64,000 nucleotides of DNA from the NCBI GenBank assembly GCA_902552345.1, contig CACDGO010000001.1, positions 124,001 through 188,000 on the forward strand. Direction: 5' to 3'. The position numbers and the translations under genes were made by a program. The notes below the pieces were generated by a model, which did not search any database, was not told the origin of the DNA, and worked only from the letters and a program-made list of their open reading frames with translations. This document shows, in pieces, positions 1-64,000 of this stretch. The DNA is from an uncultured Pelagibacteraceae bacterium (GTDB lineage: Bacteria; Pseudomonadota; Alphaproteobacteria; Pelagibacterales; Pelagibacteraceae). The first letter of the stretch is position 1; every line of letters starts with the position of its first letter.

Positions 1-672
1 AAACCGCACATTGTAAAATCTTACGAAGAGCAACTTCAGTTATTAAAAGATACAATAGTGAAAATGGGAACTGGAGTTGAGAAACAGCTTGAAAACACTA
101 TTCAATCTTTAGTTAAAAAAGACATTAGTTTAGCAGAAAAATCTATCAAAGATGACGAATTGACTGATAAGTATGAAATAAATATAGAAGAGCAAGTTGT
201 AAATTTGATTGCCTTAAGGCAACCTATGGCAATAGATTTAAGAGAAACAGTTGTTGCCTTAAAAGTTTCTTCAGACTTAGAGAGAATTGGTGATTTAGCA
301 AAAAACATCTCAAAACGATTAACTAAAATTGGAACTGATTTACCTAATGATATTACTAAAAATTTCGAAATAGCTGGTTTAAAAGCATCAAAACAAGTCA
401 ATGCAGTTTTAAATTCGTATTTACATAGAGCTAAAGATACAGCAGAAAATGTTTGGAATTCTGATGAAGAAATAGATCAAATGACTAATTCTAATATGGA
501 AGCTGCAGTAAAGCATTTAGAAAAAAATAAAAACGATATACAAAAAGTAACCCAACTACTTTTCATGCTTAAAAATATTGAGAGGATTGGAGATCATGCA
601 ACCAATATTGCAGAGCAAGTTTATTTTCTGATTACAGGAGATTATTTAGAGGGAGACCGACCAAAAGGATAA
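1..672 (+). CDS. phoU: Phosphate signalling protein PhoU (5' end cut by window edge)
   Basis: The reading frame is open from base 1, so the true start lies before the window; 223 residues are visible and PhoU is usually about 235, so only a few are missing. The first GTG/ATG codons inside (58, 64) are internal, because the upstream residues (PHIVKSYEEQLQ) already match the PhoU N-terminus. Two helical PhoU repeats are visible, each with the metal-binding ERIGD-type motif (ERIGDLAKN and ERIGDHATN). PhoU links the Pst phosphate transporter to the PhoR/PhoB pathway and keeps the regulon off when phosphate is plentiful. Its stop codon overlaps the phoB start (TAATG), so the two genes are surely co-transcribed. 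Confidence 0.95.
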   Translation, partial: KPHIVKSYEEQLQLLKDTIVKMGTGVEKQLENTIQSLVKKDISLAEKSIKDDELTDKYEINIEEQVVNLIALRQPMAIDLRETVVALKVSSDLERIGDLAKNISKRLTKIGTDLPNDITKNFEIAGLKASKQVNAVLNSYLHRAKDTAENVWNSDEEIDQMTNSNMEAAVKHLEKNKNDIQKVTQLLFMLKNIERIGDHATNIAEQVYFLITGDYLEGDRPKG

Positions 673-1355
673 TGAGGGCAAATTTATTCATTGTTGAAGA
701 TGAAATGCCCATCGTAACTTTACTTAAATACAATTTAGAAAAAGAGGGTCACAAAGTTGATTATGCAGTCAATGGAGAAGACGCTATTAGAAATATAAAG
801 GAAAAAAATCCTGATTTAATTTTATTAGATTGGATGTTGCCAGATATTTCAGGTGTTGAAGTCTGTAAAAATTTGAAAAGAAGCAATCTTCACAAAAATA
901 TCCCAATCATTATGTTAACAGCCAAAGGTGAGGAAGAAGACAAACTTAAAGGATTTGAAACAGGAGCTGATGACTATGTAACTAAGCCATTCAGCCAAAA
1001 AGAACTTATTGCAAGAATTAACGCTTTATTAAAGAGATCTAAACCAAGTGTTGCCGCTGATGTTGTACTATTTGAGGATCTTAAAGTAGATAGAGTTCAA
1101 CGAAGAGTTTATAGAGCAGATAAACAAGTTATAGTCGGCCCAACCGAATTTAAACTAATTGATTTTTTAATAAAGAATCCAAAAAGAGTATATTCGCGTG
1201 AGCAACTTCTAAATTCTGTATGGGGAGATGATATTTATGTTGAGGCCAGAACTATAGATGTTCATATCAGAAGACTAAGAAAAGCAATAAATATTGATGG
1301 CAAGAAAGATCTTATCAGAACAGTAAGATCTGCTGGCTATTCCTTAGATGTTTGA
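672..1355 (+). CDS. phoB: Phosphate regulon response regulator PhoB
   Basis: This is a 227-residue OmpR/PhoB-type response regulator. The receiver domain spans residues 1-120, with the acidic pocket E9-D10-E11, phospho-acceptor D53 (LLDWMLPD), conserved T83 and K105 (TKPF). A winged-helix DNA-binding domain follows at about residues 128-227, ending in the typical RTVRSAGYSL signature. It starts inside the phoU stop codon, which supports a phosphate role over other OmpR-family paralogues. It should bind Pho boxes and activate phosphate-starvation genes. Its 3' end overlaps the convergent SixA-like gene by 19 bases. The sensor kinase PhoR is not in this window. Confidence 0.93.
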   Translation: MRANLFIVEDEMPIVTLLKYNLEKEGHKVDYAVNGEDAIRNIKEKNPDLILLDWMLPDISGVEVCKNLKRSNLHKNIPIIMLTAKGEEEDKLKGFETGADDYVTKPFSQKELIARINALLKRSKPSVAADVVLFEDLKVDRVQRRVYRADKQVIVGPTEFKLIDFLIKNPKRVYSREQLLNSVWGDDIYVEARTIDVHIRRLRKAINIDGKKDLIRTVRSAGYSLDV

Positions 1356-1861
1356 AGATCTTTTGGCTTTATAAATGATATTAATTTTCCTTTAACTTTT
1401 GATAACTTTTCCCAATCATTGAAATTAAAACTTATTTCAGCAACGGCTGCAGTAGGAAATTTTCTTTTTAAATTTTCAAATTGTTCAGAGTTTTCTTTAA
1501 GACAGATTCGATTTATGAGTTCACTCATTGAAGGTTCATGATTGATTAAAAGTAAAGTTTTATAATTATCAACTGTTTGTTTTAAGATATGAATAATTTC
1601 ATCCTCACTAGCATGATAAAGCGCTTTTTTTTTAATAATTTTCTTAAAACTGATTTTTTCTGACAATATATTTAATGTTTGTATTGTCCTTTTAGAGGAT
1701 GAGCAATAAACTAAATCAAATTTTAATTTCTTTTTAATAAAAAATTCACAAATTAATTTTGCTGAATTTACCCCTCTTTTATTCAATGGCCTGTCATGAT
1801 CATCTAAATTTGGAAAATCCCAACTAGATTTAGCATGTCTCATCGCATATAATTTAAACAT
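1337..1861 (-). CDS. sixA: SixA-like phosphohistidine phosphatase
   Basis: This 174-residue protein belongs to the histidine phosphatase superfamily. The catalytic RHA triplet is at residues 8-10 (MRHAKSSW, with H9 as nucleophile) and a second conserved histidine is H108 (LLINHEPS). The RHAKSSW form is typical of the SixA branch, which removes phosphate from phosphohistidine proteins. It lies between phoB and ppk, divergent from ppk with only 22 bases between the start codons. The substrate cannot be told from sequence; phosphotransfer proteins or small phospho-metabolites are both possible. The family is clear, the exact SixA function is an inference. Confidence 0.8.
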   Translation of the reverse strand: MFKLYAMRHAKSSWDFPNLDDHDRPLNKRGVNSAKLICEFFIKKKLKFDLVYCSSSKRTIQTLNILSEKISFKKIIKKKALYHASEDEIIHILKQTVDNYKTLLLINHEPSMSELINRICLKENSEQFENLKRKFPTAAVAEISFNFNDWEKLSKVKGKLISFIKPKDLQTSKE

Positions 1862-1883
1862 ATTTTTAATTTAACATTTAAAT

Positions 1884-4010
1884 ATGTCGAAAGCATCATT
1901 TTCAGAAAACGCTAATATTAGCAATCAACTCATAAACAGAGAATTATCTTGGCTTCAGTTTAATGATCGTGTTTTAGAAGAATCAAAAGATAAAACAAAT
2001 CCTCTATTTGAAAGAGTAAAATTTTTATCAATCGCAGGTACAAATTTAGATGAATTTTTTATGGTAAGAGTCGCTGGACTTTTTAATCAAATTAAAGATG
2101 GTTTTGACGAATTAAGCGCAGATGGATTAACTGCAGAGGATCAATTGAATAGGGTCGTATTAAAAACTAAAGATCTATTAAAGAAGCAAAACGAAGCATT
2201 CCTAGAGTTGAAAAAAGAGCTATCGAAAGAAAAAATTTTCATTCGAAAAATGTCAGAACTAAATAAAAAGGATCTTATGTATCTAAGAGAATATTTTCAG
2301 GAAACAATTTATCCTATAATAACACCTACTGCCATTGACCCATCACATCCCTTTCCTTTTATACCAAATAAAGGCCAAGCAATTTTATTAAGAATGACAA
2401 GAATTAAAAAAAAAAGAGAACTAAATGCAATTATAGTTATACCAAGAGCACTTCCAAAATTTGTATCGCTAAATAATTCTGAAACAATAAATGAATTTGT
2501 CACAATTGATGACGTAATTTGTAAATTTGCTAATGAAATATTTCCAGACCATAATATCGAGGCAAGTTTGCAGTTTAAAATAATTAGAGACAGCGAAATT
2601 GAAATAGATGATGAAGCTGCTGATCTTGTGAGATATTTTGAAAAAGCAATTAAGAAAAGAAGAAGGGGAAACGTAGTTAAACTCGAAGTAATCACTAATT
2701 CAAACAAAAAACTTTTAAATTTTATTTCAAAAAAATTTAAAATGGATGAAGATCATATTTATGAGGTTGAAGGATTGGTTGGAATACAAGATATAGATGA
2801 AATTTGTAAAAAGAAAGATCTAAAGCTGAGATTTAAAAAGTTTAACCCTAGAGAAGTTGAAAGATTGAAGGAATTTGATAATAAATTTTTTTCAGCTATA
2901 AGAAGTAAAGATTTTGTTGTACACCACCCTTTTGAAACTTTTGATGTAGTAATTCAATTTTTAGAAGCTGCAGCAAAAGATCCCAAAGTTATCGGTATCA
3001 AACAAACTTTGTATCGAACCACACCTGACTCTCCTATCGTAAAAGCACTAAGTAGAGCAGCAGAAAACGGAAAAGTTGTTACAGCCGTAATAGAAATAAA
3101 AGCTCGATTTGATGAGGAAGCTAATATTGAATTATCTAGGAAACTAGAGAAAGCTGGCGTTCAAATTGTTTACGGATTCGCAAAATATAAAACGCATGCA
3201 AAGGCAAGTTTAGTTTTAAGAAAAGAAGGAGCTAAAACGCGAAGCTATGTTCACTTAGGTACAGGAAACTATCATCCAATTAACGCAAAAATTTATACTG
3301 ACTTATCACTGTTTAGCTCTAATCAAGACTTGGCCAAAGATGTCGAAAAATTTTTCAATTATGTAACTGGTTATGCAAAACCAAAAAAATTGAATAAAAT
3401 TTTTATGTCTCCATTAAATAGCAGGAATTTTTTTGAAGAAAAAATTGAAAATGAAATTGTAAATGCAAGTAAAGGAAAACCTGCAGAAATATGGGCAAAA
3501 ATGAATTCTCTTGTAGACCCTGGAATTATTAAGAAATTTTATGAAGCTTCAAACGCAGGAGTAAAAATAAATTTATCAGTAAGAGGAGTGTGTTGCTTAA
3601 GACCTGGAATTAAAGGTCAATCTGAAAATATAAAAGTAAAAAGCCTTATTGGCAGATTTTTAGAACACTCAAGAATTTATTGTTTTGCAAATGGTAGCTC
3701 TATGCCCTCTCGAGAGAATCAGGTATATATTTCATCTGCAGATTTAATGCCTAGAAATTTAGATAGAAGAATTGAAATTATAATTCCGATAGAAAACAAT
3801 ACTGTGCATGAGCAAATTTTAGATCAAATTATGTTAGCTAACTTTAAAGATAAATCAGAAACATGGTATTTAGATAGTTTGGGAAACTATCATAAAGAAC
3901 AAGAAAAAGGCTTTTCCGCACATTCCTATTTCATGAAGAACCCAAGTTTATCAGGTCGTGGTAAGTCAATTTTAAGAGCTAAACCTCAAAATTTAAGATT
4001 AGTAAAATGA
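1884..4010 (+). CDS. ppk: Polyphosphate kinase
   Basis: This is a full-length (708 residues) PPK1 enzyme, which reversibly polymerises the terminal phosphate of ATP into polyphosphate. The N-terminal region (ISNQLINRELSWLQFNDRVL) is the classic PPK1 start. The two active-site histidines are visible as H438 (KTHAKASL) and H457 (YVHLGTGNY), with the same 19-residue spacing as the E. coli enzyme; the first is the residue that is autophosphorylated. Its stop codon overlaps the ppx start by four bases, so synthesis and breakdown enzymes are translated from one message. Placement after phoU-phoB suggests control by phosphate supply, although I see no clear Pho box in the 22-base gap. Confidence 0.97.
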   Translation: MSKASFSENANISNQLINRELSWLQFNDRVLEESKDKTNPLFERVKFLSIAGTNLDEFFMVRVAGLFNQIKDGFDELSADGLTAEDQLNRVVLKTKDLLKKQNEAFLELKKELSKEKIFIRKMSELNKKDLMYLREYFQETIYPIITPTAIDPSHPFPFIPNKGQAILLRMTRIKKKRELNAIIVIPRALPKFVSLNNSETINEFVTIDDVICKFANEIFPDHNIEASLQFKIIRDSEIEIDDEAADLVRYFEKAIKKRRRGNVVKLEVITNSNKKLLNFISKKFKMDEDHIYEVEGLVGIQDIDEICKKKDLKLRFKKFNPREVERLKEFDNKFFSAIRSKDFVVHHPFETFDVVIQFLEAAAKDPKVIGIKQTLYRTTPDSPIVKALSRAAENGKVVTAVIEIKARFDEEANIELSRKLEKAGVQIVYGFAKYKTHAKASLVLRKEGAKTRSYVHLGTGNYHPINAKIYTDLSLFSSNQDLAKDVEKFFNYVTGYAKPKKLNKIFMSPLNSRNFFEEKIENEIVNASKGKPAEIWAKMNSLVDPGIIKKFYEASNAGVKINLSVRGVCCLRPGIKGQSENIKVKSLIGRFLEHSRIYCFANGSSMPSRENQVYISSADLMPRNLDRRIEIIIPIENNTVHEQILDQIMLANFKDKSETWYLDSLGNYHKEQEKGFSAHSYFMKNPSLSGRGKSILRAKPQNLRLVK

Positions 4011-5512
4011 AACCAGAATTAAAAAATCTTTTTAAATTTCAGTCTAATAAAAAGTCTAAGCAAGCCATAATAGATCTTGGATCAAATTCAGTAAGAATGC
4101 TCATATACGATAATTTTAAAATTTCTCCAATCCCAGTCTTTAATGAAAAAGCAGTTTGCAAACTTGGAAAAAATTTAGATAAATCTAAAAAACTAAATCC
4201 CGATGGAATTAAAGGTTCTTTAAAAGTTCTAAATAGATTTAAAGAAATTTTAGATATTTCAGACGTTCAAGATTTAGAAATTATTGCAACAGCAGCTTTT
4301 AGAGAGGCCACTGATGCAAGTGAATTTTTAAGAGAAATTGAAAAAATATTTAATAAAAAACCACTAGTATTATCTGGCGAGGAAGAAGCAAGAACATCAG
4401 CAAATGGTGTAATGGTAGGATTTGATGAAGTAGATGGATTAGTTGCAGATTTAGGAGGTGGAAGTTTAGAACTTGCCAGAGTTTCTAAAAATCAAATTTT
4501 TGAAACAACCTCTTTACCTCTTGGAGTATTAAGACTTGAAAATAATCCTATTATAAAAAAAAGAAATTTGGGAAAATATGTTAGAAAACTTTTAAGAGAT
4601 GAAAAATGGCTTTCTAAAAAGAAATTTAAAAATATTTATTTGGTAGGAGGTACTTGGAGATCATTATTTAAATATCATCTCTTTAAAGAAAAACACCCAT
4701 TACATATTTTGCACCAATATAAACTCTCAAAAGATGTAGCAGTAAAATACTTAAATAGAATTTCAAAATTTAATAAATCATCTTTGAAATCAATGGAATA
4801 TATTACTAAATCTAGAACTCCCTATTTACCTTTTAGCTCTATAATACTAAACGAAATAATTGAAGCAGCAAGCCCCTCAAAAGTTATTTGCTCAATCAGT
4901 GGACTGAGAGAGGGACACATGAATACAATTATAAACCAAGGAATGAGCGAGGATGAAATTTTCAAATTAAAAACTGACGGTATATCTTTTAAAAAAGGGG
5001 ACTATGGAAAGAGTTTTGAGAAATATTTTAATTTTATTTCACCATTATTTGAAGACAACGAATATTTTAATCGAAGATTACTAACCTTGGCTTGCATCTT
5101 AAGTAAAATGGATTGGGGCCTAGGAGCTTTTCAAAAAGCAGAATTAGTTTTTATGGAAGTGTTAAATACTCCATTACTAAAACTAGAACATAGAGATAGA
5201 GTAAAAGTTGCATCAGCAAGTTTTTGGAGACATTGTGGCTTAAAATATAATCCGAATTATCAGTTTTTATCCTTATTAAATAACAACGAAATTTTATCCT
5301 CAAAGCAAGTGGGATCTGCTTTAAGATTAGCAGAGTCACTCACTAGCATGTCTTCTTTGTTGTTAGATGAATTTAAAATTTATAAAAGAAATAAGACTAT
5401 TTTTTTGAAAATACCTAACAATCATAGCGATATTGTCTCAAAACAAGTAACTAAAAGACTTAAAAACCTGGCAAGAGAGATGAATGTCGACTCCAATATC
5501 ATTTATTCTTGA
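4007..5512 (+). CDS. ppx: Exopolyphosphatase / guanosine pentaphosphatase family (Ppx/GppA)
   Basis: This is a 501-residue member of the Ppx/GppA branch of the actin-like ATPase superfamily. The first phosphate loop is seen near residue 22 (IIDLGSNSVRM), the family's second glycine-rich loop is GLVADLGGGSLEL, and a helical HD-like C-terminal domain follows. The enzyme trims phosphate from polyphosphate chain ends and may also hydrolyse pppGpp; sequence alone does not separate the two. It overlaps ppk by four bases (ATGA), the usual alphaproteobacterial ppk-ppx arrangement. It ends 140 bases before the convergent aquaporin gene. Confidence 0.92.
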   Translation: MKPELKNLFKFQSNKKSKQAIIDLGSNSVRMLIYDNFKISPIPVFNEKAVCKLGKNLDKSKKLNPDGIKGSLKVLNRFKEILDISDVQDLEIIATAAFREATDASEFLREIEKIFNKKPLVLSGEEEARTSANGVMVGFDEVDGLVADLGGGSLELARVSKNQIFETTSLPLGVLRLENNPIIKKRNLGKYVRKLLRDEKWLSKKKFKNIYLVGGTWRSLFKYHLFKEKHPLHILHQYKLSKDVAVKYLNRISKFNKSSLKSMEYITKSRTPYLPFSSIILNEIIEAASPSKVICSISGLREGHMNTIINQGMSEDEIFKLKTDGISFKKGDYGKSFEKYFNFISPLFEDNEYFNRRLLTLACILSKMDWGLGAFQKAELVFMEVLNTPLLKLEHRDRVKVASASFWRHCGLKYNPNYQFLSLLNNNEILSSKQVGSALRLAESLTSMSSLLLDEFKIYKRNKTIFLKIPNNHSDIVSKQVTKRLKNLAREMNVDSNIIYS

Positions 5513-5613
5513 AAATTAATAAATCTTTAACTTAATTTAAATATTTTTTTAGCATTTATATATTATTAACTGATTATCAGTCTCCCAACTGTGTTGTTAA
5601 TTAATTAGCCCAT

Positions 5614-5644
5614 CAGCCCAAGGTATCAATATTTCCTTGGGCTG
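5614..5644. terminator. Stem-loop between convergent ppx and aquaporin genes
   Basis: A perfect 10-base-pair inverted repeat (CAGCCCAAGG / CCTTGGGCTG, arms 5614-5623 and 5635-5644) with an 11-base loop sits between the two convergent stop codons. It is GC-rich against a very AT-rich background, as expected of a transcription end or RNA-stabilising hairpin. Neither side has a strong T-run, so it is not a textbook intrinsic terminator. The rest of the gap (5513-5613) is AT-rich with no other structure I can support. Confidence 0.55.
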
Positions 5645-5652
5645 GCCTCCAA

Positions 5653-6300
5653 TTACAAAATAATTTTTCTGATTAAATAGACAGCCAATATTCCACCAAG
5701 CATCTCAGCAATGATATAGCTAGGAGTATTTAAGTAATTAATTCCAGTAAATGTGTCTGTAAAAGTTCTTGCGATTGCTACCGCTGGATTTGCAAAAGAA
5801 GTTGAAGAGGTAAACCAATACCCCGCTGTTATAAAAGTGGCTACTGATGAAGCGACCGCAAGTTTGCCACTCTTTAAAGATCCAAATATCACAAAAATTA
5901 ATCCAAAAGTTGCAATGATCTCAGCTGTAAAAATATTTATTCCAGGTCTTATCTTCTGTGAAAGCTGCAACAAAGGAAGATCAAACATAAAATTTGCTAA
6001 CATTACCCCTAACATGCAACCTAAGATTTGAGCAGAGATATAAGTGATAATTAAATTTTTTTTAATCTTGTTGGTAAAATACATTGCTAAAGTAACGACA
6101 GGATTGAAATGTGCGCCGGAGATATCACCGATTGAAGTAATCAGAACAAATAATCCTGCACCTGTAGCTAAAGTATTCGCTATTAACATTACAGCGATAT
6201 CATCAGTTAGATTTTGAGCCATAATACCTGAACCAACAATAATCATGACTAAAAAACAACTTCCTATAAATTCACCAATAAATATCTTTTTACTTTTCAT
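5653..6300 (-). CDS. aqpS: Aquaglyceroporin-family channel (MIP), arsenic-linked AqpS-like
   Basis: This 215-residue integral membrane protein of the MIP family has about six hydrophobic helices and two half-helix motifs. The first is NPV (GAHFNPVVT) instead of NPA, the second is a normal NPA followed by the conserved arginine (ANPAVAIART). Its start overlaps the end of an arsenate reductase gene by 11 bases. In rhizobia the analogous pair aqpS-arsC lets arsenite made inside the cell leave through the channel. The same role is inferred here. A general glycerol, water or metalloid channel is the alternative; the MIP family itself is certain. Confidence 0.85.
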   Translation of the reverse strand: MKSKKIFIGEFIGSCFLVMIIVGSGIMAQNLTDDIAVMLIANTLATGAGLFVLITSIGDISGAHFNPVVTLAMYFTNKIKKNLIITYISAQILGCMLGVMLANFMFDLPLLQLSQKIRPGINIFTAEIIATFGLIFVIFGSLKSGKLAVASSVATFITAGYWFTSSTSFANPAVAIARTFTDTFTGINYLNTPSYIIAEMLGGILAVYLIRKIIL

Positions 6301-6733
6301 TTTTTACCCAATGTTTAATTTTTTCATTAATTATATTATAAGTTTCTTCAGCTATTAAATTTATTTTATCTTTATTTTTAGTTTTTTTAATTTTTTCAAC
6401 AGGGTCCTCGATGTCCCAGTGCGTAATGGTCTTTTTTTTGGGCCATACAGGACAAACTTCTTTATTGGCGTTATTACAAACTGTAATCACGTAATCAATA
6501 TCAATATCATTTTCTAAAAATTCATCAAAATTTTTCGAATAATACGTGGCTAAATTAAATTTTTTTCCTTCAAGATACTCTTTAATGTAGGGATTGATTT
6601 TCCCTGAAGGATTACTTCCAGCGCTAAATGCGATGAATTGATTTCGGAAATTATTGTTTACAATACTTTCCGCTATTATGCTTCTCGCAGAGTTTCCAGT
6701 ACAAACAAATAATATTGTTTTTATTTTCCTCAT
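6290..6733 (-). CDS. arsC: Arsenate reductase, low-molecular-weight phosphatase type
   Basis: This 147-residue protein has the LMW phosphatase P-loop at its N-terminus (C11-T-G-N-S-A-R) and two further cysteines, C86 and C94, in a VCNNANKEVCP segment. That three-cysteine layout is the signature of thioredoxin-coupled ArsC enzymes, which reduce arsenate to arsenite by passing a disulfide through the protein. A tyrosine phosphatase would lack the second pair. The following aquaglyceroporin gene, overlapping by 11 bases, supports an arsenic role. Arsenate uptake is a known hazard for cells scavenging scarce phosphate, which fits the setting. No arsR regulator or arsenite pump is seen nearby. Confidence 0.87.
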   Translation of the reverse strand: MRKIKTILFVCTGNSARSIIAESIVNNNFRNQFIAFSAGSNPSGKINPYIKEYLEGKKFNLATYYSKNFDEFLENDIDIDYVITVCNNANKEVCPVWPKKKTITHWDIEDPVEKIKKTKNKDKINLIAEETYNIINEKIKHWVKNEK

Positions 6734-6759
6734 AAAAAATGTATTGAAGTGTCCCGAAC

Positions 6760-6987
6760 TTACGGAACCAAAATTTGATAAAAACCAATAATAAATAATG
6801 GAATCTGTAACCCAAAATTGGTTAATATTGCTTTATCCTTAGAAATAAAACCTGCAATAGTCCAACCAACAACTCCCGCTCCATGAAACATTATATTTAC
6901 TGGGTACATATTCAAATTTGTTAATAAAATACCTGTAAGAACTAAAAAAGTACTTAACCATTTAAGGTATTTTTTAATAAACTTCAT
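6760..6987 (-). CDS. Small two-helix membrane protein, unknown function
   Basis: This encodes about 75 residues from ATG at 6987; a TTG at 6993 would add two. A basic start (MKFIKKYLKW) is followed by a membrane segment (STFLVLTGILLTNLNMYPVN), a conserved-looking loop (HGAGVVGWTIAGFISKD) and a second hydrophobic stretch near the C-terminus. I do not recognise a characterised function; similar small proteins of unknown function occur in marine alphaproteobacteria. It lies between gcrA and arsC on the same strand with gaps of 33 and 26 bases, so it may share their transcript. The HGAGVVGW segment is the best handle for a search. Confidence 0.65.
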   Translation of the reverse strand: MKFIKKYLKWLSTFLVLTGILLTNLNMYPVNIMFHGAGVVGWTIAGFISKDKAILTNFGLQIPLFIIGFYQILVP

Positions 6988-7020
6988 AATCAATTATATG
7001 ATTGTAATGTTAAAGTTTTG

Positions 7021-7515
7021 TTAACCAGACGAGGCTTTAACTTTTTTCTCGATAAATTCTGGTATTTCATCACCAAGATCATCGTCTTTTTGATTTTTAG
7101 GTTGAAAGGCATACAAAACATGTAGTTTGCAGTAAGGAAAATCTCCTTCAGGTTTTCTACCACAAAAATAGAACTTCTCCTCATTTGGATGACCTATAGG
7201 CCATTTGCAAGTTTCATCTGTAAGTTCTTCTAGAGATTTAGGGTTTTCTGGCTCGAAGTTTTTATCTAATAATATTGATTGAAATTTAGCTTTTCTTGAT
7301 GTTGGAGCTGGTCCTCTTCTAATCTGCTTATTATCATTGGTTCTAGGCGAATTAGATTGCTTAGAAGGGGCTCTAGCTTCTAAATTTAACCTATGAGCTT
7401 TACCAATTACAGCGTTTCTAGTGGTGTCACCTAGTGCTTCGGCGATCTGACTTGCAGTATGCCCTTTAGACCAGAGTTCTTTTAATTTAGCGACTTTTTC
7501 TTCTGTCCAACTCAT
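7021..7515 (-). CDS. gcrA: Cell-cycle regulator GcrA
   Basis: This 164-residue protein begins with the diagnostic GcrA segment (MSWTEEKVAKLKELWSKG, then the helix-turn-helix TASQIAEALGDTTRNAVIGK). The C-terminal part has CKWPIGHP and a cysteine/histidine-containing segment (FYFCGRKPEGDFPYCKLH) also typical of GcrA. In Caulobacter, GcrA binds sigma-70 RNA polymerase and activates promoters carrying GANTC sites methylated by CcrM. Nearness to argD-argF matches the gene order around gcrA that I recall from other alphaproteobacteria. CcrM and CtrA are not in this window. Confidence 0.93.
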   Translation of the reverse strand: MSWTEEKVAKLKELWSKGHTASQIAEALGDTTRNAVIGKAHRLNLEARAPSKQSNSPRTNDNKQIRRGPAPTSRKAKFQSILLDKNFEPENPKSLEELTDETCKWPIGHPNEEKFYFCGRKPEGDFPYCKLHVLYAFQPKNQKDDDLGDEIPEFIEKKVKASSG

Positions 7516-7591
7516 AGTATATAATTACAATATTTAGTAATTTTTAAAAACTTAGGGCATAATATTGGGGTTTAAAACATTAAAACGCATC

Positions 7592-7628
7592 AAAGCTGTG
7601 AGTAGATTTAGTTTTGCACAGTTTTTTT
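7592..7628 (+). terminator. Terminator-like hairpin upstream of the ABC permease gene
   Basis: Bases 7592-7600 (AAAGCTGTG) can pair with 7617-7625 (CACAG then Ts) with one G-U pair, and a T-run (7622-7628) follows. That is the shape of an intrinsic terminator on the plus strand, only 24 bases before the permease start at 7652. Since gcrA points away, it would end a short transcript starting in this intergenic region (attenuator or small RNA), or it may be chance. No leader peptide is evident. Confidence 0.35.
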
Positions 7629-7651
7629 AATAACAGGATATAAGACTATCA

Positions 7652-8464
7652 ATGGTTGAAATTTCGAAAAAATATAAAATTGGAAAAAGAAGATTTGGAT
7701 TAGTTAATTGGTATGGAACGTGGACTTTATATAAAAAAGAAGTTCTCAGATTCCTAATTGTGTGGATACAAACTATTTTTTCTCCACTAATTTCATCTTT
7801 ACTATTTTTACTTGTTTTATCTTTAGCTATTGGAGCAGATAGAGGCAATGTGCTCGGAGTGCCTTTTATAACTTTTTTAGCGCCAGGGTTGATTTCTATG
7901 CAGGTAATCCAGCAATCTTTTTCTCATTCCTCATCATCTTTTATGATTAAAAAAATTGATGGAACTATAGTAGATTTACTATTCGCACCTTTATCTCCAG
8001 GGGAAGTTACCCTTTCGATTGTTCTTTCAGCAGTAACAAGAAGTGTTGTTATCGGAATAGTTTCAATCATTGTGTTTAAATTAATTATTAATATTGACAT
8101 TAAGAATTATTACACACTCATAGCGTTTACGCTTCTTTCATCGTTTATTCTTGGAAACATAGGAATAATAGCAGGATTATGGGCTGAAAAATTTGATCAT
8201 ATGGCAACAGTCACAAATTTTGTTATAGTTCCTTTATCTTTCTTATCAGGCACATTTTACTCAATAGAAAAACTCCCGGAATTTTTACAAGCTGTAAGTA
8301 AAGTAAATCCTTTTTTTTATATGATCGATGGATTTAGATACAGTTTTATTGGTACTGCAGACGGTTCAATTTCTATTGGCTTAGTATATTTATTTGTTTT
8401 AAGCGTTGTTAGCTGGCTTGTTTGTTATTTATTGTATAAAAAAGGCTATAAGATAAAATCATGA
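7652..8464 (+). CDS. ABC-2 type transporter permease
   Basis: This 270-residue membrane protein has about six hydrophobic segments and the ABC-2 permease pattern seen in YadH-like proteins. A cytoplasmic N-terminus (WTLYKKEVLRFL) precedes the first helix, there is a TFLAPGLISMQ segment, and a late PLSFLSGTFYSIEKLP motif precedes the last helices. Such permeases pair with a separate ATP-binding subunit to export drugs, polysaccharides or lipids; no ATPase gene is adjacent, so the partner and substrate are unknown. It overlaps argD by four bases (ATGA), so it is translated from the arginine gene transcript despite no obvious functional link. Confidence 0.87.
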   Translation: MVEISKKYKIGKRRFGLVNWYGTWTLYKKEVLRFLIVWIQTIFSPLISSLLFLLVLSLAIGADRGNVLGVPFITFLAPGLISMQVIQQSFSHSSSSFMIKKIDGTIVDLLFAPLSPGEVTLSIVLSAVTRSVVIGIVSIIVFKLIINIDIKNYYTLIAFTLLSSFILGNIGIIAGLWAEKFDHMATVTNFVIVPLSFLSGTFYSIEKLPEFLQAVSKVNPFFYMIDGFRYSFIGTADGSISIGLVYLFVLSVVSWLVCYLLYKKGYKIKS

Positions 8465-9624
8465 GTAAAATTTTAAATACTTATAACAGAAAGAAAATCT
8501 CTTTTTCCAAGGGAAAAGGAAGTTTCTTATATACAACGAATGGAAAGAAATATTTAGATTTCGTTCAAGGAATCGCTGTTAATTGCTTAGGTCATGCTAA
8601 TGACTATTTAATAAGATCAATTAACAAACAATCTAAAAAATTATGGCACGTTTCAAACGTTTTCACTATTCCTGAGCAAGAGAGACTAGCAAAGAGATTA
8701 GCTCAAAAAACATTTGCTGATTATGTTACTTTTCAAAATTCTGGTGCAGAGGCAACGGAGGCAGCTATAAAATTCGCTAGAAGATATTTTTATTCAAAAG
8801 GTCAACCAAGAAAAAATAGAGTTCTTTGTATTAATAATAGTTTCCATGGAAGAACTATCGCAGCTATTTTTGCTAGTAACAGTAAAAAAGCTATTGAAGG
8901 TTTTAAACCTAAAGTAGATGGTTTTGATCACTTTAACTTTGGTGATCACAAAGGTTTGGAAAAAGCTATAACTAGCAGAACAGCAGCTATCATGGTCGAG
9001 ACAATCATGGGAGAAGGGGGCATTAAAGTTATTCCAGATTTCTGTCTCAAAGGTTTAAGAAAACTTTGTAATAAGAAAAAAATCTTACTCATTCTTGATG
9101 AGGTACAATGCGGTGTTGGAAGAAGTGGTAAATTTTTTGCTTTTGAATATGCAAAAATCAAACCTGATATTGTTCCAATAGCAAAAGGTATTGGCGGTGG
9201 TTTTCCAATAGGTGCAGTTTTAGTTAATAAGAAAGTAGCCTCGGGTATGAAGCCCGGATCACATGGCTCAACATTTGGTGGAAATCCTTTAGCAATGAGT
9301 GCCGGAAATGCTGTCATGGATACGATGTTTAAAAAAGGTTTCCTTAACAATGTGAGTAAAAATGGAAAATATTTTATAAATCAACTTAATAAAATAAAAA
9401 ATAAGTATCCTAAAATTATTAAAGAAGTTAGAGGCAAGGGACTTCTTATTGGACTCTGTCTTCACGTAAATCAAGCGAGATTTATTCAAAAGCTTTTAGA
9501 TAATAATTTGTTGACAGTAAGAGCTGCTGAAAATGTAGTCAGACTTTTGCCGCCTTTAAATGTAACAAAGAGTGAGATAAACTTGGGTTTAAAAATAATA
9601 GAAAAAGTTTGTAAAAAATTTTAA
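8461..9624 (+). CDS. argD: Acetylornithine aminotransferase
   Basis: This 387-residue class III pyridoxal-phosphate aminotransferase converts N-acetylglutamate semialdehyde to N-acetylornithine in arginine synthesis, and may also serve the lysine pathway. Visible features are the NSGAEATEAAIKFAR cofactor-binding loop, the LDEVQCGVGRSG aspartate motif and the lysine that binds the cofactor in IAKGIGGGFP. The following gene, argF, starts directly after its stop codon, which supports the arginine assignment over other class III enzymes. Start ATG 8461 overlaps the permease stop. Confidence 0.95.
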   Translation: MSKILNTYNRKKISFSKGKGSFLYTTNGKKYLDFVQGIAVNCLGHANDYLIRSINKQSKKLWHVSNVFTIPEQERLAKRLAQKTFADYVTFQNSGAEATEAAIKFARRYFYSKGQPRKNRVLCINNSFHGRTIAAIFASNSKKAIEGFKPKVDGFDHFNFGDHKGLEKAITSRTAAIMVETIMGEGGIKVIPDFCLKGLRKLCNKKKILLILDEVQCGVGRSGKFFAFEYAKIKPDIVPIAKGIGGGFPIGAVLVNKKVASGMKPGSHGSTFGGNPLAMSAGNAVMDTMFKKGFLNNVSKNGKYFINQLNKIKNKYPKIIKEVRGKGLLIGLCLHVNQARFIQKLLDNNLLTVRAAENVVRLLPPLNVTKSEINLGLKIIEKVCKKF

Positions 9625-10551
9625 ATGAAAAACTTTATAAATATCTCCGACTGTTCTTCAGTTGAACTTAGAGCAATAATTGAAGAAGCAAAAAAGAGAA
9701 AGCAAAATAGATTTGGACTAAATAAATCTGCGTCCGATAAAGATAAGCCCTTTGAAGGCAAAACGATGGCTATGATTTTTGAAAAACCATCTACCAGAAC
9801 AAGAATGTCATTTGACATTGCTGTTAAACAACTAGGAGGATCTTCAATTATTTTGAATCCTGACGGAATACATTATGGAAAGGGAGATGAAACTTTAAAA
9901 GATACAGCAAAAGTTTTATCAGAGTATGTTGACATCGTTATGTTGAGAACTTCGTCTCATAAAAATTTAGAAGAGTTTGGAAAACACTTAGATATTCCAA
10001 TTATCAACGGTTTATCTGATGTTAGTCATCCATGTCAAATTATGTCTGATATTCTTACTTATGAGGAAAGCAATGGTTCTATTGAGGGTAAAACTGTTTC
10101 TTGGATAGGAGATGGTAATAATAATATGTCAAATTCTTTGATTGAAGCTGCAGGTAAATTCAATTTTAAACTAAAAATTGGCTGTCCCAAAAAATATTCT
10201 CCAAACAAGAGCATATTAAAGCTAGCCAAAAAACAGAAAATAAAGTTAACAATTACGGCTCAACCTATAGAAGCCGCAACAGGAGCGGATTGTGTGATGA
10301 CAGATAAATGGATCTCAATGAATGACAAAGTAAACAAAGTTTCTAAAAAGAAAACTTTAAAACCTTATCAAGTTAATAAGAGATTAATGGGTAAGGCTAA
10401 TTCAGATGCTATCTTCATGCATTGTCTTCCAGTTGGAAGAGGAGAAGAAGTTACCGACGAAGTTATAGATGGAAATCAATCTGTTGTTTGGAGACAAGCA
10501 TTAAACAGAGTTCATGCTCAAAAAAGTATTATCAAATGGTGTCTCGATTAA
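9625..10551 (+). CDS. argF: Ornithine carbamoyltransferase
   Basis: This 308-residue anabolic enzyme condenses ornithine with carbamoyl phosphate to give citrulline. The carbamoyl-phosphate loop STRTR is at about residues 56-60, the HPCQ motif (SHPCQIMSD) is central, and the ornithine-side catalytic HCLP motif (FMHCLPVGRGEE) lies near the end. There is no gap after argD, so the pair is one operon. Its stop overlaps the convergent cytochrome c gene by four bases. Length and motifs are all ordinary for the family. Confidence 0.96.
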   Translation: MKNFINISDCSSVELRAIIEEAKKRKQNRFGLNKSASDKDKPFEGKTMAMIFEKPSTRTRMSFDIAVKQLGGSSIILNPDGIHYGKGDETLKDTAKVLSEYVDIVMLRTSSHKNLEEFGKHLDIPIINGLSDVSHPCQIMSDILTYEESNGSIEGKTVSWIGDGNNNMSNSLIEAAGKFNFKLKIGCPKKYSPNKSILKLAKKQKIKLTITAQPIEAATGADCVMTDKWISMNDKVNKVSKKKTLKPYQVNKRLMGKANSDAIFMHCLPVGRGEEVTDEVIDGNQSVVWRQALNRVHAQKSIIKWCLD

Positions 10552-11093
10552 GGTAAAGGTTTTGGATTATTGCCTTTTGAATTCATATATAAAATAACTG
10601 AAGCTCTATCTTTTTCTTTTCTAAGTCCTGCAAAAGCCATTTTAGTACCTTTTATGTAGGCTTGAGGTTTGATTAAATAACTATTCATTTCCTCAAATGA
10701 CCATTCTTTGGCATAAGCAACCATTGCTTTAGAATACTTATAATCGCTCACTGAACCTGCTGTTCTTCCAATTACATTCCATAAATTTGGCCCTATCATA
10801 TTTTTTCCACCTGCTGCAATCATATGACAAGCGCTACATTTTTTAAAAACCTTCTCTCCATGAGCTAGGTCACCCATAGCTAGCAAAGCTTTGATATCAA
10901 CTACCTCTTTTACCTCTGCAGTCGTTTCAGCAGAGTCACTAGTTGAAGCAACTTCCAAACCTTCAACTTTATATGCCGTTTGCTTAGGTTTTTCTACATG
11001 AAATAAGATATCAGTAAATTTTCCAATCCCTATTACAATTAAAGCTGTCAAAAGCACCGCTGCAATTATTTTATTTATTTCAAAACTATCCAT
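10548..11093 (-). CDS. Membrane-anchored class I cytochrome c (CycM-like)
   Basis: This 181-residue protein has an uncleaved N-terminal helix (about residues 8-25), an acidic and alanine/threonine-rich linker to about residue 70, and a class I cytochrome c domain. The haem-binding motif is C86-S-A-C-H90 and the likely axial methionine is M152 (KGTKMAFAG). Membrane-bound cytochromes of this kind (CycM, c552) carry electrons from the bc1 complex to the aa3 oxidase in alphaproteobacteria; the aa3 genes lie 32 kb further on. It is a lone gene facing argF, with a 93-base divergent gap to kdsB. Confidence 0.9.
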   Translation of the reverse strand: MDSFEINKIIAAVLLTALIVIGIGKFTDILFHVEKPKQTAYKVEGLEVASTSDSAETTAEVKEVVDIKALLAMGDLAHGEKVFKKCSACHMIAAGGKNMIGPNLWNVIGRTAGSVSDYKYSKAMVAYAKEWSFEEMNSYLIKPQAYIKGTKMAFAGLRKEKDRASVILYMNSKGNNPKPLP

Positions 11094-11163
11094 AATTTTG
11101 GTAGATACTAATTAGACGTATAACACGAGTTTTAAAAAAAAAACTTAAAATTACCAAATTTTT

Positions 11164-11181
11164 TTGCGTCTCTAAGACGCA
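11164..11181 (+). promoter_or_regulatory. Palindromic hairpin just before kdsB
   Basis: TGCGTCT-CTA-AGACGCA (11165-11181) is a perfect seven-base-pair palindrome with a three-base loop that ends five bases before the kdsB start codon, where a ribosome-binding site would normally lie. No Shine-Dalgarno sequence is visible. It could be a protein operator or a hairpin limiting translation; the function is an inference. Confidence 0.35.
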
Positions 11182-11186
11182 TAATT

Positions 11187-11924
11187 ATGAATAAAATTGT
11201 AATAATAATACCCTCTAGATTAAAGGCTCAAAGACTACCCAATAAACCTCTTAAACTTATAAAGAATAAAGAGATGATAATTCATGTCCACGAGGCTGCA
11301 AAAAAGGCGGACTCCGGAGAGGTAATTATAGCAACGCCTGATAAGAAAATTATTGATTTGATCGAAAACGTTGGAGGGAAGGCAATCATGACGGCTGAAA
11401 ATCACGAGACCGGCACGGACAGAGTATTTGAGGTTTTTAAAAAAACTTTAAATAGTAATGCACAAATAATTGTAAATCTTCAAGGCGATATGCCTAATAT
11501 TCAACCGCTGGATATTAAAAATTTAATTAGTTACATGAATTTAGGTAAATGTGAAATAGGAACTTTAGCGAGTGAGTTAAGTTCAGATACAGAAATTGAA
11601 AATCAAAATATAGTAAAGGTTCTAGTAAAAAAAAAACTAGAAATAGGAATGTTTGCTGAAGCTTTAGATTTTGTTAGAATGAAACCCGTAACCGATAATA
11701 AAATTTACCATCATATTGGTATTTATGCCTTTACTAACAAAGCATTATTAAGGTATGTAAGTTTAAAAAGGTCAAAACTTGAATTAGAAAGAAAACTTGA
11801 ACAGTTAAGAGCTATGGAAAATGGGATGAAAATTCATGTTGGATATATTGCTTCATCTCCTTTAAGTGTAGATACTGAACAAGATTTAATTAAAGTAAAA
11901 AAAATAATGGAAAACAATGAGTAA
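11187..11924 (+). CDS. kdsB: 3-deoxy-manno-octulosonate cytidylyltransferase
   Basis: This 245-residue nucleotidyltransferase activates Kdo as CMP-Kdo for lipopolysaccharide core assembly. The N-terminal IIPSRLKAQRLPNKPL loop (CTP binding), ETGTDRVFE, the NLQGDMPNIQP metal-site region and HHIGIYAFTNKAL are all characteristic. The product feeds the Kdo transferase encoded at 35130-36398. It overlaps pheA by eight bases, so the two are co-translated; both sit on one transcript probably starting in the gap after the divergent cytochrome gene. Confidence 0.95.
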   Translation: MNKIVIIIPSRLKAQRLPNKPLKLIKNKEMIIHVHEAAKKADSGEVIIATPDKKIIDLIENVGGKAIMTAENHETGTDRVFEVFKKTLNSNAQIIVNLQGDMPNIQPLDIKNLISYMNLGKCEIGTLASELSSDTEIENQNIVKVLVKKKLEIGMFAEALDFVRMKPVTDNKIYHHIGIYAFTNKALLRYVSLKRSKLELERKLEQLRAMENGMKIHVGYIASSPLSVDTEQDLIKVKKIMENNE

Positions 11925-12759
11925 AATAACGATTGCTATCCAAGGTGAGCTAGGTGCTTATTCACACATTGCAGCCGAAAATTTGTATAAAGGAGCAGAG
12001 ATTAAAACCTGTAATACTTTCGAGGAGACTTTTAAACAAGCATATAATGACCCAAACTGTAAGATAGTAATCCCGATAGAAAACTCATTAGCTGGCAGAG
12101 TAGCTGATATTCATTATTTACTCCCAAAGTATAAATTACAAATCCATGGTGAACACTTTCAAACTGTAGAACATAATTTGTTATGTAAAAAAGAGGCTAA
12201 CATGGAAGATATAAAATTTGTAAGAAGTCATGCACAAGCAATTGGACAGTGTCAAAATTTGATTAACAAAAAAAAATTCAAATCAATAATTTCTGCCGAT
12301 ACCGCGGGTTCTGCTAAAGATTTGTCAGAAGGAAAAGATAAATCGATAGCAGCTATTGCTTCTGAACTCTCAGCAAAAATTTATAATTTAAAAATACTAG
12401 AAAAAAATATAGAAGATGAAAAAGGAAATATGACTAGATTTTTAGTAATGGGAAAAAACATTGAACAACCTGAATTTCAAAGTAAAAAAGATTTCATTAC
12501 AAGTTGTATATTTAGAGTAAAAAGTGAACCATCAGCCTTGTATAAATGTTTAGGTGGTTTTGCGACTAATCAAGTAAATCTAACTAAACTTGAGAGCTTT
12601 TCTGTAAAAAATACATTTGATCAAGCAAATTTTTATCTTGATCTAGAGGGTCATCTGGAACAACCTGGAGTGAAAAAAGCACTTGAGGAACTTGGATTTC
12701 ATACTGAAACTCTAGATATTTTGGGAGTTTATGAGGCTTCTTCATATAGAAAAAAATAG
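11917..12759 (+). CDS. pheA: Prephenate dehydratase
   Basis: This 280-residue monofunctional enzyme makes phenylpyruvate for phenylalanine synthesis. The dehydratase domain covers roughly residues 4-180 (IAIQGELGAYSH at the start, PIENSLAGRV, and the catalytic DTAGSAKDLS loop). A regulatory ACT domain follows (about 190-275; SEPSALYKCLGGFA, then LTKLESF). The usual ESRP phenylalanine-binding motif reads ESFS here; I recall similar ESY/ESF forms in other alphaproteobacteria. There is no chorismate mutase domain, so that step must be encoded elsewhere. Confidence 0.94.
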   Translation: MSKITIAIQGELGAYSHIAAENLYKGAEIKTCNTFEETFKQAYNDPNCKIVIPIENSLAGRVADIHYLLPKYKLQIHGEHFQTVEHNLLCKKEANMEDIKFVRSHAQAIGQCQNLINKKKFKSIISADTAGSAKDLSEGKDKSIAAIASELSAKIYNLKILEKNIEDEKGNMTRFLVMGKNIEQPEFQSKKDFITSCIFRVKSEPSALYKCLGGFATNQVNLTKLESFSVKNTFDQANFYLDLEGHLEQPGVKKALEELGFHTETLDILGVYEASSYRKK

Positions 12760-12781
12760 TCCACAAAATTTGATTCTACCC

Positions 12782-12811
12782 TTGTAGTATTTAAATTGAT
12801 CTTGATATAAT
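12782..12811 (+). promoter_or_regulatory. Promoter of the 4.5S RNA gene
   Basis: A perfect -10 box TATAAT (12806-12811) lies 18 bases after a -35-like TTGTAG (12782-12787). The predicted start of transcription, about 12818, coincides with the expected first base of the SRP RNA, which makes this one of the more convincing promoters in the window. Confidence 0.65.
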
Positions 12812-12816
12812 CATAT

Positions 12817-12909
12817 TGAGGTTGGCATCAGGTGGATGTTTCATAAACCCGGTCAGGTCTGAAAAGAAGCAGCCGTAGTGAAAATTTTTCAGGTTGTTGC
12901 CTGCCTCTT
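12817..12909 (+). ncRNA. ffs: Signal recognition particle RNA (4.5S, small bacterial type)
   Basis: The conserved SRP core is visible: GGTCAGGTCTGAAAAGAAGC followed by AGCCGTAGTG, which holds the apical tetraloop and the Ffh-binding symmetric and asymmetric loops. The outer ends GAGG(TTGGCA) and (TTGTTGCC)TGCCTC pair to close the hairpin. A T-run follows (12907-12910). With Ffh this RNA targets nascent membrane proteins to the translocon. It is placed directly before dnaX, the usual alphaproteobacterial order. Confidence 0.93.
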
Positions 12910-12915
12910 TAAAAA

Positions 12916-14586
12916 ATGACTAATAAAGTTCTAGCACTTAAATATAGACCTCAAGAGTTCAAAGACTTGATAGGTCAAGAAATAATGGCTCAAACTATTA
13001 CTAATGCAATTTATCTTGGCAAAACTCCTAATGCTTATTTGTTAACAGGAATAAGAGGTGTAGGAAAAACAACCACAGCTCGTTTAATTGCAAAAGCTTT
13101 GAACTGTAAGAAAAACGATGATCCTAAAATAAAATGTTCGGCCGAAGAATTTTGCCCCACTTGCAAAGAAATTATAAATTCAAATCATATTGATATTTTA
13201 GAGATGGATGCTGCATCTAAAACTGGAATAGATGATGTAAGGGAGTTAATTGAAAATTCAAAGTACAGCCCAACAAGCGCCAAATTTAAAATATTTATAA
13301 TTGATGAAGTACACATGCTGTCAAAACAAGCATTTAACGGCTTACTTAAAACTTTAGAAGAGCCGCCACCAAGTTTAAAATTCATATTAGCAACCACAGA
13401 GGTTAGAAAAATACCTGTAACTATTTTATCAAGATGCCAAAGATTTGATCTTAAAAGAGTTAGTGTAGATCAACTTTGTGAGCACCTTAAAAAGATAGCA
13501 GATAAAGAGAAAGGAAAAATATCTGAAGATGCAATTAAACTTATCGCAAGAACTTCAGAAGGATCTGTTCGTGATTCTATATCATTACTTGATAGAGCTT
13601 TAATTTCTCAATCTATTAATGAAAATAAAAAAATAGAAGAACCTGATGTCAGGGTGATGTTAGGACTAGCAGATAAAAGCAAAGTTATCATACTATTTAA
13701 AGAAGTTTTGAGCGGCAATGAAAAGAATGCATCTAATATACTAAATGAATTGATAAACGACGGCTTGGATGCAAAGAACTTTTTAAATGATATTCTAGAA
13801 GTACTTTACTTGTTCAGCAGAAGAATAAGCCTTGGACCGATTGAAAAAGATATGTCAGTGTCAGAAGCTGAAGTTCAAATGATTGATCAATATTCTAAAA
13901 ATATCGACATGCAAGATATAGGCTTATTTTGGCAACTTACCATTAAGACCATCGATGACTTAAGAATAGTTGGAAATGAAAATCTAACTTTAGAAATGTA
14001 TATTATGCAACTAGTACATTTAAAAGATATAGATATAAAAAAAAAAGTTACGAATTTGGAAAAGGAAAGTAGCCAAATATCAAATGACACTTTAATAGGA
14101 AAAAAAATTGATGATCAAACAGTAGATAATTTTCCTAACCGAATAAAAAACCAATTAAAAAATATTAACCAAATAAAAACAAGTCCTATTAAAAAGTTGC
14201 CCAAAGATAATCAAAACACAAAAATTGAAATTACAAGTTTTCAAGATTTAATTAATTTAACTAATAAAGAAAAAGAGATAGAACTCAAATATGATCTTGA
14301 GAGAAATGTAAAATTAGTTAGTTTTAATAGAGGTAAAATTGATATTAGTTTTAATGAGAAACTAAATAAAAATTTTATAAAAAATCTTACAGAAAAACTA
14401 TTGTCATGGACAGGTGAAAGATGGATTATATCTTTGAGCAAAAATATTGAAGCAAAAAGTATTTATGAAAAAAATTTAGAAGATAAAAATATTATAATTA
14501 AAAAATTTAATAAAAGTAAAGTAGCACAGGATATACAAAAAGCTTTTCCTGATGCAAAATTAGTTGACTTAACCGAAGATGAATAA
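12916..14586 (+). CDS. dnaX: DNA polymerase III subunits gamma/tau
   Basis: This 556-residue clamp-loader ATPase has Walker A at residues 45-52 (GIRGVGKT), a four-cysteine zinc module (C64, C74, C80, C83), Walker B DEVH, and the sensor-1 region ending in LSRCQRF. The AAA+ and collar domains end near residue 370; the remaining tail is lysine/asparagine-rich and should contact DnaB and the polymerase alpha subunit. A run of ten adenines (14037-14046) lies exactly at that domain boundary and could cause slippage giving a short gamma form (see findings). Start ATG 12916 is just after the SRP RNA; the next gene ybaB begins directly after the stop. Confidence 0.95.
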   Translation: MTNKVLALKYRPQEFKDLIGQEIMAQTITNAIYLGKTPNAYLLTGIRGVGKTTTARLIAKALNCKKNDDPKIKCSAEEFCPTCKEIINSNHIDILEMDAASKTGIDDVRELIENSKYSPTSAKFKIFIIDEVHMLSKQAFNGLLKTLEEPPPSLKFILATTEVRKIPVTILSRCQRFDLKRVSVDQLCEHLKKIADKEKGKISEDAIKLIARTSEGSVRDSISLLDRALISQSINENKKIEEPDVRVMLGLADKSKVIILFKEVLSGNEKNASNILNELINDGLDAKNFLNDILEVLYLFSRRISLGPIEKDMSVSEAEVQMIDQYSKNIDMQDIGLFWQLTIKTIDDLRIVGNENLTLEMYIMQLVHLKDIDIKKKVTNLEKESSQISNDTLIGKKIDDQTVDNFPNRIKNQLKNINQIKTSPIKKLPKDNQNTKIEITSFQDLINLTNKEKEIELKYDLERNVKLVSFNRGKIDISFNEKLNKNFIKNLTEKLLSWTGERWIISLSKNIEAKSIYEKNLEDKNIIIKKFNKSKVAQDIQKAFPDAKLVDLTEDE

Positions 14587-14907
14587 ATGACAAATTTTTC
14601 TGACATGCTTTCAAAAGCAAAAGCGATGCAAGAGAAAATGAAAGATGCGCAAGAGCAAATTAAAAAAATTGAAGTCGAGGGCGAAGCTGGAGGAAATCTA
14701 GTGAAAGTTATATTATCAGGAGATTATGAGTTAAAGTCTATTACTATTAGTGATGCTGCAAAAAAAGAAAGTCAGGAAATAATTAATGATTTAATAATTG
14801 CAGCTTACAATAATGCAAAAGAGAACTTAAAAAAGAAATCTGCTGAAGAGCTATCTAAAGTGACAGGTGGACTTAATTTACCTTTAGATTTTAAACTTCC
14901 TTTTTGA
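14587..14907 (+). CDS. ybaB: YbaB/EbfC family nucleoid-associated protein
   Basis: This 106-residue small DNA-binding protein has the family's methionine- and lysine-rich start (FSDMLSKAKAMQEKMKDAQEQ), the VEGEAGGNLVKVILSGDYEL strand region and the C-terminal VTGGLNLP motif. It forms dimers that bind DNA with little sequence preference. The dnaX-ybaB-recR order is one of the best conserved in bacteria and supports the call. Its stop overlaps the recR start (TGATG). Confidence 0.95.
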   Translation: MTNFSDMLSKAKAMQEKMKDAQEQIKKIEVEGEAGGNLVKVILSGDYELKSITISDAAKKESQEIINDLIIAAYNNAKENLKKKSAEELSKVTGGLNLPLDFKLPF

Positions 14908-15512
14908 TGGATAATGAAATTCCAGAAATAAATGAATTAATTAAGCAATTTTCAAAATTGCCAGGCTTAGGACCAAAATCAGCAAAAAGAATAATACTTA
15001 AGTTGATTAATAATAAAGATAATATGGTAAAACCTTTGGCTAAATCACTAGCTGAGGTTTATAAAAAAGTAGTTAGGTGTGTAGATTGTGGAAATTTAAA
15101 AATAATCGATAAAGTATGTATTTGCTCTTCCGATAATTCTTATGACAAGATATGTGTCGTAGAAAATTTAGCTGATATGTGGGTTATTGAATCTGCAAAT
15201 ATTTACAAAGGTCATTATCATATTTTAGGGGGAACACTAAACTCAAATGAAAATTATGAGAAAAAAAATCTCCTCATAGAGTCTCTTGTTAAGAGAATTA
15301 AGAAAAACAATTTGAAAGAAGTGATTATTGCTACAAGTGCTACGGTTGAAGGTCAAACAACCGCTCATTATATAGAAGATACAATAAAAAATGATAAGCT
15401 TAGAATCACAAAGTTGGCACAAGGTCTACCTGTGGGTGGAGAAATTGAACAATTAGATGATGGAACTTTATTTTCAGCTTTTAAAAATAGAGTTCCAGTT
15501 ACAGGAAGTTAA
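14907..15512 (+). CDS. recR: Recombination mediator RecR
   Basis: This is about 201 residues from ATG 14907; a TTG at 14904 would add one residue. An N-terminal helix-hairpin-helix ([11 protein letters not shown]) is followed by the four-cysteine zinc finger ([16 protein letters not shown], slightly irregular in spacing), and a Toprim domain with [12 protein letters not shown] and the GGTLNS segment. RecR works with RecO and RecF to load RecA at gaps. It overlaps ybaB by one base, and its 3' end overlaps the convergent glcB gene by four bases. Confidence 0.95.
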
Positions 15513-17653
15513 TTACCTGCTTTTTTTTCTAATCTTTTTTGATGAAGCAAAGGTTCTGTATATCCAGATGGCTGCGTACGACCTTTAAATACAAGATCGC
15601 ATGCGGCTGAGAAAGCCACAGATTTATCAAAGTTGTCCGACATTTTTTGATAAGCTGGGTCATCTTTATTTTGTTCATCAACAATTTTAGCCATTTTTTT
15701 CATCACTTCCATAACTTGATTTTCTTTACAAACTCCATGATGTAACCAATTTGCAATATGTTGAGATGAAATTCTTAGTGTTGCTCTATCTTCCATAAGG
15801 CCAACGTTGTTTATATCTGGAACTTTTGAACAACCTACACCTTGATTAATCCATCTTACAACATATCCTAAAATTCCTTGTGCATTATTTTCTAATTCAC
15901 GGTTTATATCATCCATTGCCCAATTAGGTCTATCTGCTGTAGGTATTTCTAAAATATCATCAAGCTTAGCTTTAGATCTAGTTTTGATTTTATTTTGTTC
16001 ATCAAAAACATTTACTTTATGATAGTGCAATGAATGCAAAGTAGCTGCTGTAGGTGAAGGAACCCAAGCACAATTAGCACCAGATTTTGGGTGACCTATC
16101 TTTTGATCCATCATATTTGCCATCTTGTCTGGCATAGCCCACATTCCTTTTCCAATTTGAGCTTTACCTGAAAAACCACAACTTAGCCCAATATCTACAT
16201 TCCAGTTTTCATAGCTACCAAGCCAAGTAGATTTTTTCATATCTCCTTTAAAGATCATTGGTCCAGCTTCAAAAGAAGTGTGCATCTCATCCCCAGTCCG
16301 ATCTAAAAAACCTGTATTAATAAAGACTATCCTATTTTTTACTTGTCTAATACATTCCTTTAGGTTTACCGTTGTTCTTCTTTCCTCGTCCATAATTCCA
16401 ACTTTAATTGAATATTTTTTAATACCTAAAGCTTCCTCAACTTTTCCAAATAGTGTATTAGTAAAAGCTACTTCCTCTGGCCCATGCATTTTTGGTTTTA
16501 CTATGTAAACTGATCCAGTCCTAGAGTTTTTCTTGTTTTTAAAGTCATAAAAAGCACACAGCACAATTATGAATGCATCCATAATTCCTTCCGGAATTTC
16601 TGAGCCATCTTTAAGTATGATCGCAGAGTTAGTCATTAAATGACCTACATTTCTATTTAACAATAAAGCTCTACCATGAAGATTTATTTTATTACCATCT
16701 TTTGATATATAAGTTCTATCAGGGTTTAATTTTCTAATAATTTTTTTTCCATTTTTTTCAAATTTGGCTGTTAAATCACCTTTCATTAAACCTAGCCAGT
16801 TACGATAACATTTAATTTTATCTTCAGCATCAACTGCAGCAACAGAATCTTCATTATCAGTTATAGTTGAAAGAGCTGACTCAACAATAAAGTCTGAGAT
16901 TGATACTTTATCTATTTTTCCAATGAAATGATTTGGATCAATTAAAATATCAATATGAAGATTATTATTTTTTAATAAAATTGAAGTTAGTTTTTCTTTC
17001 TCACCATTAAATCCTATAAACTGATTTTTATTTTTTAAATATATTTCTTTTTTATCTAAAAGAAAAACTATGTTATTATTTCTAACTTTTAATTCAGAAA
17101 TGTCATTCCAACTCCCATTTTCAAGCGGAACAGTTTCATCTAAAAATTTTCTTACATAAGCAATAACTTTTCGTGCTTTTTTTTCGTCAAAACCATTAGC
17201 TTTGTCACCAGAAATTACATCAGTTCCATATAAAGCATCATATAAACTTCCCCATCTTGCGTTCGCTGCATTTAGAGCGTATCTTGCATTATCAATTGGT
17301 ACAACAAGTTGAGGGCCAGCAATGGTCGCTATTTCATCATCTACATTTGTAGTTTCAATGTTAAAATTATCTTTCTCCTTAACAATATATGAAATAGATT
17401 TTAAAAATTCTAAATATTCTTTCTTATTTAATTCTTTTCCTTTGTTTTTTTTGTGCCATTCATCTATTTTTTTTTGAATTTCCTCTCTTTTTTGAATTAA
17501 CTTTTTATTTACAGGTGCAAGTTCATGAACTATTTTTTCAAAATTAGTCCAAAATTCCTCTGACTCAATTTTTGTACCGGGAATTATTTCATTATTTACA
17601 AAATCAAATAATTTTGAATTGATTTGAAGCTCATTTTTTTTAATATAACTCAT
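15509..17653 (-). CDS. glcB: Malate synthase G
   Basis: This is a 714-residue enzyme from ATG 17653; malate synthase G is normally about 720. It joins glyoxylate and acetyl-CoA to malate. A longer reading frame exists to 17719, but its extra 22 residues are translated from the glycine riboswitch and should not be counted. Visible parts include the N-terminal [18 protein letters not shown] region, the TIM-barrel [15 protein letters not shown] and [16 protein letters not shown] segments, and the C-terminal [12 protein letters not shown] and [13 protein letters not shown]. The tandem riboswitch upstream ties expression to glycine, which can be converted to or from glyoxylate, so this gene lets the cell burn surplus glycine carbon. 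Confidence 0.96.
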
Positions 17654-17667
17654 ATGCACCAACCCTA

Positions 17668-17817
17668 CTGCCCCATCTGTATTGGCACCTGAGAGATTTA
17701 CTCCTTCGGTGAGACACAAGTCTCTTTCCAGAATTCATTTTTTTGCGGTCCTTTTGCCTGAGAGTTTCCTGGGCGGTTGCTCCTTCGGCGCTATAATTAA
17801 ATAGTCTCTCCCGATCT
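17668..17817 (-). ncRNA. Tandem glycine riboswitch controlling glcB
   Basis: Read on the minus strand, two glycine aptamers follow each other. Aptamer 1 has CGGGAGAGAC, GCGCCGAAGGAGCAACCGCC and AACTCTCAGGCAAAAGGACCG. After a short A-rich linker, aptamer 2 has TCTGGAAAGAGAC, TCACCGAAGGAGTAAATCTC and TCTCAGGTGCCAATACAGAT. These are the hallmark conserved boxes of the family. The second aptamer ends only about 15-20 bases before the glcB start, leaving no room for a separate terminator and favouring control of translation. A glycine-responsive riboswitch ahead of malate synthase has been described in SAR11. Confidence 0.95.
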
Positions 17818-17822
17818 GAAAT

Positions 17823-17851
17823 ATCTTCTAACACAAACAATTTAATGTCAA
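17823..17851 (-). promoter_or_regulatory. Promoter for riboswitch-glcB transcript
   Basis: On the minus strand a perfect -35 box TTGACA (17851-17846) is followed after 17 bases by a weak -10 (GAAGAT, 17828-17823). The predicted transcription start near 17816 falls at the 5' edge of the glycine riboswitch, which supports it. Confidence 0.5.
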
Positions 17852-17858
17852 ATATTAA

Positions 17859-17888
17859 TTGCATTTTGTGCTAAAGTGACAATATATT
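17859..17888 (+). promoter_or_regulatory. Candidate promoter for accA
   Basis: TTGCAT (17859-17864) and TATATT (17883-17888) are spaced by 18 bases and point toward accA, whose ATG is at 17930. The -35 lies only eight bases from that of the divergent glcB promoter, so the two could compete for polymerase. Confidence 0.4.
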
Positions 17889-17929
17889 GTCTTAATTCGA
17901 TTCTATTAAAAATAGAAAAAGTTACACTT

Positions 17930-19036
17930 ATGAAAAACTATTTAGAATTTGAAAAAGAAATAAAAGCTTTAGAACAGGAAGTCGATGGTTTGAAAAGCCC
18001 ATTTGGTTCTGAAGGAATAACTGAAGTTGATACAGATAAAATTAAAAATACTCAATTACAAATCAATCAAAAGCTAGAGGAAATTTATTCTAATCTCAAT
18101 AGTTGGCAACGAACACAAGTTGCAAGACACGAAGACCGCCCTAAAGCTAATTTTTATATAAGAAAAATATTTTCTAAATTCACTCTTTTATCGGGAGATA
18201 GATACTTTGGAGACGATAAATCTGTAATCGCAGGATTTGGCTTAATAGACAATAAATCAGTATTAATTATTGGGCAAGAAAAAGGTGAAGATTTAAATAG
18301 TAGAATAGAACGAAATTTTGGAATGATGCGTCCGGAGGGATATAGAAAATGTGTAAGGCTTATGAAACTAGCAGATAGATTTCAAATTCCAGTAATAAGT
18401 TTTATTGATACACCAGGTGCATACCCTGGACTTGGAGCTGAACAAAGAGGTCAAGCTTCTGCTATTGCAAATTCAATTGAATGCTGCATGTCTCTTACAG
18501 TGCCAAATATTTCAATAATAATTGGTGAGGGAGGCTCAGGAGGAGCGATAGCTCTGGCCTCTTCAAATAAAGTTATAATGTTGGAAAACTCAATTTATTC
18601 GGTTATTTCTCCGGAAGGGTGTGCTTCGATATTATGGCGTGACCCGACTAAATCTTTGCAAGCTGCAGAAGCTATGAAACTAACAGCAAAAGATTTGTTA
18701 AACTTAAAAATAATTGACGAGGTTATAGCAGAACCACTTGGGGGAGCTCATAGGGATCCAGATACTATTGCGTTAGATATTAAACTTTCAATAATAAAAA
18801 ATTTAAAAAATTTTGAAAATTATACAAAGGATGAAATTTACGATCATAGAAAAACAAAATTTCTTCAAATTGGAAGAGATCAAGGTTTCAATAAATCTTC
18901 GAATTTAGGTGAAGGAAGCCTATCCTATAAACTAAATGACGTAACGAGGCTTAAACAACATATATATAGAAATAGATATGTCTACTTTGGGCTAGGACTT
19001 TTGTCGACAGTCGCACTAATAGCCCTTATATCTTAG
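17930..19036 (+). CDS. accA: Acetyl-CoA carboxylase carboxyltransferase alpha subunit, with C-terminal membrane tail
   Basis: This is 368 residues from ATG 17930; an upstream ATG at 17876 adds 18 residues (MTIYCLNSILL...) unlike the family and is rejected. The start MKNYLEFEKEIKALEQE, the RPEGYRKCVRLMKLADRF and SFIDTPGAYPGLGAEQRGQ segments, and GEGGSGGAIALASSNKVIMLE are typical AccA. It forms the carboxyltransferase with AccD for malonyl-CoA synthesis. The normal enzyme ends near FLQIGR; here about 52 more residues follow, finishing in a basic stretch and a hydrophobic segment (VYFGLGLLSTVALIALIS) that looks like a membrane anchor. That tail is unusual for this enzyme. Confidence 0.94.
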   Translation: MKNYLEFEKEIKALEQEVDGLKSPFGSEGITEVDTDKIKNTQLQINQKLEEIYSNLNSWQRTQVARHEDRPKANFYIRKIFSKFTLLSGDRYFGDDKSVIAGFGLIDNKSVLIIGQEKGEDLNSRIERNFGMMRPEGYRKCVRLMKLADRFQIPVISFIDTPGAYPGLGAEQRGQASAIANSIECCMSLTVPNISIIIGEGGSGGAIALASSNKVIMLENSIYSVISPEGCASILWRDPTKSLQAAEAMKLTAKDLLNLKIIDEVIAEPLGGAHRDPDTIALDIKLSIIKNLKNFENYTKDEIYDHRKTKFLQIGRDQGFNKSSNLGEGSLSYKLNDVTRLKQHIYRNRYVYFGLGLLSTVALIALIS

Positions 19037-19079
19037 TATTTCTCAAAAAATAATAGCGTCAAATAGCATTTTTCTTCTA

Positions 19080-19108
19080 TTGACTTTTATGGTGCAAGTC
19101 TATTTAAG
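19080..19108 (+). promoter_or_regulatory. Candidate promoter for the cold-shock gene
   Basis: TTGACT (19080-19085) followed after 17 bases by TTTAAG (19103-19108) makes a good -35 and fair -10 pair pointing at the cold-shock gene, giving a leader of about 50 bases. Confidence 0.45.
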
Positions 19109-19117
19109 ATGACCAAG

Positions 19118-19134
19118 ACTAATCTATGATTAGT
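19118..19134 (+). promoter_or_regulatory. Hairpin in the cold-shock mRNA leader
   Basis: ACTAATC-TAT-GATTAGT is a perfect seven-pair, three-loop stem 32 bases before the start codon and just after the predicted transcription start. Cold-shock mRNAs often carry structured leaders that change fold with temperature; that role is inferred here. Confidence 0.4.
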
Positions 19135-19166
19135 TAAAGTAAATAATAATAAGGAAAAAAGTAAAT

Positions 19167-19379
19167 ATGAGTACACTAAAAGGTAAAGTTAAGTGGTTCA
19201 ATGGTACTAAAGGATATGGTTTCATTGAAAGAGAAGACAAAGAAAAAGACGTGTTCGTCCATTCTTCTGCGGTAAGAGAAGCTGGTTTAAAATATTTAAA
19301 CGAGGGTGATGAGTTAACGTTTGAAGTGGAGAGCACAGAAAAAGGTCCTTCAGCAGTAAAACTGCAGAAAACATCTTAA
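19167..19379 (+). CDS. Cold-shock domain protein (CspA family)
   Basis: This 70-residue single cold-shock domain carries RNP1-like KGYGFIE (residues 16-22, from [16 protein letters not shown]) and RNP2-like VFVHSSA (about 29-35). It binds single-stranded RNA or DNA and melts RNA structure. A Shine-Dalgarno-like AAGGA (19151-19155) precedes the ATG. It is a single-gene unit: its promoter candidate and leader hairpin lie upstream and a stem-loop lies downstream. Which CspA paralogue it is, and whether it is induced by cold, cannot be told from sequence. Confidence 0.95.
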
Positions 19380-19405
19380 TCTAAATTTCCAAAATCACTG
19401 ATTAT

Positions 19406-19444
19406 CGGGACATTAAATTAGTCTTTACTATTTTCATTGTCCCG
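19406..19444 (+). terminator. Stem-loop after the cold-shock gene
   Basis: CGGGACA (19406-19412) pairs perfectly with TGTCCCG (19438-19444) around a 25-base AT-rich loop, 26 bases after the cold-shock stop codon. It is probably a transcript end or RNA 3' stabiliser; no T-run follows. Confidence 0.45.
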
Positions 19445-19491
19445 CTAATTTCATCTTGAAAAAGTCACAATTATTTTCTAAGTATAGAATA

Positions 19492-19572
19492 ATGATTATA
19501 AAAATGAGAGTTTTTTCTACCTTAAAATCGCATTCGCACAGAATGCACGCTAGGCTATTGCTTAGCTTATAA
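19492..19572 (+). CDS. Possible His-containing leader peptide
   Basis: A 26-codon frame (ATG 19492; a second ATG at 19504) ends just before the tRNA-His-hisS-hisZ-hisG block. Its middle reads LKSHSHRMHARLLL, with three histidine codons in six. The His codons overlap a hairpin (GCATTC 19530-19535 with GAATGC 19541-19546), followed at once by a second one (GCTAGGC 19549-19555 with GCTTAGC 19560-19566). The layout recalls amino-acid leader peptides that sense charged tRNA. There is no Shine-Dalgarno sequence and no T-run after the second hairpin, so it is only a candidate. The start MRVFSTLKS also slightly resembles ribosomal protein L36; a chance frame is possible. Confidence 0.3.
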   Translation: MIIKMRVFSTLKSHSHRMHARLLLSL

Positions 19573-19620
19573 TCAAAAATATATAAATTTAATTCAAATT
19601 AAGATAAAAATAATAGGGAT

Positions 19621-19697
19621 GCAGCAGTAGCTCAGTTGGTTAGAGCACTAGTTTGTGGAACTAGGGGTCGGTGGTTCGAATCCACCCTGCTGTACCA
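19621..19697 (+). tRNA. tRNA-His (anticodon GTG)
   Basis: A complete cloverleaf is seen: acceptor GCAGCAG / CTGCTGT, D stem GCTC/GAGC, anticodon stem CTAGT/ACTAG with loop TTGTGGA (anticodon GTG), T arm GGTGG-TTCGAAT-CCACC, and encoded CCA. Pair 1-72 is G-U, the discriminator base is A73, and the base before position 1 is T. The usual G-1 and C73 identity elements of tRNA-His are therefore missing from the gene, as reported for a derived alphaproteobacterial group. Its end is four bases before hisS. Confidence 0.95.
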
Positions 19698-19701
19698 GAA
19701 A

Positions 19702-21036
19702 ATGACAAAAGAAAAAAATAACAAACCTTCTAAGGAACTTCCGTTAGGTTTTGTGGATAGACAAGAAAAAGAATTACTCGTAAGAGATTTTATAATTTCT
19801 AATATTAAAGAAGTTATGACCAGGTATGGTTTTCAATATCTTGAAACACCAAGTTTTGAGTATTCAGACAGTATTGGAAAATTTTTACCAGATAAGGAAA
19901 GACCAGATGAGGGCGTTTTTTCATTCAAAGATGAAAACAAATGGCTGTCTTTAAGATATGATCTTACAGCACCGTTAGCTAGGTATGTAGCAAAAAATTA
20001 TTTGGAAATTCCTAAACCATTTAAAAGATATCAATTAGGCTCCGTTTGGAGAAATGAAAAGCCTGGACCCGGCAGGTTTAGAGAATTTTTACAATTTGAT
20101 GCTGATTTTGTTGGGACAAAAAGTTTACAAGCAGATGCTGAGTTATGTGTCATGATTTCAGAAATTCTTGAAAAGTGCGGTCTGAAGAAATCAGAATATG
20201 TAATTAAAATCTCATCAAGAAAAATCACTGAAGAACTGTTTAAAAAGATAAATATAAAAGATAATGAGCAAAAACTCATTACTTTAAGAGCTTTAGATAA
20301 AATTGATAGACTTGGTTGGAATGGAGTAAAAGAATTATTAGGTGAGGGAAGAAAAGATAAATCAGGTGATTTTACTAAAGGTGCAAACTTAAAAACTGAA
20401 GATATTAAAAGTATAGAAAAAGCACTTAAGAAAAATTCACCAGAAACAGATGATTTAGTTGAGATATTGAAGATTTTTAATGATTACAATTTTAATAATT
20501 TTGAATTCGATCCATCAGTTATTCGAGGACTAGAATATTACACTGGAGCAATTTTTGAGGTGAATTTAAAATTTGACGTAACAAACAATAAAGGACAAGT
20601 CATTCAATTTGGATCAATAGGAGGCGGTGGAAGATATGATAATTTAGTGAATAATTTTGGTAATTATGATGCTCCCGCTACAGGAATATCAATAGGCCTA
20701 GATCGTTTAGTTTATGCTTTAATGCAAAAAAAAAATTTTGAAATAAGAAAAACCAAACCAGTAGTGATTTGTGTTTTCGATAAAAATTCAATGAAAGATT
20801 ACATAAGCGTTCAAACAATATTGAGAAAGGCAGGTGTTAGTACCGAAATTTATCCTGGAGAAAGTAAACTGAAAAAACAAATGGAGTACGCAAACAAAAT
20901 AAAATCTCCAGCAGTTATCTTATATGGTGAGAATGAAATTAAATTAGGAATGCCAACTTTGAGGAACCTAAGTTCAGGTGAAGAAAAATCAATTGAAATT
21001 AAAGAATTAGTCAATGAAATCAAAAAAATTATCTGA
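19702..21036 (+). CDS. hisS: Histidyl-tRNA synthetase
   Basis: This is 444 residues from ATG 19702; a longer frame to 19636 runs through the tRNA gene and is not real. It is a class II synthetase, with motif 2 (YQLGSVWRNEKPGPGRFREF), the histidine-binding GLEYYTGAIFEV segment, motif 3 region GGGGRYDNLV and GISIGLDRL, and a C-terminal anticodon-binding domain. It lies four bases after tRNA-His, so enzyme and substrate RNA probably share a transcript. Its partner tRNA lacks G-1, so the enzyme should be of the alphaproteobacterial type adapted to that form. It overlaps hisZ by 23 bases. Confidence 0.95.
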   Translation: MTKEKNNKPSKELPLGFVDRQEKELLVRDFIISNIKEVMTRYGFQYLETPSFEYSDSIGKFLPDKERPDEGVFSFKDENKWLSLRYDLTAPLARYVAKNYLEIPKPFKRYQLGSVWRNEKPGPGRFREFLQFDADFVGTKSLQADAELCVMISEILEKCGLKKSEYVIKISSRKITEELFKKINIKDNEQKLITLRALDKIDRLGWNGVKELLGEGRKDKSGDFTKGANLKTEDIKSIEKALKKNSPETDDLVEILKIFNDYNFNNFEFDPSVIRGLEYYTGAIFEVNLKFDVTNNKGQVIQFGSIGGGGRYDNLVNNFGNYDAPATGISIGLDRLVYALMQKKNFEIRKTKPVVICVFDKNSMKDYISVQTILRKAGVSTEIYPGESKLKKQMEYANKIKSPAVILYGENEIKLGMPTLRNLSSGEEKSIEIKELVNEIKKII

Positions 21037-22051
21037 AATAATAATTAAAACTTTTAAGACTAGTGGTTTTGTATTATCAGAACCCGACGTTCTTTTAGAC
21101 TCAGATTATATCATTGAAAGGTCTGGAGAAAAATTTAGAAGTTCAATGCTTACTTTTGATAGAGAAGATGGTAAAACGATGTGCCTAAGACCTGACTTAA
21201 CAGTTGCATCTTGTATAAGTTTTTTACAAAAAAAATCTTCCTCAAAAATTTACTACTCTGGTCAAGCATATAGAAGATCGGGTGGCAAAGGTACAAACTT
21301 TATTAATGATCAATTAGGTATAGAAATTTTAGGATCAAAAAATCAAATGCAAGACGATTTTAAAGTAATAGGTACAATTTTAAATTCAGTAAAAAAGATA
21401 AAAAGAAAAAAAATTCAAATTAAAGTAGGAGATATAAGTTTATTTAAAAGTTTAATAAATGCTTTAGATATACCTGAAAGATGGAAGTTAAGACTGATAA
21501 GGCACTTCTGGAGACCAGATTATTTTGAAGAACTTTTAAAAAGATTAGAGAAAAATACTGATATAGATGCAGTTACTTTTGATGCAGACAAAAAAAGATT
21601 CTACGAAATGAAAAAAAGTGATCAAGATAAAGTGATCGCCGGAAGATCTATATCAGAAATATTGAAAAGATTTGACAAAAAGATTAAAGACCCAAGATCT
21701 TTTGCTGATGGAAAAAAAATTGTTAAAATTATCAAAACTTTTTTAAAAATAAATTGTAAACTTTCAAAGCTAGATAATGAACTATTAAATTTCCTAAAAA
21801 AGAACAAACTTAAAGAAAATATATTTAAAAATTTTAAATCTATTCAAAACTTAAAAAAACTTAATCAAGATATAAATTTTGTTGCAAATTTCGGTAGAGA
21901 AGTCGAGTATTATACTGGAATTGTGTTTGAAGTATTCTCAGAAAAGAAAGAAATTGCTAGGGGAGGCCGCTACGATGATTTACTTAAAAGCCTTGGAGCA
22001 AAAAAAAATATACCGGCTGTTGGTGCTGCAATTAACCTAAAAAATATATGA
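21014..22051 (+). CDS. hisZ: ATP phosphoribosyltransferase regulatory subunit HisZ
   Basis: This 345-residue protein is built like a histidyl-tRNA synthetase catalytic core: motif 2-like region LRPDLTVASCISF and KIYYSGQAYRRSGGKG, then YYTGIVFEVF and GGRYDDLL near the end, but with no anticodon-binding domain. Such HisZ proteins join the short HisG to form a hetero-octamer and supply feedback control by histidine. The following gene, overlapping by four bases, encodes a short HisG, which confirms the role. The start ATG 21014 overlaps hisS, so translation of hisS and hisZ is coupled. Confidence 0.9.
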   Translation: MKSKKLSEIIIKTFKTSGFVLSEPDVLLDSDYIIERSGEKFRSSMLTFDREDGKTMCLRPDLTVASCISFLQKKSSSKIYYSGQAYRRSGGKGTNFINDQLGIEILGSKNQMQDDFKVIGTILNSVKKIKRKKIQIKVGDISLFKSLINALDIPERWKLRLIRHFWRPDYFEELLKRLEKNTDIDAVTFDADKKRFYEMKKSDQDKVIAGRSISEILKRFDKKIKDPRSFADGKKIVKIIKTFLKINCKLSKLDNELLNFLKKNKLKENIFKNFKSIQNLKKLNQDINFVANFGREVEYYTGIVFEVFSEKKEIARGGRYDDLLKSLGAKKNIPAVGAAINLKNI

Positions 22052-22728
22052 AAGATATGATTACTATAGGTTTGCCTGGTAAAGGTCGATTAAAAGAAAA
22101 ATCAATATCATTTTTTAATGATAATGGGTTAAAAATTATACAAAGTGAAAAAGAGAGAAATTATTTTGGCACTATCGAAAATAAAACCAACGTTAAAATT
22201 ATATTTCTACACGCTAAAGAAATTATTCAAAGATTAGGAGATGGTACGCTAGATATTGGTGTATCTGGTCTAGATCTTTTAAAAGAATCAGAAAAAAATT
22301 TACAAAGTAAAATTGATATCCAAAAAAAACTTGATTATGGAAACGCGAACCTAGTTATTGCTGTGCCAGATGATTGGATAGATGTGCAGACAATTGCTGA
22401 TCTTGAAGAGGTATCATTTGACATTAGATCTAAAAGAAACTTTAGATTGAGAGTAGCGACTAAATATCCAAATTTAACAAATGATTTTTTAATATCCAAA
22501 GGAGTTACTCAATATAAATTGATACCTAGTCTCGGTGCCACAGAAACATATCCTTTTATAGGCTCTTCAGAAATTATTACTGATATCACATCTACAGGAA
22601 AAACTTTGGCTGATAACAATTTAAGAGTTCTTAAAGATGGATTGATACTTAGTTCTAGAGCATGTTTGTTTATTGCAAAAAAAAAGGCTGCAAAATTGCA
22701 GCCTTTTTTAAAATCTTTGGTTAGGTGA
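22048..22728 (+). CDS. hisG: ATP phosphoribosyltransferase, short form
   Basis: This 226-residue catalytic subunit performs the first step of histidine synthesis, joining ATP and PRPP. TIGLPGKGRLKEKS at the start, GDGTLDIGVSGLDLL, and the PRPP loop (EIITDITSTGKTLADNNL) are characteristic. It lacks the C-terminal regulatory domain of the long form, as expected with HisZ encoded upstream. ATG 22057 is an alternative start three codons in. Its last 15 codons contain a perfect hairpin flanked by A and T runs that appears to be the terminator of the opposing groESL operon. Confidence 0.95.
   Translation: MKDMITIGLPGKGRLKEKSISFFNDNGLKIIQSEKERNYFGTIENKTNVKIIFLHAKEIIQRLGDGTLDIGVSGLDLLKESEKNLQSKIDIQKKLDYGNANLVIAVPDDWIDVQTIADLEEVSFDIRSKRNFRLRVATKYPNLTNDFLISKGVTQYKLIPSLGATETYPFIGSSEIITDITSTGKTLADNNLRVLKDGLILSSRACLFIAKKKAAKLQPFLKSLVR
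22677..22709 (-). terminator. groESL terminator inside the 3' end of hisG
   Basis: GGCTGCAA (22686-22693) pairs with TTGCAGCC (22696-22703). On the minus strand it is followed by a run of nine Ts (22685-22677), about 28 bases after the groEL stop, which makes it a strong intrinsic terminator for groESL. On the plus strand six Ts follow, but there the hairpin lies before the hisG stop codon. Confidence 0.75.
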
Positions 22729-22730
22729 AA

Positions 22731-24398
<1,668 letters not shown>

Positions 24399-24407
24399 CT
24401 ATAAGTG

Positions 24408-24704
24408 TTATTTTTTACTTTTTGAAATACCCATTATGTCTGTCTCTTTCATAATACTGTATTCTTTACCGTCAATTTTGACTTCAGTTCCAGACCATTT
24501 TCCGAAAAGAACTGTATCTCCAACTTTTACGTCCATTGCAGAAACTTTACCGTCTTCGTTTTTGGCACCTGGACCAACAGCTACAACTTCGCCTTCTTGA
24601 GGTTTTTCTTTAGCAGTATCCGGTATGATAATTCCACCAGCAGTTTTTTCCTCACTGTCTAGCACTTTAATAAGCACACGATCGTGCAGAGGTCTAAATT
24701 TCAT
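24408..24704 (-). CDS. groES: 10 kDa co-chaperonin GroES
   Basis: This 98-residue lid of the GroEL chamber starts with the family's [15 protein letters not shown]. It has the mobile loop ([21 protein letters not shown], about residues 18-38) and the [22 protein letters not shown] strand. AGGAG lies 13-9 bases before the start, and a sigma-32-like promoter sits further upstream. groEL follows after 18 bases. Confidence 0.98.
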
Positions 24705-24738
24705 ATATATTTTCTCCTATAAATTTTACGTAATGTTG

Positions 24739-24766
24739 ATATGGTATGTTTTAACCAAATTTCAAG
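24739..24766 (-). promoter_or_regulatory. Heat-shock (sigma-32/RpoH) promoter of groESL
   Basis: On the minus strand CTTGAAA (24766-24760) is followed after 15 bases by CCATAT (24744-24739). This resembles the RpoH consensus (CTTGAAA, 11-16 bases, CCCCATNT). It lies 35-62 bases before the groES start. No CIRCE element (TTAGCACTC inverted repeat) is present in this gap. Confidence 0.6.
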
Positions 24767-24832
24767 AGGCAAAAATCATTAAAAAACCATTAAATACTGT
24801 ATTAATAAGTATTAAAAGGAGAAAAAAGTACA

Positions 24833-25639
24833 TTGAAAGAACTAAATCACCTGGCAGACATATTCGAGAACTACGACACTTTTATTATAGACTTATGGGG
24901 GGTAATGCATAATGGTGTTACTCTAAATCCTAAAGCTATAGAAGCAGTAGACAATCTCAAAAAAAATTTGAAAAAAATAGTATTTTTATCAAACGCACCA
25001 AGGCCAAGTTCTAAAGTAATTAATTTTTTGATTAAAATGAAAATGGACAAAAAATATCTAGAGCATGTGATGACCTCAGGTGAGGCAGCAATGCATGCTA
25101 TAAACCAAAAAAAATTTGGAAAGACATTTTATCATCTTGGACCAGCTAGAGACATCTCTGTATTTGAAAAAGTAAAAGATCATAGAACTGATCTCCAGAG
25201 TTGTGATTTTATTTTATGTACTGGATTATTTGATGATTATGATAATGATTTAGATTACTATAAAAAAATTTTATTGAAACATATATCAAAAAAATTAATT
25301 TGTACCAATCCGGATCTGATAGTTCATAGAGGCAGAGTTGAAGAATTATGCGCAGGTTCAGTTGCGAAAGTATTTGAAGATCTTGGAGGTAAAGTAATTT
25401 ATTTTGGCAAACCGCACGAAGAGGTTTATAACATGTGTATTGGACCCAATGAAAAAGTTTTAGCCATTGGAGACAACTTAAGAACAGATATTAAGGGAGC
25501 AAATAATCTTAAAATAGATTGTATATTTATATCTGAAGGGGTGCACAGGAAAGAATATAATAACCTGTCTGAACTAAACAAACTTTTAGAAAAATATGAC
25601 GTAAAAGCAAATTTTTTTCAAACAGAATTAAAATGGTAA
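24833..25639 (+). CDS. HAD-superfamily class IIA hydrolase (NagD-like)
   Basis: This 268-residue protein starts at TTG 24833, preceded by AGGAG (24817-24821); the first ATG downstream lies within the catalytic motif, so it cannot be the start. The phosphatase motif I is DLWGVMHNG (about residues 20-28), motif II is FLSNAPRPS with a conserved Ser/Asn, and motif III/IV are HEEVYN and AIGDNLRTDIKGANN. Class IIA members act on small phosphorylated metabolites such as sugar or nucleotide phosphates; the substrate cannot be named. It heads a run with ribF, ileS, lspA and pgi. Confidence 0.85.
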   Translation: MKELNHLADIFENYDTFIIDLWGVMHNGVTLNPKAIEAVDNLKKNLKKIVFLSNAPRPSSKVINFLIKMKMDKKYLEHVMTSGEAAMHAINQKKFGKTFYHLGPARDISVFEKVKDHRTDLQSCDFILCTGLFDDYDNDLDYYKKILLKHISKKLICTNPDLIVHRGRVEELCAGSVAKVFEDLGGKVIYFGKPHEEVYNMCIGPNEKVLAIGDNLRTDIKGANNLKIDCIFISEGVHRKEYNNLSELNKLLEKYDVKANFFQTELKW

Positions 25640-25640
25640 A

Positions 25641-26549
25641 ATGAAAATTTATAATAATCCGAATTTAGATAAAAAACATTGTAATGGTGTAATAGCTATA
25701 GGTAATTTTGATGGGCTTCATTTAGGTCATCAGAAAGTTATAAAAGAAGCAAAGCAAAAAGCTAAAAAAAATAAGATACCGTTTGGTGTTATGACGTTCG
25801 AACCTGTGCCAGTAATGTTTTTTAATAATAAAATTAAAAATCATAGAATAAATTCTTTAGAACAAAAAAAAACACAATTAGGAAAATTTAAATTAGATTT
25901 CTTAATTATAGTAAAATTTAATAAAAATTTTTCGTCTCAATCAGCTGAAGAGTTCATAAAAGAAATAATTTTTAAAAAATCAAAATGTAAATATCTATAT
26001 GTAAGTAAAAATTTCAAGTTTGGTTTTAAACGGCAAGGAAATATAAAAACGCTTAAAAAATTTGAAAAAAAATATAACTTTAAAAATATCGTCACTGAGC
26101 CTTTTAAGAAAAATAACAAAATTATTTCATCCACATTTTTAAGAAAAAAAATAAGTTTAGGCAAAATAGAAGAAGTAAATAGATTATTAAATCGTAGTTG
26201 GAGTATTGTTGGTAAAGTATTAAAGGGAGAAAGAAGAGGACGTAAAATTGGTTTTCCAACATGTAATTTGAAATTAAGTGATTATGTTATCCCTAAGCTT
26301 GGGGTCTACGCTGTGAAAGTTAAAAGTAAGAATTTTTATAAAAACGGTATCGCAAATATAGGTTATAGACCAACATTCAATGGACAAAATTTATTATTAG
26401 AAACAAATATCTTTGGAATTAATAAAAACTTATATAATAAAGTAATTAGTGTTAAATTTAAAAAATTTATAAGACAAGAAAAAAAATTTAGGAACTTGAA
26501 ACATTTAAAAGAACAAATCAAACTTGATATAAAACACGCAAAAAAATAA
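25641..26549 (+). CDS. ribF: Riboflavin kinase / FAD synthetase
   Basis: This 302-residue bifunctional enzyme turns riboflavin into FMN and then FAD. The N-terminal adenylyltransferase domain starts with the nucleotide-binding AIGNFDGLHLGHQKVI (about residues 19-34) and includes ISSTFLRKKI; the C-terminal kinase domain has KGERRGRKIGFPTCNL and NIGYRPTFNG. One base separates it from the hydrolase before it, and its stop overlaps the ileS start (TAATG). The ribF-ileS-lspA order is the same as in E. coli and many proteobacteria. Confidence 0.95.
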   Translation: MKIYNNPNLDKKHCNGVIAIGNFDGLHLGHQKVIKEAKQKAKKNKIPFGVMTFEPVPVMFFNNKIKNHRINSLEQKKTQLGKFKLDFLIIVKFNKNFSSQSAEEFIKEIIFKKSKCKYLYVSKNFKFGFKRQGNIKTLKKFEKKYNFKNIVTEPFKKNNKIISSTFLRKKISLGKIEEVNRLLNRSWSIVGKVLKGERRGRKIGFPTCNLKLSDYVIPKLGVYAVKVKSKNFYKNGIANIGYRPTFNGQNLLLETNIFGINKNLYNKVISVKFKKFIRQEKKFRNLKHLKEQIKLDIKHAKK

Positions 26550-29278
26550 TGTCAAAAGATACCTTACAACTTCCCAAGACAGCTTTTTCAATGAAAGCTA
26601 GTTTACCCCTTAAAGAGCCTGAGATCTTGAAGAAATGGGAGAAAGATAAAATTTTTGAAAAGCTCAGAAAAAATTCAAAAGGAAAAGAAAAATTCGTTCT
26701 TCATGATGGCCCACCTTATGCGAATGGCCATATACATATGGGTACAGCGTTAAACAAAATTTTAAAAGACATGATCACTCGTTTTCATCAGATGAATGGA
26801 AAAGACTCTGTTTATGTTCCAGGTTGGGATTGTCATGGTCTCCCAATAGAATGGAAAATAGAAGAACAATACAAAAAAAAGAAAAAGAATAAAGATCAAG
26901 TGCCTATTAAAGATTTTAGGCAAGAGTGTAGAGAATTTGCAAAAAGCTGGATCAATGTTCACATCAAAGAGTTTAAACGATTAGGGGTAGTTGGAGATTT
27001 TGAAAATTATTACTCTACAATGAGTTATGAGGCGGAAGCTCAAATTGTTAGAGAGTTAGGTAAATTTCTTTTAGATGGAAGTTTATATCAAGGCTTTAAA
27101 CCAGTTCTTTGGTCTACTGTTGAAAAAACTGCTTTAGCTGATGCAGAAGTAGAATATTTAGATCATACATCAAATACAATTTATGTTTCATTTAAAGTTA
27201 AGGCGACCGACAAAGATTTTCTTAAAGACTCGAGCATTATAATTTGGACTACTACACCCTGGACCATACCTGCTAATAAAGCATTAGCTTTTAACAGTAA
27301 TATCGAATACGCCGTTTTGGAAATTGACCAGTTAGAGCATTTTAAAAACAAAAGAATCGTAGTTGCAAAAAATCTAATCGAGTCAATTATCAAAGATTGT
27401 GAAATTAAAAACTATAAAGAGTTAAAGGTTTTTAAGGGCGCTGAATTTAGAGGGACAATTTGTAATCATCCATTAGTCAAAATGGATTTTGACTATGATG
27501 TTCCAATGTTGGATGCTAAATTTGTAAATTTAGAGCAGGGAACGGGGATCGTTCATTGCGCTCCAAGCCATGGTCCAGATGATTTTAATTTGTGTTTGAA
27601 AAATAATATACCATCTCTTTACACGGTTGATAACTCAGGCGTTTACACTAAAGAGGTGCCTTATTTTAAAAACACACATGTATTTAAGGCTGACCCGATT
27701 GTTATAGACAAACTAAAAGAACAAAAACAATTACTTAAAAACGATAAACTGAGTCATAGTTATCCTCATTCTTGGAGATCCAAGGCTCCATTAATTTACA
27801 GAGCGACACCTCAATGGTTTATCTCTATGCAAAAAAATAAACTGAGAGATAAAGCTGTTAAAGCGATAAATGAAACTGTCTTTTATCCAAACAAAGGCAA
27901 GGATAGACTTTTATCAATGATTGAAGGAAGACCAGATTGGTGCGTTTCAAGACAACGAGTTTGGGGAGTACCATTACCAATTTTTATTAATAAAAAAACT
28001 AAAGAGCCATTAAGAGATCAAAAAATTATTGATAGAATTGCCTCTATTTATGAAAAGCAAGGTTCCGATTGTTGGTTCACAGATGATGCAAAAATTTTTT
28101 TAGGTGATGACTATGATGATAAAGATTATGATAAACTTAATGATATTGTTGAAGTGTGGTTTGATAGCGGTTCAACACACAGTTTTGTATTAGAGAAAAG
28201 AAAAGATTTAAAATGGCCAGCAGACATGTATCTAGAAGGATCTGACCAACATAGGGGATGGTTTCATTCTTCATTACTAGAGTCTTGTGGAACTAGAGGG
28301 AAAGCGCCATTTAAAAGCATACTATCACATGGTTTTGTTGTGGATGGCAAAGGTATGAAAATGTCTAAATCTATGGGTAACGTTATTTCTCCAGAAGATA
28401 TTTTAAAGAGCTATGGTGCAGATATACTAAGAGTTTGGGCTTCAGCATCTGATTATGCTGAAGATTTAAGAATAGATAAAAATATTTTGGTACAGCACGC
28501 GGAGTCTTATAGAAAAATTCGAAATACTTTTAGATTCATGCTTGGAAATTTAAAAGATAATTTTGAAAAACAAAATTTTGACAGGATTAAATTAAACGAA
28601 TTTGATGAATTAGAGCAGTTTATTTTACATAAGTTATTTTTAATTAATAAATCTGTAGATGAAAATTTGAAAAATTACAATTTTCATAAATTATATAAAG
28701 ATCTACTGAATTTTTGTACTCTAGATCTTTCTTCTTTTTATTTTGATATAAGAAAAGATGTTCTTTATTGCGATAGTATTAATTCAAAAAAAAGAAAAAA
28801 TTGTATAATTGTTTTAAATATAATTTTAGAAAGTTTATTAAAGTGGTTCGCTCCTATTTTAGTTTTTACTGCTGAGGAAATTTATAGTTTAGTCAACAAG
28901 GATAATTCTGAAAGCATTCATGAAAAAAATTTTGTAAAAATTCCAGCTAATTGGAAGAATGATAAGCTTAATGAAAAATGGTCAAGTCTATTTGAAATTA
29001 AACAAGAAGCAAATATTGCAATTGAAGAAAAAAGGACTAAAAAAGAAATTGGATCAAGTTTGGAAGCAGAAATAAAATTAATCTTAAAGAAAGATAAATT
29101 CGAACTTCTCGATAAATTAGATTTAGCAGATTATTTTATCGTTTCAAAAGCAGAAAAAGAATTGTCAAATAATGATGAAATTAAGATTGAAGTAAAAAAA
29201 GCCCAAGGAAATAAATGTGAACGATGTTGGAAAATTTTAGAAAAAAAATGTGAAAGATGCTCTAAAGTTCTCCAGTAA
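26549..29278 (+). CDS. ileS: Isoleucyl-tRNA synthetase
   Basis: This 909-residue class I synthetase carries the HIGH motif as PPYANGHIHMGTA, the large editing insertion (about residues 200-400, with TTTPWTIPANKALA), the KMSKS loop GMKMSKSMGN near residue 610, and a C-terminal zinc-binding region (CERCWKILEKKCERC). It is slightly shorter than the 938-residue E. coli enzyme but complete. It charges tRNA-Ile and edits valine. It sits between ribF and lspA in one operon. Confidence 0.97.
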   Translation: MSKDTLQLPKTAFSMKASLPLKEPEILKKWEKDKIFEKLRKNSKGKEKFVLHDGPPYANGHIHMGTALNKILKDMITRFHQMNGKDSVYVPGWDCHGLPIEWKIEEQYKKKKKNKDQVPIKDFRQECREFAKSWINVHIKEFKRLGVVGDFENYYSTMSYEAEAQIVRELGKFLLDGSLYQGFKPVLWSTVEKTALADAEVEYLDHTSNTIYVSFKVKATDKDFLKDSSIIIWTTTPWTIPANKALAFNSNIEYAVLEIDQLEHFKNKRIVVAKNLIESIIKDCEIKNYKELKVFKGAEFRGTICNHPLVKMDFDYDVPMLDAKFVNLEQGTGIVHCAPSHGPDDFNLCLKNNIPSLYTVDNSGVYTKEVPYFKNTHVFKADPIVIDKLKEQKQLLKNDKLSHSYPHSWRSKAPLIYRATPQWFISMQKNKLRDKAVKAINETVFYPNKGKDRLLSMIEGRPDWCVSRQRVWGVPLPIFINKKTKEPLRDQKIIDRIASIYEKQGSDCWFTDDAKIFLGDDYDDKDYDKLNDIVEVWFDSGSTHSFVLEKRKDLKWPADMYLEGSDQHRGWFHSSLLESCGTRGKAPFKSILSHGFVVDGKGMKMSKSMGNVISPEDILKSYGADILRVWASASDYAEDLRIDKNILVQHAESYRKIRNTFRFMLGNLKDNFEKQNFDRIKLNEFDELEQFILHKLFLINKSVDENLKNYNFHKLYKDLLNFCTLDLSSFYFDIRKDVLYCDSINSKKRKNCIIVLNIILESLLKWFAPILVFTAEEIYSLVNKDNSESIHEKNFVKIPANWKNDKLNEKWSSLFEIKQEANIAIEEKRTKKEIGSSLEAEIKLILKKDKFELLDKLDLADYFIVSKAEKELSNNDEIKIEVKKAQGNKCERCWKILEKKCERCSKVLQ

Positions 29279-29293
29279 AATAGAAAGTCAATT

Positions 29294-29788
29294 TTGATTG
29301 ATCTTAAAGAAATAAAAAACAAAGTGATTAAAAAAGAAAATTTCTATTTTCTTGCAATTATTCTTTTAATTTTTAGTATAGACAGATATTCAAAAATTGA
29401 AATTATTAAAAATTATAGCAACCAAGCTTTTTATTTAAACAGTTTTATAAATTTTGATCTGATTTGGAATACCGGAATAGGATTTGGTATTTTGAGCTCA
29501 ACTTCATCTTTGATTTATAATTTTATCTCATTTTTAATTTTTGGAGTTATAATCTTGTTAGGATATTATTATTTCCAATCAGATAAATACGAAAAATTTA
29601 TATTTTCAATAATTATTGGGGGTGCAATGGGTAATTTCTACGATAGATTTTTTTTTAACGCTGTTCCAGATTTTATTGATTTTCATATAGGAAATTTTCA
29701 TTGGTTTACTTTTAATCTAGCTGATGTTTTTATCACTTTTGGAATTATAGCTTTCTTTATTAAAGGTTTTTTTATAAAAAATAGTTAG
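29294..29788 (+). CDS. lspA: Lipoprotein signal peptidase
   Basis: This 164-residue membrane aspartyl protease removes the signal peptide of prolipoproteins. It starts at TTG 29294, as no ATG is available before the first helix. It has four hydrophobic segments, with the catalytic aspartates in GAMGNFYDRFFFNAVPDFID and NLADVFITFG. It follows ileS by 15 bases. The next gene encodes a lipoprotein and begins immediately after the stop, so substrate and processing enzyme are co-expressed. Confidence 0.93.
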   Translation: MIDLKEIKNKVIKKENFYFLAIILLIFSIDRYSKIEIIKNYSNQAFYLNSFINFDLIWNTGIGFGILSSTSSLIYNFISFLIFGVIILLGYYYFQSDKYEKFIFSIIIGGAMGNFYDRFFFNAVPDFIDFHIGNFHWFTFNLADVFITFGIIAFFIKGFFIKNS

Positions 29789-30094
29789 ATGAAAAATATT
29801 AATTTACTATTGATAATTTTAATTTCTTTGACATCCTGCACAAGTTTTGAAAATGCTGGCAAAGTTCTAAGAAACGAAAAGATAAAAACCACAGATGAAT
29901 TTCTGGTTAAAAAGAGAAAACCTTTAATTTTACCCCCTGACTATGATGTGTTACCAGTTCCTGGAGAAAAAATCTCAAAAGAAATTAGCGAAGATGAAAA
30001 AATAAAAAGAATTCTTAAATCTCCTAAAAAAAAAGAAATAAAAAACAATTCATCTTCTACGGAGCGTTCAATAATTGATAAAATTCGTAAGTGA
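29789..30094 (+). CDS. Small lipoprotein, DUF3035-like
   Basis: This 101-residue protein has a signal peptide ending in a lipobox (LISLTSC, with C17 as the lipid-modified residue). The mature part is charged, with the segment DEFLVKKRKPLILPPDYDVLPVP that I recognise as the core of the DUF3035 family; the rest is lysine-rich and probably disordered. In alphaproteobacteria DUF3035 lipoproteins often follow lspA, as here. The function is unknown; an outer-membrane or periplasmic role is inferred from the lipobox. Its stop overlaps the GTG start of pgi. Confidence 0.8.
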   Translation: MKNINLLLIILISLTSCTSFENAGKVLRNEKIKTTDEFLVKKRKPLILPPDYDVLPVPGEKISKEISEDEKIKRILKSPKKKEIKNNSSSTERSIIDKIRK

Positions 30095-31308
30095 AAAAAA
30101 ATAATCTTATAATAAATAATTTAATAAATGATAGCCCGACTGATTATAGTTTAAAAAAAAAATTATTGAAAAAATTTAATTTAGTAAAAAAAAGCATATT
30201 AAAAAATTTAGATGATAAAAAAAACTTTTATAATGTTTTTAATGAAAATTTTGAACTTGATTTTAAAATTAAAGATTTAAAAAAATTTAAAAAATTTCAG
30301 AATATCGCAATTATTGGTATGGGTGGGTCAATATTAGGATCTGAAGCGATTTATGAGTTTCTAAGTAACATAATTAAAAAAAAATTATATTTTTTTGACA
30401 ACATTGATTCTGAAAAGCTTTCGAATTTTAAAAAAAAAGTAGATTTTAGAAAAACCCTTTTTTTAATTGTGTCAAAGTCAGGTAATACAATTGAAACGTT
30501 GTCAAATTTGTTTCTTTTAAAAATTTTAAAAAAAGATGCTAAGAACATTATTATTATATCTGAGAAAAAAAATAATTTTCTTTATCTTTTATCTAAGTCA
30601 AATAATCTATTTTTTATTGAACATAAAAAATTCATTGGCGGCAGATATTCTGTTTTATCAGAAGTAAGTTTAGTGCCAGCATATTTAATGGGTCTCAATA
30701 TCTCGAATTTTAGAAAAAATTTAAGGAAATATTTAGTGGATAAGAAAAATCGAATTCTTAAGGAAAATACAATTAAATTAGCTCGTCTACTATTAAAAAA
30801 ACGAAATACAAATTTAATTCTTTTAAATTATTCACCACGATTAGAAAAATTGCTATATTGGTACCAACAATTAATCGCAGAAAGCTTAGGTAAGAAAGGA
30901 AAAGGATTTCTACCTGTAATATCAAATGCTCCAAAAGATCATCATAGTCTTTTACAACTTTATTTAGAAGGTCCCAAGGATAAGTTATTTTACATTTTTA
31001 GTTCTAAAGAAAATTCAAAAGACAAAATAAAATTTAAAAAATTTGGTAAGTTAGATTTTCTTGATAATAAAAACCTATCGGAGATTAAAGATGCACAGAG
31101 AATAGCTCTAAGAAATACCTTTAAAAAAAACAAAATACCTTTTGTAGAGTTTAAAATTGAAAAAATTGATGAAGAAGCATTAGGTGAGATATTTTCTTAT
31201 TTTATGTTAGAAACCATAATAATTGGAAATTTAATTGGAATTAACCCTTTTGACCAACAAGCTGTTGAACAGGTAAAAATTTTAACAAAAAAAGAATTAT
31301 CTACTTAA
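30091..31308 (+). CDS. pgi: Glucose-6-phosphate isomerase
   Basis: This 405-residue enzyme, shorter than the 450-550 residue relatives, interconverts glucose-6-phosphate and fructose-6-phosphate. All key parts are present: the phosphate-binding loop SKSGNTIETLSN, GGRYSVLSEVSLVPA, the catalytic glutamate region QLIAESLGKKGKG, the histidine in DHHSLLQLYLEGP, and the C-terminal lysine in NPFDQQAVEQVKILTKK. The GTG start (30091) overlaps the previous stop, and a downstream start would delete nothing essential, so the exact N-terminus is less sure. It overlaps the convergent rsmD by eight bases. Confidence 0.9.
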   Translation: MKKNNLIINNLINDSPTDYSLKKKLLKKFNLVKKSILKNLDDKKNFYNVFNENFELDFKIKDLKKFKKFQNIAIIGMGGSILGSEAIYEFLSNIIKKKLYFFDNIDSEKLSNFKKKVDFRKTLFLIVSKSGNTIETLSNLFLLKILKKDAKNIIIISEKKNNFLYLLSKSNNLFFIEHKKFIGGRYSVLSEVSLVPAYLMGLNISNFRKNLRKYLVDKKNRILKENTIKLARLLLKKRNTNLILLNYSPRLEKLLYWYQQLIAESLGKKGKGFLPVISNAPKDHHSLLQLYLEGPKDKLFYIFSSKENSKDKIKFKKFGKLDFLDNKNLSEIKDAQRIALRNTFKKNKIPFVEFKIEKIDEEALGEIFSYFMLETIIIGNLIGINPFDQQAVEQVKILTKKELST

Positions 31309-31861
31309 ATGTTCCAAATATTATTTTAGATCTTCCATAATTTCTTTTAAACTTAATTTCTATCCAGTTTTCAAGTTCATCATTTGAGCTTTTTTCTCTA
31401 TGAATAACCACTATATGATTTTTATGTATTATATTATTAAGCTTAATACTCTTAAAGTTATTAATAAACTCTTTGTCATTAAATGGTGGATCAAAAAAAA
31501 AAATATTAAATTTATCTTTATTAATTAACTCAAAGCTATCTTCTATCTTTCTATTAATGAGAAAAGCTTCTTTATTGATCATAAAAGTTTTTAAATTTTT
31601 TGCCAATATCTTAGAAACTTCAAAATTTTTTTCAATGAATGTAATTTTTTTTGCACCTCTTGAAAGGCATTCTAAGCCAAACGACCCCATACCTGAATAA
31701 AGATCAAGAACATTAGCATTTTCAATTTTTACATTTATTTTTTTTGAATGATTTAAAATATTAAAAATATTTTCTCTTACGACATCTTTTAGTGGTCTAG
31801 TACCTGAGTCTTTGAGAAATTGAATTTTTTTTCCTCTATATTTACCACTAATAATCCGCAT
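31301..31861 (-). CDS. rsmD: 16S rRNA (guanine-N2-966) methyltransferase
   Basis: This 186-residue Rossmann-fold methyltransferase starts with RIISGKYRGKKIQF, has the RPLKDVVRENIFNIL segment and S-adenosylmethionine motif (VLDLYSGMGSFGLECLSRGA), and the catalytic DPPF motif (FFFDPPFND) of N2-guanine methyltransferases. It modifies 16S rRNA in the 30S head. It is four bases after purD on the same strand, so likely co-transcribed. It is convergent with pgi. Confidence 0.92.
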   Translation of the reverse strand: MRIISGKYRGKKIQFLKDSGTRPLKDVVRENIFNILNHSKKINVKIENANVLDLYSGMGSFGLECLSRGAKKITFIEKNFEVSKILAKNLKTFMINKEAFLINRKIEDSFELINKDKFNIFFFDPPFNDKEFINNFKSIKLNNIIHKNHIVVIHREKSSNDELENWIEIKFKRNYGRSKIIFGTFK

Positions 31862-31865
31862 AATT

Positions 31866-33125
31866 TTAGATAACTTTCCATCCTATGTCTTTTCTGTAAA
31901 ATCCATATTTCCAATTTATTTTTTTTATTAAGGAAATTATTTTTTTTCTAATTTTTTTGAAATTTGAACCTTTAGAGGTAATATTTAATACTCTACCCCC
32001 ATTTGAAAATGTAATTCCATTAATAATTTTAGTTCCTGCGTGATAAACAAAATCATTATTGTTGAGTTTAAGCTTATTCAAATTTTTGATAACTTTATTT
32101 TTTTTATAGTTTCCAGGATAACCTTTAGAACATAAAACAATGGTCATACACTTTTTTTTTTGCCAGCTAATATTCGTATTCTTTAACTTATTACTAATTG
32201 TATTGCGAAAAACTTTTACAATATCTGTTTTCAATCTAGGTATTATTACTTGACATTCAGGATCTCCCATCCTGACGTTGAATTCAATGAGATAAGGTTC
32301 TCCATTTCTAATCATTAAACCAATATATAAAAATCCAACATACGGATTTTTATTTTGTTTTAGGTATCTTAGAGTTGGTTTCACTATTTTATTTATAATT
32401 TTATATTCAATTTTTTTATTTATAATTAAAGCTGGAGAATATGCACCCATTCCACCAGTGTTTGGACCTTTGTCTTTCTCACGCACTCTTTTGTGATCCT
32501 GAGCCGAACCAAAAAATTTGAATGAATTTTTATCCGCTACAATAAAATAACTGGCCTCCTCTCCGTCTAAAAACTCTTCAAGGACTAATTTTTTCGATGA
32601 TTTAAACTTACCTCTAAATATTTCGTTTGAAATTTCTAAAACTTGGTTCTTTGTTTTACAAATTGATACACCTTTACCAGCAGCTAAACCATCTGCTTTA
32701 ACTACAATGGGTAAGTTATTTTTTTTTATAAATCTTATTACTTGGGATCTATTATTACAAATTTTAAAATTTGCTGTAGGAATTTTATTTTTTTTACAAA
32801 GTTTTTTCATAAATGCTTTAGAGCCCTCTAATTTGGATGCATATTTATTTGGACCGAATACACGAATCTTATTTTTATTTAAATAATCTACCAAACCTTT
32901 AACCAACGGCTCTTCAGGTCCAACTACAACTAAATCGATTTGATTTTGCCTTATTATATTTAATACTTTTTTAAAATCCAAAATATCAACTATTATATTT
33001 TTAGCGATTTTTGAAGTACCGGCGTTACCAGGTAGGCATATGATTTTTTTGGTAATCTTAGACTCAAAAATTTTTCGACATATAGCGTGTTCTCTCCCAC
33101 CGCTTCCTATTAAAGCAATATTCAT
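31866..33125 (-). CDS. purD: Phosphoribosylamine-glycine ligase
   Basis: This 419-residue ATP-grasp enzyme performs the second step of purine synthesis, joining phosphoribosylamine with glycine. The start NIALIGSGGREHAIC is typical, followed by GPEEPLVKGLVD, the ATP-grasp KADGLAAGKGVSI loop, FLDGEEASYFIV, and the metal-binding FNVRMGDPECQ. It has many lysine codons, reflecting the AT-rich genome. It is divergent from a small DUF2093 gene with 25 bases between the starts. Its dependence on glycine is a metabolic link with the glycine riboswitch elsewhere in the window. Confidence 0.96.
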   Translation of the reverse strand: MNIALIGSGGREHAICRKIFESKITKKIICLPGNAGTSKIAKNIIVDILDFKKVLNIIRQNQIDLVVVGPEEPLVKGLVDYLNKNKIRVFGPNKYASKLEGSKAFMKKLCKKNKIPTANFKICNNRSQVIRFIKKNNLPIVVKADGLAAGKGVSICKTKNQVLEISNEIFRGKFKSSKKLVLEEFLDGEEASYFIVADKNSFKFFGSAQDHKRVREKDKGPNTGGMGAYSPALIINKKIEYKIINKIVKPTLRYLKQNKNPYVGFLYIGLMIRNGEPYLIEFNVRMGDPECQVIIPRLKTDIVKVFRNTISNKLKNTNISWQKKKCMTIVLCSKGYPGNYKKNKVIKNLNKLKLNNNDFVYHAGTKIINGITFSNGGRVLNITSKGSNFKKIRKKIISLIKKINWKYGFYRKDIGWKVI

Positions 33126-33150
33126 ATTAAATTATATATTGTATAAATTA

Positions 33151-33348
33151 ATGATGGTTAAAAAAAAAGCTAAACTTATTTTTAAACACAATTCTTTTGA
33201 GATTTTAGAAGAAGGAGATCATGTGCTGTGTGCAATTTCTGGAAAAGAAATTAAGTTAAAAGATTTAAATTACTGGAATGTAGACTTGCAAGAAGCTTAT
33301 TTTTCTCCAAAAGAGGTTAAAGAGAGAGTGAAAAATTTAAAGAGATAG
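33151..33348 (+). CDS. DUF2093 family small protein
   Basis: This is about 65 residues from ATG 33151 (or 33154); a longer upstream frame runs back into purD on the other strand and is rejected. The protein reads AKLIFKHNSFEILEEGDHVL, then CAISGKEIKLKDLNYWNVD and EAYFSPKEV, which matches the DUF2093 family of alphaproteobacteria. The function is unknown. It is wedged between purD (divergent) and the lipid A acyltransferase (convergent, two bases away), so it must be transcribed from inside the start of purD or the 25-base gap. Confidence 0.8.
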   Translation: MMVKKKAKLIFKHNSFEILEEGDHVLCAISGKEIKLKDLNYWNVDLQEAYFSPKEVKERVKNLKR

Positions 33349-33350
33349 AT

Positions 33351-34208
33351 TTATTTCCATCGATTATGTGTCCAAATCCATTCATTAGGATTTTTTTTGA
33401 TAAACATTTCTAATATAGAATTTAACTTTACGCTTAAATCTATTTTATCACTATAGGTTGAACTATCAATTTCATCATAAAATTGAATGTTGTAAATACC
33501 ATTTTTCTCTCTTTCTATGAAAACAGGAACTATCGATAAATTAAATTTTAAAGCTAATTGCGCGGGTAAGGTGGTTGTTAAAGCAGGCTTATTAAAAAAA
33601 TTTATTAGCTCTCCTTCACTTACTCTTTGATCTATCATGAGAGCAATACTAAAACCTTTTTTTATATATTCGATCGACTCTTTTACACCACCAATTCCTT
33701 TTTTTATTTGATGTTTGCAGACATATCTCTTTCTTAAATATTCCATGAAAGGATTTAAAAAAAAATTATTTAAAGGTCTATAAATTGCAGCTAAAGGGAT
33801 ATTTTTTTTTGTTATTTCCATAGACATTAATTCAAAGTTAGAGAAGTGTCCTGAAATAAATATTACTGGTTTATTTTTTAAGATGATTTTTTTTAAAACT
33901 TCCTCCCCAAAGATATTAATATGAGTGTTTTTTTTTCTAAAGGATTTTAAAAAGATATACTCAATGAAAGTAAATCCATAATTTTTCCACATATTTGTTA
34001 TAATTTTTTCTCTCTCATAATTATTCAAATTTTTATTAAAAATTTTTAAATTTTTATAAATTATATCTTTTGATTTAAAAAGTGGTCCAAGTTTTGAAAA
34101 AAGAAATGAAAAAACTTTTTTACTAAGATATTTGCCTAATAATTTTCCTATAATAAAAAAAAAGTAAATAATTACAGCTTGTAAAAAATAATTTAAATTT
34201 TTAAGCAT
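33351..34208 (-). CDS. lpxL: Lipid A late acyltransferase (LpxL/HtrB family)
   Basis: This 285-residue membrane-bound acyltransferase has an N-terminal membrane anchor (about residues 5-25), the catalytic HFSNFE motif (SGHFSNFELMS, H(X4)E type), AIYRPLNN, and MIDQRVSEG, all family features. It adds a secondary acyl chain to Kdo2-lipid A. It is the last gene of the ubiA-msbA-waaA-lpxK-lpxL run and overlaps lpxK by eight bases. The precise position acylated cannot be told from sequence. Confidence 0.88.
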   Translation of the reverse strand: MLKNLNYFLQAVIIYFFFIIGKLLGKYLSKKVFSFLFSKLGPLFKSKDIIYKNLKIFNKNLNNYEREKIITNMWKNYGFTFIEYIFLKSFRKKNTHINIFGEEVLKKIILKNKPVIFISGHFSNFELMSMEITKKNIPLAAIYRPLNNFFLNPFMEYLRKRYVCKHQIKKGIGGVKESIEYIKKGFSIALMIDQRVSEGELINFFNKPALTTTLPAQLALKFNLSIVPVFIEREKNGIYNIQFYDEIDSSTYSDKIDLSVKLNSILEMFIKKNPNEWIWTHNRWK

Positions 34209-35130
34209 AGATTGTATTAATTTTTTTCATAAAATTTAATTTATTATCTATTTCTAATTCTACTTTAAGAAATTTTACTTCTTTCAGATCATATTTTTGA
34301 ATTTTATAATAATCTTTTTCTGTAAGTAAAACTTGGCAGTCATTTTTCTTAGCGTCATTTAAAATATTCAAGATTTCAGATTTGCTAAACTGGTAATGAT
34401 CTGGAAAAGCAATAGTTTTATCAATCTTAAATTTATACTCTGAAAGAAGATTAAAAAAGTTTATTGGATTTCCAATTCCTGCAACTGCTATTATTTTTTT
34501 TCTCCTCAATTCTTCAATGTTTTGTGGTTTATATTTTATATAGAAAATAGAAAGTTTACTATTTTCTTTTAATATTTTTCTTTCAAAACGTAAGTTTTTC
34601 TCTCCATTAATTATAATAATTTGTGCATTTTTTATTGATGAAAAATTTTCTCTCAATGGTCCAGCAGGAATTACCCTACCATTTCCAATAAGTTGGTTTT
34701 GGTTAAAGCATAAAATACTTATATCTTTGTTTATTCTATAATCTTGAAAACCGTCATCTAAAATAACTGTGTCAAATTTTTTTTGAACTGCTTCATCAAT
34801 TGCTTTGGACCTTTTTTTATTCAGGATTAAGGAGTTAAAATTATTTTTTATTAATTCGTGTTCATCTTGATGCTCCTTATAAAATTTTTTGACAATAGTA
34901 GGTTTTTTCCCAATATTCTTAAGCTCTTGAGCAAGAAATATAGAAAGAGGAGTCTTGCCCGTTCCTCCTATATAAATATTCCCAATACAAATAATAGGTA
35001 TTTTAAAAGTCAGCTTTTTTATAAAAGTTTTTTTAATAAAAATAATTAATCTTACTAATAAACTAAATGGGATCAATAATATCGAGATAATATTATTTGA
35101 TTCCCAAAAAACTGGTTTGAATAGTTTCAT
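34201..35130 (-). CDS. lpxK: Tetraacyldisaccharide 4'-kinase
   Basis: This 309-residue inner-membrane kinase phosphorylates the 4' position of the lipid A disaccharide. It has an N-terminal hydrophobic segment (LLIPFSLLVRLIIFI), the P-loop IYIGGTGKTPLS, and DTVILDDGFQDY, the conserved metal/ATP-binding aspartates. Its start overlaps the waaA stop by one base. Together with kdsB, waaA, msbA and lpxL it shows that a Kdo-lipid A type envelope is made. Confidence 0.94.
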   Translation of the reverse strand: MKLFKPVFWESNNIISILLIPFSLLVRLIIFIKKTFIKKLTFKIPIICIGNIYIGGTGKTPLSIFLAQELKNIGKKPTIVKKFYKEHQDEHELIKNNFNSLILNKKRSKAIDEAVQKKFDTVILDDGFQDYRINKDISILCFNQNQLIGNGRVIPAGPLRENFSSIKNAQIIIINGEKNLRFERKILKENSKLSIFYIKYKPQNIEELRRKKIIAVAGIGNPINFFNLLSEYKFKIDKTIAFPDHYQFSKSEILNILNDAKKNDCQVLLTEKDYYKIQKYDLKEVKFLKVELEIDNKLNFMKKINTIYA

Positions 35131-36398
35131 TAGATAAAATTATTTATTTTTTGCAGTGTGTTGTTCAATGTTTTCTGTCCTATGTCGTTTAATTTGCTAA
35201 CAAATTCAGGCTCTCTTTCTTTTATTTCTTTCAAATCGTTTTGTAAATTTTGTGCCATTTCTGCAGAACTGTTTATTTGTTTTGAAATTTTATTTTTATC
35301 CAGAATTTCGTAGATTTCTTTAAAATTATAAACGAAAGGACCATGATATATTTTGCAACCAAGCTTTGCTGCTTCAATAGGATTTTGTCCACCGACGTTC
35401 TCTAATTTTTTTATCGTTGATTTTCCTACAAAGACACTTTTCGAATATCTTAAAAACACCGGAAGGTTACCATAATAATTGACAAGAATAATCTCTTTAT
35501 TTTCTAAAATAAGTTCATTCTTATCAAGTACTTGATATGATAAATCTAAATCCATACAAATTTTTTTTATACTACTTATTCTCTGTATATGTCTTGGAGC
35601 AATAATTGTAATTAACCCTTTATAAATATCTCTTAGTTTTAAGTGAACATCTAAACAAAGTTTTTCTTCACTATCATGAGTACTTAATGCAAACCAAAAT
35701 CTTCTTTTACTTAATATCTTTTCATTAGGTTGATTGGTTAATTGATAACTATTATTAGTTGTTAATTTGATATTTCCAAGAAAAAAAATATTCTTCGCTT
35801 TTAGTTTTTCCAAATGATCCTTCGTTTCGTAATTTGAAGATAAACAAAGATCAAAGCAGCTAAAAATTTTTTCCGCAAATCTATGAATTAAAATCCATCT
35901 TTCAAATGTTTTTTTTGTTATTCTGGCATTAATAAGTGATATTGGAATATTACTTTCTTTTGAAGTTAATATTAAATTAGGCCAAATTTCGGAGTCAACT
36001 AAAAAAATTTTATCGGGCCTCCATGATGAAATAAATTTTTTAATCAAGAAATTTGAGTCAATGGGAAAATATCTATGGGATACATTATTTAGTTTTTTTA
36101 GTTCATCTTTTACCACTTGAGCTGAACTTAATGTTACTGTAGTTATTAAAAACTGTAATCTGGGATTAATTTTATTTAAACCGTATAAAATAGGAACTAT
36201 ACTTTTAAGCTCTCCAACACTCGCAGCATGAAACCAAATTAGTTTTGAACCCGTTATTCTTTCAACTTTAAAATGATTATAAAATATTTTTTCCTTATAT
36301 CTGAGTGGATCTTCTTTTTTTAAAATTTTCCTTATAAATATTATTATAACAATTATAGGATACAATAAATTTGAAAGTGCTTTATAAAAAAGAATCAT
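35130..36398 (-). CDS. waaA: Kdo transferase
   Basis: This 422-residue glycosyltransferase of family GT30 transfers Kdo from CMP-Kdo onto lipid IVA. The N-terminal membrane anchor (LLYPIIVIIIFIRKIL) is followed by IWFHAASVGELKS, the classic signature, DSEIWPNLI, and the C-terminal sugar-nucleotide half with STHDSEEKL and GGQNPIEAAKLG. It lies between msbA (five-base gap) and lpxK (one-base overlap). Whether it adds one or two Kdo units cannot be judged. Confidence 0.95.
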   Translation of the reverse strand: MILFYKALSNLLYPIIVIIIFIRKILKKEDPLRYKEKIFYNHFKVERITGSKLIWFHAASVGELKSIVPILYGLNKINPRLQFLITTVTLSSAQVVKDELKKLNNVSHRYFPIDSNFLIKKFISSWRPDKIFLVDSEIWPNLILTSKESNIPISLINARITKKTFERWILIHRFAEKIFSCFDLCLSSNYETKDHLEKLKAKNIFFLGNIKLTTNNSYQLTNQPNEKILSKRRFWFALSTHDSEEKLCLDVHLKLRDIYKGLITIIAPRHIQRISSIKKICMDLDLSYQVLDKNELILENKEIILVNYYGNLPVFLRYSKSVFVGKSTIKKLENVGGQNPIEAAKLGCKIYHGPFVYNFKEIYEILDKNKISKQINSSAEMAQNLQNDLKEIKEREPEFVSKLNDIGQKTLNNTLQKINNFI

Positions 36399-36403
36399 TT
36401 GAT

Positions 36404-38146
36404 CTATCTCAATTGTTTTTTATATAAAGATTGATATTCAATACAATTTTTAATTAAATAGTCGTGATTTCCTGAGTTTTCAATTATCCCGTTTTTTAAT
36501 ACAAATATTTTATCAGCATTATGAATTGTTGATAGACGATGAGCTATGACTAAAGTAGTTTTATTTTTAGTTAAATTTAAGATTGCATTTTGTACTATCT
36601 CCTCTGAGTCTGCATCTAAAGAGGAAGTTGCCTCATCTAATAAAATAATCGGAGATTCTTTTAGGATTGCTCTTGCTATAGAGATTCTTTGTTTTTGTCC
36701 TCCTGAAAGTCTAACTCCATTCTCTCCTATAACAGTCTCATAACTGTTTGGTAATTTTTTAATAAATTCGTCCGCCGCAGCATATTTGCATGCTCTCTCA
36801 ATTTCTTCTTGAGTTGCTTTATCTTTTGCATATGCAATATTATTTTTGATTGAGTCGTCAAATAAAATCACATCTTGACTTACTAAAGATAGATTTTTTC
36901 TTAAAGAATTTAATGAAACGTTTTTTATGTTTTGATTGTCGACTTCAATTTTTCCTTCTTGAGGATCATAAAATCTTGGCAAAAGATTAATTATCGTACT
37001 TTTTCCAGCACCACTGTGACCAACAAAAGCAGCCATAGTATTACCTTCAATTGTAAAATTTATATTTTTAATTGCTTTTTCATTAGTTGTTTCATATTTA
37101 AATCCAACATCTGTAAATTTGATCTCTGATTTTTTAAGAATAAGGTTTGGATTATTGTTATTTTCTTGAATATTGATTTTTCGATCTATTATTTTACTTA
37201 TTCTTTTAAATGCTGCCGCTCCCTGATATGCAGCCATATTGATAGTAGCTAAAGACCTAATAGGTTGATAAGCGAGCATCATGGCTGCTAAAAAAGAAAA
37301 AAAATTATTTACTTCTAATTCACCATTAGATATCAATTGACCAGAAAAAATAATAAATCCAGCAATCATTAGGCCCGTAAGAGTTTCCATTATTGGAGCG
37401 GCCCTTATTAAAACACTTCCAATTTTAATATTTTTCTCAACTAAATCATCTATTACTTTTTGTGCTTTTTTATCTTCTCTATTCTCTTGCTGATAAATTC
37501 TTATCATTTTCGAACCTTTAAAAACTTCAGAGAGAAAAGCAGCTACTTTCCCAGAGGATTCCCCGGCTTTAGTTGTAGCTTTACCCATTCTTTTTCCTAA
37601 TGACTTAGCAAGACCACCTGCTAGTGGCATCATTAAAATAGCAAACAAAGCAAGCTTCCAATTTTGGTAAAACATTAAAGATACCAATGCAATTACAGAA
37701 AAACTGTCCTTCATTAAGTTTAAAACACCTGTTCCTACTAAGTTTTGAACATGGTGGGCATCGAACATTACATTAGAAATGTATTTACCTGAGTGTCTAT
37801 TTTCTAAAGTTTGAATGTCGGAAATTAGTATATTTTTTGCAATTTTTTTTTGTAATTCTCCTGCAACTTCTTCACCAACTTTAATTATATTTATTCTAGC
37901 AAAGTAGAGTGAAAGTCCTTTACTAGAAAAAGCTAAAATAATTAAAATAGGTATTGACCAAGCAAATACTTTATTTTGTTCAATAAAAATCTTTTTAACT
38001 GCTGGGTCTAAAAGCCAAGCAATACCAGCAGTGCTCACAGCTACTACAATAGATAAAATTAAGGCTAGAAATATTCTTTTTAAATGTTTCTTAACATATT
38101 CAAAATATAATCTTTTTAATATAAATTTTAATTCTTCAAATTTCAT
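36404..38146 (-). CDS. msbA: Lipid A export ABC transporter (MsbA-like)
   Basis: This 580-residue half-transporter has six membrane helices in residues 1-310, then an ATP-binding domain with Walker A GHSGAGKST, Q-loop SLVSQDVILFDDS, signature LSGGQKQRISIARA and Walker B ILLDEATSSLD, ending in the switch histidine IAHRLSTI. Alone, such exporters may move drugs or lipids, but position between ubiA and the waaA-lpxK-lpxL genes argues for flipping lipid A across the inner membrane. It begins one base after ubiA ends. Confidence 0.9.
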   Translation of the reverse strand: MKFEELKFILKRLYFEYVKKHLKRIFLALILSIVVAVSTAGIAWLLDPAVKKIFIEQNKVFAWSIPILIILAFSSKGLSLYFARINIIKVGEEVAGELQKKIAKNILISDIQTLENRHSGKYISNVMFDAHHVQNLVGTGVLNLMKDSFSVIALVSLMFYQNWKLALFAILMMPLAGGLAKSLGKRMGKATTKAGESSGKVAAFLSEVFKGSKMIRIYQQENREDKKAQKVIDDLVEKNIKIGSVLIRAAPIMETLTGLMIAGFIIFSGQLISNGELEVNNFFSFLAAMMLAYQPIRSLATINMAAYQGAAAFKRISKIIDRKINIQENNNNPNLILKKSEIKFTDVGFKYETTNEKAIKNINFTIEGNTMAAFVGHSGAGKSTIINLLPRFYDPQEGKIEVDNQNIKNVSLNSLRKNLSLVSQDVILFDDSIKNNIAYAKDKATQEEIERACKYAAADEFIKKLPNSYETVIGENGVRLSGGQKQRISIARAILKESPIILLDEATSSLDADSEEIVQNAILNLTKNKTTLVIAHRLSTIHNADKIFVLKNGIIENSGNHDYLIKNCIEYQSLYKKQLR

Positions 38147-38147
38147 T

Positions 38148-39011
38148 TTAATAATTTATTAATAAAATACCAAAAAATAAAAATAATCCTGAGTAATTAT
38201 TTAGTTTAAACATTTGTAAACAGCTATTTGGATTTTTTTTATCGAACTTCAGGCACTGATACGCTAAACTTAAAATAAAAAGAAATAATAATATGGAAAA
38301 TAAGTTAGAACCAATATTATTTTTAAATAAATAAATTATACCAGTAACAGCAATTAGATAAGATATAGTAACAAATAATTTAATATTTTTTTTAAATTTA
38401 ATTGCTGTTGATTTCAAACCAATTATTTCGTCATCAGACATATCTTGAGCCCCATATATGGTGTCATAGCCCAATGTCCAAAATATGGCTGAGATGTAAA
38501 GAATTATAATGTTAGATGAAATTTCATTATTAAAAGCCGTCCAAGCCATTATTATTCCCCAATTGAACGTCAAACCTAAAAATAATTGTGGCCAGTATGT
38601 AATTCTCTTCATAAAGGGATAGCTGAAAGCTAATAACATAGAGCACATCCCAAGAATAACTGTGAAGAAGTTAAATTGTATTAAAATAAAAAAAGCTACT
38701 AAACAAAGTAAACCAGCATATATTATAGCCTTCGTTAGAGATATTTTACCGGATGCTATCGGTCTAGATTTTGTCCTTTTAACTTTTTTGTCAAAATCCT
38801 TATCAACTATATCATTTACAATACAACCTGCGCTTCTCATTAAAACAGATCCCAGAAAAAATAATAATAAATAATAAATAAACTTATCAAAATTTTTATC
38901 AAACGTATAAGCATAGGTTAGTCCCCAGGAACATGGCCAAAATAAAAGCATAAAACCGATTGGCTTATTTAATCTTGTTAAGCTGGTGAAAATTTTTAGT
39001 TGGTTCATCAA
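38148..39011 (-). CDS. ubiA: 4-hydroxybenzoate polyprenyltransferase
   Basis: This 287-residue membrane prenyltransferase of ubiquinone synthesis has eight or so hydrophobic segments and two aspartate-rich motifs: NDIVDKDFDKKVKRTKSRP and YDTIYGAQDMSDDEIIG. They bind the magnesium-polyprenyl diphosphate. The start MMNQL allows either of two adjacent ATG codons. It heads the minus-strand run through msbA to lpxL and is divergent from a DUF2721 gene with 50 bases between. Confidence 0.93.
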   Translation of the reverse strand: MMNQLKIFTSLTRLNKPIGFMLLFWPCSWGLTYAYTFDKNFDKFIYYLLLFFLGSVLMRSAGCIVNDIVDKDFDKKVKRTKSRPIASGKISLTKAIIYAGLLCLVAFFILIQFNFFTVILGMCSMLLAFSYPFMKRITYWPQLFLGLTFNWGIIMAWTAFNNEISSNIIILYISAIFWTLGYDTIYGAQDMSDDEIIGLKSTAIKFKKNIKLFVTISYLIAVTGIIYLFKNNIGSNLFSILLFLFILSLAYQCLKFDKKNPNSCLQMFKLNNYSGLFLFFGILLINY

Positions 39012-39061
39012 ATATTACTTGTAAATATCAAACACTATCTTCATAATCAATTTGATTCGAT

Positions 39062-39472
39062 ATGGACATTGATTACACAGTAGCTGCACTAATGTTTCCA
39101 GCTATACCATTGATGATGACGATGTATAGTAATCGTTTTCACACATTAAGCGCTCTGATAAGACAAATTCATGATCAATACACTTTTGAAAAAAAAGTGC
39201 CTCCAGAATGGGAAAACCAACTCCATGTATTAAATAAAAGGACAAATTATCTAAAGTTTGTAATGGGATTTTCAGCTTTTGGATTTCTTTTCAATATGCT
39301 TACTGTATTATTACTTTATTTAGATCTTGTGTTTTTTGCACGACTAAGCTTTGCGTCATGTTGTATTTGTATGATTTTCTCAATTTTTTTATTTTTACAA
39401 GAAATACGACTTTCAAATGAAGCGTTAAAATTTCATTTAAGTGATATGGACTCAATGAAAAAAGATTATTAA
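39062..39472 (+). CDS. DUF2721 family membrane protein
   Basis: This 136-residue protein has an N-terminal hydrophobic segment (VAALMFPAIPLMMTMY), a charged middle (NRFHTLSALIRQIHDQY), and two C-terminal membrane helices (LKFVMGFSAFGFLFNMLTVL and the FASCCICMIFSIFLFL stretch). The arrangement, with RFxxLxxxIR after the first helix, is that of the DUF2721 family, whose function is unknown. It is a single gene between divergent ubiA and convergent DUF1289; the two stop codons abut without any gap. Confidence 0.75.
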   Translation: MDIDYTVAALMFPAIPLMMTMYSNRFHTLSALIRQIHDQYTFEKKVPPEWENQLHVLNKRTNYLKFVMGFSAFGFLFNMLTVLLLYLDLVFFARLSFASCCICMIFSIFLFLQEIRLSNEALKFHLSDMDSMKKDY

Positions 39473-39736
39473 TTATTTTTTTTCTAATTGATTCTTTTTA
39501 AAAATTGATATCCCTTGCTTTTTTTTATGATCATAAGATTCCTTGAAAGTATCTTTTTGCCAACCTTGCATCCTAGAAATTATTATTTCAAGATTTCTTT
39601 TTTTCCATTCAATCGGAGTCTTTTCATCTTTCCATAATTTTTTCTCTTCATTTGTTCTTGCACAACCATAACAAAAACCAGTAACAGGGTCAGTTTTACA
39701 AATACTGATACATGGTGAAATAATTTTATTGTTCAT
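39473..39736 (-). CDS. DUF1289 family cysteine-rich protein
   Basis: This 87-residue protein has four cysteines near its start (SPCISICKTDPVTGFCYGCART), the defining pattern of DUF1289, suggesting a bound zinc ion or iron-sulphur cluster. An EWKKRN segment follows and the tail is lysine-rich. The function is unknown. It overlaps the quinone oxidoreductase gene by one base and is the last gene of a five-gene run with CDGSH, HAD and pirin proteins. Confidence 0.82.
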   Translation of the reverse strand: MNNKIISPCISICKTDPVTGFCYGCARTNEEKKLWKDEKTPIEWKKRNLEIIISRMQGWQKDTFKESYDHKKKQGISIFKKNQLEKK

Positions 39737-40710
39737 TAAGGAATTAATATTGCAGGTCCAATTAATTTTCTTGACTCTAAATCGGAATGTGCATTTTTAG
39801 CATCAGCAAGTTTATATCTTTTAGAAATTTTTATTTTAATTTTTCCAAATTTTATTTTTTCAAAGATTTGATCTGCACCTGCTTGAAGCTCTTTTCTATT
39901 TGTAAAATATTGTCCGATAGATGGTCTTGTTAGATAAAGTCCTTTAGGTTGAATATCTTTTGGCACATTAACAGGATCTAAAGGGCCCGAAGCGTTTCCA
40001 AAACTTATCATCATGCCTCGGGTCGAAAGGCATTCTAACGATCCAAGAAATGTATTTTTACCCACACCGTCAAAAACTGCAGGCACACCTGAATTCTTTG
40101 TAATTTTTAAAACCTCTTTTGCAAAATTACTTTTTGTATAGTTAATAACATGTGAATATCCATTTTCTTCAGCTGCTTTGATTTTTTCATCTGAACCAAC
40201 TGTGCCAATCACTTTAGCTCCAATACTATTTGCCCACTGAGCAAAAATCTGTCCTACACCACCAGCAGCAGCATGAAACAATACAGTTTCACCAGCTCTA
40301 AGTTTATATGTTTTTGTAAGCAAATAATTAGTTGTTAAACCTTTCGTCATCAAAGTTGCAGCGAGTTCATGAGAAATTCCATCAGGAACTTTTACTGCAA
40401 TTTTTGCTGGAATAATTCGTTGTTGAGCATAAGCTCCAAGAGGAACTGAAGCGTAAGCGATGTTATCACCTTTATTAAATTCTTTAACATTTGAACCAAT
40501 CTCGTCAACTTTTCCAGCAGCTTCTAAACCAATACCACTTGGTAATTTAATCGGGTACAAACCTGATCTATGATAAGTATCAATATAATTTAAACCTATA
40601 GCGTGATTATTTACTTTAATTTCATCTGGTCCTGGGGATCCAACCTCAACATTTTGAAGTTCTAAAACTTCAGGACCTCCATTTTTTTTTAGAATTATAG
40701 ATTTTGGCAT
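39736..40710 (-). CDS. qor: NADPH:quinone oxidoreductase-like (zinc-free MDR family)
   Basis: This 324-residue medium-chain dehydrogenase/reductase lacks the zinc ligands of alcohol dehydrogenases. It has the HAIGLNYIDTYHRSGLYP quinone-reductase segment, VLFHAAAGGVGQI (NADPH-binding Rossmann loop), and FDGVGKNTF. Members reduce quinones or enals with NADPH. It follows the pirin gene by 23 bases and overlaps the DUF1289 gene. The substrate is unknown. Confidence 0.87.
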   Translation of the reverse strand: MPKSIILKKNGGPEVLELQNVEVGSPGPDEIKVNNHAIGLNYIDTYHRSGLYPIKLPSGIGLEAAGKVDEIGSNVKEFNKGDNIAYASVPLGAYAQQRIIPAKIAVKVPDGISHELAATLMTKGLTTNYLLTKTYKLRAGETVLFHAAAGGVGQIFAQWANSIGAKVIGTVGSDEKIKAAEENGYSHVINYTKSNFAKEVLKITKNSGVPAVFDGVGKNTFLGSLECLSTRGMMISFGNASGPLDPVNVPKDIQPKGLYLTRPSIGQYFTNRKELQAGADQIFEKIKFGKIKIKISKRYKLADAKNAHSDLESRKLIGPAILIP

Positions 40711-40733
40711 TTTACAGAAAAGTACTTTAACTT

Positions 40734-41576
40734 TTAGTATTTAGCAAATGTTCCGTTATTATAATCTTGAATAGCTTCAAGTATTTCTGCTTTAGTGTTC
40801 ATTACAAAAGGTCCACCTCTAGCAATTGGTTCACCTATAGGCTTACCTGCTATGAACAGAAACTCAGATTTTTTATTTGCTTTAACTTTTAGCTTAGTTC
40901 CTCGCTGTAGCAAAATTAAATTTGAGTTCGCTGTTTCTTTATGGTTATTTTCTCCAATTTTTAACTCACCTTTAAGTAAATAAATAAAAGAGTTATGACT
41001 AGCAGGTACATCGCACTTAAATTCTTTTGCCTCATTTAAAACTATATGAAAATAAATTGGATTAATGTTATGATTTTTTTCTGGCCCTTCAGCTTTTTCG
41101 TATTTTCCTGCAATTACTTTTACAATTTTTTCACTGTCTTTATGTTCTCCAAGTTCGTTACCTTTTATATACAAATACTCAGGCTTATTCTTTTTCATTT
41201 TAGCAGGCATGTTAATCCAAAGTTGAAAACCTAATAACTTACCTTCTTTCATAGCGGGCATCTCAGAATGAATAATACCTCTGCCAGTTTTCATCCATTG
41301 AACATCACCGGATGTCATAATCCCCTTAGCTCCAGTACTATCTTGGTGTTCGAACTCTCCGTTAAGCATGTAAGTTACTGTTTCTATCCCTCTATGAGGA
41401 TGAGGTGGAAAACCAGCAACATAATCATCTTTATTATCAGATCCAAATTCATCAAGCATTAAGAATGGATCAATGTAATCTGCTTCTGGAGTTCCTATAC
41501 TTCTTTTTAATTTAACTCCCGCTCCGTCTGAGGCATTCAATGCTTTGATAATTTTTTTTACTTCAATTTGAGACAT
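40734..41576 (-). CDS. Pirin family protein
   Basis: This 280-residue two-cupin protein has the metal-binding HPHRGIETVTYMLNGEFEHQD in the N-terminal cupin (two histidines, then H and E) and the MTSGDVQWMTGRG-like segment (DVQWMKTGRGIIHSEMP). Pirins bind iron; some are quercetin dioxygenases and some act in redox signalling. It sits in a run with a quinone oxidoreductase and a HAD protein; the substrate is unknown. Confidence 0.9.
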   Translation of the reverse strand: MSQIEVKKIIKALNASDGAGVKLKRSIGTPEADYIDPFLMLDEFGSDNKDDYVAGFPPHPHRGIETVTYMLNGEFEHQDSTGAKGIMTSGDVQWMKTGRGIIHSEMPAMKEGKLLGFQLWINMPAKMKKNKPEYLYIKGNELGEHKDSEKIVKVIAGKYEKAEGPEKNHNINPIYFHIVLNEAKEFKCDVPASHNSFIYLLKGELKIGENNHKETANSNLILLQRGTKLKVKANKKSEFLFIAGKPIGEPIARGGPFVMNTKAEILEAIQDYNNGTFAKY

Positions 41577-41597
41577 TTTAATATTTATAATGAAAGT

Positions 41598-42260
41598 TTA
41601 AACTATATCAAGTAGCTGCGTTAAATTTCTGATTTCATTTTTTGGTTGAAAATCTAGGCTATCGAATACAGAGTTATTTCTATTAACCCAGATGGAGTTA
41701 TATCCAAAGTTTCCACCTCCTGAAACATCCCATGTATTTGCACTTAAAAATGTAATTTCATTAGCTTTAACATTATATTTTTCTATAGGAATTTTATAAA
41801 CTCTCGAATCGGGTTTATAAACTTTTATTTCCTCAACAGAAAAAAGATCATCAAATAAATTATTTAACTTATTACTTACAACTAATTCATTTAGAAGAGC
41901 AGGTGTTCCATTAGAAAGTATAGCAAGTTTGTAGTTTTTTTTTTTTAAATCACCTAGGACCCCTCTGACTTCAGGATATGGGGATAAATTTTTATACAGA
42001 CTTAACAATTCCTTTTTCATATTTTTATTGATATTAAATACTTTCATAGATTTATCCAAACTATCCACCGTAACATCCCAAAAATTTTTATGCCTTTTCA
42101 TTAAACTTCTAAGCCAAGTGTATTCAAGCTGAGTAGTTCTCCAAAAATTTGCAAATGTTTCCCACTTAGTTCCAATTTTATCTTTACATCTTTTAGCAGC
42201 TGAATTTACATCGAATAATGTACCGTAAGCATCAAACACCACTGCCTTTGTTTTCATCAT
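41598..42260 (-). CDS. Haloacid dehalogenase type II-like hydrolase
   Basis: This 220-residue HAD-superfamily protein has motif I AVVFDAYGTLFDV (nucleophilic D), TTQLEYTWLRSLM, motif II LAILSNGTPALL and motif III/IV YKPDSRVYKI, then SANTWDVSGGGNFG. The YGTLFDV and SLM segments are typical of L-2-haloacid dehalogenases, which make 2-hydroxy acids from 2-halo acids. Whether halogenated compounds are the true substrate is unclear; a phosphatase is less likely. It overlaps the CDGSH gene by four bases and precedes the pirin gene. Confidence 0.85.
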   Translation of the reverse strand: MMKTKAVVFDAYGTLFDVNSAAKRCKDKIGTKWETFANFWRTTQLEYTWLRSLMKRHKNFWDVTVDSLDKSMKVFNINKNMKKELLSLYKNLSPYPEVRGVLGDLKKKNYKLAILSNGTPALLNELVVSNKLNNLFDDLFSVEEIKVYKPDSRVYKIPIEKYNVKANEITFLSANTWDVSGGGNFGYNSIWVNRNNSVFDSLDFQPKNEIRNLTQLLDIV

Positions 42261-42499
42261 TTATTAATGTTATGTGAACCATCACACAATGGTTGATCAT
42301 TTGTTTGTTTGCATGAACAGAAAAAAACTTTTTTAGATTGATCAGCTAAATATTTTAAAGGTATAAATTCACTACCTTTATGTGAACCATCACAAAAAGG
42401 TTGCTTAGAACTATTTCCACAAGTACACCAAAAATAAGATTTTCCCTCTAACACATTAATGCCTATTGGGGTCTCTCCAGCTCTTTTACCTTTTTTCAT
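42257..42499 (-). CDS. CDGSH iron-sulphur domain protein
   Basis: This 80-residue protein has two CDGSH-type 2Fe-2S motifs: CTCGNSSKQPFCDGSH and CSCKQTNDQPLCDGSH, each with three cysteines and one histidine. Bacterial tandem CDGSH proteins are small redox or iron-sulphur transfer proteins related to mitoNEET/Miner2. It begins a five-gene run on the minus strand (HAD, pirin, quinone oxidoreductase, DUF1289) and is divergent from rsmE with 46 bases between. Confidence 0.92.
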   Translation of the reverse strand: MKKGKRAGETPIGINVLEGKSYFWCTCGNSSKQPFCDGSHKGSEFIPLKYLADQSKKVFFCSCKQTNDQPLCDGSHNINK

Positions 42500-42545
42500 T
42501 AAAGCTCCTTTATATCTTCGAAATTTCTTTATATTATAGTTACTA

Positions 42546-43256
42546 ATGAATATTAGATTATATCACCCAGACAGTATACTAGAAAATAATACAAGTTTGT
42601 TAAGTAAAGAGCACACTCACTATATTGTAAACGTAATGCGACTTAAAAGAGGCTCAAAATTAAATTTTTTTAATAAAAACGGAGAATGGAAAAGTGAAAT
42701 AATCTTTTTAAATAAAGATAGAGTTGAAGTCAGGTTTTTAGAAAAAATTAAAGAAGCTAATAATTTATCTAAAACCGAAATAGCAATATGTTTAGTTAAA
42801 AAAAATCCGATGGATAATATTCTGCAAAAAGCTACAGAGCTTGGTATTAGCAAAATAATTCCAATAGTTTCGGAGAGAACAGAAGTAAAAGAATTAAATA
42901 TTGATAGAGCAAAAAAAATTGTGATTGAGGCAACTGAGCAATCCAATCAACTTGTTCCTCCAGAAATCACTGATGTAATTAAATTAAAGGATTTATTAAA
43001 AAACTTTGATGAATCCTCAACACTTTTGTTTGGTGATGTCAATTCAAAAGAAAACTTAAAAATTGAAGATCTTAAAAATTTAAAATCCTGTTGTATATTA
43101 ATTGGTCCTGAAGGTGATTTTTCTCCAGCTGAACGCGAGTTAATCCTGCAAAATAGAGCTGTAAAACCATTCACGTTATCTAGAAACATTCTGAGGTCTG
43201 ATACTGCTGTAATAAGCGCGATTTCATTAGTAAATTTTATCAATAACTCTCATTAA
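42546..43256 (+). CDS. rsmE: 16S rRNA (uracil-N3-1498) methyltransferase
   Basis: This 236-residue SPOUT-class methyltransferase has an N-terminal PUA-like region (HTHYIVNVMRLKRGSKLNFF), then NPMDNILQKATELGISKIIPI, and the knotted C-terminal LIGPEGDFSPAERELI with ILRSDTAVISAI, all RsmE signatures. It methylates U1498 of 16S rRNA. It is a single gene followed by the oxidase operon after 51 bases. Confidence 0.94.
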   Translation: MNIRLYHPDSILENNTSLLSKEHTHYIVNVMRLKRGSKLNFFNKNGEWKSEIIFLNKDRVEVRFLEKIKEANNLSKTEIAICLVKKNPMDNILQKATELGISKIIPIVSERTEVKELNIDRAKKIVIEATEQSNQLVPPEITDVIKLKDLLKNFDESSTLLFGDVNSKENLKIEDLKNLKSCCILIGPEGDFSPAERELILQNRAVKPFTLSRNILRSDTAVISAISLVNFINNSH

Positions 43257-43307
43257 TTGTCGCATTAATTGAAATTGTGAAATCATCTAAAAGCTGTATA
43301 AAAACTA

Positions 43308-45736
<2,429 letters not shown>

Positions 45737-45737
45737 A

Positions 45738-46658
45738 TTGAGCCAGATAAGTATAAAATCTAGAAACTCTAAACTCGGCTTAGCATTGGACTTAAGTTCA
45801 TTTTTTAACTTAATGAAACCTAGGGTAATGTCTCTTGTCCTATTTACTTGTATGGTAGGTTTATTAATAGCACCGATTAATGTAGACATCACAACTGCTT
45901 GTATTTCTCTTTTAGCTGTAGCTATTGGGTCTGGAGCTGCTGGAACTCTTAATATGTGGTATGAGTCAGACCTAGATGCTTTGATGAGCAGAACTTGTTT
46001 AAGACCAATCCCAACTGGAAAAGTAAAAAAAAATCAAGCTTTATATTTTGGTATAGTTTTATCAGCTTTGTCAGTAAGCATAATTTATTTTTCAGCTAAC
46101 TTAATTTCTGCAATTTTATTAGCCTCAACAATTGCTTTTTATTTTTTTATTTATACGATTTGGTTAAAAAGGAAAACTCCACAAAATATTGTTATAGGTG
46201 GTGCAGCTGGGGCATTACCACCTGTTATTGGATGGACAATAGCAACCGGAAGTATCTCTGTTGAGCCACTAATTTTATTTTTAATTATTTTTCTATGGAC
46301 ACCGTCACATTTTTGGGCGTTAAGTTTATATAAATCAAGTGATTATAAAAAAGCGAAAATTCCAATGCTACCAATAATTTCTGGAGCAAAAACAACAAAA
46401 GCGAATATACTTTCTTATGCTTTAATGATGCTACCTGCAATAATTGCACCTTACTTTTTAAATTTTGCTAGTGTATTTTATCTAGCTACATCTTCTATGA
46501 TGTCTGCATACTATGTTTATTTATGTTTAAGATTATATAGGTCTAAAATAGCAAGTATTTCAAATAAAATAGCGAGAAAAATTTTCATATACTCTATTTT
46601 TTATTTGTTTTTTATTTTCTTAATTTTATTAATTGATAATTTTTTAAAAATAATATGA
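45738..46658 (+). CDS. ctaB: Haem O synthase (protohaem IX farnesyltransferase)
   Basis: This 306-residue UbiA-family membrane enzyme adds a farnesyl group to haem B on the way to haem A. It starts at TTG 45738, since no ATG precedes the MKPRVMSLVLFTCMVGL segment. The aspartate motif NMWYESDLDALMSRT and the RPIPTG and TPSHFWALSLYKSSDY segments are typical. It overlaps a tiny CoxF-like gene by four bases. Haem A synthase (CtaA) is not in this window. Confidence 0.95.
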   Translation: MSQISIKSRNSKLGLALDLSSFFNLMKPRVMSLVLFTCMVGLLIAPINVDITTACISLLAVAIGSGAAGTLNMWYESDLDALMSRTCLRPIPTGKVKKNQALYFGIVLSALSVSIIYFSANLISAILLASTIAFYFFIYTIWLKRKTPQNIVIGGAAGALPPVIGWTIATGSISVEPLILFLIIFLWTPSHFWALSLYKSSDYKKAKIPMLPIISGAKTTKANILSYALMMLPAIIAPYFLNFASVFYLATSSMMSAYYVYLCLRLYRSKIASISNKIARKIFIYSIFYLFFIFLILLIDNFLKII

Positions 46659-46768
46659 TGAACAAAAAGAAAAAAAACCTAATAACAGCTTTAATATTAA
46701 TCTTATTTATGATTTTTTTATTTGTATTAACTTTCTATAATATTGGAATATATAATCGAGAAATATAA
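46655..46768 (+). CDS. CoxF-like single-helix oxidase assembly microprotein
   Basis: This small gene of 37 residues begins at ATG 46655 (or 46658), overlapping the ctaB stop by four bases, and ends by sharing one base with the ctaG start (TAATG). It has a basic start (MMNKKKKN) and one hydrophobic helix of about 20 residues, then YNRE. Alphaproteobacterial oxidase operons normally hold a small one-helix gene, CoxF, exactly at this place. The family link is positional rather than by sequence motif, and the length is at the low end. Confidence 0.7.
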   Translation: MMNKKKKNLITALILILFMIFLFVLTFYNIGIYNREI

Positions 46769-47319
46769 TGAATATAAGCAAAAAAAACTTAACACCAATC
46801 GCTTTAGTATCGATATTTTTACTAATGCTTGGATTGTCTTTCGCAGCTGTTCCTTTATATGATTTGTTTTGCAGAGTTACAGGATTCGGTGGAACTACTC
46901 AAAACGCTACTGACAAAGAAATTCCAAAAATTATAGTAAATCAGGACTTTAAAATGAGATTTGATACAAACATTAATAGTACTTTAGATTGGAAATTTTA
47001 TCCTGAGATGAATACTTTAAACTTAAAACCAGGTGAAGTTCATACAGTTAAATTTAACGTTGAAAATCCTAGTAACCAAATTTCTTCAGGGTCAGCAACA
47101 TTTAATGTATCTCCATCACCATTTGGTATTTATCTGAATAAGATAGGTTGTTTTTGTTTTGAAAAACAAACTTTACAACCAGGTGAAAAAAAAGAGTTTG
47201 TATTAACATTTTTCTTGGATCCTAAAGTCGTTGATGATAATAAAACTAAAAATATGTCTGATGTAACTTTGTCTTTTACTTTTTTTTCATCAGGCTATTA
47301 TGAAAAGAGTAATACATAA
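46768..47319 (+). CDS. ctaG: Cytochrome c oxidase copper chaperone CtaG (Cox11)
   Basis: This 183-residue protein has an N-terminal membrane anchor (ALVSIFLLMLGLSFAAVPLY) and a periplasmic domain. The copper-binding pair lies in the family's KIGCFCFEKQTLQPGEKKE segment, with a further cysteine in DLFCRVTGFGGTT. It delivers copper to the CuB site of subunit I. It overlaps the small CoxF-like gene before it and shares one base with coxC after it. Confidence 0.95.
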   Translation: MNISKKNLTPIALVSIFLLMLGLSFAAVPLYDLFCRVTGFGGTTQNATDKEIPKIIVNQDFKMRFDTNINSTLDWKFYPEMNTLNLKPGEVHTVKFNVENPSNQISSGSATFNVSPSPFGIYLNKIGCFCFEKQTLQPGEKKEFVLTFFLDPKVVDDNKTKNMSDVTLSFTFFSSGYYEKSNT

Positions 47320-48110
47320 TGTCAGCAGAAAAACCAAAACACGATTACCATTTAGTTGAGCCAAGTCCTTGGCCGATCTATGTTTCATTCGCAACTTTAG
47401 TCTTAGCTTTTGGAGCAGTTTATTACTTTCACTCTAAAGCCCTTTGGTTATTATTGATTGGTTTTGCTTTAGTTGTTTATGGTGCATTTATGTGGTGGAG
47501 AGATGTTATAGAAGAAGCAGAACATCAAGGTCACCATACGCCTGTAGTTCAAATTGGACATAGGTATGGTATGACACTATTTATTGCATCTGAAGTTATG
47601 TTTTTTGTTGCATGGTTCTGGGCTTTCTTTAACGCGAGTTTATTTCCACCAGACTCTATAGGAGGTATATGGCCTCCAGCAGATATTAAAACTTTTGATC
47701 CTTGGGATATACCATTAATTAATACTTTAATTTTATTGTTATCAGGAACTACCGTCACTTGGGCTCATCATTCAATGTTAGAAAATGACAGAAAAGGATT
47801 AGTAAATGGTTTGATCGCAACAGTATTTTTAGGATTTATATTTTCTTGTTTTCAAGCTTACGAATATCATCATGCAACATTTACTTTAGATGGTGGAATT
47901 TATGGTTCCACATTTTATATGTCGACTGGTTTTCATGGCTTTCATGTAATTGTCGGAACAGTTTTTCTTGCAGTTTGTTTGTTTCGATCAATGAGAGGTC
48001 ACTCGACGCCTCAACACCATTTTGGATTTGAAGCAGCAGCCTGGTACTGGCATTTTGTTGACGTAGTTTGGTTATTCTTATTTGCTGCGATCTATATTTG
48101 GGGAAGCTAA
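47319..48110 (+). CDS. coxC: Cytochrome c oxidase subunit III
   Basis: This 263-residue membrane subunit has seven hydrophobic helices. The start KHDYHLVEPSPWPIY, the WWRDVIEEAEHQGHHTP loop, EVMFFVAWFWAFFNASLFP, and STGFHGFHVIVGT with the final AAWYWHFVDVVWLFLF are all characteristic. It stabilises proton uptake in subunit I. Surf1 follows after seven bases. Confidence 0.97.
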   Translation: MSAEKPKHDYHLVEPSPWPIYVSFATLVLAFGAVYYFHSKALWLLLIGFALVVYGAFMWWRDVIEEAEHQGHHTPVVQIGHRYGMTLFIASEVMFFVAWFWAFFNASLFPPDSIGGIWPPADIKTFDPWDIPLINTLILLLSGTTVTWAHHSMLENDRKGLVNGLIATVFLGFIFSCFQAYEYHHATFTLDGGIYGSTFYMSTGFHGFHVIVGTVFLAVCLFRSMRGHSTPQHHFGFEAAAWYWHFVDVVWLFLFAAIYIWGS

Positions 48111-48117
48111 TCTCAAA

Positions 48118-48780
48118 TTGAAAAGAGCATTTTTATTTCAACTATTCGTAATTTTTTTTGTAACAGTGTTTTGTGCTTTAGGAACTTGGCAACTTTATAG
48201 ATTGCAATGGAAGCTAGAATTAATAAGCGAAATTACTTTTGGATTAGACTCTAAACCAATTGAGTTCTCTAATTCAATTAAGAAAAATTATCAGAGAGTA
48301 AGCGCTAAAGGAAAATTTAATTTTAATAAGCAAATTTACCTTTATAGCTTGAACGATAGTGGAAAACCTGGATATGATGTAGTCACTCCTTTTAGGACTG
48401 ATAAAAATCAAAACGTTTTAATTAATAGAGGATGGATTAAAAAAGAACTAAAAGATAACGCAAGCATAAACTTCAAAGCAGAAACTGATAAAGAAATAAT
48501 TGGCCTTTTAAGAGAAATTTATGAACCAAGTATATTTAAACCAGATAATGATATTTCAAATAATATTTGGTTTTCATTAAATTTAGAAGATTTAAAAGTG
48601 GCTACTGGAGAGCAATTTAATGAGTTTGTAATTTTTTTAGAGGATGATAAGGCCAAGACACCACTTCCTAAAAAGATAAGTATTGATGTGCCAAATAATC
48701 ACCTTAAATATGCTATAACATGGTATGCAATATCAATCTCTATAATTTTTTATTATTTATATTTTAGAAGAAAAAAATGA
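48118..48780 (+). CDS. Surf1 family oxidase assembly protein
   Basis: This is 220 residues from TTG 48118; a longer frame to 48082 would run through the coxC stop region and is less likely. It has membrane helices at each end (LFQLFVIFFVTVFCALGTWQL and YAITWYAISISIIFYYLYF) and a periplasmic domain with INRGWIKKELK and KPGYDVVTPF. Surf1 helps insert haem A into subunit I. It overlaps the thrC start by four bases, showing oxidase and threonine genes share a transcript. Confidence 0.9.
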   Translation: MKRAFLFQLFVIFFVTVFCALGTWQLYRLQWKLELISEITFGLDSKPIEFSNSIKKNYQRVSAKGKFNFNKQIYLYSLNDSGKPGYDVVTPFRTDKNQNVLINRGWIKKELKDNASINFKAETDKEIIGLLREIYEPSIFKPDNDISNNIWFSLNLEDLKVATGEQFNEFVIFLEDDKAKTPLPKKISIDVPNNHLKYAITWYAISISIIFYYLYFRRKK

Positions 48781-50153
48781 ATTATTTTAGCACTAGAGAT
48801 AAATCTTTAGAATTTAATTTTAAAGATATTTTTTTAAGAGGACTTGCACCAGGCGGAGGGTTATTTTTGCCTGCTGAAATGAAGAAGTATAATCAAGAAG
48901 AACTTAATAATTTAAGTCAACTAAATTATAACGAACTTGCTACAGAAATTATCTTTAATTTCTGTTCAGGTGAAATTAAAAAGGAAGAACTTAGCTCATT
49001 GATACAAAAATCTTATAGTAGTTTTAAAGATAAAGAAGTCGTAAATATAAAAAAAATTGGAAATATAAATCTTCTCGAACTTTATCATGGACCCACTTTA
49101 GCTTTTAAAGATATTGCAATGCAGGTAATTGGCAATATGTATGACCATTTAGAAGTCGCTAAAGATAAAACTGTAAATGTCGTAGTTGCTACATCAGGAG
49201 ATACTGGTTCAGCGGCTATAGCTGCATTAAGCAACAGAAAAAATATAAACCTTTTTGTACTGCATCCACATAATAAGATTTCAAATATTCAAAGAAAAAT
49301 AATGACAACAATTGGTGGACCTAATATTTATAATATAGCTATTGAGGGTTCATTTGATGATTGTCAAAAAATTGTAAAAGAGCTTTTTAATGAAAATAGT
49401 TTTAGATCAAAAATAAATATGTCAGGCGTAAATTCTATCAATTGGGCGAGAATTGTTTGTCAAATTGTTTATTATTTTTATTCTTTCTTTAGATTAAAAA
49501 AAAATAATATAAGCTTTTCAGTACCAACGGGTAATTTTGGAGATATCTATGCTGGATACGTTGCAAAAAAAATGGGTTTACCAATTAATAAACTAATAGT
49601 TGCTACAAATAAAAATGATATTTTACAAAGAGTTATTAATACAGGTGAATATAAACCTGATAAAGTGAAAGCAACCATTACACCAAGTATGGATATACAA
49701 GTGGCCAGTAATTTTGAGAGGCTGCTTTATTATATATTAGATGAAAGCGATAGTAAGGTAGGGTCTTTAATGAATGATTTATCATCAAAAAGTTTATTCA
49801 ATTTAGACAAAAAAGAAATCGATAAAATTAAAAAGGATTTTGAAGCAGTAAAAGTTACAGATGAAGAGACGGTATCTATAATTAATAAAATTTATAAAGA
49901 GCATCAATTTATAATTGATCCTCATACTGCTACTGGAGTAGGAGCAGCAAAAAGTTTTAAAAATTTAGGAGAAATAGTCGTTCTTGGTACTGCTCATCCT
50001 TACAAGTTTAACGATACTATTAAAAAAGCTATAGGAAAAAATTTAGATTCACCTAAGCATTTAAAGTTGAATGTAGATAAAAAGGAAACATTTGATATTA
50101 TTGGTAATTCAAATTCAGAAGTTAAAAATTATATTTTGGGCAAAATACAATGA
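48777..50153 (+). CDS. thrC: Threonine synthase
   Basis: This 458-residue pyridoxal-phosphate enzyme makes threonine from phosphohomoserine. The start (YFSTRDKSLEFNFKDIFLRG), the cofactor lysine in HGPTLAFKDIAMQ, VVATSGDTGSAAIAAL, and FSVPTGNFGDIYAGYVAKKMG are characteristic of the longer, proteobacterial-type enzyme. It comes after the oxidase operon as in many alphaproteobacteria. The homoserine kinase gene thrB is close by on the opposite strand (51050-52018). Confidence 0.96.
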   Translation: MNYFSTRDKSLEFNFKDIFLRGLAPGGGLFLPAEMKKYNQEELNNLSQLNYNELATEIIFNFCSGEIKKEELSSLIQKSYSSFKDKEVVNIKKIGNINLLELYHGPTLAFKDIAMQVIGNMYDHLEVAKDKTVNVVVATSGDTGSAAIAALSNRKNINLFVLHPHNKISNIQRKIMTTIGGPNIYNIAIEGSFDDCQKIVKELFNENSFRSKINMSGVNSINWARIVCQIVYYFYSFFRLKKNNISFSVPTGNFGDIYAGYVAKKMGLPINKLIVATNKNDILQRVINTGEYKPDKVKATITPSMDIQVASNFERLLYYILDESDSKVGSLMNDLSSKSLFNLDKKEIDKIKKDFEAVKVTDEETVSIINKIYKEHQFIIDPHTATGVGAAKSFKNLGEIVVLGTAHPYKFNDTIKKAIGKNLDSPKHLKLNVDKKETFDIIGNSNSEVKNYILGKIQ

Positions 50154-50635
50154 GAATAAAAATAGGAGATAAATTACCTAACTCCGAATTATTTTATCTT
50201 GATCAAAATAATGATATAAAAAAAATTGATATATTGGATCTTTGTAAAGGCAAGACTATCATTTTAGGAATGCCTGGTGCTTTTACAAAAACTTGCTCAG
50301 CTCTTCATCTTCCTGGGTATATTAAAAATTACGACTTAGCTACTCAAAAAGGAATTACAAAAATTATATGTATCGCTGTAAATGATCCCAATGTAATGAA
50401 GGCTTGGGGTGAAAACCAAAATGCTGGTAGTAAAATTTTTATGGCTGGTGATCCCTTCCTTAAATTTACAAAAGCTATAGGTGCAGAAGTAGATAAATCT
50501 GAAAAAGGGTTAGGTATAAGATCTAACCGTTACACTATGTTAGTTGAGAATGGTGAAGTTAAAAAAGTAGAGGAAGAAAAAGAGACAGCTACCTGCGAAC
50601 TATCTTCAGCTGAAAGCTTTTTAAAATCTATTTAG
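50150..50635 (+). CDS. Peroxiredoxin, Prx5-like
   Basis: This 161-residue thioredoxin-fold peroxidase has the peroxidatic cysteine in GMPGAFTKTCSALHLPGY, and NDPNVMKAWGENQNA, FMAGDPFLKFTKAIGAEVD, typical of the Prx5/redoxin group. It reduces hydrogen peroxide and organic peroxides, probably with glutathione/glutaredoxin or thioredoxin. It overlaps thrC by four bases and is convergent with rnhA, overlapping it by eight. Another cysteine near the C-terminus (TATCELSS) may be the resolving one. Confidence 0.93.
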   Translation: MRIKIGDKLPNSELFYLDQNNDIKKIDILDLCKGKTIILGMPGAFTKTCSALHLPGYIKNYDLATQKGITKIICIAVNDPNVMKAWGENQNAGSKIFMAGDPFLKFTKAIGAEVDKSEKGLGIRSNRYTMLVENGEVKKVEEEKETATCELSSAESFLKSI

Positions 50636-51050
50636 TTTTCGAAACTGCCAATTCATCAACAAGATTATTATATTTGTTGCCTGCATGTGCCTTAACCCAT
50701 TTCCAAGTAATTTTATGTTTTAGACAAGCATTATCCAATTTAATCCAAAGATCTTTATTTTTAACTGGTTTCTTATTTGAACTTTTCCAATTATTAACTT
50801 TCCACTTTTTAATCCAATCAGTTATTCCATCTTTAACATATTTCGAGTCAGTAAAAATCGTAATCTCTGATTTCATTTTTATTTTTTTTAATGCCATAAT
50901 TGGAGCCATTAATTCCATCCTATTATTAGTAGTATTATTTTCACTTCCAGAAATACTTGATTGAATAGAGTCATCCAATATGATTGCCGCCCAACCCCCT
51001 TTCCCAGGATTTCCAGAGCAAGCACCATCAGTATAAATTTTTAATTTCAT
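50628..51050 (-). CDS. rnhA: Ribonuclease HI
   Basis: This 140-residue enzyme cuts RNA in RNA-DNA hybrids. The first catalytic aspartate sits in IYTDGACSGNPGKGG (residue 7), the glutamate in NNRMELMAPI, the second aspartate in IFTDSKYVKDGI, and the last in NLVDELAV, so the full active-site set is present. It is the final gene of a long minus-strand run and shares one base with thrB. Confidence 0.96.
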   Translation of the reverse strand: MKLKIYTDGACSGNPGKGGWAAIILDDSIQSSISGSENNTTNNRMELMAPIMALKKIKMKSEITIFTDSKYVKDGITDWIKKWKVNNWKSSNKKPVKNKDLWIKLDNACLKHKITWKWVKAHAGNKYNNLVDELAVSKTK

Positions 51051-52018
51051 TAAAAGAAATAATCCTCATGATTTTTTGCATTCTTATGAAATTCTAATCT
51101 TTTTAAATACTCCATTGGATCTTTGATTTTAACTATTGCTCCTTCTACCTTATTTAATGTGTCGAATACTCGAGTTAGCAAGAATCTCAAAGCAGCGCCT
51201 TGAGACAAAACTTTAATATTACTCAATTCTTCGTTAGACAATTTTCTTACAGATGTATATCCATCAATAAAATTCTTTGCTTTAGTAACGTTAAAACTTA
51301 AATTATTTTTTTGACCGTCAAAACACAAAGCGTTAAAACAAATAGCAATTTCAAACGCAAAAAAATCTTCACATGAAAAATAAAAGTCAATTACACCACT
51401 AAATTGATCTTGAATAAAAAAAATATTGTCGTGAAATAAATCTGCATGGATTATCCCTCTTGGCAGATTTTTTGGCCAATTTTTTTCAATATCATCAAGA
51501 TTTTCCTCAATTAATCTTGGCAGATCTTTATGTATATTTTCACATTTATCTTTGACTGAATTAAATAATTTTCTCCATGAATTTACGGATAGGTCATTTT
51601 GTCGTTTTAATTTTAAATTCTTTGTGAGTTCATGCATTTTAGCTATTTCAGATCCAATTGATTTACAATTAATAGGAGATAAATTTTGTTTTGCTTTTCC
51701 CTCAACAAATGAAACGATCATTAATTTTTTTTCCCTAAAATTTGTAATAGTTTCATTATGATTATTAAAAATAGGAGCAGGGCATTTAAAGCTAGCTTTA
51801 TTTAAAGATGACATTAGCTCAGAAAAAAAAGGAAGATCAGTAGATTTTACTCTTTTTTCGTAAATAGTTAATATAAACTTTTTTTTATTAACCGATAAAA
51901 AATAGTTTGTATTTTCAATACCCTCTTTAATTCCTTTGAATGAGTCCAACTTACCTAAACTATAATGAGATAAAATTTCCTCAATCTTTTTTTGATTTAA
52001 CTTTGTGTAGACAGCCAT
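51050..52018 (-). CDS. thrB: Homoserine kinase (ThrB type II)
   Basis: This 322-residue enzyme has the aminoglycoside/choline kinase fold, not the GHMP fold of E. coli ThrB. The start AVYTKLNQKKIEEILSHY, GIENTNYFLSV, and GIIHADLFHDNIFF with GVIDFYFSCEDFFAFEIA (catalytic loop and metal-binding DFG-like) are typical of this alphaproteobacterial form. It makes phosphohomoserine for ThrC. Its start shares one base with the ispH stop. Confidence 0.95.
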   Translation of the reverse strand: MAVYTKLNQKKIEEILSHYSLGKLDSFKGIKEGIENTNYFLSVNKKKFILTIYEKRVKSTDLPFFSELMSSLNKASFKCPAPIFNNHNETITNFREKKLMIVSFVEGKAKQNLSPINCKSIGSEIAKMHELTKNLKLKRQNDLSVNSWRKLFNSVKDKCENIHKDLPRLIEENLDDIEKNWPKNLPRGIIHADLFHDNIFFIQDQFSGVIDFYFSCEDFFAFEIAICFNALCFDGQKNNLSFNVTKAKNFIDGYTSVRKLSNEELSNIKVLSQGAALRFLLTRVFDTLNKVEGAIVKIKDPMEYLKRLEFHKNAKNHEDYFF

Positions 52019-52962
52019 TAATTAAGTTCTTTCGGCAATTTAAATACAACCTTTTCTTCCGCAACTATTACTTCTTCAATAGAAACATTTCTATCTTTTT
52101 TTAAACTGTTCAATAAAGTTTGAACAAGTTTTTCTGGTGCGGACGCGCCAGAAGATATCCCGATGGTTTCAGAATTTTCTATTTCATTAAAAGGAATTTC
52201 TTTTTCAGAATGCATTAAATGAGAATTATTACAACCCGCTTTTTTTGCAACTTCAACTAATCTGACAGAATTAGATGAGTTACGACTACCTACTACAAAA
52301 AACATATCACACTTGGAAGCTATCTTTTTAACAGCAGACTGTCTGTTGGTAGTTGCGTAACATATATCCTCTTTAATAGGGCCTTTAATTTTTGGAAACT
52401 TTTTTTTAAGAGCTTCAATAATTTCAGCTGTATCATCTACTGACAGGGTTGTTTGAGTAATATATGCAAGAGGTTTTTTAAAATCATTTTCTTTTAGCAG
52501 ATCAACATCATTTTTAGTCTCGATTAGTTTAATTGATCCTTTTGGAAGTTGACCCATTGTGCCAATAACTTCAGGGTGATTTTTATGTCCAATTAGCAAT
52601 ATTTCAAAACCGTTTTTATTTAATTGCTCAGACTCTCTGTGAACTTTTGAAACTAATGGACAAGTTGCATCTACAAAAGATAAATTTTTTAATTTAGCTT
52701 CCTCTGGAACTGACTTTGGCACTCCATGAGCTGAGAAAATTATAGGTCTACTCGCGTCATCTACGTCAGATAATTCATCAACGAAAATTGCGCCTTTGTC
52801 TTTTAACTCTTCAACAACCTGCTTATTATGTACTATTTCATGACGAACATATACTGGAGCTCCAAACTTGCTAATAGATTTTTCAACTATTTCAATTGCT
52901 CTTTTAACTCCGGCACAAAAACCTCTTGGTGAAGCTAAATAAATTTTAAGTTCTTTTTTCAT
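52018..52962 (-). CDS. ispH: 4-hydroxy-3-methylbut-2-enyl diphosphate reductase
   Basis: This 314-residue iron-sulphur enzyme performs the last step of the MEP isoprenoid pathway, giving IPP and DMAPP. The three cluster cysteines lie in ASPRGFCAGVKRAIE, DATCPLVSKVH and EDICYATTNRQ; the catalytic-site GHKNHPEVIGTMGQ and SNSVRLVEVA segments are also visible. It overlaps the blh gene by 17 bases. As precursor supply for carotenoids, its place next to crt-blh makes metabolic sense, although ispH-thrB-rnhA neighbourhood also occurs in bacteria without carotenoid genes. Confidence 0.96.
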   Translation of the reverse strand: MKKELKIYLASPRGFCAGVKRAIEIVEKSISKFGAPVYVRHEIVHNKQVVEELKDKGAIFVDELSDVDDASRPIIFSAHGVPKSVPEEAKLKNLSFVDATCPLVSKVHRESEQLNKNGFEILLIGHKNHPEVIGTMGQLPKGSIKLIETKNDVDLLKENDFKKPLAYITQTTLSVDDTAEIIEALKKKFPKIKGPIKEDICYATTNRQSAVKKIASKCDMFFVVGSRNSSNSVRLVEVAKKAGCNNSHLMHSEKEIPFNEIENSETIGISSGASAPEKLVQTLLNSLKKDRNVSIEEVIVAEEKVVFKLPKELN

Positions 52963-53851
52963 TTTTTTCTAAAAGATATTCTAGCAATATATGCGGAAAA
53001 GTAAGTGACGCCAAACCAATAAATATTACCTTATAAATAGCCTCATCAAGCTTATAAAAATTATTTAAAAAATATATTGCAAATAAAAATATTACTGTAG
53101 TTAAAAAAGTTAATGGGATAGCTTTAATTATAAATTTTTTGAGTCCTGGCTTGAAAGACCTATCCAACTCAAAAATAAGAGTGATCGAATGCCTAATTGA
53201 GTGAAGAAAACAAAAATAAAGAGTAAAAGCTAAAATAGGCGACAAGAATAGATTTAATATTATTAAAGAAAAGAAGTCCATGATCATGATACCTTTTAGA
53301 TTTGTATTTTCTTTTCTTGAAATATACATAGATGATAAAAAACCAAGACACAACATTCCAATTAAAAATTCATTACTAAAAAAACTTGCTTCAAAAACTT
53401 TAAAATTTAGAACCCTAAATATTTCATTAGTTTCTTCTCTCTTTAATAACAATGGAGCCATAATTACAGTTGACCCTTTTAAGAAAAATAACCACTCAGA
53501 TATAAAAAACTTTTTTCTAAAAAAAAATACTGTATCTTCTTTTCCAAAATGATAGGCGGCTACAATCAAAAATAGTAATAAAATTGTATTAGGAAAAATC
53601 AACCAAAATATTATTATCAATGATGAAATTAATACATAGGCAAGATAAAAGAATATAGTTTGTTTGTATCCAAATAATTTTAAAAGCTTTTTTCCTTTGA
53701 TATTATCTAATGCACCGTGAGAAATTCCCAAAATTAAAATTAAAAATAAGCAAAATATAACTGGTTCAAAATTGAATAATAGATAAAGAGGGCTTATCAA
53801 AATACAAAAATTAAAAAATATAATTGAGTGTTTAAAGTTAATATTTTCCAT
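52946..53851 (-). CDS. blh: Brp/Blh-family beta-carotene 15,15'-dioxygenase
   Basis: This 301-residue membrane protein has about eight hydrophobic segments and the histidine motifs of Brp/Blh enzymes: GISHGALDN, AAYHFGKEDT, and CFLHSIRHS. These histidines hold the iron that cleaves beta-carotene into two retinals. Retinal is the chromophore of proteorhodopsin, the light-driven proton pump of SAR11. It overlaps crtY by one base and ispH by 17. The rhodopsin gene itself is not in this window. Confidence 0.92.
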   Translation of the reverse strand: MENINFKHSIIFFNFCILISPLYLLFNFEPVIFCLFLILILGISHGALDNIKGKKLLKLFGYKQTIFFYLAYVLISSLIIIFWLIFPNTILLLFLIVAAYHFGKEDTVFFFRKKFFISEWLFFLKGSTVIMAPLLLKREETNEIFRVLNFKVFEASFFSNEFLIGMLCLGFLSSMYISRKENTNLKGIMIMDFFSLIILNLFLSPILAFTLYFCFLHSIRHSITLIFELDRSFKPGLKKFIIKAIPLTFLTTVIFLFAIYFLNNFYKLDEAIYKVIFIGLASLTFPHILLEYLLEKNEKRT

Positions 53852-54918
53852 TAATTAAACAATGCTTTTAAAAAAATTAATTTTGGCATTTTGCTTATAA
53901 TATTTATATCTTCAATAATATTACTTTTATTTGATAAAAATTTTATAATCGTACTTGAAGAAGTTTTAAACATATTAAAAAAAATTTTAGGCATCTTTTC
54001 GGGGTGTTTTTCTAATACTCTTAGAAATACTTTATCTAAAAATTGATATTTTTTTCCTGTGGAGAATATTTTTGCTTTATTAATATTATCTATATTATTT
54101 ACAATATACCTACTATGTTCTTGAATATTCAAAAAAGTGTAACCTGTGCTAAGCCGAGTCATCCCTCCAGCTGATCCAATATTAATTATTTTATTGTTAT
54201 TATTTAATGATGGTGAAAAGAGTGGTATAGCCCCTTTTTCGGTAAAATTTATTTTATAGTTTTTTATACCCAGATTATTCTCAATATAATTTTCTAACTG
54301 AAGGTCATAATCTCTTAGGCTCTGATCTTCTAAATCTGATAACCAAGTAGTTTCAATCAAAGCTTTATTTTTGCTGAATGGCAATGTGTAGAAAAAATGT
54401 ACATCTTTTCTCTGATCACAATTAAAATCCATTAAGTTTATGATTTCCTCATCAAAAATGTTTTTAGGTGTCTCTATCTCAATACCTTGAAAGTGTTGCC
54501 ATAAATCAGATTTATCAAGTTCTTTTTCAAAAATACTATTAAATATTATTGAATTTTCTGAATTGACCTCGTTTAAACTTCTAAAAAAACTAATATTTGA
54601 ATTTGTGTAGAGTTTAGAATTTATCTTTTTATAAAATTTTCCGCTATCAATACTTTGGTAAGGAAATTTTTTATTTGTTAATTCATTAGAGTTTTCAGCA
54701 GTATTAATTGTAAAATTATTCCAACTTTTAATTACACAATCTTCAAAATTATGATCAAATACTCTCCAGAATGACCAAGTTTTATCTCTCTTATACTCTT
54801 CACGGGTTTCAATTATTGCTAAAGTTTTCTCCTTTAACTTATTATTTATTTCAAGCTCATAGGCCAAAGATAAACCCGCGCACCCACCTCCAACAATAAT
54901 ATAATCAAATTCTTTCAT
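53851..54918 (-). CDS. crtY: Lycopene beta-cyclase (CrtY)
   Basis: This 355-residue flavoprotein has an N-terminal dinucleotide-binding motif (DYIIVGGGCAGLSLAYEL), the WSFWRVFD segment, and FFYTLPFSKNKALIETTWLS, ending with GSAGGMTRLSTGYTF, all features of the CrtY type cyclase. It closes the two ends of lycopene to make beta-carotene, the substrate of Blh. It overlaps crtB by 14 bases. Confidence 0.92.
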   Translation of the reverse strand: MKEFDYIIVGGGCAGLSLAYELEINNKLKEKTLAIIETREEYKRDKTWSFWRVFDHNFEDCVIKSWNNFTINTAENSNELTNKKFPYQSIDSGKFYKKINSKLYTNSNISFFRSLNEVNSENSIIFNSIFEKELDKSDLWQHFQGIEIETPKNIFDEEIINLMDFNCDQRKDVHFFYTLPFSKNKALIETTWLSDLEDQSLRDYDLQLENYIENNLGIKNYKINFTEKGAIPLFSPSLNNNNKIINIGSAGGMTRLSTGYTFLNIQEHSRYIVNNIDNINKAKIFSTGKKYQFLDKVFLRVLEKHPEKMPKIFFNMFKTSSSTIIKFLSNKSNIIEDINIISKMPKLIFLKALFN

Positions 54919-55753
54919 TCAAATTAATCTCTTGTTCTAAAATATTATGATTTAAATGGTTATCGTAATTTAAATTTTTTATGAACAATAATTTTATAAA
55001 GTCAATAATAGATAAAAAAGTCTGAATTACCTTTTCGAATATCGGGATATAGATTTTGCCTGCTTTATTATAATTATCTATGTTATTTTGTTTGAGAATG
55101 TAGTCACCTATTTTCCTATAGACTCGTCTAGCTACTATAACTGAAAATCTAGATTTAACTGGTATACTGCTAATAGATGTAAATGATTTTTCGTAAAACG
55201 CTTGAGACTCATTTATAATAGTACGGATTGATGAAAAATCGTGTTCAATATACTGTCTATTACGCGCTTTATCTTCACAAACATCTCTAGCAATATTAGT
55301 AAGTTGCATGGCTATACCAAGATCAATCGCGCCCCTCAGAGCCTCTTTATTTTTTACTTTCATTATTTTTGACATCATTAATCCAACTGTTCCGGCAACT
55401 CTGTAAGAATAAACAAGTAAATCTTTTTTCGAATTAATCACTACTTTTTCCTCCAAGTCTGTTTCAACTCCATCAAATAAATCTTTTACTATTTTGAAAG
55501 AAATACCCTCACTATCAATTAGTGACCACATATCTTTTATAATTTGATTATCTAGATTTTTATTCTCAAAATCTTTTTTAAATTTTGAGAAAATTTCTTT
55601 CTTTACACTTAGATTATTACCATCATCAACTATATCGTCTAATGTTCTACAGAAATTATATAAAGATGAACATTTATCTAATGTATTACTTGAAAGAAAA
55701 AAACTTGCCCAATAAAAAGATTTAGCATGTTTTTTTAATAAATTACTTTTCAT
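54905..55753 (-). CDS. crtB: Phytoene synthase
   Basis: This 282-residue squalene/phytoene synthase joins two geranylgeranyl diphosphates. The start KSFYWASFFLSS, the first aspartate motif RTLDDIVDD, and the second AMQLTNIARDVCEDKARNRQY bind the magnesium-diphosphate. CrtE (GGPP synthase) is not found beside it, so GGPP must be supplied from elsewhere. It shares one base with crtI and overlaps crtY by 14. Confidence 0.93.
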   Translation of the reverse strand: MKSNLLKKHAKSFYWASFFLSSNTLDKCSSLYNFCRTLDDIVDDGNNLSVKKEIFSKFKKDFENKNLDNQIIKDMWSLIDSEGISFKIVKDLFDGVETDLEEKVVINSKKDLLVYSYRVAGTVGLMMSKIMKVKNKEALRGAIDLGIAMQLTNIARDVCEDKARNRQYIEHDFSSIRTIINESQAFYEKSFTSISSIPVKSRFSVIVARRVYRKIGDYILKQNNIDNYNKAGKIYIPIFEKVIQTFLSIIDFIKLLFIKNLNYDNHLNHNILEQEINLNERI

Positions 55754-57219
55754 TAAAATAAATTGTCTAAAACTTTTGCTGATGATAGAACTCCGGGCAT
55801 TCCAGCGCCTGGATGTGTACCTGCACCTACAAAGTATAAATTTTTATAAATTTCAGATTGATTATGAAATCTGAAATAAGCCGACTGAGAAAACTTTGGT
55901 TGAATTGAAAATCCAGATCCATAAAGAGTTGCAAGATCTTTTTCAAAGTAGTCAGGTGTTAAATAAAAATCACTTACCACATTCTCTTTAATACCAGGTA
56001 AAACAGTTTTATCCATTTTATCTAAAACCAAATCTTTAAACTTGTTACCTTCTTTGATCCAATTAACTTTAGATAAATTATTTGGAACTGGAACCAATAC
56101 ATAAAAAGCATCCTGGCCTTCTGGAGCCATGTTCGGATCGGTTGCAGATGGTCGATGTAAATAATAACTTATGTCATCAGAAAGTATTTTCTTTTCAAAG
56201 ATTTTATCAAGATGTTTTTCATAAGTTTCTCCAAAATAGATTGTATGATGAGCAACATCTCTATATTTTTTTTTAGAGCCAAAATAATAAACAAACAATC
56301 CCATTGAATAATCCATTCTTTTCATTTTTTGCTTAAACAAAAAATCATAATCCTCTTTTGATTTTATCAAGTTGTTATATACATTTGGGGGATCAGAGTT
56401 ACAAATTACATAGTCGCTATTTATTATTTTTGAATTATTTATTTTTACACCATTAACTTTTTTGTTTTCTGTAATTATTTCAGTAACTTCAGCATTTTTT
56501 ACAATTTTAATATTTTCCTCAATCATAAGTTTTTCTAAAGCTTTGACAACGCTCCCGGTTCCTCCCATCGAGTAATGAATGCCCCATTTTTTCTCTAAAA
56601 ATAAAATCAATGTATATATAGAAGTAGTGCTAAAAGGATTTCCACCAACTAAAAGAGGGTGCATACTAAATACTCTTCTTAATTTTTCATCAGAAATATA
56701 GTTCGAAACTAAACTGTAAACAGATTTATAACTTTTTAATTTTAATAAAGATGGAATTTGTTTCATCATAAAGACCAAATTATTGAAGGGTTTGTCAGAT
56801 AAATCTGTAAAACCTTTATCAAAGATTTTTTCAGTAAAATTTACTAAATTTTTATATCCCTCATAATCAGCGGGGTTAAATTTTTTTACTTGTTCCTCCA
56901 TAGATCTGTCATCACCGTTATAATCGAATGTATCACCGTTACTGAATACAAATCTGTACCACAAATTCAAAGGTACTATTTCGACATAGTCAGAAATATC
57001 TTTATTAAATAGTGAAAATAATTCTTCAAATAGGTAAGGGGCAGTTATAACTGTTGGGCCACCGTCATAAATAAATTGATCTTTTTTAAACACTCTTGCT
57101 CGACCGCCGAGATCAGGGTGTTTTTCTACTAAAGTAACTTTATGTCCTTTAGCTCTTAATCTAAGCGCAGCAGCTAGACCTCCAAAACCTGAACCAATAA
57201 CAGTTATTTTTTTTGCCAT
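55753..57219 (-). CDS. crtI: Phytoene desaturase
   Basis: This 488-residue flavoprotein amine-oxidase-type desaturase turns phytoene into lycopene. The N-terminal FAD motif is TVIGSGFGGLAAALRLRAKG, with DGGPTVITAPYLFEELF next; the C-terminal FVGAGTHPGAGMPGVLSSAK is the CrtI hallmark. It follows atpF by 15 bases on the same strand, so the carotenoid genes may be read through from the ATP synthase operon. Four desaturation steps (lycopene) are inferred from the downstream cyclase. Confidence 0.94.
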   Translation of the reverse strand: MAKKITVIGSGFGGLAAALRLRAKGHKVTLVEKHPDLGGRARVFKKDQFIYDGGPTVITAPYLFEELFSLFNKDISDYVEIVPLNLWYRFVFSNGDTFDYNGDDRSMEEQVKKFNPADYEGYKNLVNFTEKIFDKGFTDLSDKPFNNLVFMMKQIPSLLKLKSYKSVYSLVSNYISDEKLRRVFSMHPLLVGGNPFSTTSIYTLILFLEKKWGIHYSMGGTGSVVKALEKLMIEENIKIVKNAEVTEIITENKKVNGVKINNSKIINSDYVICNSDPPNVYNNLIKSKEDYDFLFKQKMKRMDYSMGLFVYYFGSKKKYRDVAHHTIYFGETYEKHLDKIFEKKILSDDISYYLHRPSATDPNMAPEGQDAFYVLVPVPNNLSKVNWIKEGNKFKDLVLDKMDKTVLPGIKENVVSDFYLTPDYFEKDLATLYGSGFSIQPKFSQSAYFRFHNQSEIYKNLYFVGAGTHPGAGMPGVLSSAKVLDNLF

Positions 57220-57234
57220 TTTTTATGGCCTATA

Positions 57235-57732
57235 TTAACTGGATTTTTTCTTTAGTGCTAATTTTGTTTCATCGATACTAGAGCTGTAAATTTTATCCAA
57301 TTTACTTTTATCTAAAGAATTTTTAATCAATTTTTCAACGGACTTAATTGCTATAAAAACAGAGGCATTTTTAATATCTTTTATTGCTTGGTTTTTAAGC
57401 TGTTTTATCCTTTCCTCAGCATTCTTTTTCCTATTTTCCATTAAATTATGGAACTCCATGCTCACTCTTGTTACATTCTTTTCCGCTTCTTCGTTAGCTT
57501 TATTTATCATCTCCTTCACTTCATCTTTGGAGTTACTTATCTTTTTTTCGTGCTCGGCTAGAATGTTTTTTGCATCCTCCTTGAGTTTTTCCGCCTCACT
57601 AATTTGATTTCTAATATTTAAAATATTTTGCTCAAGGATTTCTTTAATTTTTAGTGGGACTTTAAAATAGATTAATACACCTAGAAAAATAAAAAACGAA
57701 ATAGTTACCCAGAATGTAGCGTCTATTATCAT
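57235..57732 (-). CDS. atpF: ATP synthase F0 subunit b
   Basis: This 165-residue protein has an N-terminal membrane helix (ATFWVTISFFIFLGVLIYFKVP) and a long charged coiled coil, the peripheral stalk. It overlaps the b' gene before it by four bases. Two different b-type subunits (b and b') are typical of alphaproteobacteria and photosynthetic bacteria. The F1 genes are not in this window, as usual for alphaproteobacteria where F0 and F1 operons are apart. Confidence 0.92.
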   Translation of the reverse strand: MIIDATFWVTISFFIFLGVLIYFKVPLKIKEILEQNILNIRNQISEAEKLKEDAKNILAEHEKKISNSKDEVKEMINKANEEAEKNVTRVSMEFHNLMENRKKNAEERIKQLKNQAIKDIKNASVFIAIKSVEKLIKNSLDKSKLDKIYSSSIDETKLALKKKSS

Positions 57733-58304
57733 AAATACTTACTAATTCCCTCTTTAGATACATCTTCTACGGCAGCTTTAATGCTGCTCTCATTTAATTT
57801 ATCACCTGTTATATTTTTAATAATTTCTGATGCAATATTTCCTGAAATAGTTTTTATTGAATTTATAGAATTTTTTTTAAATTCTTTAATTTCCTTTTGT
57901 GCTTTTACAACTTTATTTTCAATTTCTTTTTCAATTTTATCTTTTTTAAACTTAATATCTTTATCCAAATTATTTTTTGACTCAAAATGTATTTTTGATA
58001 CGTCTTTCTTTGCATTTTTTAATATCAATTCATATTCTTTTAATTTGATTTCGGCTTGCTCTTTTAGTTTATTTGCGTTTTCTAAATCTTCTTTAATCTT
58101 ATTTTCACGATTATTTAAATTATCTTTAATCTTTGGCAAATAAAATCTCGATATAGAAATATAAAGAATTGTAAAAACCAATATTAACCAAAATGCCTGT
58201 GAAGCCCAATATGTTGGATCGAGCTGAGGCATTCCAGCCTCAGCTGCAAACAAAAAATAATTATTAGCAAAAAATGCCGCTAAATAAATTAAAAAACTTT
58301 TCAT
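57729..58304 (-). CDS. ATP synthase F0 subunit b'
   Basis: This is about 191 residues from ATG 58304; a start at 58325 would overlap the c-subunit gene by 11 bases and add seven residues, and is less likely. A signal-like segment (MKSFLIYLAAFFANNYFLF) precedes AAEAGMPQLDPTYWASQAFW, the typical b' motif, then one membrane helix and a long lysine- and glutamate-rich coiled coil. It forms the peripheral stalk with subunit b. The two b-like genes are in tandem. Confidence 0.9.
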   Translation of the reverse strand: MKSFLIYLAAFFANNYFLFAAEAGMPQLDPTYWASQAFWLILVFTILYISISRFYLPKIKDNLNNRENKIKEDLENANKLKEQAEIKLKEYELILKNAKKDVSKIHFESKNNLDKDIKFKKDKIEKEIENKVVKAQKEIKEFKKNSINSIKTISGNIASEIIKNITGDKLNESSIKAAVEDVSKEGISKYL

Positions 58305-58314
58305 ATTTATTTTA

Positions 58315-58542
58315 TCAAAATGCAAATAAAATAATCAAAGCTACTACCAATCCAAACAACCCAGTTGCCTCAGCCAAAGCAAATCCTAACAATAAGTTCG
58401 GGAATTGCTTTTGAGCTGCAGATGGGTTTCTCATAGCTCCAGACAGGTAGTTACCGAAAATAATTCCGATACCAACTCCTGCTCCAGCCAATGCGATTGC
58501 AGCTAAACCTGCTCCAATCATTTTTGCCGCTTCTAACTCCAT
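58315..58542 (-). CDS. atpE: ATP synthase F0 subunit c
   Basis: This 75-residue proteolipid has two membrane helices. The first is rich in alanine and glycine (MIGAGLAAIALAGAGVGIG), the polar loop is RNPSAAQ, and the second carries the proton-binding carboxylate E58 (GFALAEATGLFG). I see no extra residues of a sodium-binding site, so protons are the likely coupling ion. A Shine-Dalgarno-like AGGAGG sequence precedes the gene, consistent with high expression for the many-copy c ring. Confidence 0.97.
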   Translation of the reverse strand: MELEAAKMIGAGLAAIALAGAGVGIGIIFGNYLSGAMRNPSAAQKQFPNLLLGFALAEATGLFGLVVALIILFAF

Positions 58543-58555
58543 TTTTCCTCCTTTT

Positions 58556-59290
58556 TTAATGGTGTAAATTTAATGCATCGTTTAAGTAAATGCAGGTTAA
58601 AATTGCAAAAACATAAGCTTGTAAAAATGCTACTAAAATTTCCAAGCCAGTTAATGCTACTGAAAAACTAAGCGGTAACCACCCGCCTAATATTCCTAAA
58701 CTCACAACAAATCCTCCAAAAACTTTCAACATTGTATGACCAGCCATCATGTTCGCAAACAAACGAACTGATAAACTCACTGGTCTACTTAAATATGAAA
58801 TAATTTCTATAACGGTTATTAAAGGCAAAAGTATTGTTGGAACTCCACTTGGGATAAAAATACTTAAATATTTAAAACCATGTTTTATAAATCCAATGAT
58901 TGTTACAGCTATAAAAATAAACAATGCCATAATAAGTGTTACAATAATGTGACTTGTAACTGTAAAAGAGTAGGGAAGCATCCCAACCATATTACAAAAT
59001 AAAACAAACATAAATAAACTGAAAATAAAAGGAAAATAAGGCTTTGCTTTTGATCCAGCAGTGTCACTAATCATTTTTGCAACAAAGATATATAACATTT
59101 CTGAAATTAGTTGAATTTTATCAGGAATAATTTTCTTTTCTTTGGAACCAAAAAATAAAAGTAAAAGAATTACTGATGCACTAATCACCATAAATAAACT
59201 CGCATTAGTGAAAGATAAATCAATATCAGCGATTTTAATTTCAGGTCCGATCCTATGGACTGTGAACTGTTGCATTGGATTGCTTGCCAT
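58556..59290 (-). CDS. atpB: ATP synthase F0 subunit a
   Basis: This 244-residue membrane protein forms the proton half-channels beside the c ring. The essential arginine is in LSVRLFANMMAGH, and the last helices have LEILVAFLQAYVFAILTCIYLNDA, both family marks. It has five or six helices. It lies between atpI (nine-base gap) and atpE (13-base gap). Confidence 0.97.
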   Translation of the reverse strand: MASNPMQQFTVHRIGPEIKIADIDLSFTNASLFMVISASVILLLLFFGSKEKKIIPDKIQLISEMLYIFVAKMISDTAGSKAKPYFPFIFSLFMFVLFCNMVGMLPYSFTVTSHIIVTLIMALFIFIAVTIIGFIKHGFKYLSIFIPSGVPTILLPLITVIEIISYLSRPVSLSVRLFANMMAGHTMLKVFGGFVVSLGILGGWLPLSFSVALTGLEILVAFLQAYVFAILTCIYLNDALNLHH

Positions 59291-59299
59291 AAATAACCT

Positions 59300-59584
59300 T
59301 TAATCCTTCTTTTGCATTTTGTTAGCTGCACGAATAACATTTAACATACCTGCCACTGCTCCCAAAAAAAAGAAAATTACTATTAACCAAGGTTTAGTAT
59401 CAAACCAACTATCTAAAATAAACCCAATTATTGTCCCAACCGCAACAGCTGCAACCAGCTCAGTGCCTAATTTAAAGGCACTACCCATAAATGACCCTTT
59501 ATTATTGATATCTTCATCTAACTGTTTTTTAAGCTTAGATTTTGCAATTTTTAGGCGAGTTTTAAAATCATCAGGAATAGTCAT
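59300..59584 (-). CDS. atpI: ATP synthase assembly protein AtpI
   Basis: This 94-residue protein has a charged, helical N-terminus and two membrane segments (ELVAAVAVGTIIGFILDSWF and LIVIFFFLGAVAGMLNVI) joined by a short DTKPW loop. That is the layout of alphaproteobacterial AtpI, thought to aid c-ring assembly. It comes first in the F0 cluster, nine bases after smc. Confidence 0.88.
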   Translation of the reverse strand: MTIPDDFKTRLKIAKSKLKKQLDEDINNKGSFMGSAFKLGTELVAAVAVGTIIGFILDSWFDTKPWLIVIFFFLGAVAGMLNVIRAANKMQKKD

Positions 59585-59593
59585 AAAATTTAT

Positions 59594-62038
59594 TTATGCA
59601 ACTAGTTCTTCAGCTCTCTGTAAATCTACAGAAACTAGTTGGCTAACTCCTTGCTCAGCCATTGTTACACCGTAAAGTCTGTCCATTCTGGACATAGTCA
59701 AAGCATGATGAGTAATAATTATAAATTTAGTATTCGTAATTTTAGTTAGATCATCAAGTAATCCACAAAATCTTGTTACATTTGCATCATCCAATGGAGC
59801 GTCAACTTCATCTAAAACACAAATTGGTGAAGGATTAACCAAAAACACTGCAAAAATTAAAGACAAAGCAGTTAAAGCTTGTTCACCACCGGAAAGCAAT
59901 GTTATAGACTGAAGTCTTTTTCCAGGTGGAGATACAAACATTTCCAAACCTGCTTCCAAAGGATCATCGGAGTCAACTAATTCTATTTTTGCAGTACCAC
60001 CATTAAATAACTTTGTATAAACTTCATTAAATTTTCTGTTAACTTTTGTATAAGCTTCCAGTAAGCGCTCTCTTCCTCTTTGATTTAATTCATCTATACT
60101 TGTCTTCAACTTAACGATTGCTGAATAAAGATCAGCTCTATCGTCTTCCATTTTTTTAATTTCAGTTTCAAATTTTTTTGTTTCCTCGTCTGCTCTTAAG
60201 TTTACAGAACCAAGCAACTCTCTTTGTTTCTTAATTTTTTCAATTTTTTCACTTTGATCCTTAATAGAGGGTAAATTTCCGGGTTCTATTTCGATTAAAT
60301 CAGATTGCGGTAGTATTGAAGACTCATTTTCGATATTAAGCTCATTTTTTACAGAGTATAGTAAATCTTTTTTTCTGTTCTCTATTCCCTCAACAGTTGC
60401 TTCATTTCTAGCTTTGCTTTCCTTAAGATCAGTAAGTTTTAATTGTATGTTTCTTAAATTTTCATTAATTGAGCTAAATTTTTTTTCAGCTTCAATTAAT
60501 TCGTTTTCGATTTCCTCATTTCTCTTCTTAATATTCTCTAAATTTTGTAAATTTTGCCCTTTAGAAGTTGCTATTCTTTCAGGATTTTTTTGATTATCAT
60601 TAATTTCAAGTTTAAATTTATTTTTTCTGTCATTTAGTTCAAATATCATTTTTTCAGAATTTGTTTTTAAATTTCTCCAGTTTTCTAGTTCTACGTCAAT
60701 ATTTTTGATCCTTTCTTTTCTTTTAATAGAATCACTTTCGATAGATTTCTTTTTTCCATATTTTTCAGCATATTCCTCTTGAGAAAGAGTGATCTTTTTC
60801 ACAAGCTGTTTTAATTCTTTAAATGTATCTTTTGAAAGTTTTTTATTATTATCAATGTCCGATTCAATTTGATCTAAAATAGTATCTAATTGACTAAGCA
60901 ATTTGTTAAGTTCAGACTTAGACATTAGAAGTTCACTTGATGAATTTTTTTCAACATTTAACAACTTATTTTCTGTATCAAGAAGATCTTCCTTTTCCTT
61001 TAAAATTCTTTTTTCATTAAGATTAGCATCTAACGATATACTTTTTTCTCTCTCAAGATCTGAGTCAACAGTTTTTACTGATTTTTCTAATTTATCTTGT
61101 AATGACTTTACTCTAGCCTCTTCCTGAACAAGATTTGTCATATCTAAATTTAGTTTTTGCAAAGTAGCAGCACTTTCCATCTTTTTATCTCTTAAAGGTG
61201 CAAGTTTTTTATTCTCTTCCTCTAGCAAAGTATTATTATGATTATAATCAATGTTAATCGCACTTATTTCGTCATCTAATTCGCTAATTTTTTCTTGAAT
61301 TTGTTTTTTGTCTTTTTCAATTTCTTTTATCTTTAGAAAATAAAGACCAGCCTCAGTTTTTTTTATTTGCCCGGAAATTTCTTTATATCTTGTAGCTTCT
61401 TCAGCTTGTTTTTTTAAATTATCGAGTTGTTTTTGTTGCTGTTTTTTTAATTCATCAGCCCTTTTAAGATTATTTTCAGCAGCATTAAGTCTTGTTTCAG
61501 CTTCTTGTCTCCTAGCATGAATTCCAGAAATTCCAGCAGCCTCCTCTAAAATAGATTTTCTCTCTGTAGGTTTCGCCGTAACTAACTGTCCAATTCTTCC
61601 TTGACTAATTAGTGATGGAGAGTGAGCGCCAGTAGAGAGGTCAGCAAAAAAAGTTTGAACGTCCCTAGCTCTCACCTCTTTATCGTTGATGTAATATTTA
61701 GAACCTTTATCTTTTTCGATTTTCCTTTTAATTGATATTTCATCAAAATCTTTATATTGAATAGGTCCTTTTTTTTCTTGGTTATCAAGCAATAATGCAA
61801 CCTCAGAAATATTTTTTGATGCCCTGTTAGAAGTTCCAGAAAAAATCACATCTTCCATCCCGGAACCTCGCATACTCTTTGCAGAGTTTTCACCCATACA
61901 CCATCTAAGCGCTTCAACGATATTTGACTTACCACACCCGTTAGGACCCACAATTCCAGTAAGCCCTTTCTCAATCAATACAGTAGTCTTTTCTGAAAAA
62001 GACTTGAAGCCAGTCATCTCTAAATTTTTAAATTTCAT
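59594..62038 (-). CDS. smc: Short SMC-family chromosome protein with no recognisable hinge
   Basis: This 814-residue protein has the SMC ATPase halves intact: Walker A GPNGCGKS (31-38), TGAHSPSLISQGRIG, then at the other end the ABC signature LLSGGEQAL (714-722), Walker B VLDEVDAPLDD (D743-E744) and a D-loop, with ITHHALTMS. Bacterial SMC is normally about 1,150 residues, with a globular hinge of about 120 residues between two coils. Here residues about 165-650 are one charged coiled-coil stretch; the central SKSELNKLLSQLDTILDQ to YGKKKSIESD segment shows no glycine-rich hinge. It sits in the usual mutY-dciA-dsbA-smc order, so it is the housekeeping SMC. How it dimerises is unclear. Confidence 0.92.
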   Translation of the reverse strand: MKFKNLEMTGFKSFSEKTTVLIEKGLTGIVGPNGCGKSNIVEALRWCMGENSAKSMRGSGMEDVIFSGTSNRASKNISEVALLLDNQEKKGPIQYKDFDEISIKRKIEKDKGSKYYINDKEVRARDVQTFFADLSTGAHSPSLISQGRIGQLVTAKPTERKSILEEAAGISGIHARRQEAETRLNAAENNLKRADELKKQQQKQLDNLKKQAEEATRYKEISGQIKKTEAGLYFLKIKEIEKDKKQIQEKISELDDEISAINIDYNHNNTLLEEENKKLAPLRDKKMESAATLQKLNLDMTNLVQEEARVKSLQDKLEKSVKTVDSDLEREKSISLDANLNEKRILKEKEDLLDTENKLLNVEKNSSSELLMSKSELNKLLSQLDTILDQIESDIDNNKKLSKDTFKELKQLVKKITLSQEEYAEKYGKKKSIESDSIKRKERIKNIDVELENWRNLKTNSEKMIFELNDRKNKFKLEINDNQKNPERIATSKGQNLQNLENIKKRNEEIENELIEAEKKFSSINENLRNIQLKLTDLKESKARNEATVEGIENRKKDLLYSVKNELNIENESSILPQSDLIEIEPGNLPSIKDQSEKIEKIKKQRELLGSVNLRADEETKKFETEIKKMEDDRADLYSAIVKLKTSIDELNQRGRERLLEAYTKVNRKFNEVYTKLFNGGTAKIELVDSDDPLEAGLEMFVSPPGKRLQSITLLSGGEQALTALSLIFAVFLVNPSPICVLDEVDAPLDDANVTRFCGLLDDLTKITNTKFIIITHHALTMSRMDRLYGVTMAEQGVSQLVSVDLQRAEELVA

Positions 62039-62041
62039 TTA

Positions 62042-62635
62042 TCAAAGTTTTTTTTCTAAAGCTTTTTTAAACTCTTTATAATTAACTTTACCAGTATATT
62101 TTTTTTCATTAATAAAAATAGTAGGCGTTGACTCTATTTTATATTTTTTCTGAGCTTCTATTCTTTGGTTCAATATTTCATCCTGCACTTTTTCATTTTT
62201 TAAACAATTTTCCATATTTTCATCCGTTAAATCGATAAGTGATCCAATATTTTTTATTGAGTTATTTATTTTGTTTATATCAGATCCTACAGCCCAAGAT
62301 TTCTGTTTTTCATATATTTTTTCTAAAAGTTTAAATTTTTTATCGTTATCATTATGGCATCTCACTATAATTTCAGCATTTAATGCAGCCAGGTCCAAAG
62401 GAAAAGCATGGTGCTCAAATTTAACCATACCTTTATCTATATAATCTCTCTTTAAATTTTCAAAAATTGAATTATGAAAATCTGCACAATGTGGGCAAGT
62501 TAAGGATGAGAAAACTTTTACAACTACTTTAGAATTAGGGTCACCTATACTTAAAATTTTACTTTCTACATTACTAGAAAAAAAAATTAGTAACAAAAAA
62601 ATTAAATTATAAAAATTTTTATTTATTTTTTCCAT
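62042..62635 (-). CDS. DsbA-like thiol-disulfide protein
   Basis: This 197-residue protein has an N-terminal signal segment (YNLIFLLLIFFSSNVES), a thioredoxin fold with the CPHC active site (SSLTCPHCADFHNS), an inserted helical domain, and the cis-proline loop ESTPTIFI. Such periplasmic proteins make or reshuffle disulfides in exported proteins. It is found between DUF721 and smc in most alphaproteobacteria, as here. It overlaps dciA by 17 bases. A one-gene role in cytochrome maturation is also possible. Confidence 0.9.
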   Translation of the reverse strand: MEKINKNFYNLIFLLLIFFSSNVESKILSIGDPNSKVVVKVFSSLTCPHCADFHNSIFENLKRDYIDKGMVKFEHHAFPLDLAALNAEIIVRCHNDNDKKFKLLEKIYEKQKSWAVGSDINKINNSIKNIGSLIDLTDENMENCLKNEKVQDEILNQRIEAQKKYKIESTPTIFINEKKYTGKVNYKEFKKALEKKL

Positions 62636-63104
62636 AAAAAGCTTTCACTAGATTATTAAGAGAACTTTTTAGTTTCTCATTATTAATCTTACTCATTTTT
62701 TTTTTAATTTCGCCTAAATTTTGAATTTTTTGAAAATTTCTTTTTTCCCCTTCAATTTTACTTTGAGTAATTTTAAGTTTTATACTCGAGATACAATCAA
62801 AGCCAAAAAAACTATTTATTTCATCCATGATTTGATCTTTTTTGTACTCTATATCAACCTCTTTACCGTGTATTACGTTAAGAACTAAAGTTCCATTTTT
62901 CATATCTTTCCCCATTTTTATTCTTACTGGATAACAAACATCTGAAATTTTTTTGTTTACCATTTTAGTCCAGTTATCAACTATGCTAGAATAGTTATAA
63001 CCACCTTTTCTCAAATGTTTCTTTAAAGTCTTTGGTATTGAACTCGAAAAAGGACGAAGACCTTGCAAGAAAGAGTGTGTTTTATTATTATTTTTGTTAT
63101 GCAT
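62619..63104 (-). CDS. dciA: DciA-like protein (DUF721), predicted DnaB helicase loader
   Basis: This 161-residue protein has the DUF721 core IVDNWTKMVNKKISDVCYPVRIK, LVLNVIHGKEVDIEYKKDQI and the FFGFDCISSIKLKI strand. DciA is the ancestral bacterial replicative-helicase loader, replaced by DnaC or DnaI in some lineages. Its ATG (63104) and that of the divergent mutY (63099) share the palindrome ATGCAT, so no gap exists between the genes. TTG at codon 13 is an alternative start. It begins the long minus-strand run. Confidence 0.87.
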   Translation of the reverse strand: MHNKNNNKTHSFLQGLRPFSSSIPKTLKKHLRKGGYNYSSIVDNWTKMVNKKISDVCYPVRIKMGKDMKNGTLVLNVIHGKEVDIEYKKDQIMDEINSFFGFDCISSIKLKITQSKIEGEKRNFQKIQNLGEIKKKMSKINNEKLKSSLNNLVKAFYGKNK

Positions 63105-64000
63105 ATATCTGGAACTTTACCAAAAAAAATTTTGGCTTGGTATGATAATAGCAAAAGGAACTTACCTTGGCGTGTTGGCAAAAAGTCACCTAAAAATCTA
63201 TATTATAGGCTTTTAAGCGAATTTATGTTGCAACAAACACAGGTAAAAACGGTTATTCCATATTTCAATAAATTCACAAAAAAATTCAAAACAATAAATG
63301 CTTTATCTAAAAGTAACGAGAAGGAAATTTTAAAAATGTGGGAGGGTCTTGGTTATTACAGAAGAGCAAGAAATCTTCTGGCATGTTCCAAAATTTTAGT
63401 TCAAAATTATAAATGTAAATTACCAAGATCAATTATTGAAATAAAAAAACTTCCAGGAGTAGGCGATTATACTGCAAACGCATTATTAGGATTGGTTTAT
63501 AATGAACCAAGAATAGCAGTAGATGGAAACGTAAAAAGGGTATTCTCAAGATACCTAAACATCGAAGAAATAAAAATAAATTTTAACGAATTTATTAAAA
63601 AAAATAAAAAAAGACTCTTTATCACAAAAAGGAATGATGATTTTGTTGAAGCTTTGATGGAATTTGGTGCATTAATATGCAAACCAAAAGACCCAAATTG
63701 TTTTACGTGTTGTTTGAATAAAACTTGCAAGTATTTTAAGTCTAATAATAAAATTAAGAATATTAGAAATAAAATGATTAAAAATAAAAACTACGATATT
63801 TTTTGTTATATTAACAAAAAAAAACAAATAGCATTGACTAAAAGTAATCAAATTAGTTTTTTAAAGAATTTCAATTTACCAGAAGTAAAAGAAACTAAAA
63901 GTTTTTTAAAAAATCAAAATTGGATATTTCTAAAAAAATATAAAAATTCAATTTCAAATTTGAAATTAAATATAAATTTATATTACAAGTTTTCAAATAA
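63099..64000 (+). CDS. mutY: A/G-specific adenine glycosylase MutY (3' end cut by window edge)
   Basis: The frame is open from ATG 63099 to the window edge, giving 300 residues of an expected 340-350. It matches MutY: AWYDNSKRNLPWRVG, EFMLQQTQVKTVIPYF, GLGYYRRARNL, the helix-hairpin-helix KLPGVGDYTANALLG with the catalytic aspartate in AVDGNVKRV, and four cysteines for the 4Fe-4S cluster (CKPKDPNCFTCCLNKTC). It removes adenine mispaired with 8-oxoguanine. The C-terminal MutT-like part has started. The gene is divergent from dciA and both start codons lie in one ATGCAT. Confidence 0.95.
   Translation, partial: MHISGTLPKKILAWYDNSKRNLPWRVGKKSPKNLYYRLLSEFMLQQTQVKTVIPYFNKFTKKFKTINALSKSNEKEILKMWEGLGYYRRARNLLACSKILVQNYKCKLPRSIIEIKKLPGVGDYTANALLGLVYNEPRIAVDGNVKRVFSRYLNIEEIKINFNEFIKKNKKRLFITKRNDDFVEALMEFGALICKPKDPNCFTCCLNKTCKYFKSNNKIKNIRNKMIKNKNYDIFCYINKKKQIALTKSNQISFLKNFNLPEVKETKSFLKNQNWIFLKKYKNSISNLKLNINLYYKFSN

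Follow-up and report, generated by a model that had tools for sequence, protein, structure and literature searches.

A shortened SMC protein without a recognizable hinge in SAR11 bacteria that retain ScpA and ScpB

The smc locus

We analyzed the window, a 64,000-nucleotide stretch of the genome of an uncultured Pelagibacteraceae bacterium of the SAR11 order, at one end of which lie an smc gene and three neighboring genes (Table 1). The smc frame comprises 814 codons that encode 814 amino acids with no internal stop. A sequence-only reading of this DNA had described an uninterrupted 814-residue frame with a Walker A motif at residues 31 to 38, a signature near residue 714, and a Walker B motif near residue 743. 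The frame is confirmed, the three motifs are found at or close to those positions, and the gene's location on the minus strand is a detail that the reading did not give. The Walker A sequence is identical across the 33 sequences that we aligned.

Table 1. Features of the smc locus and of the encoded protein (positions in the window)
Feature	Residues	Position (strand)	Basis	Remarks
smc, hinge-less SMC	814 aa	59594..62038 (-)	Frame, NCBIfam	Hinge absent by Pfam, hinge model, and profile-profile comparison
N-terminal head part	1-170	61529..62038 (-)	AlphaFold2	Limits approximate
Walker A GPNGCGKS	31-38	61925..61948 (-)	Sequence	Invariant in 33 sequences
Coiled-coil hairpin	171-615	60194..61528 (-)	AlphaFold2	Breaks at 248-254 and ~568-591
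Mid-arm landmark RE	330-331	61046..61051 (-)	Landmark spacing, joint alignment	
Apex turn	397-402	60833..60850 (-)	AlphaFold2	Site of the hinge and its proximal coils in normal SMCs
Mid-arm landmark W	454	60677..60679 (-)	Landmark spacing, joint alignment	
C-terminal part, neck helix and head	616-814	59597..60193 (-)	AlphaFold2	Limits approximate
ABC signature LSGGEQ	715-720	59879..59896 (-)	Sequence	
Walker B ICVLDE	739-744	59807..59824 (-)	Sequence	
DsbA-like thioredoxin gene		62042..62635 (-)	Pfam	Conserved smc neighbor, also in Ensifer L194
dciA (DUF721)		62619..63104 (-)	Pfam DciA	Conserved smc neighbor, also in Ensifer L194
MutY-like glycosylase gene		63063..63998 (+)	Pfam HhH-GPD	Cut by window end; conserved neighbor

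The best NCBIfam name for the protein is TIGR02168 SMC_prok_B (683 bits against a cutoff of 567), a profile of 1181 positions, and the MukB model is absent from the best 25 of 34 NCBIfam matches. Pfam models for SMC_N and AAA match, and the same scan did not find the hinge domain. Of the features of an SMC of SMC-ScpAB, Walker A, the LSGGE signature, Walker B, and the match to the prokaryotic SMC equivalog are present, and the central hinge domain is missing. Order and orientation of smc, the DsbA-like gene, dciA, and the MutY-like gene match an Ensifer locus (L194, where the MutY-like neighbor has HhH-GPD and NUDIX_4 domains), which shows that the gene is the orthologue of the ordinary alphaproteobacterial smc, shortened. 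The 814-residue protein is thus a true member of the SMC-ScpAB type, whose ATPase motifs are intact and whose hinge is gone. PADLOC-DB models, which have no stated cutoffs, also give scores on this protein (Lamassu LmuB, 61 bits; Wadjet JetC, 16 bits); the neighbors scanned are the DsbA-like gene, dciA, and the MutY-like gene. The mad3 model from the same database reaches 179 bits on this same housekeeping SMC (P0001), so defense annotation from mad3 alone may mislabel SMCs.

The partner proteins are retained. In the window's genome (G000), scpA and scpB are adjacent on contig 10 and encode 243 and 228 amino acids; across the SAR11 order, ScpA is found in 125 of 147 genomes and ScpB in 126. 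ScpA of one family of the order (f2) matches PF02616 over the first ~80 to 98 positions only, the remainder being divergent. A second SMC with a normal hinge had been named in the sequence-only reading as a possible refutation; the window's genome, a draft that is 86% complete, yields one match to its SMC and no Pfam hinge anywhere, and two single-contig relatives (G001 and G003) yield one SMC match each. The 64-kb window holds no parS site, though it is too short a span for this to be informative.

Absence of the hinge domain

The hinge is the textbook dimerization site of SMC proteins and has been proposed as a gate for nucleic acids, so its absence needs a sound test. The Pfam hinge model (PF06470, SMC_hinge) matches none of the 147 genomes of the SAR11 order, which says little by itself because the model matches just 91 of 289 alphaproteobacterial genomes and misses the Caulobacter control. 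Where the model does match, it often covers no more than its first 30 to 50 positions. PF06470 is therefore a poor judge in Alphaproteobacteria; we dropped it as the deciding test and built an alphaproteobacterial hinge model from 21 normal SMCs (1104 to 1204 amino acids), each of which was also scored while held out. All 21 held-out proteins were detected, at 87 to 171 bits.

We applied this model to two sets of proteins. The first comprised 57 proteins shorter than 960 amino acids, of which the 53 from the SAR11 order and family f25 (one genome counted twice) scored at most 2.3 bits or gave no hit. The second was drawn from named records, with a complete protein obtained by a motif rule at 72 of 80 loci and the other eight dropped. 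Here, 32 SAR11 and MarineAlpha6 proteins scored at most 1.1 bits or gave no hit, and 38 normal alphaproteobacterial SMCs scored 74.8 to 172.5 bits; a gammaproteobacterial protein (L188) scored 0.7 bits. Profile-profile comparison agrees with the hinge model. It recovers the positive control of short hinge-bearing alphaproteobacterial SMCs at a probability of 99.9 and matches alphaproteobacterial to gammaproteobacterial hinges at 97.0, and five comparisons with the middles of hinge-less proteins give 0.0 to 0.2 (0.1 for the one set against the 99.9 of the control); a remodeled hinge was rejected accordingly. The hinge-domain search that the sequence-only reading had proposed thus found no hinge by either method, with positive controls detected by both.

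It is tempting to equate a short SMC, or a small genome, with hinge loss, and neither rule holds. The four remaining proteins of the first set (L134 to L137, from other families; 869 to 936 amino acids) keep a hinge at 75 to 143 bits. So do an alphaproteobacterial protein of 881 amino acids in the second set (L233, 103.9 bits) and a gammaproteobacterial one of 1008 amino acids (L266), whose genomes measure 1.0 and 1.6 Mb. In these proteins the arms are shortened and the hinge is kept, so shortening of the arms and loss of the hinge are distinct changes.

Extent of the loss and predicted structure

To locate the missing segment we used landmarks, two of which (RE and W, in the arms) were matched by eye first and then checked by a joint alignment, in which the R coincides in 13 of 14 cases and the W in all 14. 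The distance from the EEAAG head motif to RE is 165 residues in all 21 normal SMCs and in 15 of 16 hinge-less representatives, and W lies 193 to 195 residues from the C-terminal head motif in normal SMCs and 188 to 204 in hinge-less ones. The stretch from RE to W measures ~463 residues in normal SMCs (~181, plus 108 for the hinge, plus 174, as a sum of segment medians) and 111 to 197 in total in hinge-less SMCs. The loss is sharply bounded: the head-proximal arms keep near-normal spacing, and the hinge and the hinge-proximal coils are gone.

An AlphaFold2 model built from 33 sequences (mean pLDDT 76, pTM 0.44, head segments below 50 pLDDT) predicts that helices 255-396 and 403-567 are joined by the turn at 397-402 into a single coiled-coil hairpin, with block pLDDT of 74 to 92 across residues 281 to 520. 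In an 857-residue form, one further short helix is predicted at the tip, making three helices in all (pLDDT 91). VIA-align of this three-helix apex returned generic long-helix structures at Z of 10.8 to 12.6, within the noise that the tool states for helical models. With the full model of the 814-residue protein, the best 50 Foldseek rows are SMC, cohesin, condensin, Smc5/6, MukB, and Rad50 chains.

Conservation is distributed unevenly along hinge-less SMCs. The head columns are strongly conserved, the arms reach 0.62 to 0.66, and the apex (residues 379 to 414), at 0.36, is the lowest stretch compared and differs in length between hinge-less lineages. The stretches flanking this variable tip (residues 325 to 342 and 433 to 468) reach 0.68 to 0.70. 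Normal alphaproteobacterial SMCs show the opposite pattern, with 0.60 in the hinge versus 0.40 in the adjoining coils, so the low conservation of the hinge-less apex speaks against one conserved dimer interface there. Two substitutes for the hinge were considered. A Rad50-type zinc hook is ruled out, as the CxxC motif is absent from all nine hinge-less proteins examined. A helical bundle at the apex might show as extra hydrophobicity, and the excess (0.30 versus 0.25 to 0.27) is too slight to decide.

Distribution and origin of the loss

The shortening is common to the SAR11 order, a point that the sequence-only reading had named as support: an SMC match occurs in 136 of 147 genomes, and the complete open frames among the matches listed encode 799 to 891 amino acids. 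Three shorter frames (533, 479, and 348 amino acids) among these matches are possibly cut by contig ends. With six candidates scored per genome, 11 genomes have no SMC match and may represent misses or assembly gaps; five of these (G058, G111, G117, G146, and G019) are at least 90% complete, and each of them has both ScpA and ScpB. One relative of the same genus (G108, locus L007) has a single in-frame TAG within its smc match.

Hinge absence is not limited to SAR11; it extends to f25/MarineAlpha6 and to one gammaproteobacterial clade. Across the Alphaproteobacteria, 206 of 289 genomes have an SMC match, and most frames among the matches listed encode 1143 to 1300 amino acids, some up to 1405. 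Among the same matches, three f25 genomes have collinear SMCs of 806 to 820 amino acids, and three other short frames (987, 888, and 818 amino acids) carry a Pfam hinge match; lengths were searched again in 28 chosen genomes. A search at the scale of the phylum, in 398 genomes that possibly include neither f25 nor the hinge-less gammaproteobacteria, gave no further hinge-less SMC outside SAR11 among the matches listed. Five genomes of one alphaproteobacterial genus (g229 of family f72: G427, G676, G684, G699, and G800; 4.6 to 6.3 Mb) were unmatched by the SMC query, while other f72 genomes match.

The gammaproteobacterial genome AG-447-O13 (1.4 Mb) encodes an SMC of 906 amino acids, the length of the L188 protein, which is of the short collinear kind. 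In the order of AG-447-O13, 110 of 117 genomes have an SMC match: nine genomes of 1.1 to 1.6 Mb (G433, G474, G486, G496, G448, G504, G522, G516, and G462) have collinear frames of 907 to 914 amino acids, two more have similar fragments, and most other frames are at least 1121 amino acids long. A hinge model built from 14 normal gammaproteobacterial SMCs of this order (held-out scores, 146 to 195 bits) gives at most 0.8 bits for six hinge-less proteins and 134 bits for L266. Outside SAR11, ScpA turned up in 13 of the 15 hinge-less genomes (10 of 11 gammaproteobacteria and 3 of 4 f25 genomes, with the L184 genome counted as f25); the genes at L188 run smc, ZipA-like gene, scpA, scpB. The L184 record (PBCY01000020.1) is titled Pelagibacteraceae, its SMC groups with f25/MarineAlpha6, and the title may be a misnomer.

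In a head-region tree of 52 rows (Actinomycetes not included), the hinge-less gammaproteobacteria form one starred clade inside the gammaproteobacteria, and SAR11 forms one starred clade inside the alphaproteobacteria. The gammaproteobacterial small-genome clade, as judged from this tree, lost its hinge independently of the alphaproteobacteria. The tree requires three changes of hinge state; a single loss common to f25 and SAR11, not rejected by an AU test (p 0.30), would bring this down to two. The placement of f25 is unsure, with long branches and uneven composition.

A probable reduced condensin and its alternatives

Taking this evidence together, we lean toward the reading that the SAR11 protein is the housekeeping SMC of SMC-ScpAB minus its periphery (the hinge and adjoining coils), still working as a core motor. 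It would most likely be a natural "core-only" motor resembling the engineered core of Escherichia coli Wadjet, in which nine residues replace the elbow-to-hinge segment and which still cleaves plasmid DNA, read by the authors as loop extrusion (PMC12647877). The sequence-only reading had offered a reduced condensin as one possibility, and the absent hinge, the retained scpA and scpB, and the shortness across SAR11 support it. Its other suggestion, that the protein may dimerize in another way, is set against an apex that is the least conserved stretch compared. By analogy, the core motor activity is probably retained: ATP would bring two SMC heads into engagement, ScpA would bridge the two SMCs and ScpB bind ScpA, and the complex could translocate or extrude DNA through a smaller lumen. 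As the hinge channel is missing, obstacles on a tether of single-stranded DNA or RNA should not pass, and bypass is not expected; the Wadjet core is likewise unable to bypass obstacles (PMC12647877). More tentatively, two coil hairpins may pack side by side near the apex, closing the ring without a dedicated fold. Several points weigh against this explanation: the poor conservation and variable length of the apex, the dependence of the Wadjet core on an engineered disulfide that holds its ring closed, and the chromosome-folding defects of hinge-substituted Bacillus subtilis Smc, eased by a single parS site (PMC12647877), as well as the low model pTM and head pLDDT and the 11 genomes of the order without an SMC match.

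The low conservation of the apex, as evidence against a dedicated interface, leaves an unlikely but serious rival, in which the arms never dimerize and two SMCs are joined only by ATP-engaged heads and ScpA/ScpB. Such a clamp or intermittent ring would compact DNA by clamping or bridging, rather than extrude it processively within a sealed ring. The want of both a dedicated dimer fold and a CxxC hook fits an open clamp, as do the variable apex length and the retention of ScpA and ScpB. However, the engineered Wadjet core was inactive once its ring was opened (PMC12647877), and hinge-less SMCs keep a normal head-proximal arm spacing that a mere clamp would not need. It is quite improbable that the two apices are linked by a separate protein that substitutes for the hinge; the conserved stretches that flank the tip could serve as its docking site, but the same landmarks occur in hinge-bearing SMCs, so their conservation may be ancestral.

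We consider it very improbable that the protein has given up its condensin function for DNA repair like that of Rad50 or RecN. A head and coil without a hinge do resemble Rad50/SbcC in outline, and Foldseek places Rad50 chains (7zr1) among the SMC chains of its best 50 rows, but SMC_prok_B scores above its cutoff while the Rad50 and RecN models fall far below theirs, ScpAB is kept, and there is no zinc hook. Finally, a deletion introduced in sequencing or assembly, or a pseudogene in decay, a concern given the draft genome and the in-frame TAG in one relative, is refuted for practical purposes by the many genomes, single-contig G001 and G003 included, that share a similar length and absent hinge with strongly conserved head columns, and the deletion artifact that the sequence-only reading had allowed for is not borne out.

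Implications

The SAR11 SMC has lost its hinge and outer arm and kept its partner proteins, and thus offers a natural way to learn what the hinge does; it raises the question of how a ring-shaped motor stays joined when its known dimer domain is gone. Few bacterial groups are more abundant in the sea than SAR11, and a condensin without a hinge may therefore be widespread in nature and no mere oddity. Some SAR11 bacteria are in culture. The hinge-less condensin turns the engineered Wadjet-core result (PMC12647877) into a natural experiment.

It is possible, though we would not yet favor it, that marine genome streamlining has repeatedly led to loss of the SMC periphery, with independent losses in SAR11 (with or separately from f25/MarineAlpha6), in gammaproteobacteria of 1.1 to 1.6 Mb, and in the published Actinomycetes, and with the SMC-ScpAB core kept, as shown here for Proteobacteria only. 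If so, the hinge would be an obstacle-passing gate and not a part of the motor, one that small chromosomes with little transcription traffic can do without, and an SMC ring would need no dedicated dimerization domain, whether it closes or stays open. Independent losses would also allow testing of what else changes alongside the hinge.

Comparison with known systems

Compared with the usual bacterial SMC of SMC-ScpAB (TIGR02168, Ensifer L194), the SAR11 protein is alike in ATPase motifs, head-proximal arm spacing, gene neighbors, and ScpA/ScpB. It differs in the missing hinge and in the shrinkage of the RE-to-W distance. Rad50/SbcC shares the head and coiled coil and also lacks an SMC hinge; it has a CxxC zinc hook (PMC12153180), whereas the SAR11 protein has none and scores below the Rad50 model cutoffs. 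In B. subtilis, Smc(Zh), with a Rad50 zinc hook replacing the hinge, grows normally on rich medium (PMC5344682). It forms an SMC-ScpAB complex that works without its own hinge, as the SAR11 protein would, but Smc(Zh) carries a foreign dimerization domain and none is recognizable in SAR11. The engineered ecJET core (PMC12647877) likewise has its periphery removed and its core retained, yet it is engineered, belongs to Wadjet and not to ScpAB, and has its ring closed by an added disulfide.

The closest natural counterpart, and the one case of naturally hinge-less SMCs reported in the literature searched, is the "hinge-less" SMC cluster that Sussfeld et al. 2025 (PMC12153180) assigned to marine Actinomycetes and did not find beside a regular SMC. 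The SAR11 protein fits that description, with an SMC head and antiparallel coil, no hinge, no CxxC, and a marine origin; it differs in coming from another phylum, presumably by another origin, and section 15 of that paper contains no ScpAB analysis. The words SAR11, Pelagibacter, and SAR86 do not occur in its main text, and in the literature searched, which includes few subscription papers and preprints, hinge-less SMCs are unreported for SAR11, f25/MarineAlpha6, and the gammaproteobacterial clade. As a kind, then, the hinge-less SMC is already known, and as far as our searches reach these three groups are new cases, which add to the published ones that ScpAB is retained and precisely how far the loss extends.
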